DNA of 42,245 nucleotides from the IMG/VR virus record IMGVR_UViG_3300009159_004776, positions 1 to 42,245 of that record, one strand, 5' to 3'. Below, in pieces: positions 1-42,245 of this stretch. Source of the stretch: a virus. Within the stretch, counting starts at the first letter, position 1; the number at the start of each line of letters is the position of its first letter. The notes beneath the pieces are model-generated. The model was given only the letters and a program-made list of their open reading frames with translations, was not told where the DNA came from and did no database searches. The translations under genes were made by a program, and so were the position numbers.

Positions 1-1160
1 ATGATGTTCAAGCAGCTCGCTACCAAGCTGGTGGCATGCCTAAAAAGAAAGCAATTGCCAAGGCTAAATCTGATGAGTTCAAAGAAGGTCTCGATCCAGT
101 AGGCGACGAAGATGATGATGTTAACAATGACGGCAAGACTAACAAGACTGATGACTATTTAAAAAATCGTCGTGCCGCGGTGAGCAAGGCTATTGGTAGT
201 AAAGAAAAGAAAGTTGATGAAAAAATAGAAACATTTCGCTCCAACAACAGCGGCAAGATGGCCAACACTGTTAAACAAGGTAAAGGTCCTGCCCCTAGCT
301 CCCAGGATACACGTGACTCATATGCTAAAGATGTGAAAGCACTGAGAGCAGCAGGCGGATTGAAAAAAGACAGCAGCGGACAACGTAGCGGAGTTGCTCC
401 TTCAGGTCGTAGAATTGAAATAGACAGTTACGAAAGTGTTGAAGAAAGTTTCCCAACAGTTGCTTCTGCTAAGAAAGATCACGAAGAACGTGAAAAGTCT
501 AAGGGCACAGGCAAGTTTGACAAGAAAGAAACTAAGTCTGGTACAGAATATACACGTAAATCTAGCACATTTGACAATGGCACAGAAGATAAGCCGAAAG
601 AAAAGAAAAAAATGAAAGAAAGTCTACACAAGCAAAATGTTAAAGTTGTCAACGAAAGCATCATTCGTTGGTTAAACGAAGATGAAGAAGGCAAGGCCAA
701 GTCTATCACTGCTGGTACTGATATGGTCAACGACTTTACATCATGGATGACTCGTGTTGGACAATATCAAACCAAGAGCATGATCGAACTAGCAGATGCT
801 ATTCGCACACACTTTGGTCAAGAACAAGCTGAGACATTTAAAGCTGCTGTTGCTCCTGCACTTGAAGAAGCATTGAACATGCTAACAACGGTACGTGAAC
901 AACTAAGCAGTGCTGTAGCAGTTCTAGCAGGTGAACAACCTCCTACAGATCAAATGGGGTCAATGGGTGGTATGGATGCAGGCATGGACAGTATGGAACC
1001 AGGAATGGATTCAATGAACGCAGGTAACGAAGAAGTTCCCGGCGATGAGTTTGCCGCTTCTGATGCAGCATCCTCTGGCCGTGAAGCTCGTGAAAGCAGA
1101 CAGTTGTTTGCTCGCAAACTCAGCGAAGCTCATACCATTATTTCTAAGCTGTCAAAATGA
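1..1160 (+). CDS. Putative prohead/virion-associated protein, 5' partial
   Basis: The frame is open from base 3 through the ATG at 36, so this is the 3' part of a gene that starts before the window. The visible part is Lys/Asp/Glu rich and low in complexity, with a DVNNDGKTNKTDDYLKNRR stretch near residue 27 (counted from the ATG at 36) that recalls calcium-binding or dockerin-like loops in proteins of T4-like marine phages. A helical region (about 230-300) is followed by a Met/Gly/Asp-rich linker and a charged C-terminal helix. No enzyme motif is seen. The stop overlaps the next start. A structural or prohead-core role is inferred from composition and from phage context. Confidence 0.6.
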   Translation, partial: DVQAARYQAGGMPKKKAIAKAKSDEFKEGLDPVGDEDDDVNNDGKTNKTDDYLKNRRAAVSKAIGSKEKKVDEKIETFRSNNSGKMANTVKQGKGPAPSSQDTRDSYAKDVKALRAAGGLKKDSSGQRSGVAPSGRRIEIDSYESVEESFPTVASAKKDHEEREKSKGTGKFDKKETKSGTEYTRKSSTFDNGTEDKPKEKKKMKESLHKQNVKVVNESIIRWLNEDEEGKAKSITAGTDMVNDFTSWMTRVGQYQTKSMIELADAIRTHFGQEQAETFKAAVAPALEEALNMLTTVREQLSSAVAVLAGEQPPTDQMGSMGGMDAGMDSMEPGMDSMNAGNEEVPGDEFAASDAASSGREARESRQLFARKLSEAHTIISKLSK

Positions 1161-1525
1161 GATTGTTCGAAGTAGAAGGTAACTTCTCCGACGATCTTGA
1201 ACAGGCGTTGCGAGTGTTGATAGGACAGAATTCCAGTGACTCAATGAGTCAAGACAAAGATGGAAGCACTATAACACTGCAATGGCCTGCAATCAACAAT
1301 ATGTTAAAAAATATGAACTATGCTCCGGTAAAAGACCCGCAACAGTTCAAAAAAATGGTAGACTCACATCCAATACTGGCCAAGATGGTAAAAGACATTC
1401 AAAGTTCTGGAGTTGTGATCACAGTGGATGAGCCAGAAGATGCTCAAACAGAAATTCCAGCAGGACCTTCTGTAGACCAAATGGCTGCTAGCGGCGCCAA
1501 AGATTTCCAAGCAGATCTTTCTTAA
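1157..1525 (+). CDS. Conserved phage protein of unknown function
   Basis: A 122-residue acidic protein beginning MRLFEVEGNF, a start style common among small proteins of T4-like phages. The ATG overlaps the stop of the preceding virion-type gene (ATGA), so the two are probably translated together. It has a helical N-terminal half and a Pro/Glu/Asp-rich C-terminal tail. No signal peptide, membrane segment or catalytic motif is visible. A structural or assembly role is only suggested by the neighbour. Confidence 0.6.
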   Translation: MRLFEVEGNFSDDLEQALRVLIGQNSSDSMSQDKDGSTITLQWPAINNMLKNMNYAPVKDPQQFKKMVDSHPILAKMVKDIQSSGVVITVDEPEDAQTEIPAGPSVDQMAASGAKDFQADLS

Positions 1526-1532
1526 TCAAGAC

Positions 1533-1561
1533 TTGTATTTTTAAATTATTCGTAGTATAAT
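1533..1561 (+). promoter_or_regulatory. Possible sigma70-type promoter
   Basis: A perfect -10 TATAAT lies at 1556-1561, with a weaker -35 TTGTAT at 1533-1538 and 17 nt between them. It lies 7 nt before the exonuclease start codon, so any transcript would be nearly leaderless. Confidence 0.45.
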
Positions 1562-1568
1562 TACAACT

Positions 1569-2270
1569 ATGAATATTATTGCACCTCCTCCGTTTGTAGA
1601 AAAAATCCAATATCAAAGCTGTAAACAAATTAATGATCCCGTAACACGTAAGCGTGTCTACCTTACACCCGATGGTGAAAAGACTCCCAGTGTAACAACT
1701 ATCCTCTCAGCTACCAAAGACATGACTCATTTGAATGAGTGGAAGAATAGAATAGGACACGACAAAGCACAACAAATTACCACAGAAGCTGCGGGTGTGG
1801 GCACTGCTATGCACAGTAATCTTGAAAGATTTTTAGCAGGTGTAGAACGCCAGCCTGGTAATAACGCAGTGCATGTACAGGCAAACAAAATGGCCGATGT
1901 TATCATTGAAAACGGTCTTAAAGATGTAGATGAAGTATGGGCAATGGAACAGAGTTTGTACTTTCCGGGGCTGTATTCAGGAACTACTGACCTAGTGGCA
2001 GTGTACAAAGGTAATCCCAGTGTTTGCGATTACAAACAGACCAACAAGCCTAAAAAAGCAGAATGGATTGAAGATTATTACATACAGTTAGTTGCCTACA
2101 TAATGGCACACAACGAAGTGTATAAAACAGACATCCGTGAAGGACATGTGTTTATGTGCAGCCGAGATCTGCAATATCAACAGTTTGATCTATGGCCCAG
2201 CGACTTCAACAAGTACCAAGATATGTGGCTGGCCAAAGTTGAAGACTACTATCTCAACTATCACAAATAA
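1569..2270 (+). CDS. PD-(D/E)XK exonuclease, RecB/Cas4-like
   Basis: A 233-residue protein resembling the 'possible exonuclease' found in T4-like cyanophages and pelagiphages. Fold features visible: TPSVTTILSATK near the N terminus, an AAGVGTAMHSNLERFL helix (about 77-90) matching the G-x-x-x-H segment of RecB-like nucleases, YSGTTDLVAVYKG with the metal-binding Asp (about 136-148), and VCDYKQTNKPK, a D-x-K motif. YYIQLVAYIMAH matches the conserved Q-x-x-x-Y helix of this superfamily. The order H...D...DxK...QxxxY supports an active nuclease, probably in recombination or host DNA degradation. It stands alone between structural genes. Confidence 0.75.
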   Translation: MNIIAPPPFVEKIQYQSCKQINDPVTRKRVYLTPDGEKTPSVTTILSATKDMTHLNEWKNRIGHDKAQQITTEAAGVGTAMHSNLERFLAGVERQPGNNAVHVQANKMADVIIENGLKDVDEVWAMEQSLYFPGLYSGTTDLVAVYKGNPSVCDYKQTNKPKKAEWIEDYYIQLVAYIMAHNEVYKTDIREGHVFMCSRDLQYQQFDLWPSDFNKYQDMWLAKVEDYYLNYHK

Positions 2271-2273
2271 TCG

Positions 2274-2281
2274 CATAAATA
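2274..2281 (+). promoter_or_regulatory. T4-late-like promoter box CATAAATA
   Basis: Close to the T4 late consensus TATAAATA, 22 nt before the start of the fibre-like gene at 2304. Confidence 0.5.
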
Positions 2282-2303
2282 TCCTTATACTAGGGATATT
2301 TCT

Positions 2304-3917
2304 ATGGCAGTTATTCAGATTTCCAAAATTCAGGTTCGCAGAGGTGCTATCAGCGACCAAGCATTACCACAGTTGGCCAGCGGAGAATTTGGTTGGGCAG
2401 TTGACACTCAACAGTTGTTTATAGGCAATGGCAGTGTAGCAGAAGGTTCACCAGCTGTAGGAAATACTGAAATTCTCACAGAACGCAGTATTTTTGATGT
2501 GCTAACAAATTTCACCAGTACTGTTTATACCTATAGAGGCCACAATCCTGCTATCAGCATACAAACAGGACTCGATGTCAATTCTCCAGTAGAACGAACA
2601 CTACAACACAGATTAGATGAAACTGTGACAGTTCTGAGTTTTGGTGCAACAACCACAGCTACAAATTTCACACAAGCACTGCAACGTGCCGTAAATGAAA
2701 ACTTTAAAACTGGTAGAGAAAAGAAAATATTAAGAATACCTTCTGGAACATACTATTCTACCAGCACTGTAAATTTACCGCAAAATTGTATTTTAGTTGG
2801 TGACGGTATTGGTCGAACTGTGATATATTCTATGGGCACAGGTACTAATGCAACCCTGTTTAATACCACAGCATCAAATATTCAAATATCTGCAATGTCG
2901 TTGATTTATACTGCGACAACAGCGATTGTTCAATCTAGTCCGTTAGTAAAAATCACCAATGCTGAAAATGTCAAATTTAAAGATGTTAAATTGACAGGAA
3001 TCTATGCCAAGGGCAGTAGCAATACATCATCATACTCTGCATTTTTATTAGATGATCCAGTAGTAATAAGTCCGTCACTATCATTGACAATTGAAGACTG
3101 TCATATAGAAGGACTATGCTATCCAATTACATCAAATTCAGACGTTAGTGATATTGTAATTCAAAACAATGTGTTTAAGAATCTTTATCAAGGAATAACA
3201 TTTGCCACTAATTTACAAGGTGCAGGGTCAAAAGTCTATGGACCAAGACGTGTAAAAATCAAAGATAATAAATTTGAACGAATTCAAAGACAGGCCATTT
3301 TTGCCGGTGCTAATACATCAACTAACAATCAAATAGACAGTGAAAGCAATGTGTTTGTTGAAGTTGGTAATAATTTAAATGGCAACACCAGCACTTATAC
3401 ATCAATTATAACTTTTAACAGTTATGGCAACAGCTCAATCAATGATAGCTTTGAACGCCTATGGGATGCTCAAGCCACTAGCTACAATCAAACTTATGCA
3501 ACATGGGTTCCGGATAATACCAAATATTATCGCCAAGCACCCATAGTTGACGGTACCGCTAGAGTTGAAATAAAATTCCCAATACCACAAGTTATGTTTG
3601 CCACTACATTTACACAGACATTGGTTAGACTACCCTGTGATGGTATAGCAGTTACAGGCGTTAATGTAGAGTACATAATAGAAAAACAGAACCTATCACG
3701 CAAAGGTACGCTAAGTGTTGTTGGAGGAGCAAATGGTACTGCTGTTAAAGACAGCTATTCATTAGCAGGTAATGGTGCTTTAGATGATGTAGTTTTTACA
3801 GCTTCAATAATTGATACTGCTAACCCAGGCGGAACCAACTATGATACGCTGGCTATTCAATACGAAAATTTAAATACAGCAGGTGTAATCACCTCTAATA
3901 TATCTTACTATCGTTAA
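2304..3917 (+). CDS. Tail fibre/spike-like protein with beta-helix
   Basis: A 537-residue protein. The N-terminal 60 residues (QISKIQVRRGAISDQALP, then ASGEFGWAVDTQQLFIGNG) match the trimeric N-terminal domain of phage receptor-binding proteins of the Mtd/collar-fibre type. The middle (about 110-330) is rich in short Asn/Ile/Val repeats such as IQISAMSLIY, VKFKDVKLTG, LTIEDCHIEG and IVIQNNVFKN, typical of a right-handed pectate-lyase-like beta-helix. The C-terminal 130 residues are beta-rich and may be the tip. It probably sits on the tail or baseplate and contacts host surface sugars. No lyase catalytic residues could be assigned. Confidence 0.75.
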   Translation: MAVIQISKIQVRRGAISDQALPQLASGEFGWAVDTQQLFIGNGSVAEGSPAVGNTEILTERSIFDVLTNFTSTVYTYRGHNPAISIQTGLDVNSPVERTLQHRLDETVTVLSFGATTTATNFTQALQRAVNENFKTGREKKILRIPSGTYYSTSTVNLPQNCILVGDGIGRTVIYSMGTGTNATLFNTTASNIQISAMSLIYTATTAIVQSSPLVKITNAENVKFKDVKLTGIYAKGSSNTSSYSAFLLDDPVVISPSLSLTIEDCHIEGLCYPITSNSDVSDIVIQNNVFKNLYQGITFATNLQGAGSKVYGPRRVKIKDNKFERIQRQAIFAGANTSTNNQIDSESNVFVEVGNNLNGNTSTYTSIITFNSYGNSSINDSFERLWDAQATSYNQTYATWVPDNTKYYRQAPIVDGTARVEIKFPIPQVMFATTFTQTLVRLPCDGIAVTGVNVEYIIEKQNLSRKGTLSVVGGANGTAVKDSYSLAGNGALDDVVFTASIIDTANPGGTNYDTLAIQYENLNTAGVITSNISYYR

Positions 3918-3920
3918 TTC

Positions 3921-4355
3921 ATGTTTAACCTATCTCCTGATGAGAGATTAACTGCTTGGTCTCAACACCGACAGGATCTCGATTCATCCAAATCTCCTCT
4001 AACTGACCTAATTGAATTTTGGAACAAGAGTCCCTACGTTCCCTACAATCGGCAAGTTGATCCATATCATCAACGCAGTTGGCCTACTCCTTGGGAAATC
4101 ATTGTGGAAAACAAATATGATGATTTTACCAAAGCTCTAATGATGAGCTGGACACTGAAATTAACTACTAGGTTTAAGGACAGTAAAATTGAGATAAAAA
4201 CATACGTAGACACAGAGGGAAAAAGACAGTATAATCTAGTGTTAGTTGATGAAGAAAATGTGATTAACTACGATGATAATGGACTGATAAATGCGGAAGA
4301 TATTCCGGATTCATTTCGACTAGAAAACCTAGTTGAAGTAACCAGACCTAGGTAA
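3921..4355 (+). CDS. Conserved phage protein of unknown function
   Basis: 144 residues, following the fibre gene by 3 nt. It is Trp/Pro-rich at the N terminus (QRSWPTPWEIIVENKYDD near 50-67) and beta-rich at the C terminus. Proteins with this Trp/Pro segment occur beside structural genes in T4-like phages of marine bacteria; no biochemical role is known to me. No signal peptide or membrane segment. Assembly or tail function is possible from position only. Confidence 0.55.
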   Translation: MFNLSPDERLTAWSQHRQDLDSSKSPLTDLIEFWNKSPYVPYNRQVDPYHQRSWPTPWEIIVENKYDDFTKALMMSWTLKLTTRFKDSKIEIKTYVDTEGKRQYNLVLVDEENVINYDDNGLINAEDIPDSFRLENLVEVTRPR

Positions 4356-4399
4356 ATATCACTCTAGTTAGAAAAAATAAAAATAATAGTAGGTATACA

Positions 4400-6754
4400 A
4401 TGATACAAGTCGTTAAACGCAGTGGAACTCGCGTTCCATTAGATATAAGCAAGATACAAAGACAGGTTGCGTTTGGCTGTTATGGTGTAGATGGTGTAAG
4501 TCCATCAATGATCGAAATCAAAGCACAGTTAGAATTCCATGATGGTATGACTACAGAGACTATTGATGCTCTGTTGTTAAAGGCCATGGTTGACTTAATT
4601 GATGAGTCTGAGAATCCGGAAATAAACAACGTTAACTATCAATATGTAGCAGGCAGACAAAAAGTCAGTATGTTGCGTAAGGAAGTGTATGGCAGTTATG
4701 AGCCTCCTAGTCTTTACAGTATTGTAAAGACAAACGTAGAACTAGGTATGTACACAGCCGATCTGCTTAAATGGTACACTGAAGAAGAATGGAATGTTAT
4801 TGATCTCTTTATTGATCACAGCAAAGACGAAACCTATACCTATGCGGCTATTGCACAGCTAGCTGAAAAGTACCTTGTACAAAATCGTGCCACAGGCAAA
4901 ATTTACGAAACACCTCAGGTTCGTTATGCTATTGCCGCAGCCACAGCATTTCACAACGAACCAACAGATAAAAGATTAAAATATGTTAAAGAGTATTACG
5001 AATGTGCCAGTGACGGGCATTTCACTCTTGCTACTCCTGTGTTGGCTGGTCTTGGAACTACTACAAAACAATTTAGTAGTTGCGTACTTATTAGCTCAGA
5101 TGATACTTTGGATAGCATCTTCGCAGCCGGAGAAATGATGGCCAAGTATGCATCAAAACGAGCCGGAATCGGCCTTGAAATAGGCAGAATTAGGCCCGTA
5201 GGTGCACCAATTCGCAACGGAGAAATCAAACATACGGGTATGATACCATTCCTGAAGAAATGGTTTGCTGATCTACGTTCATGTTCTCAAGGTGGTATTC
5301 GCAATGCCAGTTGCACAGTTACATTCCCTGTCTGGCATGCTCAGTTTGAAGATCTAATTGTGTTAAAGAACAACCAAGGTGTGGAAGAAACTCGTGTACG
5401 TCAAATGGACTACAGTGTCGTAGTCAATAAGATGTTTTGGAATCGCTACAAAAACAATGAAATGATTACCTTGTTTGATCCACATGAAGTTCCGGACTTG
5501 TACCAAGCATATTATCGTGACTCAAAAGAATTTGAAAAACTGTACTTGAAATATGAACAAGATAAGAGTATTAAAAAGAAAGTGGTATCGGCAGATGAAA
5601 TATTCAAAAACGGTATTCTTAAAGAACGCACTGATACTGGTCGAATCTATTTGGTTAATATTGACAATGTTATTAACCAAGGCCCATTTGACACCACTGT
5701 AGACCCCATCTACCAGTCTAATCTGTGCCAAGAAATTCTGTTACCCACACGACCTTTCCAACGCATTGAAGACGCAGAAGGACGCATTGCTCTTTGCACT
5801 CTAGGATCGATAAACTGGGGAGCACTTAAAAATCCTCAAGACATGCGTAAAGCCTGTCGAGTATTGGTTCGCAGTCTAAGTAACCTATTACAATATCAAG
5901 ATTTCCTAAGTGTACAAAGTAAATTAGCCAACACAGACTTTGAACCTTTAGGTGTTGGAATTACTAATCTTGCCTACTGGCATGCTCGCCGTAATATCAA
6001 ATACGGTGAAAAGGAAAGTCTTGCTGAAGTCAAACGCTGGATGGAACATCAAGCATATTACCTTACTGAAGCCAGTGTGGAATTGGCCCAAGAGCGTGGC
6101 CCATGTCTGCGTAGCGAACACACTTATTATGGTAAAGGAATATTTCCTTGGGACCGCCGTAACCCGGGCGTTGACGAACTAACAGACTTTACACCTAGTT
6201 TAGATTGGGAACCATTACGCAGCCGTATGAAACAATACGGGATCCGTAATGCTACACTAATGGCCGTGGCACCGGTTGAATCCAGCTCAGTTGTTTTAAA
6301 CTCCACCAACGGAATTGAAATGCCGATGGAATTGATTTCTGTCAAAGAATCAAAAGCTGGATCGTTTGTACAGGTTGTGCCAGAGTACAAACGTCTTAAG
6401 AATCGTTATCAACTGATGTGGGATCAAACTGACTGTGTTGACTATCTAAAAACTGCCGCGGTGTTGGCAGCATACATTGATCAAAGCCTATCAACAAACA
6501 CATTCTATAATCCTGCCCACTTTCAGGGAGCCAAAGTTCCCGGCACACTGATTGCTAAAAATCTAATGTTGGCATACAAGTGGGGAATTAAGACAATCTA
6601 CTACAGTTTGATAAACAAAGTGGGGGCCAAGGCCAACTTTGCCAACACAGCATCCGCACCGCAAGTAAATGGCATTAATGGACACGCCATTAATGCCGCA
6701 GACAACATTGTTATCTATGATGACATTGAAGACTGCGAAGCCTGTAAATTATAA
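4400..6754 (+). CDS. nrdA: Ribonucleotide reductase class Ia, alpha subunit
   Basis: 784 residues, full length. It reduces ribonucleoside diphosphates to deoxy forms for phage DNA synthesis, together with NrdB encoded directly downstream. An ATP-cone lies in residues 1-95 (MIQVVKRSGTRVPLD). Active-site cysteines are seen at C228 (QFSSCVLIS), in SNLCQEILLP (the catalytic Cys-x-Glu) and in ALCTLGSINWG. The radical-transfer tyrosine pair is in TIYYSLINK, and the C-terminal redox pair is CEACKL, as needed for re-reduction by glutaredoxin (a glutaredoxin gene lies at 8106). All residues expected for activity are present. The start has an upstream AGGT. Confidence 0.97.
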   Translation: MIQVVKRSGTRVPLDISKIQRQVAFGCYGVDGVSPSMIEIKAQLEFHDGMTTETIDALLLKAMVDLIDESENPEINNVNYQYVAGRQKVSMLRKEVYGSYEPPSLYSIVKTNVELGMYTADLLKWYTEEEWNVIDLFIDHSKDETYTYAAIAQLAEKYLVQNRATGKIYETPQVRYAIAAATAFHNEPTDKRLKYVKEYYECASDGHFTLATPVLAGLGTTTKQFSSCVLISSDDTLDSIFAAGEMMAKYASKRAGIGLEIGRIRPVGAPIRNGEIKHTGMIPFLKKWFADLRSCSQGGIRNASCTVTFPVWHAQFEDLIVLKNNQGVEETRVRQMDYSVVVNKMFWNRYKNNEMITLFDPHEVPDLYQAYYRDSKEFEKLYLKYEQDKSIKKKVVSADEIFKNGILKERTDTGRIYLVNIDNVINQGPFDTTVDPIYQSNLCQEILLPTRPFQRIEDAEGRIALCTLGSINWGALKNPQDMRKACRVLVRSLSNLLQYQDFLSVQSKLANTDFEPLGVGITNLAYWHARRNIKYGEKESLAEVKRWMEHQAYYLTEASVELAQERGPCLRSEHTYYGKGIFPWDRRNPGVDELTDFTPSLDWEPLRSRMKQYGIRNATLMAVAPVESSSVVLNSTNGIEMPMELISVKESKAGSFVQVVPEYKRLKNRYQLMWDQTDCVDYLKTAAVLAAYIDQSLSTNTFYNPAHFQGAKVPGTLIAKNLMLAYKWGIKTIYYSLINKVGAKANFANTASAPQVNGINGHAINAADNIVIYDDIEDCEACKL

Positions 6755-6765
6755 AGAGACACACT

Positions 6766-7866
6766 ATGAGTAAACAACAATACGACTTGTCGAAACAAAC
6801 AAATTATCTAAAACGTCATATGTTCCTGGATCCAGAGGGTCCTGTAACTGTGCAGAGATTTGAAGAAGTAAAATATCCACGCATTGCTAAGTTTGAAGAA
6901 TTGGCCCGTGGATTCTTTTGGGTACCAGAAGAAATCTCATTAACCAAAGATAAAATAGATCATAAGGAAGCCAGTGATGCAGTTAAGCATATCTTTACTA
7001 GCAATTTACTTCGTCAGACTGCTTTGGATAGTATTCAAGGCCGTGCGCCAAATCAAGTTTTCTCGCCAGTTATAAGTATTCCGGAACTTGAAGCATTGGT
7101 CAGTAATTGGAGCTTCTTTGAAACTAATATCCACTCAAAAAGTTACAGTCATATCATAAGGAACGTGTATGGAGTACCTAAAGAAGAATTTAACAAAATT
7201 CACGACACAGCTGAAATTGTTGGTATGGCTGCTAACATTGGTCGTTACTATGAAGATCTTCACGTGCTCAATTGCCGCAAAGAAACTGGAGAACACATTG
7301 ACACAATGGTTCACAAGCGATCCATATGGATGGCACTACACGCAAGCTATGCCTTGGAGGCTCTACGTTTCATGGTGAGTTTTGCCACCAGTTTGGCAAT
7401 GGTTGAAAACAAAATCTATATTGGCAATGGCAACATTATCAGTTTGATTCTACAAGATGAACTGCTACACGCAGAATGGACAGCCTGGTTAATTAACAAT
7501 GTAACCAAAGATGATCCAGATTTTGTTACACTGGAAACAGAATGTGCAGAAGAAGTTTACCAATTGTATTTGGAAGTAATAGGCGAAGAAAAAGCCTGGG
7601 CCGAATATCTATTCAGCCGTGGTGTAGTAATTGGTCTTAATGCTAACATTCTTAAAGACTTTGTAGATTATACTGCCTTTAACCGATTAAAAGAAATTGG
7701 CATCAAGTATTTAGAAGACCATCCTCGCCAAAGTCCTATTCCTTGGTTTAACAAACATGTAAATATCAACAAGAAGCAGACAGCACTACAGGAAAACGAA
7801 AGCACCAATTATGTAATCGGTGTTATGAGCGACACTGTAGAGTATGAAGAACTTCCTGATCTATAA
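6766..7866 (+). CDS. nrdB: Ribonucleotide reductase class Ia, beta subunit
   Basis: 366 residues. It supplies the diiron-tyrosyl radical for NrdA and starts 11 nt after nrdA, so they form one operon. FFETNIHSKSYSHIIRN (about 114-130) contains the metal ligands Glu and His and the candidate radical Tyr. LILQDELLHAEWTAWL carries the second E-x-x-H ligand pair. The spacing E-x-x-x-H in the first motif is one residue longer than in E. coli NrdB, which I think is a subfamily feature of phage proteins rather than a defect. The C-terminal tail (SDTVEYEELPDL) is acidic, like the NrdA-binding tail of other R2 proteins. Confidence 0.96.
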   Translation: MSKQQYDLSKQTNYLKRHMFLDPEGPVTVQRFEEVKYPRIAKFEELARGFFWVPEEISLTKDKIDHKEASDAVKHIFTSNLLRQTALDSIQGRAPNQVFSPVISIPELEALVSNWSFFETNIHSKSYSHIIRNVYGVPKEEFNKIHDTAEIVGMAANIGRYYEDLHVLNCRKETGEHIDTMVHKRSIWMALHASYALEALRFMVSFATSLAMVENKIYIGNGNIISLILQDELLHAEWTAWLINNVTKDDPDFVTLETECAEEVYQLYLEVIGEEKAWAEYLFSRGVVIGLNANILKDFVDYTAFNRLKEIGIKYLEDHPRQSPIPWFNKHVNINKKQTALQENESTNYVIGVMSDTVEYEELPDL

Positions 7867-7875
7867 GGATATAAC

Positions 7876-8046
7876 ATGGCAAAGATTGTTGAGGATGTAT
7901 TAGTCATCAAATTTAGTAAAATTGTCAAAGACAATGAATCAGACGCATCTAGTATTGCTGGACCTGATGTTCAGGCAGCACTAGAGCAAGTGGCACAAGA
8001 ACTAGTCGGCGATGCTGTAATCGTTGAAATAGAATCAGCCAAATAA
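7876..8046 (+). CDS. Small acidic phage protein
   Basis: A 56-codon ORF starting MAKIVEDVLVIKFSK, 9 nt after nrdB, with AAGGAT upstream of the ATG. It is acidic and mixed alpha/beta (a beta segment VLVIKFSKIV, a helix VQAALEQVAQELVG, a beta segment AVIVEIESA). It lies between nrdB and a hairpin at 8049-8072, so it is the last gene of the nrd unit. I do not recognise the family. Codon use and spacing match its neighbours, so I consider it real. Confidence 0.7.
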   Translation: MAKIVEDVLVIKFSKIVKDNESDASSIAGPDVQAALEQVAQELVGDAVIVEIESAK

Positions 8047-8047
8047 C

Positions 8048-8080
8048 TCACAGGGTCTTGCTTTAAGGCCCTGTTTCATT
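8048..8080 (+). terminator. Hairpin terminator after nrd operon
   Basis: CAGGG and CCCTG form a stem around 8049-8072 with a U-rich run after it. It separates the nrd operon from the glutaredoxin operon. Confidence 0.6.
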
Positions 8081-8105
8081 TAAAATAATCATAAAGGATA
8101 ATAAT

Positions 8106-8363
8106 ATGCAGGCTATCGTATGGAGTAAAGATCCTTGCCCATTTTGCGACCGAGCAAAAAATCTATTAAAACTCAAGGGCATTGAATTTGAAGAACGTAA
8201 TATCACAACAGGCAATTGGACTAAAGAACAACTAATGGAGTCTGTGCCGGGAGCTAGAACAGTTCCGCAGATCTTAATCAATGGTCAATTGATTGGCGGG
8301 TTCAATGAGCTACAACAGCATCTACAAAATGTAGAAGGCGGATTTGGTGATGGCCGCCTCTAA
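8106..8363 (+). CDS. Glutaredoxin
   Basis: 85 residues. The dithiol active site is C11-P-F-C14, with the TVPQI cis-proline loop at 52-56 and a GG glutathione-binding turn near 64. The likely role is to reduce the phage ribonucleotide reductase encoded upstream, as phage glutaredoxins (T4 NrdC) do. An AAAGGAT Shine-Dalgarno precedes the ATG. The gene overlaps the next start by 14 nt. Confidence 0.93.
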   Translation: MQAIVWSKDPCPFCDRAKNLLKLKGIEFEERNITTGNWTKEQLMESVPGARTVPQILINGQLIGGFNELQQHLQNVEGGFGDGRL

Positions 8364-8691
8364 CACCTACACTATAAATTATCCATCAGCTGGATCTACG
8401 GTCGCTACTGGCGGTCCATACACCTTTACTACAAATAACACAAGTCCGTGGATCACTACCGGCAGTGGTACCGGCATCGGTCAAAGCAGTTTAAAAGTCT
8501 TAGGTGATGCAGAATTCGAAGGCAATCTCAAAGTCAAGGGTCGAGACCTTGTTAAATTGTTAGACACAATAGAGGACAGATTTGCCATTATATCAGATCC
8601 AGATCCTAAAAAACTAGAAAAATTCAAAGCCCTTAAAAAGGCCTATGATCATTACAAACTAATGGAAAAATTAATCGGCGAGGAAGAATGA
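8350..8691 (+). CDS. Conserved phage protein with KAYxHYxLM tail
   Basis: The best start is the ATG at 8350 (MAASNTYTINYPS); TTG and GTG codons in frame just upstream are less likely. The N-terminal 55 residues are Ser/Thr/Gly rich and beta-like. Next comes LKVKGRDLVKLLDTIEDR, a segment I recognise from structural-type proteins of T4-like cyanophages. The end, KKAYDHYKLMEKL, is a motif that recurs at the C termini of two other proteins here (9358 and 25664). Probably a virion or assembly protein; function unknown. Confidence 0.65.
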   Translation: MAASNTYTINYPSAGSTVATGGPYTFTTNNTSPWITTGSGTGIGQSSLKVLGDAEFEGNLKVKGRDLVKLLDTIEDRFAIISDPDPKKLEKFKALKKAYDHYKLMEKLIGEEE

Positions 8692-9374
8692 AAGTAAAAT
8701 TAATTTCGTGTAGTAAACCCAGTAGACAACTGGTCAGTGAAGGTATCTACGAAGCACAAGACCTAATAGCGTTCTGTGCTAGAGTCAGTAATCCCAGTAA
8801 TCAGTTAAACACAGAAACTAGTGAAAAACTTATTCGCTATCTTGTTAAACACAAACACTGGTCGCCGTTAGAAATGACTTCTGCCTGTTTAGAGATTGAA
8901 ACCACACGTGATATTGCTAGACAGATACTACGCCATAGAAGTTTCAGCTTCCAAGAGTTTAGCCAACGCTATGCTGACCCGACAAAGGATCTTAACTTTG
9001 TACTTAGAGAAGCAAGACTCCAAGATCCTAAGAATAGACAGAACAGTATAGAGATAGATATCAAAGATGAGGATGATGAATTTCTTATTCATGAATGGAA
9101 TCGTCGACAACAAGATATTATTGACTTAGTTAAAGAAAACTACAAATGGGCAATTGAATGCGGCATTGCCAAAGAACAGGCTCGTGCTGTGTTGCCTGAA
9201 GGCCTAACAGAAAGTAGATTGTACATGAATGGTACTCTACGTTCATGGGTACATTTTATTGAACTACGCTCAGGTAATGGCACACAGAAAGAACACATGG
9301 AAGTTGCCCGTGAGTGCGCCAAGGCAATTGCTGAAATATTTCCAATGGTCTCAGAATATGTCCAACCTGAATGA
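8688..9374 (+). CDS. thyX: Flavin-dependent thymidylate synthase ThyX
   Basis: 228 residues. It makes dTMP from dUMP using methylene-tetrahydrofolate, FAD and NADPH. The ThyX signature is RHRSFSFQEFSQRY at residues 82-95 (consensus RHRxxSxNExSxRY, with Gln for Asn). LPEGLTESRLYMNGTLRSW near 170-188 matches the dUMP/FAD-binding part, including the conserved Arg residues, and HFIELR follows. Its start overlaps the previous stop (ATGA). It works with the dCMP deaminase encoded at 11088, which produces dUMP. Confidence 0.96.
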   Translation: MKVKLISCSKPSRQLVSEGIYEAQDLIAFCARVSNPSNQLNTETSEKLIRYLVKHKHWSPLEMTSACLEIETTRDIARQILRHRSFSFQEFSQRYADPTKDLNFVLREARLQDPKNRQNSIEIDIKDEDDEFLIHEWNRRQQDIIDLVKENYKWAIECGIAKEQARAVLPEGLTESRLYMNGTLRSWVHFIELRSGNGTQKEHMEVARECAKAIAEIFPMVSEYVQPE

Positions 9375-9750
9375 CACAATAAGAAATTTCTGCCTTGATC
9401 ATCAGCTTCGCGTAGTTGATACGAACAAGCGAGCATATAAACATACCAAGGCCAATATTAATCTATTCAAGTTCCGAGAGGACTATAACAAATATGACAG
9501 TGACTTTGTAACATTAGAAACAGAAACTTTATACACTGTGGAAATCAGTGAAAGTGAATTACAAAGAATAGCAGAGGTTGAAGAACAAGTGTTTAACAAC
9601 ATGAAAAGTCAAGGTCGTTATAATATGTTTGAGATACTCATGGAACAGAAAGAACAAGAAAAATATTTGAGGGATACATATCCCGCAGTTAAGAAAGCGT
9701 ATGAGCATTACAGCTTGATGTTAAAATTAGCCCAGTCGGGCGAACTATAA
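9358..9750 (+). CDS. Conserved phage protein with KAYEHYSLM tail
   Basis: I choose the ATG at 9358 (MSNLNDTIRNFC) because the frame upstream only mirrors thyX codons. About 130 residues, charged and helical, overlapping thyX by 17 nt. The C terminus (PAVKKAYEHYSLMLKLAQ) is very close to those of the proteins at 8350 and 25664. No enzyme motif is seen. The shared tail may be a docking or packaging signal, which is inference. Confidence 0.65.
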   Translation: MSNLNDTIRNFCLDHQLRVVDTNKRAYKHTKANINLFKFREDYNKYDSDFVTLETETLYTVEISESELQRIAEVEEQVFNNMKSQGRYNMFEILMEQKEQEKYLRDTYPAVKKAYEHYSLMLKLAQSGEL

Positions 9751-9760
9751 AAGGAAAAAT

Positions 9761-10048
9761 ATGTTACTCGAAAAACCCATTGCCACAGGCGATATTGTCA
9801 GCGTTAAACTAGCCAACGGTGAAGAAATAATTGCACGCCTAGAAGAAGAAACTGATCAACATATCAAAATCAGTCGTCCTCTAGCAGTTACACTAGGAGC
9901 ACAGGGATTGGGCATGATCCCATTCATGTTCTTGGCTAACAAAGACACTGTGACTATCAAACAGATGCATGTCCTGGTCATTGCACCTGCTAAGAAAGAT
10001 GCTGCTGATCAATACGTGCAGGGCACTACTGGCATCGCTCTAAGTTAA
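9761..10048 (+). CDS. Sm/LSm-like small phage protein
   Basis: 95 residues, with AAAGGA before the ATG. The segment GDIVSVKLANGEEIIARLEE (about 11-30) followed by a beta strand IKISRPLAV has the pattern of an Sm1-type beta-barrel (strand, NG turn, strand). The rest is hydrophobic (LGMIPFMFLANKDTVTI), then VLVIAPAKKDA and a flexible tail. Related proteins are common in T4-like cyanophages and pelagiphages; RNA binding is possible but unproven. Confidence 0.55.
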   Translation: MLLEKPIATGDIVSVKLANGEEIIARLEEETDQHIKISRPLAVTLGAQGLGMIPFMFLANKDTVTIKQMHVLVIAPAKKDAADQYVQGTTGIALS

Positions 10049-10051
10049 ATA
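10044..10051 (+). promoter_or_regulatory. TAAATA box GTTAAATA before PAAR gene
   Basis: Overlaps the TAA stop of the preceding gene and ends 5 nt before the next ATG. There is no Shine-Dalgarno sequence between. Confidence 0.4.
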
Positions 10052-10056
10052 ATTGC

Positions 10057-11091
10057 ATGTCAGGCGGAGATAGACCAGTTCAAAGAATAGGCGACGTAAA
10101 TGATTACGGTGCCCCTACCACCAACGGAGATGGAAACAGCACTGTCTATGCCAATAATATATTAGTCAATGTCAATGGTAGTGCAGTGGCTACACACATG
10201 CCATTTGATGCTCATAGCGGAGTTATCACTGCCAATGGATCGTCAAATGTATTTGCTCACAATGTGTCAGTTAATTTCACAGACAATCCAGATTCCTGCG
10301 GTCACGTAAGAGTTGGAGGCAGCTCAAATGTTTTTGTCGGAGACTCAGTAGATCAAGATACTCCTCCAAATAGAGAACTTAATTCAGGTGACGAAGAAGA
10401 TGTTGTTAATCCCGGCGGAGGTGCTGCCCGAATTGCTGCTGCTGTAGCCGCAGGTACTTTAAGTGCTGCTGAAGTTGCAGCCGGTAACACTCCTGTTGTT
10501 AGTGCTCGCGATGTTAGTACAGGAACTAATGCAGGTGTGGTACTTTCCACAGATTGTTCAGATATTCACACATTGTTTTTAGGAACGCCACCGACTGGCA
10601 GTGCAATTGATGCAATATCGTTATCAACAAATTATACAATAGGGAAGATGACCAGAAAACCCTACGTGCTTTATGATCACGAACTTAGAGCAGGAACAGG
10701 CAGTTTAACTTTAGAAGAAATTGTATGTAATTTAAAAATGTTGGCTATCAACGTAGTAGAACCAGTAAGAGCACAGTATTCAAATATGTTTTTAACCAAT
10801 ACATGGCGGCCACTAGGCGATAAAGCAAGTACTAGTCAACATCCTAAGGGAATGGCCTGCGATATGCAGTTTAAAGGAATATCAAAGAAAGATTATTATA
10901 CTATTGCACAATGGTGTAGAGATAATATAGTTTACGATCAACTTCTACTAGAATACAAGACAACAGGCAGTGGTCTACCTTGGATACACATGAGCTTTAA
11001 TAAAACTAATAACAGGAAACAAGTCCTAACTCTTTTGAATAATTCAACCTATGCTCAGGGATTAAATGATCTATCAAGTACAGCCGCATGA
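10057..11091 (+). CDS. PAAR spike protein fused to M15 peptidase
   Basis: 344 residues with two domains. Residues 1-97 carry the PAAR-like repeat pattern of a tail-spike tip (GDRPVQRIGDVNDYG, ATHMPFDAHSGVITANGSSN, HVRVGGSSNVFVGD). A linker with AAAVAAGTLSAAEVAAG follows. Residues about 200-325 are a zinc D-Ala-D-Ala peptidase M15 (VanY/endolysin type): H262 and D269 in SxxHxxGxACD, E299 in DQLLLEY and H311 in WIHMSF. All zinc and catalytic residues are present. Likely role: the point of the tail spike carries its own peptidoglycan-cutting enzyme for entry. The stop overlaps the dCMP deaminase start. Confidence 0.85.
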   Translation: MSGGDRPVQRIGDVNDYGAPTTNGDGNSTVYANNILVNVNGSAVATHMPFDAHSGVITANGSSNVFAHNVSVNFTDNPDSCGHVRVGGSSNVFVGDSVDQDTPPNRELNSGDEEDVVNPGGGAARIAAAVAAGTLSAAEVAAGNTPVVSARDVSTGTNAGVVLSTDCSDIHTLFLGTPPTGSAIDAISLSTNYTIGKMTRKPYVLYDHELRAGTGSLTLEEIVCNLKMLAINVVEPVRAQYSNMFLTNTWRPLGDKASTSQHPKGMACDMQFKGISKKDYYTIAQWCRDNIVYDQLLLEYKTTGSGLPWIHMSFNKTNNRKQVLTLLNNSTYAQGLNDLSSTAA

Positions 11092-11618
11092 AACAGAAAT
11101 TTATTGATTTATATATGGCGTGGGCAGAACGTACAGCTCAATTAAGCCATGCTGTACGTCTACAAGTGGGTGCTGTTATTGTCAAAGATGACAGCGTGAT
11201 CAGCTATGGCTACAATGGTATGCCCGCAGGTTGGGATAACAACTGCGAAGATAAAGAATACATGAGCGTAGACGCAGGAGGTTGGCTAGATCCTGATGAG
11301 ATTAAAGAACAATGGCCTTTTGAAGAAGAACCAAAAATTCAATGGTTCGGTGATGATCCTATAACTGTTACCAATAGATATAAATTGAAAACTAAACCAG
11401 AGGTATTACATGCTGAAACAAATGCGATTGCTAAATTGGCTCGATCTACAAACAGTGGTCTGGGTGCTACTATGTTTGTTACCCATGCTCCATGTATGGA
11501 GTGTGCCAAACTTATCTACCAAAGTGGTATTGGCAGTGTTCTATATCGTAACAGTTATCGTGACACTAGTGGCGTTGCGTTTTTGGAAAAATCGGGTGTA
11601 ACAGTTACACAGGTATGA
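11088..11618 (+). CDS. dCMP deaminase
   Basis: 176 residues. It converts dCMP to dUMP, feeding ThyX. Zinc-site motifs are H108-A-E110 and P135-C136-x-x-C139. The N-terminal segment LSHAVRLQVGAVIVKDD and a long insertion between residues 50 and 100, which in T4-type enzymes holds an allosteric region, match the phage family. A second structural zinc site in the insertion is possible, but only C53 is obvious. ATGA overlaps lie at both ends. Confidence 0.93.
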   Translation: MKQKFIDLYMAWAERTAQLSHAVRLQVGAVIVKDDSVISYGYNGMPAGWDNNCEDKEYMSVDAGGWLDPDEIKEQWPFEEEPKIQWFGDDPITVTNRYKLKTKPEVLHAETNAIAKLARSTNSGLGATMFVTHAPCMECAKLIYQSGIGSVLYRNSYRDTSGVAFLEKSGVTVTQV

Positions 11619-12856
11619 AAAAGAAAATATTGGTAATAGGTGCAGGCAGTGGCGGCCTACTGACTCTTTGCCAAATGTGTTCCTCGCTACCCTATGAATG
11701 GGAAGTTCATTCAGTATATGATCCTAAAATTCCAATATTGGGAGTAGGAGAAGCTACCAGTACCAATGCCCCATTCCAATTGTTTAAAGGCACAGACTTT
11801 ATACTTGAAAGAGACGCACACTATCTTGATGCCACCTACAAGTATGCTGTAAAATACACCAACTGGCGTGAACACGCATTTGACAGTGTTATTATTCCTC
11901 CAGGGCATGCCATGCACTTTGACAACACACGCCTTAAAGAATTTGTGTTTATGCGTCTCAGTGAAAGATATCCCGAACGTTTCTTTATACACGAAGGCAC
12001 TGTAGAATATTTTAAAAACATCACCAATGGTGCTGAAGTAAAAATTAACGATGTTATAGAAACATATGACTATGTTATAGACTGTAGCGGATTCCCTAAA
12101 GACTACACAGGATATACCATGGTTGATTTACCTATTAATCATGCTCTAGTAACTCCCATACACAAGCCCGGCGACTGGAATTACACTCATCATTGGGCAC
12201 ACAAACACGGATGGATGTTTGGTATTCCTTTGCAACATCGTCAAGGTTGGGGGTATCTGTACAATGATCAGATAACTTCTAAAGAAGCTGCCATGGAAGA
12301 TATGTGTGAAATTTTAAAAATTAATCCACTAGAACAAAAATTTAGAGAATACACTTTTAAACCCTACTATACAATAAAAGGATTAGTCAACGGCCGCCTG
12401 TTGAAGAATGGCAATCAATTTATGTTCTTTGAACCTATGGAGGCATTGTCTATGGAGTATTACACTAATTTAAATCAACGATATGTTGCTCTAATGCAGG
12501 GCAAGGAAACTAAACAAGAGCTAGAAAAACAAACACAGTGGTCAGTTAGTTCTTTGATATTCTTTTATAGATTTATCTATCACGGCGGATCCGTATACGA
12601 CACAGAGTTCTGGCGTGTTACTAAAGAGAAATGTAAGCGGTATCTAACCAATGACAGCGAGTTTCAAGAAATGATCAGGTATTGGCGTGATCGTAGTTAC
12701 GATCCAAATTTATCCACAGAATTAAACATGCCCCCATTCCGTGCCTATACTTGGGAACAGTTTAATAAAAATCTAGGCTATGACTACTTTGTGAAACCGG
12801 CCGCACCTCCTGTGAAAAACACTAAATTACAAATTCCTGGATTGCTGTTCGGATAA
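11615..12856 (+). CDS. Flavin-dependent halogenase (tryptophan halogenase family)
   Basis: 413 residues. FADH2-dependent halogenases put Cl, Br or I on aromatic substrates through HOX. Visible: FAD motif GAGSGG (9-14), GVGEAT, the catalytic lysine K76 in ATYKYAVKY (PrnA K79 equivalent) and the catalytic Glu in FEPMEALSMEY (PrnA E346 equivalent). The WxWxIP signature reads WMFGIP, keeping the first Trp and Ile-Pro. FAD fixation residues (DCSGF) are also present. Related viral halogenases occur in cyanophages. It faces a methyltransferase-like gene tail to tail, ending 1 nt away. The substrate is unknown. Confidence 0.8.
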   Translation: MKKKILVIGAGSGGLLTLCQMCSSLPYEWEVHSVYDPKIPILGVGEATSTNAPFQLFKGTDFILERDAHYLDATYKYAVKYTNWREHAFDSVIIPPGHAMHFDNTRLKEFVFMRLSERYPERFFIHEGTVEYFKNITNGAEVKINDVIETYDYVIDCSGFPKDYTGYTMVDLPINHALVTPIHKPGDWNYTHHWAHKHGWMFGIPLQHRQGWGYLYNDQITSKEAAMEDMCEILKINPLEQKFREYTFKPYYTIKGLVNGRLLKNGNQFMFFEPMEALSMEYYTNLNQRYVALMQGKETKQELEKQTQWSVSSLIFFYRFIYHGGSVYDTEFWRVTKEKCKRYLTNDSEFQEMIRYWRDRSYDPNLSTELNMPPFRAYTWEQFNKNLGYDYFVKPAAPPVKNTKLQIPGLLFG

Positions 12857-13639
12857 CTATCTCATCCGTTGCCATACGTAGTATCCTACATTTGTTATTT
12901 GATCCACTCCGGGTGCATTGTTATTGGTCGGAGGCTCCCAAGATACTATATTAGACGGATAAGATCCTAAGTCATTGCTGATTTCTTCAATGGTGTTTTC
13001 TCCATTTCTTAGAGTGATAGTTATCGCTAGATGTCCGCCAATCTTTAAACTTCTTAACAATCGATCCCAATAGACGTTTTTATGATAATGCCACATCCAT
13101 GAACATGTTGAAATAATTAAATCAACCTGATCAGGCCATTTGTTTGCTGGGTCTAAAAAATGAATTCTTTCTGGATTTACTGGCGAATTTTGTATAATAT
13201 CTCTAGTGATATCAAACGAATTATAAAAACCATGATAGTTTTCGTCATCTAATGATTTTGAAAAATAATTATTTTTACCCTCTAACACTTTGTTCAAAGT
13301 TAATAGATCAACAGTTTTGTCTACTAGGTAGAAATCTATATCGGGTCTTAGTTGACTCATTAATAAATCAGTTTTTGCAAGACCACTACCAACATTAATA
13401 ATACTTTTGACATTATGGCCAATAGGAGCATATTCAATCCATTGATTAAAAAATTTTTCTGTTAGATTTTTAATAAATTCTTTCTGTTGTTTGAGATCGT
13501 CTTGAGGCCAATCAAACCAAGCCACATCACCTCCTGTCTGCCAAAATATATAAGGTAATTGTTCATCAAATTTTGTTGTTTTTAATAACAACTGTTGATT
13601 GTTGTAGGTTAAATCGGCAATGGTTTCGATGTCAGACAT
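12857..13639 (-). CDS. SAM-dependent methyltransferase-like protein
   Basis: 260 residues on the minus strand. It shows a class I Rossmann methyltransferase pattern: motif I INVGSGLAKTDLL (G-x-G) near 79-91, an acidic strand end FYLVDKTVD, then VDLIISTCSWMWHYH and LRSLKIGGHLAITITLR, as in motifs IV-VI. A Trp-rich N-terminal region precedes it. The target is unknown; the convergent halogenase gene suggests but does not prove a shared small-molecule pathway. A TAAATA box lies 5 nt upstream of the start. Confidence 0.6.
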   Translation of the reverse strand: MSDIETIADLTYNNQQLLLKTTKFDEQLPYIFWQTGGDVAWFDWPQDDLKQQKEFIKNLTEKFFNQWIEYAPIGHNVKSIINVGSGLAKTDLLMSQLRPDIDFYLVDKTVDLLTLNKVLEGKNNYFSKSLDDENYHGFYNSFDITRDIIQNSPVNPERIHFLDPANKWPDQVDLIISTCSWMWHYHKNVYWDRLLRSLKIGGHLAITITLRNGENTIEEISNDLGSYPSNIVSWEPPTNNNAPGVDQITNVGYYVWQRMR

Positions 13640-13644
13640 AACAA

Positions 13645-13652
13645 TATTTATG
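13645..13652 (-). promoter_or_regulatory. T4-late-like box CATAAATA (minus strand)
   Basis: Reading on the minus strand, CATAAATA ends 5 nt before the methyltransferase start codon, with no Shine-Dalgarno sequence. Confidence 0.45.
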
Positions 13653-13655
13653 GGG

Positions 13656-13685
13656 TTGACAACTAAATAATTTTGATGCTATACT
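13656..13685 (+). promoter_or_regulatory. Strong sigma70-type promoter for the tmRNA unit
   Basis: -35 TTGACA at 13656-13661 and -10 TATACT at 13680-13685, with an 18-nt spacer. The predicted start is near 13692. It would drive the structured RNA, the 21-codon ORF and the tmRNA gene up to the terminator at 14284-14310. Confidence 0.75.
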
Positions 13686-13697
13686 AGCATTACTTTT

Positions 13698-13782
13698 GCA
13701 GGGGCAGACTACGTAGTAGTGTGCAGTAGGTCAAATTCCTACCGGCTTAGCAGAGGCCCCACACGCCCTGGGAAGTCTGTTA
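13698..13782 (+). ncRNA. Cloverleaf-like structured RNA of unknown class
   Basis: By eye the segment folds into a closed three-hairpin structure. The closing stem is CAGGG 13699-13703 with CCCTG 13766-13770. Hairpin 1 is 13704-13712 with 13716-13724 (8 of 9 pairs). Hairpin 2 is GTAGG 13726-13730 with CCTAC 13738-13742 around a 7-nt loop TCAAATT that looks like a T-loop. Hairpin 3 is 13744-13748 with 13754-13758. Alternative pairs exist (CAGACT 13705-13710 with AGTCTG 13774-13779, followed by a T-rich run), which would allow a switch or attenuator. It is not a normal tRNA. It lies between the promoter and a 21-codon ORF. Confidence 0.5.
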
Positions 13783-13806
13783 TTTTTTAACTTTTTGGAG
13801 ATCATC

Positions 13807-13872
13807 ATGGCATATAGAGCAAAAACCAAAACTCAGGCAGCAGTACGTAGACAACTTCGCAAGCGTAAATAA
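13807..13872 (+). CDS. Micro-ORF, 21-residue basic peptide
   Basis: The peptide starts MAYRAKTKTQAAV and ends RRQLRKRK, with 9 Lys/Arg residues out of 21. GGAG at 13797-13800 is well placed 6 nt before the ATG. It lies between the structured RNA and the tmRNA acceptor piece, on the same predicted transcript, and its stop ends only a few bases before the tmRNA pairing region starts. It could be an RNA-binding or ribosome-acting peptide, or a leader peptide; no homolog is known to me. Confidence 0.5.
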   Translation: MAYRAKTKTQAAVRRQLRKRK

Positions 13873-13875
13873 TTT

Positions 13876-13940
13876 TATTGTTGTATGAAGCAAAGAGAAC
13901 GGTGTTCTGGACGGGGGTGCGAATCCCCCCAGGTCCACCA
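13876..13940 (+). ncRNA. ssrA: tmRNA acceptor piece (3' part, permuted gene)
   Basis: This is the 3' end of tmRNA, placed upstream of the 5' part. The T stem is GGGGG 13913-13917 with CCCCC 13925-13929 around loop TGCGAAT. Next comes CAGGTCC 13930-13936 (the 3' acceptor strand), a discriminator A and an encoded CCA ending at 13940. CAGGTCC pairs with GGGCCTG at 14124-14130 (7 pairs, one G-U). TTGTTG 13878-13883 pairs with CAACAA 14147-14152 as a P2-like helix joining the two pieces. The exact 5' end is uncertain. Confidence 0.85.
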
Positions 13941-13951
13941 TAAGGAAGTTT

Positions 13952-14122
13952 GTGAAAAGTAAAAGTAAGTTCAGTCGTTATAATCTTAAAGGCAACATTA
14001 TGTGGTGCCTTAATTGGCGTAACGGATGGGTAAGAATTTACAACACTATGATTCGTTGGAATACCAATTGGACAACTAATTATAGATACTTTTCAATAGA
14101 ACAAATAAAAGTTTCTTTATGA
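13952..14122 (+). CDS. 56-codon ORF inside the tmRNA intervening segment
   Basis: GTG start at 13952 with AAGGAAG 4-10 nt upstream and a TGA stop at 14120-14122, one base before the mature tmRNA 5' end at 14124. The peptide is basic and Trp/Tyr/Asn-rich: KSKSKFSRYN near the start, then MWCLNWRNGW and IRWNTNWTTNYRY. The frame fills nearly the whole intervening segment (13941-14123), which in known permuted tmRNA genes is usually just discarded RNA. That fit plus the ribosome site argue against chance, but there is no homology support. Confidence 0.5.
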   Translation: MKSKSKFSRYNLKGNIMWCLNWRNGWVRIYNTMIRWNTNWTTNYRYFSIEQIKVSL

Positions 14123-14123
14123 T

Positions 14124-14275
14124 GGGCCTGCATAGTTTCGACAGGGCAACAAGTAACAGAGTGGACAGCACGGTAGGCGATGACCGTTAATCAAGCAAAA
14201 AAAGTAAACGCAAACGACTCACAGTTCGCATTAGCAGCCTAAACACTGCTTAGGGTAGGAAATACCTCGTAACAG
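14124..14275 (+). ncRNA. ssrA: tmRNA coding piece (5' part with tag, permuted gene)
   Basis: It begins GGGCCTGCATAGTTTCGACA, matching the tmRNA 5' end and D-loop region. Stem ACGGT/ACCGT (14170-14174, 14183-14187) fits a PK1-like element. The tag ORF is 14210-14242, encoding ANDSQFALAA then TAA, with an A-rich AGTAAAC just before the resume codon. The stop codon sits in a P5-type hairpin, AGCAG 14233-14237 with CTGCT 14246-14250, as in E. coli tmRNA. The LAA end is the ClpX/ClpA recognition signal. The gene order acceptor then coding makes this a circularly permuted two-piece tmRNA, known in some alphaproteobacteria, cyanobacteria and betaproteobacteria. Confidence 0.92.
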
Positions 14276-14283
14276 AAACCACC

Positions 14284-14310
14284 AAAAAGGTTGCTCAGGC
14301 AACCTTTTTT
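14284..14310 (+). terminator. Rho-independent terminator of tmRNA gene
   Basis: AAAAAGGTTGC, loop TCAG, GCAACC and a run of T: a near-perfect intrinsic terminator directly after the tmRNA coding piece. Confidence 0.9.
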
Positions 14311-14350
14311 CTTTATACTAATACATCTTAACAATTTAAAGGAAAGTGAT

Positions 14351-14512
14351 ATGTGGGCCTTGATCATTGCACTGGTAATGGACGCACAGCCAAACGAGTT
14401 GAAATTTACTCAATTGGCTGAGGTCAAAACATATCAAGAATGTCGAGACCTTTCTAAACTATTAAAAGATCGCGGACTGAATGCTCACTTGTTCTGTGTA
14501 CAACAACAGTAA
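14351..14512 (+). CDS. Small phage protein, possible secreted/membrane
   Basis: 53 residues from the ATG at 14351 (MWALIIALVMDAQPNEL), preceded by AAAGGAAAG. An N-terminal hydrophobic stretch (about 3-11) could be a signal or membrane anchor. The rest is charged, with two Cys (YQECRDL and LFCVQQ). I do not recognise a family, though small proteins of this shape are common in marine T4-like phages. The frame upstream of this ATG runs into the tmRNA terminator, so an earlier start is unlikely. Confidence 0.6.
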   Translation: MWALIIALVMDAQPNELKFTQLAEVKTYQECRDLSKLLKDRGLNAHLFCVQQQ

Positions 14513-14521
14513 GGAAATATT

Positions 14522-14710
14522 ATGGATAGATTTGATCTTGAACAGCAGATTATGCAGTGTTGGAATGTAGTTGAAGATATTACATTATTGTCCAAAACTG
14601 AAGGTGTGGAAAAAGAAGACTATCAAGCATTGGCAAGAATTTATGAAATTAAATTTAATGTGATGTTTGATACTTTTTCAAAATTGATACAAGACGGTAC
14701 CATTACATAA
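14522..14710 (+). CDS. Small helical phage protein
   Basis: 62 residues, starting MDRFDLEQQIMQCWNVVEDI, with AAGGAAAT upstream. It is acidic and predicted all-helical. It lies 9 nt after the previous small gene and is probably co-transcribed with it. No motif or known function; the family looks like conserved small proteins of T4-like phages. Confidence 0.6.
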   Translation: MDRFDLEQQIMQCWNVVEDITLLSKTEGVEKEDYQALARIYEIKFNVMFDTFSKLIQDGTIT

Positions 14711-14761
14711 TCAGTAATACTACTGAGGCAAAAATAATGATTATCGCTAGCAGTAATCATG

Positions 14762-14778
14762 TATAATAAAGTTAAATA
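14762..14778 (+). promoter_or_regulatory. Promoter region of pqqA
   Basis: A consensus -10 TATAAT at 14762-14767 without a good -35, then a TAAATA box GTTAAATA at 14771-14778. Either could start transcription 20-30 nt before pqqA. Confidence 0.45.
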
Positions 14779-14799
14779 GTTTTGTAAAAGGAGAACAGT

Positions 14800-14871
14800 A
14801 TGTGGACAAAACCAACAGCAACTGATATGCGTTTCGGATTTGAAATCACTATGTATATTGCTAATCGCTAA
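14800..14871 (+). CDS. pqqA: PqqA, pyrroloquinoline quinone precursor peptide
   Basis: 23 residues, starting MWTKPTATDMRF and ending ITMYIANR. It matches the PqqA family almost end to end (MW-K-P-x-x-x-D-x-R-x-G-x-E-x-T-x-Y-x-x-x-R). The Glu and Tyr that PqqE cross-links to make the PQQ skeleton are E15 and Y19 with the required three-residue spacing. AAAGGAG precedes the ATG. It is a single-gene unit with its own promoter region and a hairpin at 14889-14908. No pqqB-F genes are in the window, so host enzymes would have to process the peptide. This points to a host that uses PQQ, such as a methanol-oxidising bacterium. Too short to appear among the longer ORFs. Confidence 0.9.
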   Translation: MWTKPTATDMRFGFEITMYIANR

Positions 14872-14888
14872 TACATATTGAGGATTCA

Positions 14889-14909
14889 AAACCCGCTTCG
14901 GCGGGTTTC
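14889..14909 (+). terminator. Intrinsic terminator after pqqA
   Basis: AAACCCGC, loop TTCG, GCGGGTTT, then TCT. A stable UUCG-capped hairpin just after pqqA. Confidence 0.75.
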
Positions 14910-14917
14910 TCACGAAC

Positions 14918-14925
14918 AGTAAATA
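14918..14925 (+). promoter_or_regulatory. TAAATA box AGTAAATA
   Basis: Ends 5 nt before the start codon of the hydrolase gene at 14931; no Shine-Dalgarno sequence between. Confidence 0.4.
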
Positions 14926-14930
14926 CACAT

Positions 14931-15512
14931 ATGAAATTTATATACATACACGGTGCCAATGCCACAGGAGATAGTTTTAACTATATTAGAGAACATCTCA
15001 ATCACACAGATGAACTAGTTATTGAATACGACAGCAAGGATGGCTTTGATCATAATCTGTCCACAATGAAAGATCTACTTGAAACACAGCAAGATATATT
15101 TTTTATCTGTCATAGTTTGGGAGGTATCTACGCCCTACATCTTGCAGATGCGTTTCCAAACAATGTCCTCGGAGCGGTCACAATCAGCACACCCTACGGT
15201 GGTGCAGAAAGTGCAGACTATGCCAAATACTTTTTACCATTTAGCCGTCTATTAAGAGACATTGGACCCCACAGTAAACCCATGCGTGTTGCTGACCGTA
15301 TCAAAGTACAGCATCCTTGGACAAACATTGTTACCACTAGAGGAGCCAGTCCCTGGATCCTGCAGCCAAATGATGGCATTGTAACTATATCCAGTATGCG
15401 TCACAGATCGGATATGGAGTTCATCGAATTGAACACCAATCATTACGAAGTAGTCATGCATCACACCACTGTGGAAATTTTAAAAGATAGAATTGGTAAA
15501 ATCAGCAATTGA
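14931..15512 (+). CDS. Alpha/beta hydrolase (lipase/esterase-like)
   Basis: 193 residues. YIHGANATGDSF near the N terminus is the oxyanion-type HG loop, and CHSLGG gives the nucleophile elbow with S62. D148 in PNDGIVT and H171 in NTNHYEVV complete a plausible triad. The order and spacing are those of small lipases and PGAP1/EstA-like hydrolases. No signal peptide, so it acts in the cytoplasm or is released at lysis. The substrate is unknown. Confidence 0.8.
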   Translation: MKFIYIHGANATGDSFNYIREHLNHTDELVIEYDSKDGFDHNLSTMKDLLETQQDIFFICHSLGGIYALHLADAFPNNVLGAVTISTPYGGAESADYAKYFLPFSRLLRDIGPHSKPMRVADRIKVQHPWTNIVTTRGASPWILQPNDGIVTISSMRHRSDMEFIELNTNHYEVVMHHTTVEILKDRIGKISN

Positions 15513-15537
15513 CAAAACCTTTTAACTACTGTACAAT
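15509..15537 (+). promoter_or_regulatory. Sigma70-type promoter
   Basis: TTGACA 15509-15514 and TACAAT 15532-15537, 17-nt spacer. The -35 overlaps the stop codon of the hydrolase gene. A strong AAAAGGAGG Shine-Dalgarno follows before the ATG at 15558. Confidence 0.75.
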
Positions 15538-15557
15538 AGTTCAAAAGGAGGTTCGTA

Positions 15558-15890
15558 ATGAACGCTGAAAACACACTTACACAATTGAAACTATGGTGCC
15601 TTGCTCAAAGCAAGGATGAGCAAATTTGGACCAACAAAGGTACTACCTATCATTGGAATCGTGGCAAGGATACAGCCACAGGACTGGTCAACGGTGTTGT
15701 ACGCAAACTTGCAGGCATTGACGCATCTGGTCGCCAAATCTGGGTAGTAGCAGGATCATTTAAGATCGCTGGCACAGGAGAAGTCTTGCGTTTCACCGGA
15801 ATCCCTAGTAAAATTCAAAAGTCTTTTGAAGTACGGCAGACCACAGCATCTGCCGATGTTGTTAACACACCTGTATTAGAAACAGTATGA
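15558..15890 (+). CDS. Conserved phage protein of unknown function
   Basis: 110 residues with a strong Shine-Dalgarno (AAAAGGAGG). The middle, with WTNKGTTYHWNRGKD and DASGRQIWVVAGSFKIAG, looks like a small beta-sheet domain; the last 20 residues are flexible. No known enzyme motif. It heads a probable operon with the next two genes, from a host-type promoter, so it may be expressed early. Confidence 0.6.
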   Translation: MNAENTLTQLKLWCLAQSKDEQIWTNKGTTYHWNRGKDTATGLVNGVVRKLAGIDASGRQIWVVAGSFKIAGTGEVLRFTGIPSKIQKSFEVRQTTASADVVNTPVLETV

Positions 15891-16276
15891 GTATGCACCT
15901 TGAAGGGCCTTGGTTGTCCTACAACGGCAAAAAACGAGGCAAAGTAAAGTTTCGAAATGCCGACGAGGCTCGTAAGGCACGTGAGCTCGAAGCCTCTTGG
16001 AAAGAGCTATTAAAACAACAAGGCATCGAAGCTGAAGAAAAGCGTCGAACCAAAGCACTCAAGGCACCCACACTATCATATTCATTGTCAGCACCTCCTG
16101 GCCGTGAAACCCAACATATTCCCAGTAGAGATACAGGAGGGGGTGTTGCTACTCTAGCACCTGCCAAAGTCTATACAGGTACCAAAGTAAAAGGCATTGC
16201 TACTATGCACAAGTCAAATGCAGTTCCAGTTTTTAGTGACGAGGAAGCAGTTGACATAAGTAGAATGCGTCGATAA
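15887..16276 (+). CDS. Conserved phage protein (HKSNAVPVF family)
   Basis: 129 residues. The C-terminal half, with RETQHIPSRDTGGGVAT, KVYTGTKVKGIATMHKSN and AVPVFSDEEAVDISRMRR, is a pattern I recognise from a widely conserved phage protein of unknown function. The N-terminal half is basic and helical (RNADEARKARELEASWKEL). Its ATG overlaps the previous stop. A nucleic-acid-associated role is conceivable from the charge, but not shown. Confidence 0.7.
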   Translation: MSMHLEGPWLSYNGKKRGKVKFRNADEARKARELEASWKELLKQQGIEAEEKRRTKALKAPTLSYSLSAPPGRETQHIPSRDTGGGVATLAPAKVYTGTKVKGIATMHKSNAVPVFSDEEAVDISRMRR

Positions 16277-16279
16277 ATA
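16272..16279 (+). promoter_or_regulatory. T4-late-like box GATAAATA
   Basis: Ends 6 nt before the start codon at 16286; no Shine-Dalgarno sequence between. Confidence 0.45.
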
Positions 16280-16285
16280 ATTCTT

Positions 16286-17707
16286 ATGCCAGTAACATTC
16301 AGTGAACGACTTATAGCATACCTAGTGCTACTCAGTGGCCTAGCAATATCTGCTGTGGCAGAGTATTACTCTATCATGGGATTGATTGCTATCTATCCAG
16401 CCGCAGTTATTCCCATCGTTATTATGGGCGTGGTACTAGGCTTTGGAAAAATTAGTGCAACCATTTGGCTTAAACAGAATTGGCAATTTGCACCCTGGTG
16501 GTTAAAAACTTATATCCTACCTGCTATCATTGCTCTAATGGTGATTACAAGTTTAGGTGTATTTGGTTTTCTAAGTAAAGCACATAGTGACCAAAGTTTA
16601 GTATCAGGGGATGTACAGGCTAAGATTGCTGTATTTGATACACGGATTCAAACTGCAAAGGACAATGTTGATGCAAACAGGAAGGCGCTTAAACAGATGG
16701 ATGAGGCTGTGGACCAAGTTATGGGTCGAAGCAGTGATGAAAAAGGTGCCGATAAAGCTGTTAAAATCCGCAGAGCACAGCAAAAAGAACGTGTCCGACT
16801 TCAATCTGAGATTGCGGCCGAACAGAAAACTATTGCCGCCCTTAACGAAGAGAGAGCGCCAGTTGCCGCCGAGGTACGCAAGGTTGAAGCAGAAGTAGGA
16901 CCAATCAAATACATTGCACACTTGCTCTATGGTGAGAACCCGGATGCCAACATTCTAGAAAAGGCCGTTATTTGGGTAACTGTACTGATTGTTATTGTGT
17001 TAGATCCATTGGCAGTTATTTTATTGCTGGCCAGTCAATATAGTTTCCAATCATTCCGAGAAAGAGACAGTAAATCGCCAGGCGGTGTCATTATGGATTC
17101 TAATGGAACTATTATTGGTATCCAGGTACCAAAAGTGGAAACCCCAGCTCCAGCCGTTGCCGATGTAGTAGAAAAGCCCACCGAAGAACTGTCTCCTGAA
17201 GCCCAAGAAGTCCTCGAAGAAATGGACTTGCTGGCGGAGGTAGTGGCAGAAAATACCAGTACCTCTATTGTTACTAACGTTGAAGATTCAGTTCCGCCTC
17301 CCTCAGAAGCATTAGAGCATTGGAATCAAATGATTGCCGAGGCTGAAAAAGCAGTTGCCACAGAAGAACCAAAGACAGCAACAATTGACATGGAATTGAT
17401 TGATGCTCTTGAGTCAGCAGTGACTAGGCTACAAGATGAAAATGTAGCTCTTGAGGAAGAAGTTGCAGAACTTAGAAAAGCAAATCTTACAGCCAAGATT
17501 GAAAAATACGGCTATACCAGCGAAGGTGGCATAGTTAGAATAGCAGGCGAACAAATGCCAGAAGAAGAATTTAAAAATATTCTTAAAGGTGCTTTGTATG
17601 TTCAAAATGAAGAACAGGATCAAAGCGGGCTATGGAAAAAAATTACAGAAGAACAGTATATAGAACAGGCACGTAAGAAAAATGATAACACTGATAACGC
17701 CACCTGA
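16286..17707 (+). CDS. Membrane protein with coiled coils
   Basis: 473 residues. Hydrophobic segments are near 9-28, 32-55, 73-97 and 231-256, so three N-terminal membrane helices and a fourth after a long coiled coil (about 105-210, rich in Ala/Glu/Lys/Arg with DTRIQTAKDNVDANRKALKQ). The C-terminal 210 residues are acidic, with a second coiled coil near 365-400 (LQDENVALEEEVAELRKAN). Related proteins occur in T4-like marine phages without a known role. It may organise the host inner membrane during infection; this is a guess. The 3' end overlaps the next gene by 26 nt. Confidence 0.65.
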   Translation: MPVTFSERLIAYLVLLSGLAISAVAEYYSIMGLIAIYPAAVIPIVIMGVVLGFGKISATIWLKQNWQFAPWWLKTYILPAIIALMVITSLGVFGFLSKAHSDQSLVSGDVQAKIAVFDTRIQTAKDNVDANRKALKQMDEAVDQVMGRSSDEKGADKAVKIRRAQQKERVRLQSEIAAEQKTIAALNEERAPVAAEVRKVEAEVGPIKYIAHLLYGENPDANILEKAVIWVTVLIVIVLDPLAVILLLASQYSFQSFRERDSKSPGGVIMDSNGTIIGIQVPKVETPAPAVADVVEKPTEELSPEAQEVLEEMDLLAEVVAENTSTSIVTNVEDSVPPPSEALEHWNQMIAEAEKAVATEEPKTATIDMELIDALESAVTRLQDENVALEEEVAELRKANLTAKIEKYGYTSEGGIVRIAGEQMPEEEFKNILKGALYVQNEEQDQSGLWKKITEEQYIEQARKKNDNTDNAT

Positions 17708-18065
17708 TATTTTTGAAAATGAAAATACCAGTATACTATTAATGAATATATCCGATCAGGAACAAGAGGAATCTAGTCACTGGTTAGGAACACACACTGT
17801 AGACAAACCAATAAATTTATATTACTATCAAGGTGAACCCAACATGGGATGGCTTTTTCATGCCATTAGTATTTCCAAAGGAGTTTACCTTAACTGTAAT
17901 AATGACTCGGACATAACAAAATGGATAACTAGTTATGTTGTGGGCAAACACAATGTTTGGTATAAGTCGGATGATGTAAATCTCAACAATCTATTGAGCT
18001 ATATCAACCAAAAGCAAGTAAAAAATATAACAGAATTTTTAGAGGTGCATTTTGGCAAACAATGA
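17682..18065 (+). CDS. Conserved phage protein of unknown function
   Basis: 127 residues, starting [20 protein letters not shown]. Mixed alpha/beta, no signal peptide or catalytic motif. It lies between a membrane protein and clpX with overlaps on both sides, so translation of all three is coupled. Its position directly before clpX might hint at a link to protein turnover, but there is no sequence support. Confidence 0.6.
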
Positions 18066-19281
18066 TCCTAGCTGTAGTTTCTGCGGTAAGAGCAAAGAAA
18101 ACGTAGAAAAATTAATCGTAGGCGGAGATAACATTGCAATCTGCAATGAATGTGTAGACCTTTGTGAAGACATTCTTAAAGAAGATAAAATTAAAAAGTT
18201 TCCCGGTGAGGAATCACAGTTACTTAATCCAGTACGGGTTAAAGAATATCTTGACGAATACGTTATAGGTCAAGAAGAAGCAAAGAAAACTTTAAGTGTG
18301 GCAGTATGCCAACACTTTAAGCGTATTGCTAAAAACGATCAAAACATCGAAATTGACAAGACCAATGTACTAGTAATGGGTCCAACTGGTTGCGGCAAAA
18401 CATTTCTAGTACGTAAACTAGCAGAATATCTAGATATTCCATTTGCTGTCTGCGATGCTACAGGATTAACTGAAGCAGGATATGTTGGCGACGATGTCGA
18501 AAGTGTTCTAATACGATTAGTTGCCAATGCCCAAGGCGATATTAAAAAAGCAGAGCACGGTATTGTTTACATTGACGAAATTGATAAGATTAGTCGCAAG
18601 GGTGAAAGTACTTCAATTACACGCGATGTCAGCGGTGAAGGTGTACAACAGGGCCTGCTCAAAATGATCGAGGGTAGCGTGGTTAGATTGCCCGCGGGGG
18701 AAAAGCGTAAACACCCACGCGGTGAAATGAATGAAATTGACACACGTAATATTCTGTTCATTTGTGGTGGTGCATTTGTAGGCTTGGACAAAATTGTATC
18801 ACGCAGGATCAGCACAGGTGGCGTGGGCTTTGGTAGCAAACTAAAAGCCAAAGAAGAAAAACGTAATCTATACAAAGAAGTCACAACCAAAGATCTTATC
18901 AGTTACGGACTTATTCCGGAATTTGTTGGACGCTTTGGTACTACTGCCAGTGTAGAAGAATTAGACACAGAACAGCTAATTCGTATTCTAAAAGAACCTA
19001 AAAATAGCCTTGTACGTCAATATCAGTACATTTTTGAGTTAGATGGCGTGACTATTACCTTTGATGAAGATGCACTGGCCGCAGTAGCAGAACAAGCTAA
19101 AAAGATGGAAACCAATGCTCGCGGACTTAAAAACATACTAGAAAAAATACTGCTACAATATCAATTTGAAGCCATGGATTTAGTAGAACGTGGTTTAACC
19201 AAAATTGTGATAAGTAAAGATACGGTGGAAGGAAAACCCGCTGTATTGATATTTGATAACAAGAATGAAAAAACAAAATAA
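18052..19281 (+). CDS. clpX: ClpX, ATP-dependent protease ATP-binding subunit
   Basis: 409 residues (E. coli 424). It unfolds proteins and passes them to ClpP. An N-terminal zinc-binding domain has C8, C11, C31 and C34. Walker A is GPTGCGKT (about 107-114), the pore loop AGYVGDD, Walker B IVYIDEID, then [13 protein letters not shown] and a GRFG sensor segment. The ClpP-docking loop reads GVGFG (IGF in E. coli), so docking to host ClpP is plausible. No clpP is in the window. The start is TTG at 18052: the zinc domain requires it, no ATG occurs before the AAA+ core, and AGAGGTG lies 5 nt upstream. It overlaps the previous gene by 14 nt. The tmRNA in this window makes LAA-ended tags, the classical ClpX signal. 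Confidence 0.95.
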
Positions 19282-19501
19282 TCAGGGCAGAGGAATATAC
19301 GTAGAAGTTAAAGATGGCAATGTTACTGTAGCACTACGTAAATTCAAGAAAAAAGTAGACGAATCTGGACTATTAATCGAAATTGTGAAAAGACAACACT
19401 TTGAAAAACCCACTACTGAGCGTAAACGCAAAGCTGGAGCCGCAAGGGCTCGTTGGCTTAAAAAATTATCTGAACAGCAGTTACCCAAAAAACTTTTTTA
19501 A
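19265..19501 (+). CDS. rpsU: Ribosomal protein bS21
   Basis: 78 residues from the ATG at 19265 ([10 protein letters not shown]); an in-frame TTG 12 nt upstream is less likely. It matches bS21 throughout: [18 protein letters not shown] (family: VALRRFKRxxEKAGxL), then [19 protein letters not shown]. bS21 sits near the anti-Shine-Dalgarno end of 16S rRNA and helps start translation. Phage-encoded bS21 is known in pelagiphages and other aquatic phages and is thought to replace host bS21. It overlaps clpX by 17 nt, so the two are translationally coupled. Confidence 0.93.
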
Positions 19502-19505
19502 ACGG

Positions 19506-19534
19506 TTGACTGATTTTACCTTTTGTGTTACAAT
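19506..19534 (+). promoter_or_regulatory. Sigma70-type promoter
   Basis: TTGACT 19506-19511, TACAAT 19529-19534, 17-nt spacer. The sequence AACGGTTGACT at its -35 is repeated at the porin promoter (40221-40230). Confidence 0.7.
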
Positions 19535-19568
19535 AATTCTATTGTTAAACAAAACCGAAAGGTAAATC

Positions 19569-20705
19569 ATGCAATTACTTGCAACCCCAGCTCAAACTTA
19601 CGCCGATCAAATTAATCAGCAATTTTATAAGAGTAAGAGTCAGTATGTAGGTTTAGAAGAAAGATTAACAGAAACAATTGGCAATAGTAAACTTCGAAAA
19701 ACTATTGTAAACTCGTCAGTTGAGGAGTTCCTGTCTCGAAATCCCCAATTTTCTAAATGGGAGGATTTTAAATTTTGTAGATGTGAGAAAACTACTCTTG
19801 ACAAGATTGTAATTGACATTACCCTTCAGCGTATGTTAAACCTCTTACATTCTTGTAACATTATGGATAAATTCCAGCAGATCCGTGTAATGCCAATATC
19901 AGTTTACGAAGACCCGCTAGCACCTGGGAAATATGTGTGTTGGGATGGTCAGCACACTGCAATTATGCTTTTTTTAATTGCCGCATATTCGTTGAAACTT
20001 GACATTGCCAAATGCGAAGTGCCTATTGTGGTATACGAAAGTAGCCAAAAATCAGAAATGCGTGAAAACTTCATGGAACTTAACGGTGGTGCTAAACTCC
20101 CGTTAGATTTGATTGATTATTTTCATCAGATGGTGTTTGCCGTACGTACAGACAACAGTACAAATCCAGTATGGGAACTTGTTGAAAAGAAACAACAAGC
20201 ACTTGAACAGGCAGGAATATTTGCTACCCATACTAAGTTTGGAGACACAGAAAAACCAGGAGCATTAAGTCGCTTGGACGAACTCATGGATACTAAAAAT
20301 TATGATTTAACAATTACTCAAAATTTCTGTAATTATTTTGCAGAAGTTTGTAGTAGTAATCGACCAGTTCAACCTAAAGAAGTTTGGATGTTGTACGAAT
20401 ATTTTAGATTGTGTCAAAAAGAAGGTATTAATGTAGATTCTAACTATATTAAAAAATTAGTCAAGAGTCTACAGTTTACTAACGGTGATTTTAACGCAAT
20501 ACTTTTAGCAAATAAAGCTAAAACTAGTTACCAAAAATGGTGGATTGATAACAATGTTAGTATTGACGGAAGCCTACGAGGTATTTCCTACCCAGAATAT
20601 CGATTGGGTATGACATTTTTCATCAAACAGGTTGCAAAAAACTTTACAGGAATTGTTCCTGTTGGGAATCCTCTTTGGGATGTTCCTGCTGAGGACTTAT
20701 TCTAA
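19569..20705 (+). CDS. DGQHR/ParB-like protein
   Basis: 378 residues. The central motif KYVCWDGQHTAIMLFLIAAY (about 118-137), preceded by a conserved strand IRVMPISVYED, matches the DGQHR/ParB-Srx nuclease-like fold found in phage and DNA-modification-linked proteins. The C-terminal 200 residues are helical with no known domain. It has its own host-type promoter and overlaps the HNH gene, so the two are a unit. A DNA-binding or nucleotide-hydrolysing role is possible; whether it attacks host DNA or protects the phage cannot be told from sequence. Confidence 0.6.
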   Translation: MQLLATPAQTYADQINQQFYKSKSQYVGLEERLTETIGNSKLRKTIVNSSVEEFLSRNPQFSKWEDFKFCRCEKTTLDKIVIDITLQRMLNLLHSCNIMDKFQQIRVMPISVYEDPLAPGKYVCWDGQHTAIMLFLIAAYSLKLDIAKCEVPIVVYESSQKSEMRENFMELNGGAKLPLDLIDYFHQMVFAVRTDNSTNPVWELVEKKQQALEQAGIFATHTKFGDTEKPGALSRLDELMDTKNYDLTITQNFCNYFAEVCSSNRPVQPKEVWMLYEYFRLCQKEGINVDSNYIKKLVKSLQFTNGDFNAILLANKAKTSYQKWWIDNNVSIDGSLRGISYPEYRLGMTFFIKQVAKNFTGIVPVGNPLWDVPAEDLF

Positions 20706-21169
20706 TGTTCCGCAACTTGCTGGAAGATAAAAAGAAGTCAATATCAGTAATCAAAAGACAAGTAGATAATCATCTTATTTGTTGTCTTGATGGGTGCGAT
20801 CGGCCGTTGACTATATACGAAGGACCTGGATCAGATTCTTTGTGCCGTCAGCATCAACGCAATCAACGTGAATACAACGGAACAGGAAGATTAGATAGGC
20901 CGCACACATTCCATAGAAAATGGATTTGTGATCACTGCGGAAAAGATGTTGCTGAAGAAGTTCGAAAAAAATATCCAGAAATAGAGACATCGGACCCGTC
21001 AGTATTCAACAGACTTTGTCGAAATCGTATCATCGGTGACCATATTATACGCAAGGCAGACGGTGGCGATGATTCGGAAGAAAATTTACAATCTCTGTGT
21101 TTAGATTGTAATTCTGACAAAACTATTTTAAACGAAGACTTTAGAAAAGGTAGTAGACAACAACTCTAA
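20705..21169 (+). CDS. HNH endonuclease
   Basis: 154 residues. The HNH core is IIGDHIIRKADGGDDSEENL (D-H, then N) followed by QSLCLDCNSDKT, with zinc pairs C-x-x-C in ICDHCG and CLDC. A second Cys pair (CCLDGCDRP and LCRQHQ) near the N terminus may be another zinc site. It starts at the last base of the upstream gene (TAATG). Likely cuts double-stranded DNA; it could be a homing enzyme or part of a two-gene effector with the DGQHR protein. Confidence 0.85.
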   Translation: MFRNLLEDKKKSISVIKRQVDNHLICCLDGCDRPLTIYEGPGSDSLCRQHQRNQREYNGTGRLDRPHTFHRKWICDHCGKDVAEEVRKKYPEIETSDPSVFNRLCRNRIIGDHIIRKADGGDDSEENLQSLCLDCNSDKTILNEDFRKGSRQQL

Positions 21170-21188
21170 TTGTTGTTATAATATATAC

Positions 21189-21719
21189 ATGGCAAAACAT
21201 CTAATGATTGACATGGAGACTATGGCAGTCTCTCCAAACGCTGTAGTACTGAGCCTCGGAGCAGTACACTTTAATCCCTATGCTTCGGGCTATGGAGATA
21301 AAATCTATTTTAAAATCGATCTCGATGACCAAGACAAGCTAGGCCGTGAAATTGATCCAAATACGCTCACTTGGTGGGGGCAGCAGAACCCTGAAATCAT
21401 GGAAGAGGCTTTTAGTGAAGAAGGTCGTATTCCACTTGTTGATGCTATGGACCAGTTTCATAAATTTGCCTGGGGATGTGATGCGTTCTGGAGTCACGGT
21501 GCTACCTTTGACCTAGTTATTATTGAAAACGTTTATAGGCAGTTAAATAAACCGCTGCCTTGGAATTACTGGCAGTTACGTGATACACGTACATTGTTTG
21601 ACCTAGGATATGATCCAGATATGCCTCAAGGAGGAAAGCATGATGCTCTACAGGATGCTATCCGTCAAGCAGTAGGTGTACAAAACATCTATACAAAACT
21701 TAAAATTCGTCCACGATGA
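21189..21719 (+). CDS. DnaQ-like 3'-5' exonuclease (DEDDh)
   Basis: 176 residues, like the phage 3'-5' exoribonuclease/exodeoxyribonuclease VIII group. Metal residues D8 and E10 are in LMIDMETM, the third acidic residue in WSHGATFDLVII, and the His-Asp pair in GGKHDALQDAI. LTWWGQQNPEIMEEAF is a typical family segment. No other domain. It may degrade RNA or proofread; the family contains both types. Confidence 0.85.
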   Translation: MAKHLMIDMETMAVSPNAVVLSLGAVHFNPYASGYGDKIYFKIDLDDQDKLGREIDPNTLTWWGQQNPEIMEEAFSEEGRIPLVDAMDQFHKFAWGCDAFWSHGATFDLVIIENVYRQLNKPLPWNYWQLRDTRTLFDLGYDPDMPQGGKHDALQDAIRQAVGVQNIYTKLKIRPR

Positions 21720-21895
21720 AAAAACAATCACACTTTAGATACTGGTGTCAAAATAAATGGAATGAACATTTAGAAGAACTCAATCAATGGGGCCTGCCTC
21801 GGCCAGCCTACGACAGTACCAATTACTTTAACAAGTACAAGTTCTGGTTGAAACGTGAATACAAACATGAAACTACAAGAAATATTCACGGATGA
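21716..21895 (+). CDS. Small conserved phage protein
   Basis: 59 residues (MKKQSHFRYWCQNKWNEHLE at the start). The ATG overlaps the previous stop (ATGA), and the gene overlaps the next by 29 nt. Rich in aromatic and basic residues (YDSTNYFNKYKFWLKREYKH). Short Trp/Tyr-rich proteins with this closing segment are conserved in T4-like aquatic phages. Function unknown. Confidence 0.65.
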   Translation: MKKQSHFRYWCQNKWNEHLEELNQWGLPRPAYDSTNYFNKYKFWLKREYKHETTRNIHG

Positions 21896-22658
21896 CTGCA
21901 TCCAGAATATCCTCGGGCACATTCGTGCCTGTTGGACTTATTCTAGCCCTACAAGCAAAACCCTAGAAGAAGCCATTTACCGGGGCATTAAACCATTCTA
22001 TCCAGATGTTAAAGATCTTGGAGGTCCTACTACCATTGTAGACATTGCCAAAGGCACACAGGCACTAGACATCAAAGGCGGACAACAACTAGGGCATCTG
22101 CAGAAACTAGGTAAAGCACAGAATTTAGACACTAATATTTTTGTAGAACAGATTGTGCCCGGTGCCGGCAAAATCAAAGTACGTATTCCTAAGTCAGTGG
22201 ACACTATTATTCGACGTCCAGGTATAAATCTAAAATCATTTACTGTTAAACCCAAAACTGCTGTGACTCAGTGTATAGAAGAATACAAAACTTTTGCAGA
22301 AACCACAACCAAAGATGCAGGCTGTGAATCTTTGTCTACGATATTTGTTTTATACGGAATGGATGAAAAGAAAGGTTATAAAAGTATTTTTTTGACCTTA
22401 GAAGAATTCTTTATTCCGGAAATCACTGAATGTAAAATTACTCTAAAAGAAGACCAATCACCGCAGGCCTATCTAGGCATAGATGCCAACGGTGATGTAA
22501 TTTACAAGCTAGTGCCCTTTAATCAAAGCAGTACTAACTCTTATAAAAAGTTTGATACTTCTCGCGGTGTTCTTTACACCTGGCCAGTTGAAGAACCAGA
22601 CCCTATCATTTATACAAAAGATATGAATGAAAAGATTGGATCAATAAAAATTATCTAA
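21867..22658 (+). CDS. Phage protein, possible PD-(D/E)XK nuclease fold
   Basis: 263 residues from the ATG at 21867 (MKLQEIFTDD); a GTG in frame 12 nt upstream is less likely. IVDIAKGTQALDIKGGQQLG (about 56-75) contains D-x(10)-D-x-K, resembling the metal-binding core of restriction-type nucleases. The rest, including a CIEEYKTFAETTTKDAGC segment and a beta-rich C-terminal half, has no recognised motif. The 3' end overlaps the convergent DUF454 gene by 8 nt. The nuclease reading is tentative. Confidence 0.5.
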   Translation: MKLQEIFTDDCIQNILGHIRACWTYSSPTSKTLEEAIYRGIKPFYPDVKDLGGPTTIVDIAKGTQALDIKGGQQLGHLQKLGKAQNLDTNIFVEQIVPGAGKIKVRIPKSVDTIIRRPGINLKSFTVKPKTAVTQCIEEYKTFAETTTKDAGCESLSTIFVLYGMDEKKGYKSIFLTLEEFFIPEITECKITLKEDQSPQAYLGIDANGDVIYKLVPFNQSSTNSYKKFDTSRGVLYTWPVEEPDPIIYTKDMNEKIGSIKII

Positions 22659-23073
22659 ACCAACCTAGTTTTTCACCAGCGGCCTTTCTACGGTCGCTTT
22701 CTTCTTTTGTGCTAGGATAACGGCTGGCCCATACCAATATTAGAGCAAAGAACACGCCCATTCCCAATACTGCCTTCCAGTTCTGTGTAGCAAACCACAT
22801 GATAACCAAGCTGGCATCCATGCTTAGGAACATGATCCATTTTACCTTGTTAGGATACACTCTGCCGTCACTCCAGTTATTAATGAACGGTCCAAACAGT
22901 TTGTGATTTAACATATAATCGTGAAACTTTTTACTACTACGAGCAAAACAGTAGGCAGCAATTAAACTGGGTGTTGACCAAGGAATACCTGGCACAATAA
23001 CACCAATATAGGCAATGCCTAAAAATAATATACCTGCCGTAAACCAAAGATACTTTTTAATTTTGTTAATCAT
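22651..23073 (-). CDS. DUF454 (YbaN-like) inner membrane protein
   Basis: 140 residues on the minus strand. Membrane helices are near 8-30 (LWFTAGILFLGIAYIGVIVP), 79-95 and 98-115. The family signature is GVIVPGIPWSTPSLIAAYCF followed by ARSSKKFHDYMLNHKLFGPFI. The molecular function of DUF454 is not known to me. It overlaps hemA by 4 nt in the same operon, suggesting a role linked to tetrapyrroles; this is inference. Confidence 0.85.
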   Translation of the reverse strand: MINKIKKYLWFTAGILFLGIAYIGVIVPGIPWSTPSLIAAYCFARSSKKFHDYMLNHKLFGPFINNWSDGRVYPNKVKWIMFLSMDASLVIMWFATQNWKAVLGMGVFFALILVWASRYPSTKEESDRRKAAGEKLGWFR

Positions 23074-24263
23074 AATATTTCCTTAAGACTACGAGTGAGA
23101 TAGTCAATGTCCGCTTCCGTGTGATTGGGGGTGGGTGTTGCACGAAGTCTTTCAGCCCCCCATGGTACTGTAGGATAATTGATTGGCTGTAGATAAATTG
23201 CTTTTTCTTCTAGCAGCCAATCAGATATGTGTTTACATTTTTTAGCATCACGTATCATAATAGGAACAATGTGTGTGTTGCCTTCCATTACGTCAATACC
23301 GTTGGATAACAAATGTTCCTTTGTCTGTGTTGCTACTTGAAATATTTTAGTACGTAGTTCAGGATGATCAGAAACATACTTAACAGATGCAAGAGCCCCA
23401 GCACACAGCACAGGACTCATACTAGTTGAAAAAATAAAACTTTGAGCAAAACTTCTAATCATATCAATTAAGTCTCTACCTGCGGCAACATAACCTCCCT
23501 GTACCCCGTAGGCTTTAGCCAGCGTACCTTGTATAACGTCAACACCGTCTACGCATCTCTGTTCTTCTGCAATACCTGCACCTCTAGCACCGTATAGTCC
23601 CACAGCATGAACTTCATCAACATAGACCATAGCACCGTATAACCTAGCTATATCACAGACATCGCTGATTAGACCCTTATCGCCGTCCATACTGTACACG
23701 CCTTCTAATGCAATAATTGGCTGTGAGTTTTCTGGTAAATTTTGTAGGATTTCTTTCAAATGTTCAAGGTCGTTATGCCGCCAAACAGTAATTGGTGCAC
23801 CGCTGCTTTTCATACCTACAATCATTGAGTTGTGATTGAACGCATCCGAAATATAATGCACATTTGGAATCATTTTGCCCATTACACCAAGAGCACCTTG
23901 ATTAGCTACATATCCGCTGGTAAAGGTCAGTGCCGAAGTTTTGTCATGCAGTTTGGCTAGTTCGTATTCTAGTGCCACATGATAATGAGTAGTTCCGGAA
24001 ATATTTCTAGTTCCGCCACTGCCTGCTCCGGCGGTATCTAATGCAGTACGCATAGCATCTAGAACAACTTTATGCTGTCCCATGCCCAAATAGTCATTAC
24101 TACACCAATTGGTAATGTGTTTGATATTGTATTTGCCGTAGTAAACAGCCCTTGGAAACTCGCCACACTCACGTAGAATGTCTGTGAAAACTCGATAGTT
24201 TCCATCAGATTTGAGTTTCTCCAAACTTTGTGCTATGGCATCTTGTGTTTTTGGTTTTATCAT
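23070..24263 (-). CDS. hemA: 5-aminolevulinate synthase (ALAS)
   Basis: 397 residues on the minus strand (typical ALAS about 405). It condenses glycine and succinyl-CoA to 5-aminolevulinate, using PLP (Shemin pathway). PLP lysine K250 is in GTLAKAYGV, the ring-binding Asp D216 in VYVDEVHAVG, and the stacking His H144 in DAFNHNSM. The glycine loop GAGSGGTRNISGTTHYH and NDYLGMGQH near 56-64 are hallmarks that separate ALAS from KBL/BioF. PINYPTVPWGAERLR closes the active site. No Shine-Dalgarno is visible; a TAAATA box lies 8 nt upstream. Betaproteobacteria usually make ALA from glutamate (C5 pathway), so this would be a bypass in such a host. Phage ALAS genes have been described in aquatic phages. 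Confidence 0.95.
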   Translation of the reverse strand: MIKPKTQDAIAQSLEKLKSDGNYRVFTDILRECGEFPRAVYYGKYNIKHITNWCSNDYLGMGQHKVVLDAMRTALDTAGAGSGGTRNISGTTHYHVALEYELAKLHDKTSALTFTSGYVANQGALGVMGKMIPNVHYISDAFNHNSMIVGMKSSGAPITVWRHNDLEHLKEILQNLPENSQPIIALEGVYSMDGDKGLISDVCDIARLYGAMVYVDEVHAVGLYGARGAGIAEEQRCVDGVDVIQGTLAKAYGVQGGYVAAGRDLIDMIRSFAQSFIFSTSMSPVLCAGALASVKYVSDHPELRTKIFQVATQTKEHLLSNGIDVMEGNTHIVPIMIRDAKKCKHISDWLLEEKAIYLQPINYPTVPWGAERLRATPTPNHTEADIDYLTRSLKEIL

Positions 24264-24271
24264 AATAGTTG

Positions 24272-24279
24272 TATTTAAC
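24272..24279 (-). promoter_or_regulatory. TAAATA box GTTAAATA (minus strand) for hemA
   Basis: On the minus strand GTTAAATA ends 8 nt before the hemA start codon; no Shine-Dalgarno sequence between. Confidence 0.45.
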
Positions 24280-24289
24280 CATAAGAATA

Positions 24290-24318
24290 TTGACAGAAAC
24301 CAAAGATGATGTTAAACT
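24290..24318 (+). promoter_or_regulatory. Sigma70-type promoter
   Basis: TTGACA 24290-24295, -10 TAAACT 24313-24318, 17-nt spacer. AAAGGAG follows before the ATG at 24338. It lies back to back with the hemA upstream region. Confidence 0.6.
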
Positions 24319-24337
24319 ATTACAAAGGAGTTAACTT

Positions 24338-24901
24338 ATGATCACACTTAAAGAATGGATGGAAGTCTGCAACTATAAGATCACCGAAGGTGGTGATTAT
24401 GGTTGGGGCTGTTATGGACCAAATGTACACACACTGGACAGTTGGAACCAAGATCAAGACGGATACAGTTTTTGGATCGCGTTCGATACCAAAGATGAGA
24501 CAGTTTATGAAGTTCAAGTACATGATTACAAACGTAGTCGTGCCTATCGACTGATCAATCCGGACTTTGTTAAGAAACATCGTAAAGAAAGCAAACAACG
24601 CGGTGTTGATAAAGACATGGCCTGGGATGATGTTAACTATGTTGATCTAGAAACAAACGATGACTGGATCCAGAAAGGATTGGCCATTCGTAACGGTGTT
24701 GACTATGATGACCGTGTAAGTGTTCCCGTAGAGTTTACAGATGAAGAATTGCTAACTTACATGAAAATAGCACATGATCGAGATATGACATTTAATCAGT
24801 TTGTTGAAGAAGCTCTACGTGAAATGCTTAAAGAGTTTGAGCGTGACCCCGATGCCCTAAAAGCCCGAGCCAAGCAATGGAAAACTGATCATGAGCACTG
24901 A
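24338..24901 (+). CDS. Phage protein with ribbon-helix-helix-like C-terminal part
   Basis: 187 residues with a good Shine-Dalgarno. The N-terminal 100 residues are Trp/Tyr-rich (GGDYGWGCYGPN, GYSFWIAFDTKD). The C-terminal part, RVSVPVEFTDEELLTYMKIA then HDRDMTFNQFVEEALREML (about 128-168), fits an Arc/MetJ-type ribbon-helix-helix: a short beta strand and two helices with a T-x-N-x-F turn. It could bind DNA. Related proteins are present in T4-like aquatic phages. Role unknown. Confidence 0.6.
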   Translation: MITLKEWMEVCNYKITEGGDYGWGCYGPNVHTLDSWNQDQDGYSFWIAFDTKDETVYEVQVHDYKRSRAYRLINPDFVKKHRKESKQRGVDKDMAWDDVNYVDLETNDDWIQKGLAIRNGVDYDDRVSVPVEFTDEELLTYMKIAHDRDMTFNQFVEEALREMLKEFERDPDALKARAKQWKTDHEH

Positions 24902-25187
24902 AGAAGATAAATTCAAACACAGCAAGCGTCTACTCAAGGACGATAATGCTGTTAAAAAACAAACTAAGATTGCAAAATCTGCAGGTATTCCAGTTGATGA
25001 ACCTCACAAGTTTGCTAAACATCACGCATTAGATTGCGGTAATCCTGAATGTTTCTTATGTGGTAATCCACGTAAAACACACAAAGATAAACTAACACAG
25101 CAAGAGAAACGCCTGTTCCAAGATACAGAACAAGTCCGAGACAAACGTAGTAATGGATTACCGCCCGATGATCAAGCTAAACTTTAA
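24891..25187 (+). CDS. Small Cys-rich conserved phage protein
   Basis: 98 residues. KFAKHHALDCGNPECFLCGN (about 42-61) has the C-x4-C-x2-C pattern of a possible metal site, followed by PRKTHKDKLTQQEKRLF. I recognise this segment from small conserved proteins of cyanophages and pelagiphages. It overlaps the previous gene by 11 nt. Function unknown. Confidence 0.65.
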   Translation: MSTEEDKFKHSKRLLKDDNAVKKQTKIAKSAGIPVDEPHKFAKHHALDCGNPECFLCGNPRKTHKDKLTQQEKRLFQDTEQVRDKRSNGLPPDDQAKL

Positions 25188-25231
25188 TCTATACAATTTG
25201 TGGATTAACTAACTTCTATTTTGGAACTGTC

Positions 25232-25519
25232 ATGATTAATTTAAAATTTGCAATTGAGTATCCTTTGACCAGGGTGTCATTTAACCACATTTTCAATCGT
25301 GTTTGGAGTACGCCATTCAAACACAAACATTTTGAAATCGAAGTATTGCAGGATTGTGAGTATCTATTGCATTTTAATTTTGATTGGACAACTAGATGCG
25401 ACCATGCAGGCGTTAGATTAGAATTAGGAGTGTTTGGATATGAGCTAATGTTTCACTTATATGATAGTAGACATTGGAATTATCATGTAAACACCTGGGA
25501 GACACACAATGAACACTGA
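25232..25519 (+). CDS. Hypothetical phage protein
   Basis: 95 residues, rich in aromatic residues and His (HKHFEIEVLQDCEYLLHFNF, LGVFGYELMFHLYDSRHW), probably a small beta-sheet domain. No Shine-Dalgarno is obvious. The 3' end overlaps the next small gene by 11 nt. No family recognised with certainty. Confidence 0.55.
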   Translation: MINLKFAIEYPLTRVSFNHIFNRVWSTPFKHKHFEIEVLQDCEYLLHFNFDWTTRCDHAGVRLELGVFGYELMFHLYDSRHWNYHVNTWETHNEH

Positions 25520-25667
25520 TATGAAATGGTATGCGATTGTTATGATTGTTATTATTGGCACACCAATGGTAGGACTTGCTCTTAAAGAGTACCAAGACAG
25601 CCAATGCCGCATTGAAGCCATTCGGGCGGGCATGGACTCAGACAAGATCGCACAGGTTTGTAAATGA
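25509..25667 (+). CDS. Small single-pass membrane protein
   Basis: 52 residues, starting MNTDMKWYAIVMIVIIGTPM. One membrane helix covers about 7-26, followed by a charged tail with two Cys (SQCRIEAI and QVCK). The preceding GGGAGACAC gives a ribosome site. It overlaps both neighbours (ATGA at 25664). A small inner-membrane protein of unknown role. Confidence 0.6.
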   Translation: MNTDMKWYAIVMIVIIGTPMVGLALKEYQDSQCRIEAIRAGMDSDKIAQVCK

Positions 25668-26134
25668 CCAAACGAATCTTTTACGAAAAAGTTGGGCGTA
25701 GGTATAGGCCCGTGTATGAGTACGACCAAGCAATTATGGATAGTTTTCCTAAAGGTACTCATATTGTAATGTGCTATCCTGGCGGGCAAAGCAGACGATA
25801 TAATATTGATCCTGCGTATGCACCAATGATAGCGGCTGGGCGTATAGCAGAGGACGTGATTAGTGCGGCAATTATGAGGGCCACTAACATGCGTCCTGCT
25901 AATAAAGAAACAAAGTTAACAGAAGAACAACTGCGGTGTTGGCAGGCACTAAGCAAAGCGTTCGGTAAAGAGAACCATGCTCTACAATGGCCCAGTGCTA
26001 GAGAAGCCGCTGAAGATGCAGTTAAAGCCATGCAAGAGGAAGCAGAAAAACTGTTAAATAATCCAAGCGTCAAAAAAGCCTACGATCATTTCATGCTTGT
26101 CTGCTCTTTGACCAAAGAACATGAGCATAAATGA
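25664..26134 (+). CDS. Phage protein with KAYDHFMLV tail
   Basis: 156 residues. The N-terminal 60 residues (GRRYRPVYEYDQAIMDSFPK, GTHIVMCYPGGQSRRYNI) are a conserved phage segment of unknown role. A helical part with CWQALSKAFGKENHALQWPS and AREAAEDAVKAM follows. The C terminus, NNPSVKKAYDHFMLVCSLTK, matches the tails of the proteins at 8350 and 9358. It overlaps the DD-carboxypeptidase start (ATGA). Confidence 0.65.
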   Translation: MTKRIFYEKVGRRYRPVYEYDQAIMDSFPKGTHIVMCYPGGQSRRYNIDPAYAPMIAAGRIAEDVISAAIMRATNMRPANKETKLTEEQLRCWQALSKAFGKENHALQWPSAREAAEDAVKAMQEEAEKLLNNPSVKKAYDHFMLVCSLTKEHEHK

Positions 26135-26922
26135 TACGTTTTTTATTGATATTGTTATTCTGCGGACAGGTGTTGGCCAAGTCACCAGCACCCAAAACAC
26201 CTCCTCAAGGTGTATTACTCTATAACGAAACTACTAATCAGATATTAATCGAAACTAATCCTGAATATGTAAGACCTATTGCCAGCGTTACAAAATTAAT
26301 GACCGCTATGGTAGCATTAGATTATGATAAGAATTTAACTCGTTCTCTCAAATTAGTTAAACGTACCAAAGGTATTATTCCCTACAACACTTATTCTCGT
26401 GGAGAGATCATTCACGCTATGTTGATACGCAGTGATAACAATGCTGCTGAAACACTGGCAGCAGATTACCCTGGAGGAAGAGCTGCATTTTTGACAGCAA
26501 TGAATCGCAAGGCCAGTCAGTTAAAAATGTACAACACTAACTTCGACGATCCTAGCGGATTGGATCCGCATAATGTTTCTACAATACACAATTTAAAATT
26601 GATGTTACAGGCCAGTGCCCAGTACCCGTTGATTAGAGAAATCAGTGTAAAGAAACAGGTGATGTTCGAAAAGAGATACAAGAAGAAAATTAGAAAAATT
26701 GTAATACCAAATACCAATAGTCAACTGTTGTTGGAATTTGATAACATTGTTGTAACCAAAACAGGTTTGACTAATCCAGCAGGTTGGTGCTTGGGATTGG
26801 TAGTAGAACAACATCAGCAGAGATATATTGTGGTTATTTTAGGTGCAAGAAATAAGCTCGAAAGACTTAAAATTGCCAAAGAAATAATGTATAATCATTT
26901 ATCTGATACTGATTTAAAATGA
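26131..26922 (+). CDS. Serine D-Ala-D-Ala carboxypeptidase (S11, PBP5-like)
   Basis: 263 residues. Signal peptide about 1-16 (MIRFLLILLFCGQVLA), so it is exported. Penicillin-binding motifs are S52-V-T-K55, S101-D-N103 and K210-T-G212. It trims the terminal D-Ala of peptidoglycan stem peptides in the periplasm. The PBP5 C-terminal amphipathic anchor is absent, so it may be soluble. It could modify the wall before lysis or block other phages; this is inference. The catalytic set is complete. Confidence 0.9.
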   Translation: MIRFLLILLFCGQVLAKSPAPKTPPQGVLLYNETTNQILIETNPEYVRPIASVTKLMTAMVALDYDKNLTRSLKLVKRTKGIIPYNTYSRGEIIHAMLIRSDNNAAETLAADYPGGRAAFLTAMNRKASQLKMYNTNFDDPSGLDPHNVSTIHNLKLMLQASAQYPLIREISVKKQVMFEKRYKKKIRKIVIPNTNSQLLLEFDNIVVTKTGLTNPAGWCLGLVVEQHQQRYIVVILGARNKLERLKIAKEIMYNHLSDTDLK

Positions 26923-27146
26923 TAATGTACAAAGACTTTGCTGCCGCAGGTAAATTCTGGTTAGAATATAGCGATCTAAAACAAGACGGTTGGATTGAAT
27001 TACGTATGCCTACACCCACTGTTGAAACAGAGATTATTGAAGATTGGCTATCAAGAGCAGGAATAACCCAAGTACTGGGAACTGGTCAATACTGGGTTTT
27101 TAAAAATCCTGTAGATGCAACAATGTTTAGATTAACATGGCTGTAA
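26919..27146 (+). CDS. Tandem array protein 1 (MFRLTWL tail)
   Basis: 75 residues, first of six short related proteins in a row. It ends GQYWVFKNPVDATMFRLTWL, with the shared pattern [Y/F]-x-F-[K/R]-[N/D]-x-x-D-x-x-M-F-x-L-x-W. The N-terminal part (AAAGKFWLEYSDLKQDGW) is different in each member. It overlaps the carboxypeptidase by 4 nt and the next gene by 10 nt. Such small proteins with FxLRWS ends are known to me from T4-like aquatic phages; function unknown. Confidence 0.65.
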   Translation: MIMYKDFAAAGKFWLEYSDLKQDGWIELRMPTPTVETEIIEDWLSRAGITQVLGTGQYWVFKNPVDATMFRLTWL

Positions 27147-27502
27147 GTAATCTAGAAAAACAAATTTTAGATGATATAGTCAAAGGTCTGCAGAAAGCAA
27201 TTGACAATGATATTATGAATGATATTATGAGAACACTGTTTGGAGAAACATACGAATTGAACATCAGTACAGGTACAGTATCTGGGACGCAGTATCAGAC
27301 TGCTATGCCTAGTTGGACGCCGTCAAGACACGGTTGGCATAATCCAGAATGGAATGAAATGATAGAGTGGTGTGTAAAGATGTTTGGACCAACTGCCAAG
27401 GACGGAGTCTGGACTCCCGATGAACGTTGGTACGCTAACAATGCTAAATTTTGGTTCCGCGATGAAGCGGATTTGTTAATGTTTGTTTTGAGGTGGTCAT
27501 GA
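27137..27502 (+). CDS. Tandem array protein 2 (MFVLRWS tail)
   Basis: 121 residues, the longest member. The N-terminal helix (QILDDIVKGLQKAIDNDI) is unique to it. The middle, HGWHNPEWNEMIEWCVKMFG, fits the W-x-x-E-W-C segment found in members 4 and 5. The tail is AKFWFRDEADLLMFVLRWS. Its last codons (AGG TGG TCA TGA) contain an AGGTGG that can serve as Shine-Dalgarno for the next ATG. Confidence 0.65.
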   Translation: MAVSNLEKQILDDIVKGLQKAIDNDIMNDIMRTLFGETYELNISTGTVSGTQYQTAMPSWTPSRHGWHNPEWNEMIEWCVKMFGPTAKDGVWTPDERWYANNAKFWFRDEADLLMFVLRWS

Positions 27503-27684
27503 GATACAAAGTAACTCTAGTACATACACAGGGTTGGGAACCAAGAGATTGGGCTAGAGAACATTGCCTAAGTTATCTTTCTTGCACCCTACACGGAATT
27601 TTTGGTGACGGAGCCAAACTCTTTATGGACTATCATTTCAATGAAGAGAAAGATTTAACAATGTTTTTATTAAGGTGGTCATAA
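27499..27684 (+). CDS. Tandem array protein 3 (MFLLRWS tail)
   Basis: About 61 residues from the ATG at 27499, which overlaps the previous TGA (ATGA); an in-frame GTG 6 nt upstream is less likely. WEPRDWAREHCLSYLSC matches the W-x-x-x-H/E-C segment of the array, and the tail is HFNEEKDLTMFLLRWS. It ends in TAATG with the next gene, and AGGTGG lies 8 nt before that ATG. Confidence 0.62.
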   Translation: MRYKVTLVHTQGWEPRDWAREHCLSYLSCTLHGIFGDGAKLFMDYHFNEEKDLTMFLLRWS

Positions 27685-27968
27685 TGGCAACAGCTCCCAG
27701 TATCAGTAGTATTGTTGGTGGATTAAACATAGGTTCAGATCACGAACTGCGTCCTATGAAAACTGGTAAGGCCAAAGGTCTGGGTATGGAATATACCTGG
27801 GTTGAAATTGCTCGAACAGAATCTACTCCTTTGGATATTAATGAACAAGCTCAGACATGGTGCCGAGAACGATTTGGCCGTGCCGGTGTTCGCTGGTTTG
27901 AAAAGAAAGATAAGTTTTATTTTAAAAACGAAAAAGACTTGACTATGTTTTTGCTGATGTGGTCATGA
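27684..27968 (+). CDS. Tandem array protein 4 (MFLLMWS tail)
   Basis: About 94 residues from the ATG at 27684 (MATAPSISSIVGG). The N-terminal 45 residues are unique. Then EQAQTWCRERFGRAGVRWFE, and the tail FYFKNEKDLTMFLLMWS, which is nearly the same as member 3 (EKDLTMFLLxWS). That points to a recent duplication of the C-terminal part. Confidence 0.62.
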   Translation: MATAPSISSIVGGLNIGSDHELRPMKTGKAKGLGMEYTWVEIARTESTPLDINEQAQTWCRERFGRAGVRWFEKKDKFYFKNEKDLTMFLLMWS

Positions 27969-28174
27969 GAGATCTAACAGATATATGGTTTGTTGCTAGT
28001 GTACCTGCACCTATTGAAGACCGTGTAAGCAAACATGTTTACCAAGGATGGTCGCCCTGTATGTGGTGGTGTGCCGAACATTTCGAATCACAGAATTGGC
28101 GTTTTGTTGGAGAAGGGGTATTTGAGTTTAGAAGATCCGAAGATCATTTGATGTTCATATTAAGGTGGGCATAA
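27965..28174 (+). CDS. Tandem array protein 5 (MFILRWA tail)
   Basis: About 69 residues from the ATG at 27965 (ATGA overlap). WSPCMWWCAEHFESQNWRFV is the W/C/H-x-F segment, and the tail is FEFRRSEDHLMFILRWA. It ends TAATG with member 6, with AAGGTGGG in its last codons before that ATG. Confidence 0.62.
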   Translation: MRDLTDIWFVASVPAPIEDRVSKHVYQGWSPCMWWCAEHFESQNWRFVGEGVFEFRRSEDHLMFILRWA

Positions 28175-28359
28175 TGGAACTCGAACACGAATACCACGGA
28201 ATTGAAGTAACTAGATTTAACCAAAAATTAATCGATCATTTGGAAAACAAGTACGGCCCTCCGGGCGACCGTTGGTTTTGCCGAGTAGGAACCTGGACTT
28301 CAACTATATACTTTAAAGATCCTAAAGATCACCTAATGACCCTGCTGGAATTAGCGTAA
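28174..28359 (+). CDS. Tandem array protein 6 (divergent tail)
   Basis: About 61 residues from the ATG at 28174. LIDHLENKYGPPGDRWFCRV and the tail IYFKDPKDHLMTLLELA keep the D-x-L-M-x-x-L core but lose the LRW end, as expected for the last gene, which has no following start to serve. Confidence 0.6.
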   Translation: MELEHEYHGIEVTRFNQKLIDHLENKYGPPGDRWFCRVGTWTSTIYFKDPKDHLMTLLELA

Positions 28360-28380
28360 CATAATAGTAATATGAAAATC

Positions 28381-28388
28381 AATAAATA
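28381..28388 (+). promoter_or_regulatory. T4-late-like box AATAAATA
   Basis: Ends 8 nt before the start codon at 28397; no Shine-Dalgarno sequence. Confidence 0.45.
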
Positions 28389-28396
28389 CTGCTATA

Positions 28397-29041
28397 ATGA
28401 AACCAACAATAGCATTGTTTATTCAAGATCCTAAATGTTCGATCCAGTGTGGGAATGGAATGATGCAAGCCCTTGGGCAACACTATAATTTCAAAATCTT
28501 TTCTAAAAACGAAGTTGAACGGGTGTTTTTTGATGATGTGGATATAGTGGCATTTCCGGGCGGAATAGGCGATAGCGATAGTTGGCACAAGATATTAAAA
28601 CCTAATAAAAAGAGAGTAGTAGAGTTCTTGCAAAATGGTGGCCGATACTTAGGAATCTGTATGGGCGCTTATTGGGCAGGATCGAACTACTTTAATATTC
28701 TAAAAGATGTAGATGCTGTACAATACCTAAAACGTCCCGGCACAGACACCCGCAGACCACACGCTAAAAGCATAGCCATAAACTGGCAAGGTAATCCTAT
28801 GAATATGTTTTGGTATGACGGCTGTGCTTTAGTAGGCAATAACACTAAATTTGAAACTGTGGCAACTTATGCCAATGGTGATGCTATGGCGATATTCCAA
28901 AATCGAATTGGCATAATAGGATGCCACCCTGAAAGCGAAAAGTTTTGGTATGATAGTTATTCATGGTTACACGGCAAGTATCACAATGGACGCCATCACC
29001 AGTTGTTGATTGATTTTACCAATCAACTAATGGATCGTTGA
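28397..29041 (+). CDS. Glutamine amidotransferase-like protein (BPL_N type)
   Basis: 214 residues. VDIVAFPGGIGDSDSWHKIL (about 49-68) and GGRYLGICMGAYWAGSNYF (about 83-101) match the BPL_N/class I amidotransferase fold, with Cys91 in GICMGAYW as the nucleophile. A downstream IIGCHPESEKFWY supplies the His and Glu of a possible triad. Proteins of this type are found beside biotin ligase and in aquatic phages. The reaction is unknown. Confidence 0.75.
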   Translation: MKPTIALFIQDPKCSIQCGNGMMQALGQHYNFKIFSKNEVERVFFDDVDIVAFPGGIGDSDSWHKILKPNKKRVVEFLQNGGRYLGICMGAYWAGSNYFNILKDVDAVQYLKRPGTDTRRPHAKSIAINWQGNPMNMFWYDGCALVGNNTKFETVATYANGDAMAIFQNRIGIIGCHPESEKFWYDSYSWLHGKYHNGRHHQLLIDFTNQLMDR

Positions 29042-29066
29042 CATAAACAGCGTTTTCCTGTATAAT
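29038..29066 (+). promoter_or_regulatory. Consensus sigma70 promoter
   Basis: TTGACA 29038-29043 and TATAAT 29061-29066, 17-nt spacer: a perfect match. The -35 overlaps the stop codon of the amidotransferase-like gene. Confidence 0.85.
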
Positions 29067-29097
29067 TAGTTATTGAAACATTTGTTGGAGTTTTTAA

Positions 29098-29343
29098 ATG
29101 GGTACTCAAACTGATTACTTTAATGAAAAAGGCTACAAACCTACTTACTTCATAGGAGATCGCGTATTCGGACGTTGGAATAATATTCCGTTTATTGGCA
29201 GTGTTGGTAACGACACAATAATCAGCGAAATTGAAGGTCCTCGTATTTCAGTTATGCCCGATCTACCAATTAGATATGAAGGTAAAACACACAATATTAT
29301 CATTGTAAAACACAAACAGATTAACAAACTAAAGGAATTTTAA
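29098..29343 (+). CDS. Small phage protein of unknown function
   Basis: 81 residues with GGAG upstream and a perfect host-type promoter. Beta-rich (YFIGDRVFGRWNNIPFIGSV, ending with IIIVKHKQINKLKEF), like SH3-type barrels. I have seen this type of small basic protein in T4-like aquatic phages, but without a function. Probably early expressed. Confidence 0.6.
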   Translation: MGTQTDYFNEKGYKPTYFIGDRVFGRWNNIPFIGSVGNDTIISEIEGPRISVMPDLPIRYEGKTHNIIIVKHKQINKLKEF

Positions 29344-29577
29344 ATGAGTATGGAATCCGCAGCCGTTTTTATGTCAGCCAGTATTCTTATAACTATCGGA
29401 GTTGTAGTTATAGTAATGGGTATAATCATTATTAACAATCTATTTGATAGATATTGGAAACCTGTTAAAATGTTCAAATATGAATATAAGCCTGTGTACT
29501 ACCGGCAAGATGAGCCAGTTGCTGAAGTTGATAAAACTGTTGAACCCAAGATGGAAGAGCCTACTCCTAAGAAATGA
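29344..29577 (+). CDS. Single-pass membrane protein
   Basis: 77 residues, starting directly after the previous stop (TAAATG). A hydrophobic helix spans about 8-33 (VFMSASILITIGVVVIVMG). The C-terminal tail is Tyr/Pro/Glu-rich (YKPVYYRQDEPVAEVD) and probably cytoplasmic. It overlaps the next start (ATGA). No function known. Confidence 0.6.
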   Translation: MSMESAAVFMSASILITIGVVVIVMGIIIINNLFDRYWKPVKMFKYEYKPVYYRQDEPVAEVDKTVEPKMEEPTPKK

Positions 29578-30254
29578 AATGGAGTGATATTCTAATTGTT
29601 GGGGATAGTTTTTGCAGTGCTAGATCAGAGCCTTGGCATTGGCCTCAAATTTTTACTTCTAACCTAACAGATATGGAATTCAATGGAACTGCTCGAGGAA
29701 AAGGATTTAACGGAGCAAGTTGGTGGAGTTCACGAAAACTTATACTTCAAGAACTGAAACGTTCAACCCCTAAGATTGCAGTATTTTTTCACACTGAGCC
29801 ATTAAGGATACCCCATGATCGAGATTGGGGAATTAATTATCGCAGTGTAGAATTAAAAACTGTGCATCAAACTGATGTAACAGACATTCCCATGTCTGAA
29901 GATTTTGCCCAAGCTGGGCGTCTGTATTACGAACAGTTAATATCTTTAGAATTTCATGAATGGGCAGTGCATCAATGGTTTTTAGAACTTGATAGTTTGA
30001 TCAGTCCTATAGAAAAAGTCATTCACGCATATTGTTTTAATGGAAAGTATACCAACTACACTTTTCAGCAGGGAGTTACACTAGCACATCCTATGATAAA
30101 CTACCAACAAAAAACTCCAATGTTTAAAAAGAATAACGATGTTGAAGCCAATCATTTTACTCCGCTGATTAATAAAAATTTTGCATTGGCACTAATAGAG
30201 ATTATTAAGAATTATCCGGGTAATGGTGTAAGAATCAATAATGCTGTAATTTAA
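29574..30254 (+). CDS. SGNH hydrolase-like protein
   Basis: 226 residues. Block I is LIVGDSFCSARSEPWHW (Ser in GDSF), followed by GKGFNGASWWSS with the Gly of block II and VFFHTEPLR in place of the block III G-x-N. EANHFTPLINKNFALAL near the end could carry the catalytic His. These fit SGNH/GDSL-type esterases or acetyltransferase partners found near sugar-modifying genes. The substrate is unknown. Confidence 0.65.
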   Translation: MKWSDILIVGDSFCSARSEPWHWPQIFTSNLTDMEFNGTARGKGFNGASWWSSRKLILQELKRSTPKIAVFFHTEPLRIPHDRDWGINYRSVELKTVHQTDVTDIPMSEDFAQAGRLYYEQLISLEFHEWAVHQWFLELDSLISPIEKVIHAYCFNGKYTNYTFQQGVTLAHPMINYQQKTPMFKKNNDVEANHFTPLINKNFALALIEIIKNYPGNGVRINNAVI

Positions 30255-30800
30255 ATGTATTTTAAAAAATTAGATTTATTGATCCCTAAAATTGATTACG
30301 AAAGATTAAAAGGACGTCCATACGAAGGTTACGGAGAAACTTTTAGACAATTTTTGATAAAGGATCCTTTTTATCTACATTCGTTAATTAAAAATAAAAT
30401 TAAATTTAAAATAAGACCCGATCATATTTTTTGTATTGAGATAAGCGAATACGGCGCCGAGCCACATAAAGATCCGTGTTTGACTGTTCTTAATTTTTAT
30501 GTGGATACTGCGGATTATACTACTATTTTTTGGAAACCTAGAACAGATATTGAAGAGACAATAATTCCTGGAATGAATGATGATGATCACATAATTAGAG
30601 CGTACCAATTAAACGAGCTTGACCCAGTTGAAACGTTCAAGGCTAAAGATGGCGATGCTTATCTGTTAAATGTTAACGAAATTCATTCAGCCTCTGATCC
30701 TATTAGTAATAACAATACAAGAAAAATTATAAGATGGATGTGGGATACTGTTGATTTTGAAACTGTGTTAAATAGTATCAAAATTCTTGACAACTCTTAA
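30255..30800 (+). CDS. 2-oxoglutarate/Fe(II) oxygenase-like protein
   Basis: 181 residues, directly after the SGNH gene. EPHKDPCLTVLNFYV (about 73-87) holds the H-x-D metal pair, and LLNVNEIHSAS the distal His, followed by NNTRKIIRWMW with the Arg that usually binds 2-oxoglutarate. The double-stranded beta-helix order (HxD...H...R) fits the superfamily. Many aquatic phages encode such enzymes; the substrate is unknown. The hsp20 promoter overlaps its 3' end. Confidence 0.65.
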   Translation: MYFKKLDLLIPKIDYERLKGRPYEGYGETFRQFLIKDPFYLHSLIKNKIKFKIRPDHIFCIEISEYGAEPHKDPCLTVLNFYVDTADYTTIFWKPRTDIEETIIPGMNDDDHIIRAYQLNELDPVETFKAKDGDAYLLNVNEIHSASDPISNNNTRKIIRWMWDTVDFETVLNSIKILDNS

Positions 30801-30815
30801 AATATCTTGTATAAA
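30787..30815 (+). promoter_or_regulatory. Sigma70 / T4-late composite promoter for hsp20
   Basis: TTGACA 30787-30792, then a 17-nt spacer, then TATAAA 30810-30815. The same bases read TATAAATA at 30810-30817, the exact T4 late box. So hsp20 could be served by both host sigma70 and the phage late sigma. Confidence 0.75.
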
Positions 30816-30838
30816 TAAACATGTAGGACGCCGTTAGG

Positions 30839-30892
30839 GTTTTACAAAGGGCATATTGCCCAAAAACGTTCTTGCTTAATAAAGGAGAAAAC
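30839..30892 (+). promoter_or_regulatory. ROSE-like RNA thermometer in hsp20 5' UTR
   Basis: The Shine-Dalgarno AGGAG (30883-30887) pairs with CTTGCT (30871-30876): C-G, T-A, T-G, bulged G74, C-G, T-A, extended by T70-A88 and T69-A89, with a 6-nt loop. U-U-G-C-U opposite the ribosome site with one bulged G is the ROSE-element signature. Upstream is a second helix, GTTTT 30839-30843 with AAAAC 30863-30867, enclosing hairpin GGGCA/TGCCC (30849-30861). Heat melting of the weak last helix would expose the site. Confidence 0.7.
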
Positions 30893-30893
30893 T

Positions 30894-31319
30894 ATGAACG
30901 CTATAACTCGCTTTGACACTCAGTCTCTAAACAGAGCACTTATTGGTTTTGATCAGCTATTCAACAATGTTGAAAGACGCTTTGCAAACCAAGTCCAAAA
31001 CAACTATCCCCCATACAATGTACTAAAACACGATGAAAATCATTTTGAGATTGAAATTGCTGTGGCAGGCTTTGAAAAAGAGGATATCACAATCGAAGTT
31101 GATCAAGATCAATTGATCATCAAAGGGCAACGATTAAAGGATGAAGATGCTGACAAGTATCTACACCGTGGACTAGCTGCCCGTGATTTCGAGCGTAGTT
31201 GGACACTAGCTGAGTACATGGAAGTGGGCGATGCAGAGTTGACAAACGGTATTTTAAGTGTTAAACTAACACGTATAGTACCTGAAGCACTCAAGCCTCG
31301 TTTGATTGCCATTAAGTAA
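30894..31319 (+). CDS. Small heat shock protein Hsp20 (IbpA-like)
   Basis: 141 residues with an alpha-crystallin domain (about 38-128): YNVLKHDENHFEIEIAVAGF, then IEVDQDQLIIKGQR and LSVKLTRIVPE. It holds unfolding proteins in a refoldable state. Its N-terminal segment (NRALIGFDQLFNNVERRFAN) resembles bacterial IbpA/HspA. T4-like cyanophages and pelagiphages often carry hsp20. The start is decided by the AAAGGAG at 30882-30888. Regulated by the thermometer above. Confidence 0.94.
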   Translation: MNAITRFDTQSLNRALIGFDQLFNNVERRFANQVQNNYPPYNVLKHDENHFEIEIAVAGFEKEDITIEVDQDQLIIKGQRLKDEDADKYLHRGLAARDFERSWTLAEYMEVGDAELTNGILSVKLTRIVPEALKPRLIAIK

Positions 31320-31322
31320 AAC

Positions 31323-31342
31323 ATAGGGGCTACGGCCCCTAT
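31323..31342 (+). terminator. Hairpin after hsp20 (UACG loop)
   Basis: ATAGGGGC and GCCCCTAT around loop TACG: a very stable hairpin without a T-run, so a transcript-end stabiliser or a weak terminator. Confidence 0.5.
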
Positions 31343-31348
31343 CAAAAG

Positions 31349-31356
31349 GTTAAATA
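31349..31356 (+). promoter_or_regulatory. TAAATA box GTTAAATA before clpS
   Basis: 17 nt before the clpS start; probably begins the clpS-heme oxygenase-bilin reductase unit. Confidence 0.4.
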
Positions 31357-31373
31357 CCAGAAAGAGACGATCA

Positions 31374-31676
31374 ATGGCAGAAACTAAAGTTAAAGACGAC
31401 GTAGAAATTGACGAAGAGCTGATGATGCCCAGTCGATATAAAGTTGTGTTGGTCAACGACAATACTACTCCTGTAGATTTTGTTATTGCATTACTGATGC
31501 ACGTTTTCAAACACACTGAAGAACGAGCTAAAGAAATTACCCTAGAAGTTCACAATGAAGGAGCCGGAGTTGCCGGTATATTCCCTTATGAAATTGCTGA
31601 ACAAAAAGGTGTGGAAAGTACACTGTTAGCACGACAAAACGGATGGCCGCTGGTCATCAGAGTAGAGGAAGAATGA
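31374..31676 (+). CDS. clpS: ClpS adaptor
   Basis: 100 residues. SRYKVVLVNDNTTPVDFVI (about 22-40) matches ClpS (YKVILVNDDYTPMEFVI in E. coli); the Asp and the His of the substrate pocket are kept (VND and EVHNEGAGVAG), while the third acidic residue is Asn. GIFPYEIAEQK matches GVFTAEVAETK. ClpS passes N-degron substrates to ClpA. No clpA is in the window, so host ClpA would be the partner. The gene overlaps the heme oxygenase start (ATGA) and heads that operon. With ClpX and tmRNA it suggests phage control of host Clp proteolysis. Confidence 0.92.
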   Translation: MAETKVKDDVEIDEELMMPSRYKVVLVNDNTTPVDFVIALLMHVFKHTEERAKEITLEVHNEGAGVAGIFPYEIAEQKGVESTLLARQNGWPLVIRVEEE

Positions 31677-32215
31677 GCTTAAAAGATCTTACTTGGGACA
31701 AACATCAAGCCGCAGAAGCCACAGATTTTATGAAGTCTGTATTCAAAAAGAAAATGCCCATTAGTGTATGGGCAGACTACACATACAATAAAATGCTATG
31801 GTACGGTGCAATTGAAACCAAAGCCAGTGCAGAAGGTTACTTAGACGACCTACCAGGCATTCAACGTGCCTACTTTCTTTATCAAGACTCTAAAGAATTG
31901 TTAAACGGTGAGTTCCCTCGATTCCGACAAACAGCAATTGATTATCACAGATATATTTTAGATCTTCCTCCAGGCCAAGTACTGGCACATTTATATGTGT
32001 GGCACATGGGTGACTTGTTTGGCGGACAGATGATCAAGAAAATCCTTCCACCACCGCACCGTAATTTAGATTTTAAAGATGTTGATTCATTAAAGGCCGC
32101 AATGCGTCCTAAACTTGATGACAGTCTAGGCGAAGAAGCCAACATTGCCTTTGACTGGGCAATCAAAATAATGGATTCATACAAAGATGAGCTTGGTCTG
32201 GAACACACTGATTGA
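31673..32215 (+). CDS. Heme oxygenase
   Basis: 180 residues from the ATG at 31673, preceded by GAGG; an in-frame ATG at 31643 lies inside clpS without a ribosome site. The proximal heme ligand is H11 in TWDKHQAAE. The distal helix is GDLFGGQ at 113-119, following LAHLYVWHM, where the usual Ser is Phe. It opens heme to biliverdin, CO and iron with ferredoxin electrons. Followed directly by two bilin reductases, which use biliverdin. Known in cyanophages and other aquatic phages. Confidence 0.93.
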   Translation: MSLKDLTWDKHQAAEATDFMKSVFKKKMPISVWADYTYNKMLWYGAIETKASAEGYLDDLPGIQRAYFLYQDSKELLNGEFPRFRQTAIDYHRYILDLPPGQVLAHLYVWHMGDLFGGQMIKKILPPPHRNLDFKDVDSLKAAMRPKLDDSLGEEANIAFDWAIKIMDSYKDELGLEHTD

Positions 32216-32870
32216 CATTCAACAGGAGTTTGAACGTCAGTTTAATCAAACAGGTCTTGAAATACAAGAGCCCGGCTTAGAAAGATTTAATTGGTATAAC
32301 AAAGTCTGGACTAGTGATAGATACCGTCGTGCTCATATTGATGTAGTAGATGCACGTGAGACCAAGGGGCTTTGGATGATGCACTGTTGTGTGTTCCCCC
32401 ACTTAAACAACCCTGCTCCTATATTTGGTTTTGATGTCGTAGCTGGCAAAAATAAAATTACTGGTTGTTTTCATGACTTTAGTCCTGCTGGCGATATTGA
32501 ACATCCTTTGATCGAATGGTTTGCTGGAGAGGCAGTAAAGCTACAGTGGAACAAGATACGCAAATTGCCAGATTGGGCAGAACGTATCTTTACTGAAAGC
32601 ATGATATCTGCGGGTAATGTCAGTGACCCGGCTGAATTAACACAGATTTCTTTACTAGCAAAAAACAATCTTGCACACTATCTAAACACAGTTTCGGATA
32701 CCAACGGTCACAGCGTTGATGTTTCTCGTAATCAAAACTATTACTGTGACAACCAACAGAAAAATCCCCACACACCCAAGGTAATGACTGCCTTGGGATT
32801 AAACGAAGAAGATGTACGTGTGTTTATACAAGATTGCCTGTTTCCTAAAATAGGAATCAAGCATGAGTAA
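32187..32870 (+). CDS. Ferredoxin-dependent bilin reductase 1 (PcyX/PcyA lineage)
   Basis: 227 residues, overlapping heme oxygenase by 29 nt; the start is supported because its N terminus (MSLVWNTL) resembles that of the second reductase (MSNVWDQM). The family core is SDRYRRAHIDVVD, IFGFDVVAGKNKITGCFHDF and NYYCDNQQKNPH. Key residues: D52 (where PcyA has Glu76), H66 (His88), D83 (Asp105) and D178, a candidate for the second catalytic Asp. The His suggests the PcyA/PcyX lineage rather than PebS. Reduces biliverdin stepwise with ferredoxin electrons; the product is not predictable here. Confidence 0.9.
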   Translation: MSLVWNTLIDIQQEFERQFNQTGLEIQEPGLERFNWYNKVWTSDRYRRAHIDVVDARETKGLWMMHCCVFPHLNNPAPIFGFDVVAGKNKITGCFHDFSPAGDIEHPLIEWFAGEAVKLQWNKIRKLPDWAERIFTESMISAGNVSDPAELTQISLLAKNNLAHYLNTVSDTNGHSVDVSRNQNYYCDNQQKNPHTPKVMTALGLNEEDVRVFIQDCLFPKIGIKHE

Positions 32871-33528
32871 TGTCTGGGACCAAATGAGAGACTGTGCAGC
32901 GACCATGCAGTCCATGATGGAAGCAGCAGGTCATAGACATCACGACGCCAGTTTAGATCAATACGATTGGGAAAATCATATCTACCACAGTGATCGGTAT
33001 CGTAGAGGACATGTAGAAGTTGTTGACAAAACAGCCAGTCACGGCATTTATATTTTACATGCTACTATCTTTGCTCACACAGATGATGCTAGTCCTGTAT
33101 GGGGGTTTGATGCTGTATGTGGGAAAAGCAAAATAACAGGCGCCTTTCACGATTTTAGTCTTGTAACGCCCAATCATTATATGTGGCAGTGGTTCCGTGA
33201 TCAGGTCAAAGATATCACATGGAACAAACAGCGTGAACTGCCTGAATGGGCTCGTAATATATTCAGTCCTGCAATGGTGGCTGCAGGTAATATCAGCGAA
33301 CAGCACGAGCTTGATAATATCACAGAATTAGGTATAAAAACACTGGAATATTATTTGTCCAACGTAGGGGATAGGATTGTTGGACAAAACTTCAAAGAAC
33401 AGCAGAATTATTACTGTAAAAATCAAAAGTTAAACCCGCACGTATATCGCAGTATGATTGCTATGGGTGTAGAAGAAGCTGTAATTAAACAGTTTGTAGA
33501 AAAAGTCTTGTTCCCAGAACTAGCATAA
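32863..33528 (+). CDS. Ferredoxin-dependent bilin reductase 2 (PcyX/PcyA lineage)
   Basis: 221 residues, a diverged paralog of the reductase just upstream. Shared: SDRYRRGHVEVVD, WGFDAVCGKSKITGAFHDF, NYYCKNQKLNPH. It has E52, H66 and D83 as in PcyA (Glu76, His88, Asp105), but the residue aligned with D178 of reductase 1 is N176. So the two enzymes probably differ in reaction or order: either two successive steps, or two different bilins. It overlaps the first by 8 nt, with AGGAA before its ATG. Confidence 0.9.
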   Translation: MSNVWDQMRDCAATMQSMMEAAGHRHHDASLDQYDWENHIYHSDRYRRGHVEVVDKTASHGIYILHATIFAHTDDASPVWGFDAVCGKSKITGAFHDFSLVTPNHYMWQWFRDQVKDITWNKQRELPEWARNIFSPAMVAAGNISEQHELDNITELGIKTLEYYLSNVGDRIVGQNFKEQQNYYCKNQKLNPHVYRSMIAMGVEEAVIKQFVEKVLFPELA

Positions 33529-33531
33529 ATA
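33524..33531 (+). promoter_or_regulatory. T4-late-like box CATAAATA
   Basis: Overlaps the stop of bilin reductase 2 and ends 5 nt before the next ATG; no Shine-Dalgarno sequence. Confidence 0.45.
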
Positions 33532-33536
33532 TCTCT

Positions 33537-35234
33537 ATGAGAGCACGTGAATTTATTACTGAATCAAAATCATTACTACTTGAAAAATTAATGGGTGGTA
33601 ATGACTGGTATGGTCCGAGATCTGACCAATATGTACTTCCTTTTCTTGATAACATTGGCGATGGTAAAGATCCTGGACAAGTTTATGCATTTAATATAGG
33701 ATTTAGATCTGCAAATAAAGCCAAAGGAATCCCAAAATCACCGGGAGAAAACTTTCTAGGTACAATTGCTGACCCGGTTATATTAAAAAGAGATATCCGA
33801 CGTGCAATAAAAACCGGCGATTGGAAAAACATTGTATTTTCGGTTAACGTTGTTAATAACGATACTTACGAACCAACAGGTGAGACTGTTGACAATTTAA
33901 GACTCACTAACATTTACAAAGATGAAAAGATCAAAGGTGAACTGAAACCTAACATGGGTAATGTGTCAGAAGCCTTGTTAGGCTGTGCAGTTGCCGCTAA
34001 ATTTGTTAAAATCGGCGGTATAGTAACCGAAAAAGATCTAGTAGACATGGGTAGACAACTAGCTCAAAATAAAGGAGTTATTCGGGTACAGGCAGGTAAA
34101 GACACTCTTGAGTTCAAAGTTACTATTCCTTTTATGGATAGAAAAGCCTTTTATGCATGGTTAGGGGAAGATAGCAGAGGTAAGACTCTTCAAGACTATA
34201 ATATACCTGCTGAGTCAGTAGGCCTAATTGAACGCAGAGCAAAAATTGCTGTTGAATATGCAAATACTTCTAAACGTGTTGCAGGTGCTGTTCAAGCAGC
34301 TCAGGATGATCCGGGCAATAATAAAGTAGACGTTATCAGTGACGGCGGAGAAAAAGAAAATCAAAGCACAACTAAGGTTGATTTGAAGATTTTGATTGAT
34401 GGGCAACCTATGGCCAAACGATTATTAAGTGTTAAGGCAGGTAACGTTGCCCAATTTGGACAAGTTACCGGAGTTAACTTTGAACACGCACAAGAATTCT
34501 TTAATGGTGTAGGAGTGACCCTTCCAGAAAACTTAAGAAAGTATTTTTACGATATTCCTCCTAATTCTCGAAATGTTAGAGATAAAAAGGAATACAATTT
34601 CAATAATGGATTTGCACTAGTTTTCCAAAATGGTTTCAAACAACTCAAAGCTAGAGCAGCAAGTGATCAAGCAGGCCTAGTTGAAGATGTATATCAAGGA
34701 TTATTGTATCATCTAACTAGAAAAGAAGAAGGTGTTGAAATGGTTATCTTAGATCCTGATGACAAGAAGGCCTTCCGTGAATTAAGTTTTGGTCCAGAAT
34801 TTGAACAAGCACTACGACAGTTACAACTTGTGGTAACTGAGTCAAGCAGAGATAAAGGATATAATATTTCAATATATGGATTTCCTGTAGGTAGCATTGC
34901 TAAGAAATATATTCCAAGTAGAAAAGATGCCGATAGTAAGTTAGTTGATTTATCATCTCAATTTAAAGATGGTTCAATTAGAAATATGTTAGGTATGGGA
35001 TCATTACTAAAAAATATTGCAGATATTGAAAACTATATTGAACAACAGGACGATCAGCAGCCACAACAACAAGCACCTGTTGCAACTAAAAAACCTGTGC
35101 AGCAACAACCAGTCCAGTCACCAGGATTAGTCAACAAGCAAAAGCCAATGGCAACCAGCAAGGTTCCAATGGCGCAGCCTAAATCTACAAAGCCAATTAT
35201 TCCTGTTGCTCCGGGGATTACAAACCAGGAATAA
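33537..35234 (+). CDS. Large phage protein with MRAREFITE start
   Basis: 565 residues. The start MRAREFITE is a type of N-terminal peptide often seen in proteins of T4-like aquatic phages. The middle has TKVDLKILIDGQPMAKRLLS followed by VKAG (about 281-304), where D-x-K and S-V-K recall a PD-(D/E)XK-type core. Next comes NNGFALVFQNGFKQLKARAA. The last 70 residues are Gln/Pro-rich and flexible (QQDDQQPQQQAPVATKK). The nuclease reading is weak; a structural or DNA-packaging role is equally possible. Confidence 0.55.
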   Translation: MRAREFITESKSLLLEKLMGGNDWYGPRSDQYVLPFLDNIGDGKDPGQVYAFNIGFRSANKAKGIPKSPGENFLGTIADPVILKRDIRRAIKTGDWKNIVFSVNVVNNDTYEPTGETVDNLRLTNIYKDEKIKGELKPNMGNVSEALLGCAVAAKFVKIGGIVTEKDLVDMGRQLAQNKGVIRVQAGKDTLEFKVTIPFMDRKAFYAWLGEDSRGKTLQDYNIPAESVGLIERRAKIAVEYANTSKRVAGAVQAAQDDPGNNKVDVISDGGEKENQSTTKVDLKILIDGQPMAKRLLSVKAGNVAQFGQVTGVNFEHAQEFFNGVGVTLPENLRKYFYDIPPNSRNVRDKKEYNFNNGFALVFQNGFKQLKARAASDQAGLVEDVYQGLLYHLTRKEEGVEMVILDPDDKKAFRELSFGPEFEQALRQLQLVVTESSRDKGYNISIYGFPVGSIAKKYIPSRKDADSKLVDLSSQFKDGSIRNMLGMGSLLKNIADIENYIEQQDDQQPQQQAPVATKKPVQQQPVQSPGLVNKQKPMATSKVPMAQPKSTKPIIPVAPGITNQE

Positions 35235-35245
35235 CTCAAATGAAT

Positions 35246-35253
35246 AATAAATA
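35246..35253 (+). promoter_or_regulatory. T4-late-like box AATAAATA
   Basis: Ends 5 nt before the ATG at 35259; no Shine-Dalgarno sequence. Confidence 0.4.
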
Positions 35254-35258
35254 TCATT

Positions 35259-35408
35259 ATGAGCTGGTTTAAAAGAAGTCCCCGAACCAAAGAACCTATT
35301 AAACATACTCCACCCCATCGTTCTAGTCCTGCTTCAGAAAAAATGTTAGATGAAGCAAAGAAAACAGGACCAGACAAAAAATCCTCCAAGAAAAAAGACA
35401 ATCAGTAA
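35259..35408 (+). CDS. Small basic phage protein
   Basis: 49 residues, MSWFKRSPRT at the start, then PPHRSSPASEKMLDEAKKTG and a Lys-rich end. Short Trp/Phe-anchored, Lys/Ser-rich proteins with S-P-A-x-E-K-x-L are conserved in T4-like aquatic phages. Function unknown; absent from lists of longer ORFs because of its length. Confidence 0.6.
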   Translation: MSWFKRSPRTKEPIKHTPPHRSSPASEKMLDEAKKTGPDKKSSKKKDNQ

Positions 35409-35477
35409 TATCACACGTTAACTTACTAACATTTTAAATTAAATAATTTTAGGTTAATGAGGAACGCATGAATACTG

Positions 35478-35786
35478 ATGAAAACATTCAACAAAATATT
35501 ATTGGGTATGGCTGCGGTTACAACTGTACTTGCCCCATTGGCTCCAAAAAACTTTAGCCTCAACATAAACTTAGAATCACCAGCCCCTCAACAGACAAAG
35601 GAACGTGGGTACACCAGTACAGACACTCAATGTGATTTAAGCTACACAACTGTTACAGACACAGGTATGCAGGTTTGTGAATACCATTGCCGTAATTCTA
35701 AAAAGCTAGCTGTGTTCAAAACGTTTCGATCTAATGCTGCAATTTGCCCTGCAACAACTACAGAAAAAATCAAGGAATATCAGTAA
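35478..35786 (+). CDS. Secreted small Cys-containing protein
   Basis: 102 residues. Signal peptide about 1-22 (MKTFNKILLGMAAVTTVLAP). The mature part has four Cys (QCDL, VCEYHC, ICPA), likely two disulfides in the periplasm. The AGGAACGC upstream is a weak ribosome site. TAATG coupling to the next gene. No family recognised; a periplasmic role during lysis or superinfection exclusion would fit this gene form. Confidence 0.6.
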   Translation: MKTFNKILLGMAAVTTVLAPLAPKNFSLNINLESPAPQQTKERGYTSTDTQCDLSYTTVTDTGMQVCEYHCRNSKKLAVFKTFRSNAAICPATTTEKIKEYQ

Positions 35787-35899
35787 TGAAACCCGTTGGA
35801 TGGACCACATTACTATTGACCTTTTATGTGCTTACGTTTTTACCAGTTACTTTATACACCTTATACTATTACACAACCTTGTTTTTCCTTGGTAAATAA
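35786..35899 (+). CDS. Tiny membrane protein
   Basis: 37 residues, MKPVGWTTLLLLTFYVLTFL at the start, almost entirely hydrophobic with a Tyr-rich end (TLYYYTTLFFLGK). It starts in the stop of the previous gene (TAATG), so is probably translated with it. Could be a holin-like or membrane-acting protein, but a single segment gives no proof. Confidence 0.5.
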   Translation: MKPVGWTTLLLTFYVLTFLPVTLYTLYYYTTLFFLGK

Positions 35900-35916
35900 C
35901 TGTTTAAGGAGCCATT

Positions 35917-36213
35917 ATGCAGAAACTAATGATGGCGTTCCTATTCTGCCTAGCAGGCTCTATAGTACACGCCCAGGAGATTATTGATTTAACTAAACCA
36001 ATGAAATGTTCAGATGCACAATCAGTGATGGACTATTTTGTTGGCATTCATAAAGAAACACCAGTCTGGGTTGGAAAATCAGTACATAACACTTATATCA
36101 CATTGTTGATGAACAAAGAAACACGTTCATGGACCATGATAGAATATGATGTTAGACTAGCATGTGTATTGGGTGCCGGTGAAGAGAAGTCTGGCAGCAG
36201 TCCTGAAATTTAA
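35917..36213 (+). CDS. Secreted phage protein of unknown function
   Basis: 98 residues, AAGGAG before the ATG. Signal peptide about 1-19 (MQKLMMAFLFCLAGSIVHA). The mature part has Cys at KCSDAQ and LACVLG, so one possible disulfide. Its sequence (SVMDYFVGIHKETPVWVGKS, SWTMIEYDVRLACVLG) resembles small exported proteins of T4-like aquatic phages. Role unknown. Confidence 0.6.
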   Translation: MQKLMMAFLFCLAGSIVHAQEIIDLTKPMKCSDAQSVMDYFVGIHKETPVWVGKSVHNTYITLLMNKETRSWTMIEYDVRLACVLGAGEEKSGSSPEI

Positions 36214-36215
36214 AT

Positions 36216-36317
36216 ATGAAATTTTTAATAGAACTATATCAAAAGATAACTAGTGATTACAAACTCAAGAAGCGACTCAAAGAGTTGAGGAAACGTGATC
36301 CATTTATCTACAAATGA
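36216..36317 (+). CDS. Tiny basic conserved phage protein
   Basis: 33 residues: MKFLIELYQKITSDYK at the start and KRDPFIYK at the end, with Lys/Arg-rich helix between. The KRDPFIYK end is one I know from small proteins of T4-like cyanophages. The stop overlaps the next gene (ATGA). Function unknown. Confidence 0.6.
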   Translation: MKFLIELYQKITSDYKLKKRLKELRKRDPFIYK

Positions 36318-37195
36318 AAATATTAGGAATTAATGCTCTGAATCATGACGCCAGTGTAGCTGTGCTCGACGGTACAGTACTAATGCATGAACGTGCCAGT
36401 AAGTATTCTGGTATGCCAAATGATCACTATCTTAATCAACAACTGGTCGATCATGCTTTAAGTTTTGGACGGCCCGATGCGATTGCTTATTATGAACAAC
36501 CGTGGATTAAAAAATCAAGACAGTTGTATGCAGGACAATTCAAAGAAGCATTCGATATTTCAAATATTCCTAGTTTATATCTAAAACAGTTTGGACTCGC
36601 TAACATACCTATCAAGTATGTTCCACATCATGCCAGTCATGCTGGCTGTGCATACACTGGCCCTTTCAACAAAGCTGCGGTTATAGTAGTAGATGCAATT
36701 GGAGAATGGGACACTGTTAGCATTTGGAAATTTGACGGCAAACTAGAAAAAGTATATAATAGAACTTACCCCTACAGTTTAGGATTGTTTTATTCTGCAT
36801 TCACTGAACTAGTGGGTCTTGTTCCTACTCAAGACGAAAATGCTTTTATGAAATTAAGTCAATTGGGCGACCCTAAGATGTATTATCAACGTGTGATGTC
36901 ATACATTAATAAAAATTTACATCGGGGTATTTGGGACTGGGATGTTGACATTAACAATACATCTGAGATACAAAATATTTCTGCCGCAGTGCAACAAGTG
37001 TTTGAAGAACAGTTAGAATATATATTTAGAATTGCTAGATTTGAATCTAGTAATGCAATATTCACAGGCGGATGTGCATATAACAAAGTATCACATGGGC
37101 TTTTAGCAAAGATATTTAATGCATATTGGATTCCTAAGAATCCCGGCGATGCTGGATCAAGCCTAGGTGCAGCCTACTATATAAAGAATTTATAA
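36314..37195 (+). CDS. Carbamoyltransferase-like protein, N-terminal domain only
   Basis: 293 residues, about half the family's usual length of 550-600. It keeps the ASKHA-type N-terminal (TsaD/Kae1-like) domain of the NodU/TobZ family: ILGINALNHDASVAVLDG, the metal ligands H105, H106 and H109 in PHHASHAGCAY, VVDAIGEWDT, GGCAYNKVSHG and NPGDAGSSLGAAYY. The C-terminal carbamoyl-transfer half is missing, and the next ORF begins 1 nt after the stop and is a radical SAM protein, so no frameshifted remainder is seen. It may act with another protein. Cyanophages often carry similar genes. Confidence 0.8.
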   Translation: MKILGINALNHDASVAVLDGTVLMHERASKYSGMPNDHYLNQQLVDHALSFGRPDAIAYYEQPWIKKSRQLYAGQFKEAFDISNIPSLYLKQFGLANIPIKYVPHHASHAGCAYTGPFNKAAVIVVDAIGEWDTVSIWKFDGKLEKVYNRTYPYSLGLFYSAFTELVGLVPTQDENAFMKLSQLGDPKMYYQRVMSYINKNLHRGIWDWDVDINNTSEIQNISAAVQQVFEEQLEYIFRIARFESSNAIFTGGCAYNKVSHGLLAKIFNAYWIPKNPGDAGSSLGAAYYIKNL

Positions 37196-37196
37196 G

Positions 37197-38654
37197 ATGG
37201 CAAATGTTATACTATGGAATTCAACTCCAGAAGATAAAGATTGGCAACAGACTATAGATAATCAATCTTTGTTAGTACCGAGAGTATTTCGACCTCTGGG
37301 TCCGCATCAATTAGCCACGTGGCTAAGGAATCATGGCTACACTGTAAAAGTAATTGATTTTTGTAATTATATGACTGTAGATCAACTATTACAGATTACA
37401 GAAAAATACATCGACTCTTCTACACTAGCAATAGGAGTTAGTACTACTTTCTGGCCAACGGGCACTAGAGTTTTATCAGTTAATAATCCTAAACAGATCT
37501 ATGATGTGCCGCAGTGGGTAGAATCTGCAAGAAAAAGAATTGAAAGCAAGTTTACAAATATCAAATGGTGCCTAGGAGGTGCTAGGACATTTTATTATCA
37601 GAATAGATCTGAGTGGCAGTGTTTCAGTGGTGATGCTGAAGACTCATTATTAAAATGGGTTGATGAGATTTCAGGCAAAAAAATAGTCAGACCACTGTTT
37701 GATATAAAAGAAGCATCATCACATTTTGTAGAAGATGATCATATACAACCGCAAGAAGTAATACCAATAGAGTTAGGACGTGGTTGTATGTTTAAGTGTA
37801 AATTTTGTTCTTTTGACAAACTAGGTAAGAAACCAGGAACCTATTTAAAAAATTATCATCGAGTCTATCAAGAAATACTAGACCACCATAACAAATGGGG
37901 AACTACTCGATTTGTCTATGTTGATGATACAGTTAACGAAAGCGAAGAAAAAATTCAAGCACTGGCAGATATAGCACTTAGTGTCCCTTTTAAATTAGAA
38001 TGGGTGGGTTTTATACGTGCAGATTTAATTTGGTCCAAACCACAAACAGCTAAATTATTAAAAGAAAGTGGATTAAGATCTGCATCAATTGGCATCGAGA
38101 GTTTTGAAAGAAAATCAAGTCAGTTGATTGGCAAAGGGTGGAGTGGAAAACATGCCAAAGATTGGCTGCTGGAAAAAAGAGCAGAATGGGGAGACGATGT
38201 TAACTGGTATCTTAGCTTAATTGTAGGTATTCCGGGTCAGACATTTAAACAATTAAATGACGACTGCGATTGGTTAATAAACAACGATATGCATAGTTGG
38301 AGTTTTCTTCCTTTATATATCATGTCTGATCATCAACAGATTGAGGGTAGCTGGATGAGTGAATTTACAAGAAACTACAATCAATATGGTTTTCACTTTC
38401 CTGATCCTAATAGGGCATGGTATTGGGAAAACGGCAAATGGAACTTTGACGTTGCGTTAGAAGTAAGTAGATTGTTAAATGAAAAAGGCTTTAAGTATAC
38501 AAAATCGACAAGTTTTCAAATGGCCGAAACAGCTACTCATGGATTTGAATTTGATGAACTAATGAATCTAAAATGGAGTGATTATCCCTGGAAAAGAGTT
38601 TATAAATCAGCTACAACATTTATCGACAAATATATCAAATTAAATTTACAATAA
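37197..38654 (+). CDS. B12-binding-like radical SAM protein 1
   Basis: 485 residues. N-terminal 1-160: a cobalamin-binding-like Rossmann fold (GPHQLATWLRNHGYTVKVID, then IKWCLGGART). The radical SAM cluster C-x3-C-x2-C is in GRGCMFKCKFC (about 198-208). The core continues with VYVDDTVNESEEKIQAL, RSASIGIESF and SLIVGIPGQT. Radical SAM/B12 enzymes methylate or rearrange unreactive carbons; the substrate is unknown. It follows the carbamoyltransferase-like gene by 1 nt. Confidence 0.88.
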   Translation: MANVILWNSTPEDKDWQQTIDNQSLLVPRVFRPLGPHQLATWLRNHGYTVKVIDFCNYMTVDQLLQITEKYIDSSTLAIGVSTTFWPTGTRVLSVNNPKQIYDVPQWVESARKRIESKFTNIKWCLGGARTFYYQNRSEWQCFSGDAEDSLLKWVDEISGKKIVRPLFDIKEASSHFVEDDHIQPQEVIPIELGRGCMFKCKFCSFDKLGKKPGTYLKNYHRVYQEILDHHNKWGTTRFVYVDDTVNESEEKIQALADIALSVPFKLEWVGFIRADLIWSKPQTAKLLKESGLRSASIGIESFERKSSQLIGKGWSGKHAKDWLLEKRAEWGDDVNWYLSLIVGIPGQTFKQLNDDCDWLINNDMHSWSFLPLYIMSDHQQIEGSWMSEFTRNYNQYGFHFPDPNRAWYWENGKWNFDVALEVSRLLNEKGFKYTKSTSFQMAETATHGFEFDELMNLKWSDYPWKRVYKSATTFIDKYIKLNLQ

Positions 38655-38657
38655 ATA
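38650..38657 (+). promoter_or_regulatory. T4-late-like box AATAAATA
   Basis: Overlaps the stop of radical SAM 1 and ends 4 nt before the start of radical SAM 2. Confidence 0.4.
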
Positions 38658-38661
38658 GATC

Positions 38662-40155
38662 ATGGCAAATTTTATTATATGGGCTACTCCGGGTACTGCT
38701 GAAGTTGTAAGATCTCACTATAGGAATCTTGTAAAAGCCAAAGAAAGACCTTCTCATACTTACCAAAGTTTTATTTGGCATACAGACAAACAAATTGATC
38801 CTAAAGAGGCTATACCTCCAAGATGGTGCAGGACTCTAGGTCCTTATCAGCTTGCAAGTTGGTTAAGAGGACACGGTTATACTGTAAAAATTATTGACTT
38901 CTGTTTGTTCATGACTACAGATCAATTGGTGAGAATTACCGAAAAACACATTGATAATGATACTTTGGCTATTGGGGCTAGTACTTCTTTTTGGCAAATG
39001 TTTGAAACCGTGCCTCAATGGGCTATCGATGCTAGAATACATATTAACAAAAAATTTAAAAATATTAAATGGTGCCTTGGTGGTCACGGTGCTAATAGAT
39101 TTCAATTGCAAGGTTGGGAAGTCCTTCAAGGAGAGGGTGAAAATGTAGTTTTAAGATGGCTGGACGAATTAGCAGGTAAAAAAATGTTTAGACAGCCTTT
39201 TGATATTAAAGAAACCTCAAATGCATTCATGCCAGATGATTTTATTCAACCTTATGAATTTATCCCCGTAGAACTTGGGCGAGGTTGTAAGTTTAAATGT
39301 AAATTTTGTCAATTCCCAAACATAGGTAAAAAACCAGGAACTTATTTAAAAAATTATGAATGTTTATACAGAGAAATACTAGACCACCATAACAAATGGG
39401 GTACTACTAGATTTTATTATACTGACGATACTGTTAACGAAAGCGAAGAAAAAATTCAAGCATTGGTAGATATAGCACAACGAGTGCCATTTAAACTAGA
39501 ATGGATCGGCTATAATAGGATAGATTTAATTTGGTCAAAACCGCACACTGCTGAATTATTAAAAGAAAGTGGACTACGATCTGCTTTCTTTGGCATTGAA
39601 AGTTTTGAAAGAAAATCAAGTCTATTAATAGGTAGAGGATGGAGCGGCCTACATGCTAAAGATTGGTTACTTGAACTAAAAGACATTTGGAAAGACCAAA
39701 TAAATTGGTCAGTGGCCACTATTGTGGGAGTACCAGGCCAGACTCCTGAACAACTAATAAACGATTGTGACTGGATGATAGAAAATAAAATGTATTCGTG
39801 TACAATGCATGCCTTGCATATTAATCCGTCAAATACAAGTTTAATGGCATCCCAAAGTGAATTTGAAAGAAATTATCAAGAATATGGTTTTCAATTCCCT
39901 GACCCGGCACGTCCCTGGTATTGGGAAAATGGTTTTTGGAATTATGATAAAGCTCTAGCAATGACAGACCTTCTTTTAAGTAAAACTACTAAGCATCAAA
40001 AATTGGCTTCGTGGGAACTGGGAGAATATGCATCATTGGGCTATAGTGTAGATGAATTAATTAATGTAGATCAAATAAAATTGTTGCATGATCAAGAAAT
40101 TTTTACAAAATCTTGGAATTTTATTGAAAACTATGTTACAAAAAATTTATTGTAA
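38662..40155 (+). CDS. B12-binding-like radical SAM protein 2 (paralog)
   Basis: 497 residues, a clear paralog of the gene upstream, with a 35-residue N-terminal extension. Cluster motif GRGCKFKCKFC (about 211-221), GPYQLASWLRGHGYTVKIID in the N-terminal fold, YYTDDTVNESEEKIQAL, RSAFFGIESF. The nucleotide identity to copy 1 reaches 30 bases without change at 39372-39401 (copy 1: 37871-37900), so the duplication is rather recent or is kept alike by recombination. The differences lie mostly in the C-terminal third, where substrate recognition is expected. Confidence 0.88.
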   Translation: MANFIIWATPGTAEVVRSHYRNLVKAKERPSHTYQSFIWHTDKQIDPKEAIPPRWCRTLGPYQLASWLRGHGYTVKIIDFCLFMTTDQLVRITEKHIDNDTLAIGASTSFWQMFETVPQWAIDARIHINKKFKNIKWCLGGHGANRFQLQGWEVLQGEGENVVLRWLDELAGKKMFRQPFDIKETSNAFMPDDFIQPYEFIPVELGRGCKFKCKFCQFPNIGKKPGTYLKNYECLYREILDHHNKWGTTRFYYTDDTVNESEEKIQALVDIAQRVPFKLEWIGYNRIDLIWSKPHTAELLKESGLRSAFFGIESFERKSSLLIGRGWSGLHAKDWLLELKDIWKDQINWSVATIVGVPGQTPEQLINDCDWMIENKMYSCTMHALHINPSNTSLMASQSEFERNYQEYGFQFPDPARPWYWENGFWNYDKALAMTDLLLSKTTKHQKLASWELGEYASLGYSVDELINVDQIKLLHDQEIFTKSWNFIENYVTKNLL

Positions 40156-40224
40156 TAATAGTGTAATTATTATTTGTTTAAATAATTTGTTGGCTTAATT
40201 ATTAGAGTTAAATACTCTCAACGG
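40156..40224 (+). other. AT-rich gap before porin promoter
   Basis: No ORF. A TAAATA box GTTAAATA sits at 40207-40214 within a small GAGT/ACTC inverted repeat. Otherwise nothing recognisable. Confidence 0.4.
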
Positions 40225-40254
40225 TTGACTTATTACAATAATATCGTTTATAAT
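40225..40254 (+). promoter_or_regulatory. Sigma70-type promoter for porin
   Basis: TTGACT 40225-40230 and TATAAT 40249-40254, 18-nt spacer. A CAAGGAGAC ribosome site follows at 40286-40294. Confidence 0.8.
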
Positions 40255-40298
40255 AATCATTAAAGTAATTTCATTATTAACACACAAGGAGACAATAA

Positions 40299-41420
40299 AT
40301 GAAAAAATTAGTTATTGCGGCAGCTTTGCTGATCGCAGGGTATGCACAAGCCCAGAATGTACAGTTGTACGGTGTTGCAGGAGCAGGTATTGTTAGTGGT
40401 AGTGGTTTCACTTCCAGCAACAGTGACTTCACTGGCATGGGTGAACAACTACACAACAGCAACCGTTTTGGTATCAAAGGCGTTGAAGACATAGGTGGTG
40501 GCTTGACAGCTAAATTTACCTTGGAAGGTAACTATAGTCTACGTACTGGTGCAGTTGGTAAAGACTCTGGCGGTACAGGAGCAGCAGGTACAACAATGTT
40601 TGATCGTGAAGCTAACATGGCATTAGCCGGTGACTTTGGTCAAGTTCAATTGGGCCGTGGCAAGAATTTTTTGTATCAAGTTGCTGACGAATTTGACTCA
40701 CGTGGTAACTGGAACTTTGGTGGTTTGAAATCAGCTGCTCGTTACGCTGGGTTCTACTCAGGTTCGGGTGTATCACGTTTTGACAACATGGTTCGTTACA
40801 CATCACCTAGCTTTGGCGGTTTGACATTTGATGGTGCCTATAGCTTTGGTAATCAGCCAGGCGACCAATCATACAAGACTAGCCATAACGTTGGCGTTCG
40901 TTACACAACAGGCCCATTGGATATTGCCTATACACACGAACAGGCTCGTTTGAGCACTGCTGTAGTCAGTGAAGAAATTGATCTAGTAGCAGTCAAGTAT
41001 GCTGTCAATCCAAAGTTGGTTGTAAATGCAGGTTATGCTATTACACGTAACCCAACAGCACAGACCACATACTACTCAAGCTCAAGCAAGGCAGATGGTA
41101 AGACAGATGCTAACACTTACTTCCTAGGTGCCAAGTACAAAGTTACTGATGCTCTAGGCGTTAACGCAGGTTACTACAGCGTTCAAGATCGAATTACTGC
41201 TGGTAAAGACACTGTCAAAATGACAGCAGTTGGTGTTACCTATGCTTTCAGCAAGCGTACAGAAGTATTTGCTGACTATGTAGTTGCAGACCGTGCTAGC
41301 GGTGCAGTAAGCCCATTCACAGTATATGACCGTTGGGTTCCAGATGCAGGTGGTACAACATACAGCGACAGCAAATACAAACAAAATGCTATTGCAGTCG
41401 GTATTCAACACCGCTTCTAA
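40299..41420 (+). CDS. Gram-negative (betaproteobacterial-type) porin
   Basis: 373 residues, full length. Signal peptide 1-18 (MKKLVIAAALLIAGYAQA), then QNVQLYGVAGAGI, the usual first strand of betaproteobacterial porins. Alternating polar/aromatic strands continue throughout: GLTAKFTLEGNY, DFGQVQLGRGKNFLYQVA, GLTFDGAYSFG, FLGAKYKVTDALGVNAGYYS. It ends in NAIAVGIQHRF, the terminal Phe needed for Bam-mediated insertion. The loop region PFTVYDRWVPDAGGTTYSDS is unusual. Forms a trimeric channel in the outer membrane. Own host-type promoter and terminator. Base composition seems higher in G+C than its neighbours, as expected for a gene taken from the host. Confidence 0.93.
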   Translation: MKKLVIAAALLIAGYAQAQNVQLYGVAGAGIVSGSGFTSSNSDFTGMGEQLHNSNRFGIKGVEDIGGGLTAKFTLEGNYSLRTGAVGKDSGGTGAAGTTMFDREANMALAGDFGQVQLGRGKNFLYQVADEFDSRGNWNFGGLKSAARYAGFYSGSGVSRFDNMVRYTSPSFGGLTFDGAYSFGNQPGDQSYKTSHNVGVRYTTGPLDIAYTHEQARLSTAVVSEEIDLVAVKYAVNPKLVVNAGYAITRNPTAQTTYYSSSSKADGKTDANTYFLGAKYKVTDALGVNAGYYSVQDRITAGKDTVKMTAVGVTYAFSKRTEVFADYVVADRASGAVSPFTVYDRWVPDAGGTTYSDSKYKQNAIAVGIQHRF

Positions 41421-41432
41421 TAGTTAAATCGG

Positions 41433-41495
41433 CCGCAACGATGGAGCGGTGCTGGACCTCGTAACCAGCAGTAGGAACTTAGGTTCCTATTTTTA
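41433..41495 (+). terminator. Structured 3' region and terminator after porin
   Basis: Three hairpins in series: CCGC/GCGG (41433-41449), TGCTGG/CCAGCA (41450-41470) and TAGGAAC/GTTCCTA (41472-41489) followed by TTTTT. The last is an intrinsic terminator; the first two may stabilise the porin mRNA or be a small RNA. Confidence 0.7.
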
Positions 41496-41497
41496 CG

Positions 41498-41505
41498 GCT
41501 AAATA
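41498..41505 (+). promoter_or_regulatory. TAAATA box GCTAAATA
   Basis: 21 nt before the ATG at 41527, with an AAGGAGG Shine-Dalgarno between. Confidence 0.45.
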
Positions 41506-41526
41506 ATTGTCAAGGAGGACACAACC

Positions 41527-41685
41527 ATGAAACAGAAAAAGCTATTGGCTAAACTGTACAGGGCTTGCGTCGACCATGATACAGAAACGGTTTCCGAACT
41601 GCGTAAAAAAGAGTTCGCTAAGATACTGAAACACAAGGCCGAAGGCAAATCATTTACACGTAAATGGGTTTTGGTACAAGTTTAA
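41527..41685 (+). CDS. Small basic conserved phage protein
   Basis: 52 residues, MKQKKLLAKLYRACVDHDTE at the start, then ELRKKEFAKILKHKAEGKSF and KWVLVQV. Strong AAGGAGG ribosome site. Very similar small proteins are conserved in T4-like aquatic phages. It is a one-gene unit between a TAAATA box and an intrinsic terminator. Function unknown; a nucleic-acid-binding role would fit the charge. Confidence 0.65.
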   Translation: MKQKKLLAKLYRACVDHDTETVSELRKKEFAKILKHKAEGKSFTRKWVLVQV

Positions 41686-41693
41686 CACACACT

Positions 41694-41720
41694 AGGGCTA
41701 CTCAGGTAGCCCTTTCTTTT
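41694..41720 (+). terminator. Intrinsic terminator
   Basis: AGGGCTAC, loop TCAG, GTAGCCCT, then TTCTTTT. Confidence 0.85.
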
Positions 41721-41721
41721 G

Positions 41722-41729
41722 GCTAAATA
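41722..41729 (+). promoter_or_regulatory. TAAATA box GCTAAATA
   Basis: 61 nt before the ATG at 41790. Same GGCTAAATA form as at 41497-41505. Confidence 0.4.
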
Positions 41730-41789
41730 CACGATATAAACATACTCTGCTTCTAGCAAACTCATTGTATGTCCAACAAGGACTAAACA

Positions 41790-42245
41790 ATGACTATTAG
41801 AAAACTCGTAAGTAAAGCAGTAGCGGGCACCGTGGGTACGTATGTGGGTCGAGCAGGTGAAATATCCTTTGACCCTGTGCTAGGGGCACTTAAACTATCC
41901 GATGGCATATCGCCGGGTGGTGTAGCAATTACACAGCCTACCGTACCCATCCTATCAGATAATCGTTGGTATGTTGACTCCAGTAGAACAGACATAAATC
42001 CTGTGTCAGCAACTGGTAATTTCGCAAATCCATTCCTCAGCATAACTGCCGCACTGGTCTATATTGAAGCAAGAATTGCTGACGGCAGTTTGGTCCTAAA
42101 CATTTCAGGCGCCGTTGTTGATAACCCACAGTTCATTATTCTAAGGAGTTCAACTACAGAAAATGTGGCACTAACTCGTGGTAATATTTTTATTATAGGT
42201 GATACTCCAGATGCTGGACACGTACCCATCTGGATCAACGGATAC
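41790..42245 (+). CDS. Fibre-like virion protein, 3' partial
   Basis: Open to the window end (152 codons). The N terminus, MTIRKLVSKAVAGTVGTYVG, RAGEISFDPVLGALKLSDG, is a fibre/baseplate-type start. It is followed by a Ser/Thr/Asn-rich region (NRWYVDSSRTDINPVSATGN, then ANPFLSITAALVYIEARIAD) typical of a beta-helix spike lead-in. Probably another receptor-binding or tail protein; the rest lies outside the window. Confidence 0.65.
   Translation, partial: MTIRKLVSKAVAGTVGTYVGRAGEISFDPVLGALKLSDGISPGGVAITQPTVPILSDNRWYVDSSRTDINPVSATGNFANPFLSITAALVYIEARIADGSLVLNISGAVVDNPQFIILRSSTTENVALTRGNIFIIGDTPDAGHVPIWINGY

Follow-up and report, generated by a model that had tools for sequence, protein, structure and literature searches.

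The window, as we call the whole stretch of DNA analysed here (a 42,245-base viral contig from IMG/VR), carries a stand-alone gene for PqqA, the PQQ precursor peptide. The best available explanation, which is that of the first-pass annotation and in our judgement a probable one, is that the phage PqqA supplies a consumed substrate for PQQ synthesis by the host. On this explanation, the phage uses pqqA as an auxiliary metabolic gene, a 'moron' consisting of a single gene.

A PqqA peptide encoded by the window

The pqqA gene (14800..14871, + strand) is a complete gene of 72 bases and 23 codons encoding MWTKPTATDMRFGFEITMYIANR. The peptide matched the Pfam PqqA model PF08042 with 40.8 bits (E 2.1e-10, cut-off 21.1) and the NCBIfam equivalog model TIGR02107 with 41.6 bits (cut-off 20), over the full length of both profiles (1-19 of 19 and 1-21 of 21, respectively). 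It was the sole PqqA match in a profile search of the record (E 8.9e-11), and a PqqA back-translation pattern was found once in the window and never in 100 dinucleotide shuffles. PqqE cross-links Glu15 and Tyr19 of PqqA. Both residues of this Glu-x-x-x-Tyr pair are present in MWTKPTATDMRFGFEITMYIANR and invariant in an alignment with the cultured-phage PqqAs, and the FGFE.TMY core of the window peptide is intact. The proposal of the first-pass annotation, a 23-residue PqqA with Glu15 and Tyr19, is thus borne out by both curated models and by the translation and, as judged from sequence, the ORF is a genuine phage-borne PqqA.

No pqqB, C, D or E was found in the window, where the nearest thing to PqqE was a 38-residue match at chance level (E 0.82). 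A reading of the locus as a full pqqABCDE operon was therefore set aside.

Signals around pqqA

A Shine-Dalgarno sequence, AAAGGAG, was read at 14787..14793 (+), ending 6 nt before the ATG. Further upstream, TATAAT at 14762..14767 (+) is a candidate -10 element whose end lies 32 bases from the ATG; it is an exact consensus match only, and the promoter scan found no acceptable -35 or full sigma-70 site there. We also considered a phage-specific promoter motif, TGTATAATA, which was dropped since it was not over-represented in the window (2 seen versus 0.9 expected). On the 3′ side, a UUCG-capped, terminator-like hairpin (AACCCGC-UUCG-GCGGGUU, 14890..14907, +) starts eighteen bases after the stop codon, with a fold of -14.5 kcal/mol and a z of -3.8. 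The tail that follows is only UUUCUC, and the strict terminator scan missed the hairpin because this U-tract is short. The gene had been credited with a promoter region, a ribosome site and a terminator of its own. The ribosome site stands, while the promoter, with no good -35, and the terminator, with its poor U-tract, are in this single sequence somewhat weaker than claimed.

Genomic context in the window and its relatives

The window is clearly a fragment of a larger genome, since contigs carrying its 5-aminolevulinate synthase (ALAS) reach 228,849 bases and share local gene order with it. Phage-family matches elsewhere in the window include a phrog_298 exonuclease, a phrog_14154 virion structural protein and phrog_27048. 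The pqqA gene itself sits among phage genes, in a local gene order common to other viral contigs. A permuted tmRNA is located 5′ of it; 3′ of it come an alpha/beta-hydrolase-like gene and then two small genes, at 15558 and 15887, which are kept in the relatives of the window.

In relatives L029 and L032, pqqA lies directly 5′ of the counterparts of these two small genes. No pqqA was detected in other relatives such as L010, L012, L017, L021-L026, L031 and L033, though both small genes are kept. Since some relatives have the gene and others keep its neighbours without it, pqqA is an optional gene at a conserved spot. It is absent from 22 of the 24 ALAS-bearing relatives, many of these 24 being fragments, and no pqqB-E was found in 26 relative loci. 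Together with the downstream hairpin, this variable presence gives the gene the character of an auxiliary gene, optional and a unit of its own.

Viral pqqA loci in IMG/VR

A pattern scan of IMG/VR returned at least 120 pqqA loci; the pattern used specifies some of the residues of the peptide and leaves the last four free. The 120 matches listed comprise 45 distinct peptides. Sorted by the neighbours they share, they form 19 to 29 groups, and as the loci are short this is an upper estimate. None of these 120 carries pqqB, C, D or E alongside pqqA, and among them pqqA is antisense to both neighbours in 45 of 103 loci. A purine-rich Shine-Dalgarno motif precedes most of the genes listed, and a hairpin usually follows the gene. 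The 50 nt 3′ of the listed viral pqqA genes have a median fold of -14.0 kcal/mol, compared to -5.8 kcal/mol for intergenic controls (p 4e-23), the controls being other genes of the same loci with an intergenic downstream region. Similarly, an exact TATAAT was present within 45 nt upstream of 43 of the 119 viral pqqA genes listed, compared with 34 of the 510 other genes that these loci contain. Strong enrichment of both hairpin and TATAAT across viral pqqA genes provides statistical support for the single-gene unit proposed in the first-pass annotation.

Among the matches listed, the last four residues are kept whereas synonymous change is saturated: Asn22 is encoded by AAC 59 times and by AAT 59 times, Lys23 by AAG 67 times and by AAA 36 times. 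Since residues at positions left unconstrained by the pattern are kept while their synonymous codons are mixed, viral PqqA is under purifying selection.

pqqA in cultured phages

A tblastn search for PqqA, one of the checks suggested for the initial proposal, was performed on 50,697 phage records and gave matches in 12. It revealed an intact gene in all nine genomes of cultured methylophages that were found, namely Venkman, MEP301, MEP401, MEP402, P19250A and four Melnitz isolates, and one spring metagenome phage was accepted as a tenth carrier. Among the cultured carriers are a pair of Zobellviridae and a myovirus of the Kyanoviridae, besides other phages. Venkman, MEP301 and Melnitz represent three distinct groups and MEP401/402 a further one (PMC10580990). 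Venkman has a primase in common with six Pelagibacter phages. As no pelagiphage is found among the 12 matching records of the 50,697 despite this common primase, pqqA follows the need of the host and not the phage lineage.

Two contigs named 'Acinetobacter phage MD-2021a' (CAKLQF020000010.1 and CAKLQH020000055.1) also matched PqqA and were set aside as phage evidence. The one that was opened contains a pqqABCDE-type cluster, in which pqqB, pqqC and genes for a PqqD and a radical-SAM protein were recognised, surrounded by ordinary bacterial genes; it looks like a mislabelled bacterial chromosome. With an approximate query for the Methylobacterium-type PqqA, only weak matches, to Melnitz, were obtained; this type is not evident in the phage collection searched.

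The label PqqA is given to the gene in none of the nine cultured methylophages, where it either lacks annotation or has no overlapping feature other than a 'hypothetical protein', in line with the earlier remark that it is easy to miss because of its size. Five pqqA-bearing phage records have no annotated feature under the gene. In Melnitz MZ577097 (76100-76195) and in the spring phage MW202481 (2067-2195), 'hypothetical protein' ORFs are placed on the strand opposite an intact pqqA; these were apparently mis-called.

Host of the window phage

Since 23 residues cannot support a tree, diagnostic positions were used to assign the PqqA type. In a bacterial genome scan, PqqA tails occurred in two forms, EMRFGFEVTMYVMNK in Methylophilaceae and DMRFGFEITMYIANR in Burkholderiales and Rhodocyclales. 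The viral peptides among the matches listed split into these two forms like the bacterial ones, most of the loci listed being of the Methylophilaceae type. The window PqqA has the DMRFGFEITMYIANR tail and not EMRFGFEVTMYVMNK, and its residues 9-23 are those of the Burkholderiales/Rhodocyclales form. Its best match, from Thauera, is identical at 21 of 23 residues (one inserted start residue left out), compared to at most 17 of 23 for the Methylophilaceae form.

The window also encodes a Gram-negative porin (Porin_4) at 40299-41420, whose nearest relative is a Burkholderiales chromosomal porin. By far the best match, with 51% identity and 254 bits where the next one reached 119, comes from G025, a Burkholderiales MAG, where the porin gene adjoins OsmC- and Coq7-like genes (names read from translations) on a bacterial contig. 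In the Burkholderiales family to which G025 belongs, 138 of 151 genomes have a homologue, compared to none of 120 Methylophilaceae genomes. Among the 50,697 phage records, the porin had one partial match only.

In G025, pqqA heads pqqBCDE and several PQQ-dependent alcohol dehydrogenases are encoded. More generally, pqqA-bearing Burkholderiales carry pqqBCDE in the genomes sampled, and a PQQ-alcohol dehydrogenase passed the cut-off in 9 of the 12 sampled pqqA-positive Burkholderiales/Rhodocyclales genomes, including G025. However, pqqA is present in only 12 of 61 genomes of the G025 genus, so that many potential hosts could not use the phage PqqA. As this genus is not a uniformly better porin match, we give the host only to order level. 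On the basis of 23 residues and one porin, the host of the window phage is most likely a PQQ-making Burkholderiales/Rhodocyclales bacterium and not a Methylophilaceae methylotroph.

The opposite assignment, to a Methylophilaceae methylotroph in which the peptide would serve the XoxF/MxaF methanol dehydrogenase, would agree with the N-terminus MWTKP, which the window peptide has in common with Methylophilaceae PqqA, with the prevalence of that type among the viral loci listed and with the Methylophilaceae-like peptide found at the same place in two pqqA-bearing relatives of the window. We nevertheless regard it as unlikely in view of residues 9-23, of the closer Thauera peptide and of the distribution of the porin, whose best match stands on a bacterial contig. 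The Methylophilaceae host implied by the first-pass annotation is, by the same peptide signature and porin counts, probably wrong. Since peptide and porin point away from Methylophilaceae, the enzymes served would be PQQ-dependent alcohol dehydrogenases in general and not necessarily methanol dehydrogenase.

Substrate supply and alternative roles

PqqA is consumed one-for-one in making PQQ, while PqqB-E are catalysts or carriers. Because the peptide is destroyed for each PQQ made and the enzymes are reusable, providing the substrate alone would be the cheapest route to more PQQ. We propose that the phage gene would be expressed during infection, yielding extra PqqA, that host PqqD and PqqE would bind this peptide and cross-link its Glu15 and Tyr19, and that a host protease, PqqB and PqqC would then complete PQQ from it. 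Provided that the peptide is limiting, the extra PQQ would allow the PQQ-dependent alcohol dehydrogenases of the periplasm to go on supplying respiration with electrons, to the presumed benefit of the phage. A single added pqqA copy under its own signals could raise PQQ in this way at a cost of about 150 bases.

Gene dosage in bacteria bears on this proposal, as PQQ-dependent bacteria amplify pqqA alone. All 120 Methylophilaceae genomes contain pqqA, with a mean of about 4.3 copies and up to 12, an unusual dosage of one RiPP precursor gene, and the sampled Burkholderiales mostly have one copy. Dispersed stand-alone copies, up to 12 per genome, were observed in Methylophilaceae (for example L162, L223, L243 and G042). 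Disruption of pqqA in M. extorquens lowered PQQ but did not abolish it, which was explained by further pqqA copies. In a Hyphomicrobium strain with five pqqA copies, two rose with PQQ output (PMC9851590).

Alternatively, the gene could be functionless captured host DNA, a short gene acquired by recombination and left to drift. This would fit the 52 of 120 listed viral peptides that match one of the sampled bacterial PqqAs exactly from Trp onwards, the many dispersed Methylophilaceae copies available for pick-up and the absence of pqqA from most ALAS-bearing relatives, fragmentary as many of them are. We consider such a capture improbable: the gene is intact in every one of the cultured methylophages, its unconstrained residues are kept under synonymous saturation among the matches listed, and its ribosome site, hairpin and -10 context are conserved across unrelated genomes. 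Very improbable in our view is a decoy or inhibitor that occupies PqqD/PqqE and so shuts PQQ synthesis down or diverts the host. A small lone peptide without enzymes could conceivably jam the pathway if it were poorly processed. However, Glu15, Tyr19 and the FGFE.TMY core are intact and nearly half of the listed viral peptides equal a host peptide, as would be expected if the peptide were a substrate but not if it were an inhibitor; hosts themselves have several pqqA copies.

Other features of the window and its relatives

The permuted (two-piece) tmRNA upstream of pqqA is located at 13879-14242 (Rfam RF04321, 127.6 bits) and has the tag ANDSQFALAA. Permuted tmRNAs were also seen in L012, L018, L022, L023, L031 and L033, and in some of these the predicted tags are unusually long. 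A tmRNA of such strength is not resident in either candidate host family, where few genomes passed the Rfam tmRNA cut-off (1 of 120 and 5 of 121), so that the tmRNA gave no guidance on the host. In four relatives, a tRNA whose anticodon is CUA was called as tRNA-Pyl (L012:2587-2661, L018:12475-12548, L028:10827-10901 and L033:12475-12548). This is a candidate amber suppressor, and stop-codon recoding is possible in the phage group of the window.

Genes for 5-aminolevulinate synthase (533 bits with TIGR01821) and heme oxygenase, together with a tandem pair for ferredoxin-dependent bilin reductases (PF05996), occupy 23070-24263 (-) and 31643-33528 (+) and are, as judged by these profile matches, a tetrapyrrole gene set. 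At 36314-40155, a gene for a NodU-like carbamoyltransferase precedes those of two radical-SAM paralogues similar to the PhpK/B12-binding class; these genes could be a small-molecule or glycan modification set. A tryptophan-halogenase-family flavoprotein (PF04820) is encoded at 11615-12856. Finally, small, overlapping ORFs of similar size at 26919-28359 (starts 26919, 27137, 27493, 27675, 27959 and 28165) look like a tandem paralogue array.

Breadth and significance

One viral PqqA has already been published, from Lake Baikal; the breadth of its occurrence appears to be unreported. The open-access papers on the cultured methylophages found here do not mention pqqA, and those on Melnitz and MEP401/402 name other auxiliary genes. 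For reservoir sediment, a published list of viral genes includes 'pqqA, pqqE, pqqD' (PMC13188868). In open-access journal papers, we found no report of pqqA in every cultured methylophage, of a recurrent one-gene unit or of a Burkholderiales counterpart.

We lean, somewhat cautiously, towards a broader conclusion: that stand-alone pqqA is near-universal and repeatedly acquired in phages of PQQ-dependent hosts, with all nine cultured methylophages, from several unrelated groups, as one guild of carriers and large phages whose peptides are of the Burkholderiales type as a second, that the peptide tracks host lineage, and that viral PqqA both controls PQQ-dependent alcohol oxidation widely in aquatic habitats and is a 23-residue host marker. 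If this is true, the phages that infect abundant methylotrophs in water or PQQ-using Burkholderiales would commonly dose their hosts with the consumed component of PQQ, and gene callers would have missed the gene because it is 23 codons long. The peptide type would also offer a simple host clue for uncultured phages. Cultured pairs make the claim directly testable, namely OM43 strains with Venkman, Melnitz, MEP301 and MEP401/402, and the freshwater phage P19250A.

Comparison with known systems

The closest precedent is the Lake Baikal phage population VP_266, described in 2020, whose PqqA was proposed to boost PQQ for methanol oxidation (PMC7678222). Both VP_266 and the window encode the PqqA precursor peptide. 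VP_266 also encodes a methanol dehydrogenase and is assigned to Methylophilaceae, whereas no quinoprotein dehydrogenase was seen in the window fragment, whose peptide and porin point to Burkholderiales. The passages of that paper considered here describe neither a pqqA from cultured phages nor a single-gene unit that recurs.

Compared to bacterial PqqA (PF08042, TIGR02107), the window peptide is alike in length, in Glu15/Tyr19, in core sequence and in exceeding both cut-offs. In the sampled Burkholderiales, however, pqqA usually heads a single-copy pqqABCDE, while that of the window stands alone in a phage. Supernumerary stand-alone pqqA genes are described in Methylovorus sp. MP688 and Hyphomicrobium (cited in PMC9851590 and PMC6520949) and are read as dosage of a consumed substrate. 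Such extra copies in methylotrophs lie outside the operon, as does that of the phage, but are chromosomal, whereas that of the phage would come in with the infection. Phage-encoded AlaS, of the Shemin pathway, is also known (PMC11480375). Like PqqA, it is an aquatic phage metabolic gene supporting cofactor supply to respiration; AlaS, of which the window carries one too, is an enzyme, while PqqA is a peptide consumed as substrate.

Follow-up and report, generated by a model that had tools for sequence, protein, structure and literature searches.

Translational coupling of overlapping genes by termination and reinitiation, with a Shine-Dalgarno (SD) sequence inside the upstream gene, is an established process (PMC6728339; reviewed in PMC12548453), and removal of the SD lowered reinitiation in four of five gene pairs tested in E. 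coli (Huber et al. 2019, PMC6728339). Several systems of small phage genes invite comparison. The PeSL cassettes of T4-type phages (Arbiol 2010, Comeau 2014), as summarized in PMC4503421, are transcriptional, with a promoter and a stem-loop between genes. Cyanophage S-PM2 has an "ORFanage" of 33 tightly packed ORFans (PMC4503421). Bacillus phage G carries about 35 zinc-ribbon copies, reported in PMC7824862 as a lineage-specific expansion in jumbo phages. Coupling through an intragenic SD is therefore already known; what is new here is its fixation in the signature motif of a protein family, repeated along arrays of its members. A literature search found no description of the family or of a family-wide SD encoded in protein tails.

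The array studied lies in a virus record of 42,245 bases (IMG/VR IMGVR_UViG_3300009159_004776), the whole of which is called the window below; its gene starts are predictions. The initial annotation described six small genes in tandem at 26919-28359, and all six are present on the plus strand, each with its own C-terminal tail and family profile score, as follows.

26919 to 27146, plus strand: array gene 1, 75 residues, tail MFRLTWL, profile E 2e-13
27137 to 27502, plus strand: array gene 2, 121 residues, tail MFVLRWS, profile E 9e-22
27499 to 27684, plus strand: array gene 3, 61 residues, tail MFLLRWS, ATGA overlap with gene 2, profile E 2e-12
27684 to 27968, plus strand: array gene 4, 94 residues, tail MFLLMWS, TAATG overlap with gene 3, profile E 2e-28
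27965 to 28174, plus strand: array gene 5, 69 residues, tail MFILRWA, ATGA overlap with gene 4, profile E 2e-19, structure model with pLDDT 88
28174 to 28359, plus strand: array gene 6, end of the array, 61 residues, tail MTLLELA, TAATG overlap with gene 5, profile E 2e-16

Directly upstream of gene 1 is a D-alanyl-D-alanine carboxypeptidase gene (Peptidase_S11, E 1.4e-40; 26131-26922, plus strand), whose stop forms an ATGA overlap with the start of gene 1. After gene 6, the next gene starts beyond a gap of 38 nt. Elsewhere in the window are genes for both subunits of a class Ia ribonucleotide reductase (4400-7866, plus strand) and a tryptophan halogenase-like gene (11615-12856, plus strand; PHROG E 1.6e-73, Pfam E 8e-28).

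Pairing energies were computed by ViennaRNA duplex folding of the 20 nt ahead of each start against the canonical anti-SD sequence GAUCACCUCCUUA, which is assumed and may not be that of the host. Four tails of the array contain a predicted site for the following gene.

27490 to 27498, plus strand: GAGGTGGTC, the Leu-Arg-Trp-Ser codons of gene 2, predicted SD for gene 3, nine anti-SD pairs, -14.1 kcal/mol
27673 to 27678, plus strand: AGGTGG, the Arg-Trp codons of gene 3, predicted SD for gene 4, -12.8 kcal/mol
27956 to 27964, plus strand: GATGTGGTC, degenerate tail site of gene 4 (ATGTGG, Met replacing Arg) ahead of gene 5, -7.5 kcal/mol
28163 to 28168, plus strand: AGGTGG, the Arg-Trp codons of gene 5, predicted SD for gene 6, -8.2 kcal/mol

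AGGTGG had been said to occur in most junctions, 5-8 nt before the next ATG. Counted from AGG, this spacing and hexamer hold for junctions 2-3, 3-4 and 5-6 (three of five), and fail for 1-2 and 4-5. Likewise, the ATGA or TAATG overlap, at -4 or -1, is found in four of the five junctions. The exception is junction 1-2, ACATGG (27135-27140), in which the ATG of gene 2 is formed within the Thr-Trp codons of gene 1, at -10. Genes 1 and 2 have weak pairing ahead of their starts, -2.6 and -2.4 kcal/mol. That gene 6 lacks LRW, its tail being MTLLELA, was read correctly. AGG is rare in the window, as had been suspected (23 of 445 Arg codons in large ORFs, or 5%; CGG makes up 3%), while all three tail Arg residues of the array use it, with p about 1e-4 given the 5% background. 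Two sequence elements of intragenic-SD coupling are thus present, a stop/start overlap and an SD in the last codons of the preceding gene. The array is like the established systems in these two respects and unlike them in that the SD sits in the signature motif of a repeated family, is unusually strong, and recurs at successive junctions.

In the window, a profile built from 13 sequences recognizes the six array genes and no others (E 2e-28 to 2e-12); ten related IMG/VR contigs have two to five members apiece. Iterating the profile over 1.3 Mb of further loci brings the family to several hundred distinct members or more. The initial annotation proposed a shared C-terminal tail attached to differing N-terminal parts; the tail is indeed common, but the common part extends to a whole domain of about 65 residues, with the consensus E-[I/M]-x-x-W-C-x-E-N-F-G ... 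R-W ... F-x-F-x-[D/N]-E-x-D-A-T-M-F-x-L-R-W-S. Searches of Pfam, PHROGs, NCBIfam and PADLOC with the six window genes and 36 further members gave nothing better than E 0.01, and no defence-system model matched the family. By these comparisons, the small phage proteins form an uncatalogued family. Structural prediction of the common tail, proposed as a check, placed LRW in the last helix of a confident model of gene 5 (pLDDT 88, pTM 0.72), which consists of a strand, a helix, two strands and this C-terminal helix. Foldseek found no significant counterpart of the gene 5 model in the PDB (best E 2.5). Among predicted viral structures in BFVD, the best match was an uncharacterised protein of an uncultured member of Caudovirales (E 4e-5).

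Copy number in related phages was another suggested comparison. At E 0.01, single records hold up to 33 copies (in a 320-kb contig and in Sinorhizobium phage Phosso); a 192-kb contig has 22 and a 93-kb contig 17. Searching phage records with the DNA of the array region returned no match, and protein searches of phage records returned weak matches only, which pointed to Phosso. In this 469-kb genome (PV764938), the 13-sequence profile makes 26 weak matches, and 33 profile matches are found at E 0.01, the best at E 1.8e-10 within that genome. The family domain, as judged by these matches, is common to the jumbo phage Phosso. An AGG-specific tail pattern run against a genome collection found one match, in a 6.4-kb contig binned as a Bacteroidetes MAG, which is insufficient for naming a host. 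The resemblance to phage G lies in tens of copies of one small domain per phage genome; the domain there is a different one, and the account in PMC7824862, so far as consulted, describes no ribosome site encoded in its tail.

The S-PM2 ORFanage resembles the arrays as a dense run of small, overlapping genes of unknown function whose order is not conserved in metagenomes. It differs in that its proteins fall outside this family and lack the shared LRW tail. As a possible source of the family it was rejected, since a profile search of 46 S-PM2 proteins gave a best E of 0.02 and none had the tail. Many unrelated ORFs of the ORFanage (locus L193, 1287-10951) have Asp or Asn-Asp at the C-terminus. 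Their tail, AATGACTGA or GATGACTGA, gives a -8 overlap with the ATG of the following ORF and may be a further recurrent tail of use to it.

For a census of tail codons, IMG/VR was scanned with a pattern, D-x-[Axx]-M-F-x-L-R-W, that accepted any of the six Arg codons in order to avoid bias toward AGG. Scan matches and profile hits, with duplicates removed by tail DNA, gave at least 481 distinct tails and 120-odd further phage loci. By predicted gene starts, the largest overlap classes among the 481 tails listed are -4 (231) and -1 (65). Tails with an in-frame ATG at -10 were left out of the ATGA count because such an ATG forces AGA. Among the tails listed, the tail Arg is AGG in 144 of 168 with an ATGA overlap (86%), in 46 of 55 with a TAATG overlap (84%), in 31 of 38 with a GTG or TTG start nearby (GTGA/TTGA, 82%), and in 9 of 32 with no start within 8 nt (28%). 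Coupled and uncoupled tails listed differ by Fisher's test at p 7e-11; with one vote per 40%-identity cluster of the tails listed, the counts are 143 of 172 coupled against 8 of 30 uncoupled (p 2e-9). Across the members listed, other Arg residues of the same domain use AGG in 139 of 1731 cases (8%), and an internal Arg-Trp that serves as a control uses it in 11 of 164 (7%). AGG in follower-less tails (28%) exceeds the 8% background, with p 8e-4 for the tails listed, an excess that ancestry or unseen starts may explain. The codon signal across the 120-odd further phage loci is far beyond chance.

Could LRW be conserved purely for folding or binding of the protein, with AGG arising from codon bias, ancestry or recent duplication? 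The location of the motif within the last helix of a confident model would suit this explanation, as would the persistence of F-x-L-[R/K/T]-W, with other codons, in genes without followers and in Phosso. Yet where the protein tail is unchanged, the codon still varies according to the follower. When each uncoupled member was paired with its closest coupled relative in another locus, AGG was present in the coupled one only in 18 pairs of the members listed, and the reverse was seen in none. Some of these pairs agree in their tail protein; in one, the identical tail TMFMLRWA is encoded with CGT where uncoupled and with AGG where coupled. The low use of AGG elsewhere in the domain, at 7-8%, and the survival of the signal under 40%-identity clustering also count against it. 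As a sole explanation pure protein conservation is contradicted, and we regard it as very improbable. The suggestion that the tail codons are selected partly at the RNA level is accordingly borne out, by AGG at 82-86% in coupled against 28% in follower-less tails and by the codon switch of 18 to 0.

A second explanation would have AGG act as a rare codon that slows the ribosome ahead of the stop and so eases coupling with no SD involved, in keeping with its 5% share of Arg codons in the window. CGG is equally rare, yet at the tail Arg it occurs in 5-6% of ATGA tails listed against 8% elsewhere in the domain, which is no enrichment, and rare-codon pausing was rejected on this ground. The neighboring codons also speak against pausing. 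Among the tails listed, G is the last base of the Leu codon preceding Arg in about 75% of the coupled and 38% of the uncoupled ones, TTG or CTG extending GAGG, and for the final Ser TCA is preferred over AGT, extending AGGTGGTC; codon rarity predicts neither. We consider that pausing has scarcely any chance of being the cause.

Codon choice in the tails strengthens pairing with the anti-SD. In 391 overlapping junctions listed, the mean pairing of the last seven codons is -9.9 kcal/mol, while synonymous versions built with the codon usage of the family average -5.2; for 48 tails listed that have no start within 30 nt, the corresponding values are -6.2 and -5.2. By class, the junctions listed average -10.2 kcal/mol for ATGA and -9.9 for TAATG. 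A typical tail, TTGAGGTGGTC before ATG, pairs at -14.1 kcal/mol through nine uninterrupted base pairs, of which inspection shows one to be G-U. The junction type represented by genes 1 and 2 of the window occurs in 35 tails among those listed, the next ATG lying at -10 within xxA-TGG (ACA, AAA or AGA followed by Trp); in this class no SD was detectable by duplex energy, the mean being -2.2 kcal/mol. Because the codon bias tracks the follower and codon choice roughly doubles pairing, the tail very probably has a dual use, its codons spelling a protein motif and at the same time forming the ribosome site of the next gene.

The results so far could also be produced by an ordinary intragenic SD at overlapping genes that falls on Arg-Trp by chance, in which case the family would not be special. 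Such SDs are frequent: in 20 of 24 prokaryote groups they precede about 50% or more of the overlapping starts (PMC6728339). The tail codons track the follower just as this explanation predicts. Other overlapping genes of the same loci, on the other hand, are far weaker: they pair at -4.65 kcal/mol, against -8.6 for family junctions, with energies below -8.4 kcal/mol in 13% against 51%, and AGGTGG is present in 3% against 52%. At least two of 25 sampled "other" junctions resemble overlooked members of the family, which would make the contrast, if anything, larger than stated. The family site is moreover fixed within a conserved motif, and both the Arg residue and the distance from Trp to the stop are shifted along with it, as given below. 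We judge this explanation unlikely, though a good deal less so than the two above.

The tail is also constrained as protein, because the motif persists without a follower while using other codons. Follower-less genes still end in L-[R/K/T]-[W/F/Y], with codons that include CGT, CGA, CGC and AGA, and Phosso tails take the form F-K-L-[T/R/A]-[W/F], mostly without AGG. Tails of the LRW type that are kept with no follower and with other Arg codons had been named beforehand as evidence contrary to selection at the RNA level; they do occur, and a tail kept for RNA only is not supported. Nor does the loss of LRW in gene 6 represent a rule for genes without a follower: it is a single case, and other follower-less genes, as well as relatives of gene 6, keep the tail. 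From these comparisons, the tail motif is a protein feature with codons recruited for use at the RNA level. That RNA-level pressure reaches the protein too. Among the tails listed, Arg is used over Lys in 190 of 236 coupled against 22 of 43 uncoupled tails (p 1e-4). A spacing of exactly one residue between Trp and the stop is found in 253 of 307 coupled against 32 of 53 uncoupled tails (p 7e-4). The tail Trp itself shows no difference between coupled and uncoupled tails listed (p 0.33).

Growth of the array by recent duplication of a cassette, as first supposed, does not agree with the relationships of its genes. For every gene of the array, the closest relative listed sits in another phage. 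Gene 4 has the nearest, at 83% identity; those of genes 2, 5 and 6 stand at 48-56%, 54% and 52%, that of gene 3 at 45% and that of gene 1 at 33%. Within the window, genes 2 and 4 reach at most 43% over the tail region and gene 3 has a short tail match; similarity among the remaining array genes was not detected. In 360 adjacent family pairs listed, the neighbors are highly varied. Given the closest relatives listed and the shuffled neighbors, recent local duplication was rejected as the origin, and the window array is therefore taken to be an assembly of old paralogues. AGG use does not differ with the kind of follower, at 79% before family and 78% before non-family followers among the tails listed, which indicates that the site serves any following gene.

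Sigma-70-like promoters, accepted at a score of at least 11/12, are placed differently. Among the tails listed, one lies within 70 nt after 13 of 47 uncoupled tails and after 1 of 324 coupled tails. One lies upstream of 12 of 113 uncoupled and 4 of 454 coupled family starts, while random windows gave 12 of 1500. Two promoters flank the array in the window.

24290 to 24318, plus strand: TTGACA-17-TAAACT, ahead of a run of genes beginning at 24338 and leading into the array
29038 to 29066, plus strand: perfect sigma-70 promoter TTGACA-17-TATAAT, ahead of the gene at 29098

Because promoters occur at uncoupled ends and almost never between coupled genes, the arrays resemble transcription units for a host-type polymerase, and the pattern suggests that they are expressed early. 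The strong sigma-70 promoters that adjoin follower-less ends and uncoupled starts also lead to our best guess for the proteins, a tentative one that we put somewhat short of even, namely that they are early accessory or host-interaction proteins. PeSL cassettes, as portrayed in the summary cited, are similar in comprising small accessory genes of large phages in shuffled units with host-like early promoters near. The early promoter between shuffled genes that characterizes them was not seen as a regular element in the tails listed, where enrichment is confined to array ends; the portable signal here is instead translational and lies inside the coding tail.

Taken on their sequence features, the array genes are most likely plug-in cassettes of a translational relay. 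Each cassette encodes a single small domain (beta, alpha, beta, beta, C-terminal alpha), and F-x-L-R-W-[S/A/G]-stop closes its last helix. Coupled genes favor TTG AGG TGG TCA for L-R-W-S, giving GAGGUGGUC, with predicted nine-base pairing to the 3' end of 16S rRNA, and the next start (ATGA, TAATG or GTGA) follows about 5-8 nt past AGG. A terminating ribosome would then be re-docked at that start, reinitiation being what the arrangement of the junctions predicts. Every cassette would in this way supply a ribosome site for any follower, of the family or not, and cassettes could presumably be exchanged easily. On this reading the protein motif is kept for the protein itself as well; where a follower exists, RNA-level pressure tunes the codons, the choice of Arg rather than Lys, and the one-residue spacing of Trp and stop. 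A broader proposal, which we hold to be about evenly balanced between right and wrong, is that selection has acted on the signature C-terminal motif also as a ribosome-binding site that travels with the gene, making any order of cassettes translatable, and that this allowed tens of shuffled paralogues to accumulate per genome.

The study delimits a protein family that was missing from the catalogues searched and reaches up to 33 copies per genome. Its tails offer a natural case, statistically clean, in which one sequence is read both as a protein motif and as a ribosome site, at hundreds of paralogous junctions, with controls built into the census in the form of followers present or absent, an internal Arg-Trp, and synonymous versions. 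Two questions become testable with it: how the C-termini of proteins are shaped by translational signals, and how expression of long runs of interchangeable small genes is maintained in large phages.

Follow-up and report, generated by a model that had tools for sequence, protein, structure and literature searches.

A conserved ROSE-like leader RNA precedes hsp20, dnaK and groES genes of aquatic phages

The closest described relatives of the leader reported here are the ROSE elements, which a 2014 review describes as invariably linked to small heat-shock genes of bacteria (PMC4166951). Classical ROSE elements (RF00435; Bradyrhizobium hspA, E. coli ibpA) control small heat-shock genes through a UYGCU/Shine-Dalgarno (SD) core and contain three to four hairpins (PMC3669281). 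The short form, ROSE_3 (RF02523), is represented by Pseudomonas ibpA, in which two hairpins precede a small heat-shock gene (Krajewski et al. 2013, PMC3669281); probing shows that hairpin II melts on warming and hairpin I does not, and ibpA leaders of five species confer heat induction, with reporters responding to heat (PMC3669281). Temperature-dependent exposure of a ribosome-binding site (RBS) in a phage mRNA is described for the Lambda cIII thermosensor (PMC4166951), which differs in using two alternative folds, in occluding the RBS on warming and in serving a lysis-lysogeny gene, and which is not known to contain a ROSE motif. Among marine cyanomyoviruses, hsp20 itself belongs to the core genes, and its role has been guessed to lie in capsid maturation (PMC3037559). 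We found no account of phage hsp20 regulation in the open-access literature searched, and the open-access literature on thermometers with phage, cyanophage or hsp20 does not report the present element (subscription papers were outside the search).

The window analysed here is the whole 42,245-nucleotide stretch (positions 1-42,245) of IMG/VR virus record IMGVR_UViG_3300009159_004776. Its hsp20 gene (30894-31319, plus strand, as are all leader features below; ATG at 30894) encodes an IbpA-like small heat-shock protein of the Hsp20/alpha-crystallin type, supported by Pfam (HSP20, 66.6 bits), PHROG (432, Hsp20) and NCBIfam, where the IbpA model scores 133.6 bits, under its cut-off of 212. The next gene, clpS (31374-31676, plus strand; Pfam ClpS, 88.9 bits), probably shares an mRNA with hsp20, as inferred from the spacing. 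The hsp20 leader folds into three hairpins. Hairpin 1 (H1; 30823-30845) reads GUAGGAC[G]CC-GUUA-GGGUUUUAC with a bulged G at 30830 and is supported by its fold (-9.3 kcal/mol, z = -4.1), by covariation and by the hairpin I shape of ROSE_3. A middle hairpin, GGGCAUAUUGCCC (30849-30861), is supported by its fold and by variants in relatives. In hairpin 2, the proposed switch (30869-30889, UUCUUGCUUAAUAAAGGAGAA; supported by conservation, covariation and a covariance model, R1), the anti-SD strand UUCUU[G]CUU (30869-30877, bulged G 30874) pairs across an AAUA loop with AAGGAGAA (30882-30889), which contains the SD AGGAG (30883-30887). The first-pass annotation of this leader had claimed an SD paired with CUUGCU around one bulged G and a second stable helix upstream; both claims held, the helix being the middle hairpin, while its span of 30839-30892 was only partly right, cutting through H1, which it had missed. 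H1 (YGCC/GGG) and hairpin 2 (YGCU/AGG) also contain the same bulged-G module twice, once stable and once weak, as does the ROSE_3 consensus; a duplication is conceivable.

Compared with RF02523 and the Pseudomonas ibpA leader, the phage leaders share two hairpins before a small heat-shock gene, the bulged G of H1 (YGCC/GGG), a U(U/C)GCU anti-SD with a bulged G, an SD inside the 3' hairpin and an ATG just downstream. The window copy has the anti-SD typical of ROSE-like elements (UUGCU, 30872-30876, opposite AAGGAG), their position upstream of a small heat-shock gene and both hairpins of the ROSE_3 layout, with one extra between them, so that its description as ROSE-like is supported in anatomy, namely the bulged-G anti-SD, the stable upstream hairpin and the small heat-shock gene. 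An Rfam ROSE search, which had been put forward as a check, gave a divided answer. ROSE_3 matches hsp20 leaders of related phages at 44.4 (L448), 38.7, 36.7 and 34.1 bits and a dnaK leader at 23.9 bits; the alignments run end to end, and the hairpin I bulged G (consensus AUGCC..GGGU) and CUYGCU..AGGAG are common to both. However, only L448 passes the gathering cut-off of 43 bits and most relatives fall under it, a scan of 15 relatives' leaders at the Rfam gathering cut-off gave no ROSE match, and the window copy has no ROSE match even at E <= 10, RF00435 included. The phage leaders further differ from RF02523 in their phage genomes, in a T4-late-type promoter that replaces the sigma-32 promoter, in a weaker, A+T-rich hairpin 2, in the extra middle hairpin of the window's clade and in their occurrence also before dnaK and groES. 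By layout, the phage leader is thus probably a diverged branch of the short ROSE elements, formal Rfam membership being limited to one relative and not extending to the window copy.

Other known elements fit less well. FourU, cyanobacterial hsp17-type and riboswitch readings were rejected for lack of any Rfam match at the leader; the anti-SD, CUUGCUU, also lacks the four U opposite the SD that define a fourU element. The freshwater-2 RNA (RF02980), a hairpin followed by AAGGAGAAAAC..AUG, matches the window leader weakly (14.5 bits, E = 3.7), far under its cut-off of 49.9, and was taken as chance, as were weak rimP and atpB matches.

The pairing is conserved in relatives, a property whose absence would have refuted the ROSE reading. 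Among 166 distinct phage hsp20 leaders picked by Hsp20 protein similarity and not by motif, 159 contain UYGCU..SD. These leaders comprise the set found with the window Hsp20, three sets retrieved with Hsp20 queries from cyanophage P-TIM40, pelagiphage HTVC008M and methylophage Melnitz-3, and ten GenBank phages; the counts by set are 45/47, 42/42, 5/10, 59/59 and 8/8 distinct leaders. The element is present in the hsp20 leaders of the cultured phages P-TIM40, Melnitz and HTVC008M. Nearly all of the 62 IMG/VR loci matched by the window Hsp20 share three features: a promoter of late or sigma-70 type, a GUAGGGyGCC-loop-GGGCCCUAC-type hairpin, and UUCUUGCUUAN(2-7)AAGGAG directly 5' of the start codon. 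The anti-SD varies within the ROSE consensus: freshwater phages and the Melnitz group have UUGCU, cyanophages UCGCU and pelagiphages UUUGCU; CUGUCU replaces UYGCU in five related pelagiphage leaders.

The stems also covary. Because MAFFT alignments of these very diverse leaders misplace the SD strand, we aligned 113 leaders (110 distinct) to covariance model R1 (alignment A5). In this alignment, 91.5% of paired cells are complementary versus 75.6% after shuffling, 292 cells are changed on both sides versus 92, and the covariation score is 0.399 versus 0.138 (reached in 0/500 shuffles), falling to <=0.075 on sliding by 1-3 columns. In H1, both sides are changed in 7/8 stem pairs, with 95.9% paired across the 113 leaders. 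No variation is seen in the core of hairpin 2, as would be expected for a sequence facing the SD; its two outer pairs alternate between U-A, A-U and C-G. Since alignment A5 had been fitted to the structure, we repeated the analysis on 111 leaders with the YGCY..RGG loop motif as sole anchor and no structural alignment; pairing at six H1 flank positions was 98/90/95/79/72/62%, versus 42-57% after shuffling. Model R1 places the window's hairpin 1 on its middle hairpin. The middle hairpin occurs only in the window's clade and in some dnaK leaders; relatives show 23 distinct versions of it, in which GGGC/GCCC is exchanged with GGAC/GUCC and GGAGC/GCUCC; the search for it demanded perfect complementarity and so gives a range of versions, not a pairing rate.

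The same leader is found on phage hsp20, dnaK and groES genes. It stands before chaperone genes in hundreds of aquatic phages, suggesting that these phages adjust chaperone output through RNA folding; its first description as a phage hsp20 element was right but too narrow. A motif scan of IMG/VR returned at least 131 sites in 120 stretches, with 77 before Hsp20, 27 before DnaK and 3 before GroES, the rest being truncated Hsp20 genes, unassigned, or chance occurrences in coding regions. Each of 16 records of 43-345 kb has the motif once or twice, at dnaK/hsp20, except for two matches elsewhere with other spacing, and in the 42-kb window it occurs nowhere but at this leader. Model R1, run on 24 whole records, matches only hsp20, dnaK, groES and one gene with a weak phasin match; in the window the leader (37.1 bits, E 5e-7) is the sole significant match, the next having E 1.6. 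In phages of the L009 type, with gene order dnaK-hsp20-clpS-heme oxygenase-like, a separate promoter and leader precede each of dnaK and hsp20, and the H1 sequences of the two leaders differ yet remain paired. The phasin-like gene, which encodes 120 aa, is preceded by a ROSE_3 match of 34.3 bits (L451 1-701; G029:55300-56000); a ROSE-type element may here serve a gene outside the known chaperones.

A stricter pattern run over 257 Gb of bacterial and archaeal genomes (GTDB) gave 38 matches, one of them before hsp20 (L238, Alcanivoracaceae), and R1, run on 38 relatives of that genome with the best 150 candidates scored in each, gave no clear copy; a bacterial origin of the leader was rejected on these grounds. 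Among 56 genomes of that order, ROSE_3 matched three times, always under the cut-off, so that no bacterial positive control above the cut-off was obtained. The rarity of the pattern also bears on a first alternative, chance pairing of a pyrimidine-rich run with a nearby purine-rich SD. In its favour, the single-sequence energy statistics of hairpin 2 are not significant (23 nt alone, -2.6 kcal/mol, z = -0.9; complete leader, z = -2.2). It is refuted by the comparative data, that is, conservation across hundreds of phage leaders together with H1 covariation, and can be virtually ruled out. The window leader is beyond chance on comparative data, not on energy, because its motif is unique in 42 kb, rare per record and kept in leaders selected by protein.

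Just upstream of H1 lies TATAAATA (30810-30817), a T4 late promoter sequence and the sole exact copy on both strands of the window; by inference, it would start the mRNA at about the 5' base of hairpin 1. An element of the xATAAATA/TTAAATA type is present upstream of 93/169 distinct hsp20 leaders and 55/57 dnaK leaders, versus 3.3% of random stretches. The window leader lacks the heat-shock sigma factor promoter of bacterial ROSE elements and has this late-type element instead, and a heat-shock sigma promoter is unnecessary for RNA function. A second alternative is a constitutive late-mRNA leader in which hairpin 1 guards the 5' end, a strong and conserved RBS produces hairpin 2 as a mere side effect, and nothing is regulated. 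For it speak the promoter directly upstream, the modest energy of hairpin 2 and the invariance of the hairpin 2 core, which leaves the inner pairs without covariation. Against it, a plain RBS gives the anti-SD arm no reason to be invariant, the outer pairs switch between U-A, A-U and C-G, the cyanophage UCGCU and pelagiphage UUUGCU stay within the ROSE consensus, and the motif is limited to chaperone genes and not spread across late genes. We consider this reading unlikely; a general late-gene leader or generic strong RBS was rejected as R1 and the motif are confined, few chance matches aside, to chaperone genes and the phasin-like gene.

We favour, with a probability of roughly 0.72, a diverged phage-borne branch of short ROSE-type elements that controls chaperone translation, temperature sensing being inferred from homology. 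Under this ROSE reading, the late phage mRNA would begin at or near hairpin 1, which, stable and GC-richer, would cap the 5' end, prevent misfolding of the remainder and guide folding. In hairpin 2, the SD would be held by the UYGCU anti-SD with its bulged G, and few ribosomes would load at the usual growth temperature. On warming, hairpin 2 would loosen while hairpin 1 remained closed, and Hsp20 (in relatives, DnaK or GroES) would then be made when proteins unfold. The late transcription start, the translational repression and the temperature response in this scheme are all inferred. The reading rests on sequence comparison, by which the anatomy, conservation, covariation, restriction to chaperone genes and similarity to ROSE_3 are established, and there are no expression or probing data for these phages.

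Several observations weigh against it. The window copy has no Rfam ROSE match, hairpin 2 is weak, and melting calculations do not discriminate: computed SD opening in the window leader rises from 0.02 to 0.22 between 5 and 42 C, predicted SD accessibility of the window hsp20 is no lower than that of other window genes, and the predicted opening with temperature is indistinguishable from that of ordinary control genes. Proof by melting calculation thus failed, and the temperature response claimed in the first-pass annotation is inferred from homology only, since no computation shows temperature dependence. When coding bases are included, the energy model predicts that an alternative stem, CGUUC/GAACG (30867-30871 with 30896-30900), outdoes hairpin 2 at 37 C, a caution for the window's clade. 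Many hosts, moreover, live in water with small temperature changes. We regard the leader as a genuine phage variant of ROSE, conserved and found on dnaK and groES as well, for which a temperature response is inferred from homology alone.

A third alternative does not require temperature as the primary signal. IbpA of E. coli binds the 5' UTR of its own mRNA and thereby represses translation, an activity that needs Arg93 (PMC10474464). By the same logic, the phage leader may be an Hsp20 operator, with translation blocked by free Hsp20 oligomers bound to the ROSE-type RNA until unfolded phage or host proteins titrate Hsp20 away and allow hsp20 (and dnaK, groES) to be translated, temperature being just one cause of titration. 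An Arg93 equivalent is present in 169/178 distinct phage Hsp20s, including that of the window (GLAARDFERSW around this residue), a Y34 equivalent is present in 164/178, and a trans-acting regulator would fit the occurrence of a single leader shape on several chaperone genes. Against this, the position of K98, a further residue required in E. coli, almost never holds a basic residue in phage Hsp20s (S in the window), and Arg93 is conserved more widely among small heat-shock proteins, making its presence weak evidence. With no RNA-binding data, we lean slightly away from the operator reading, although it might act together with melting and is a serious rival or a partner. A bolder reading, which we regard as no more than possible, is that in many T4-like aquatic phages a single ROSE-type element, shared by hsp20, dnaK and groES, governs a chaperone regulon of the phage's own. 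The element would read temperature and, through titration of phage Hsp20, unfolded-protein load, and would match virion assembly and host proteostasis late in infection. If the favoured ROSE reading is true, phage chaperone control would be a common and testable case in which aquatic viruses sense temperature or proteostasis through RNA, and it would matter for the response of infection as water warms.

The window contains further genes of note. A permuted (two-piece) tmRNA gene lies at 13879-14242 (plus strand; Rfam RF04321, 127.6 bits), and permuted phage tmRNAs have been reported for Melnitz-like phages (PMC9004378). A 5-aminolevulinate synthase (23070-24263, minus strand; TIGR01821, 533 bits), a heme oxygenase (31643-32215) and a bilin reductase (32187-32870) together correspond to the Shemin-pathway phage type of PMC11480375; the gene at 32863-33528 also matches a ferredoxin oxidoreductase PHROG. 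Genes on the plus strand at 11615-12856 and 36314-40155 form an unusual auxiliary set of tryptophan-halogenase-like, carbamoyltransferase and two radical-SAM genes, and a Gram-negative porin (Porin_4, 151 bits) is encoded at 40299-41420 (plus strand) on this virus record.
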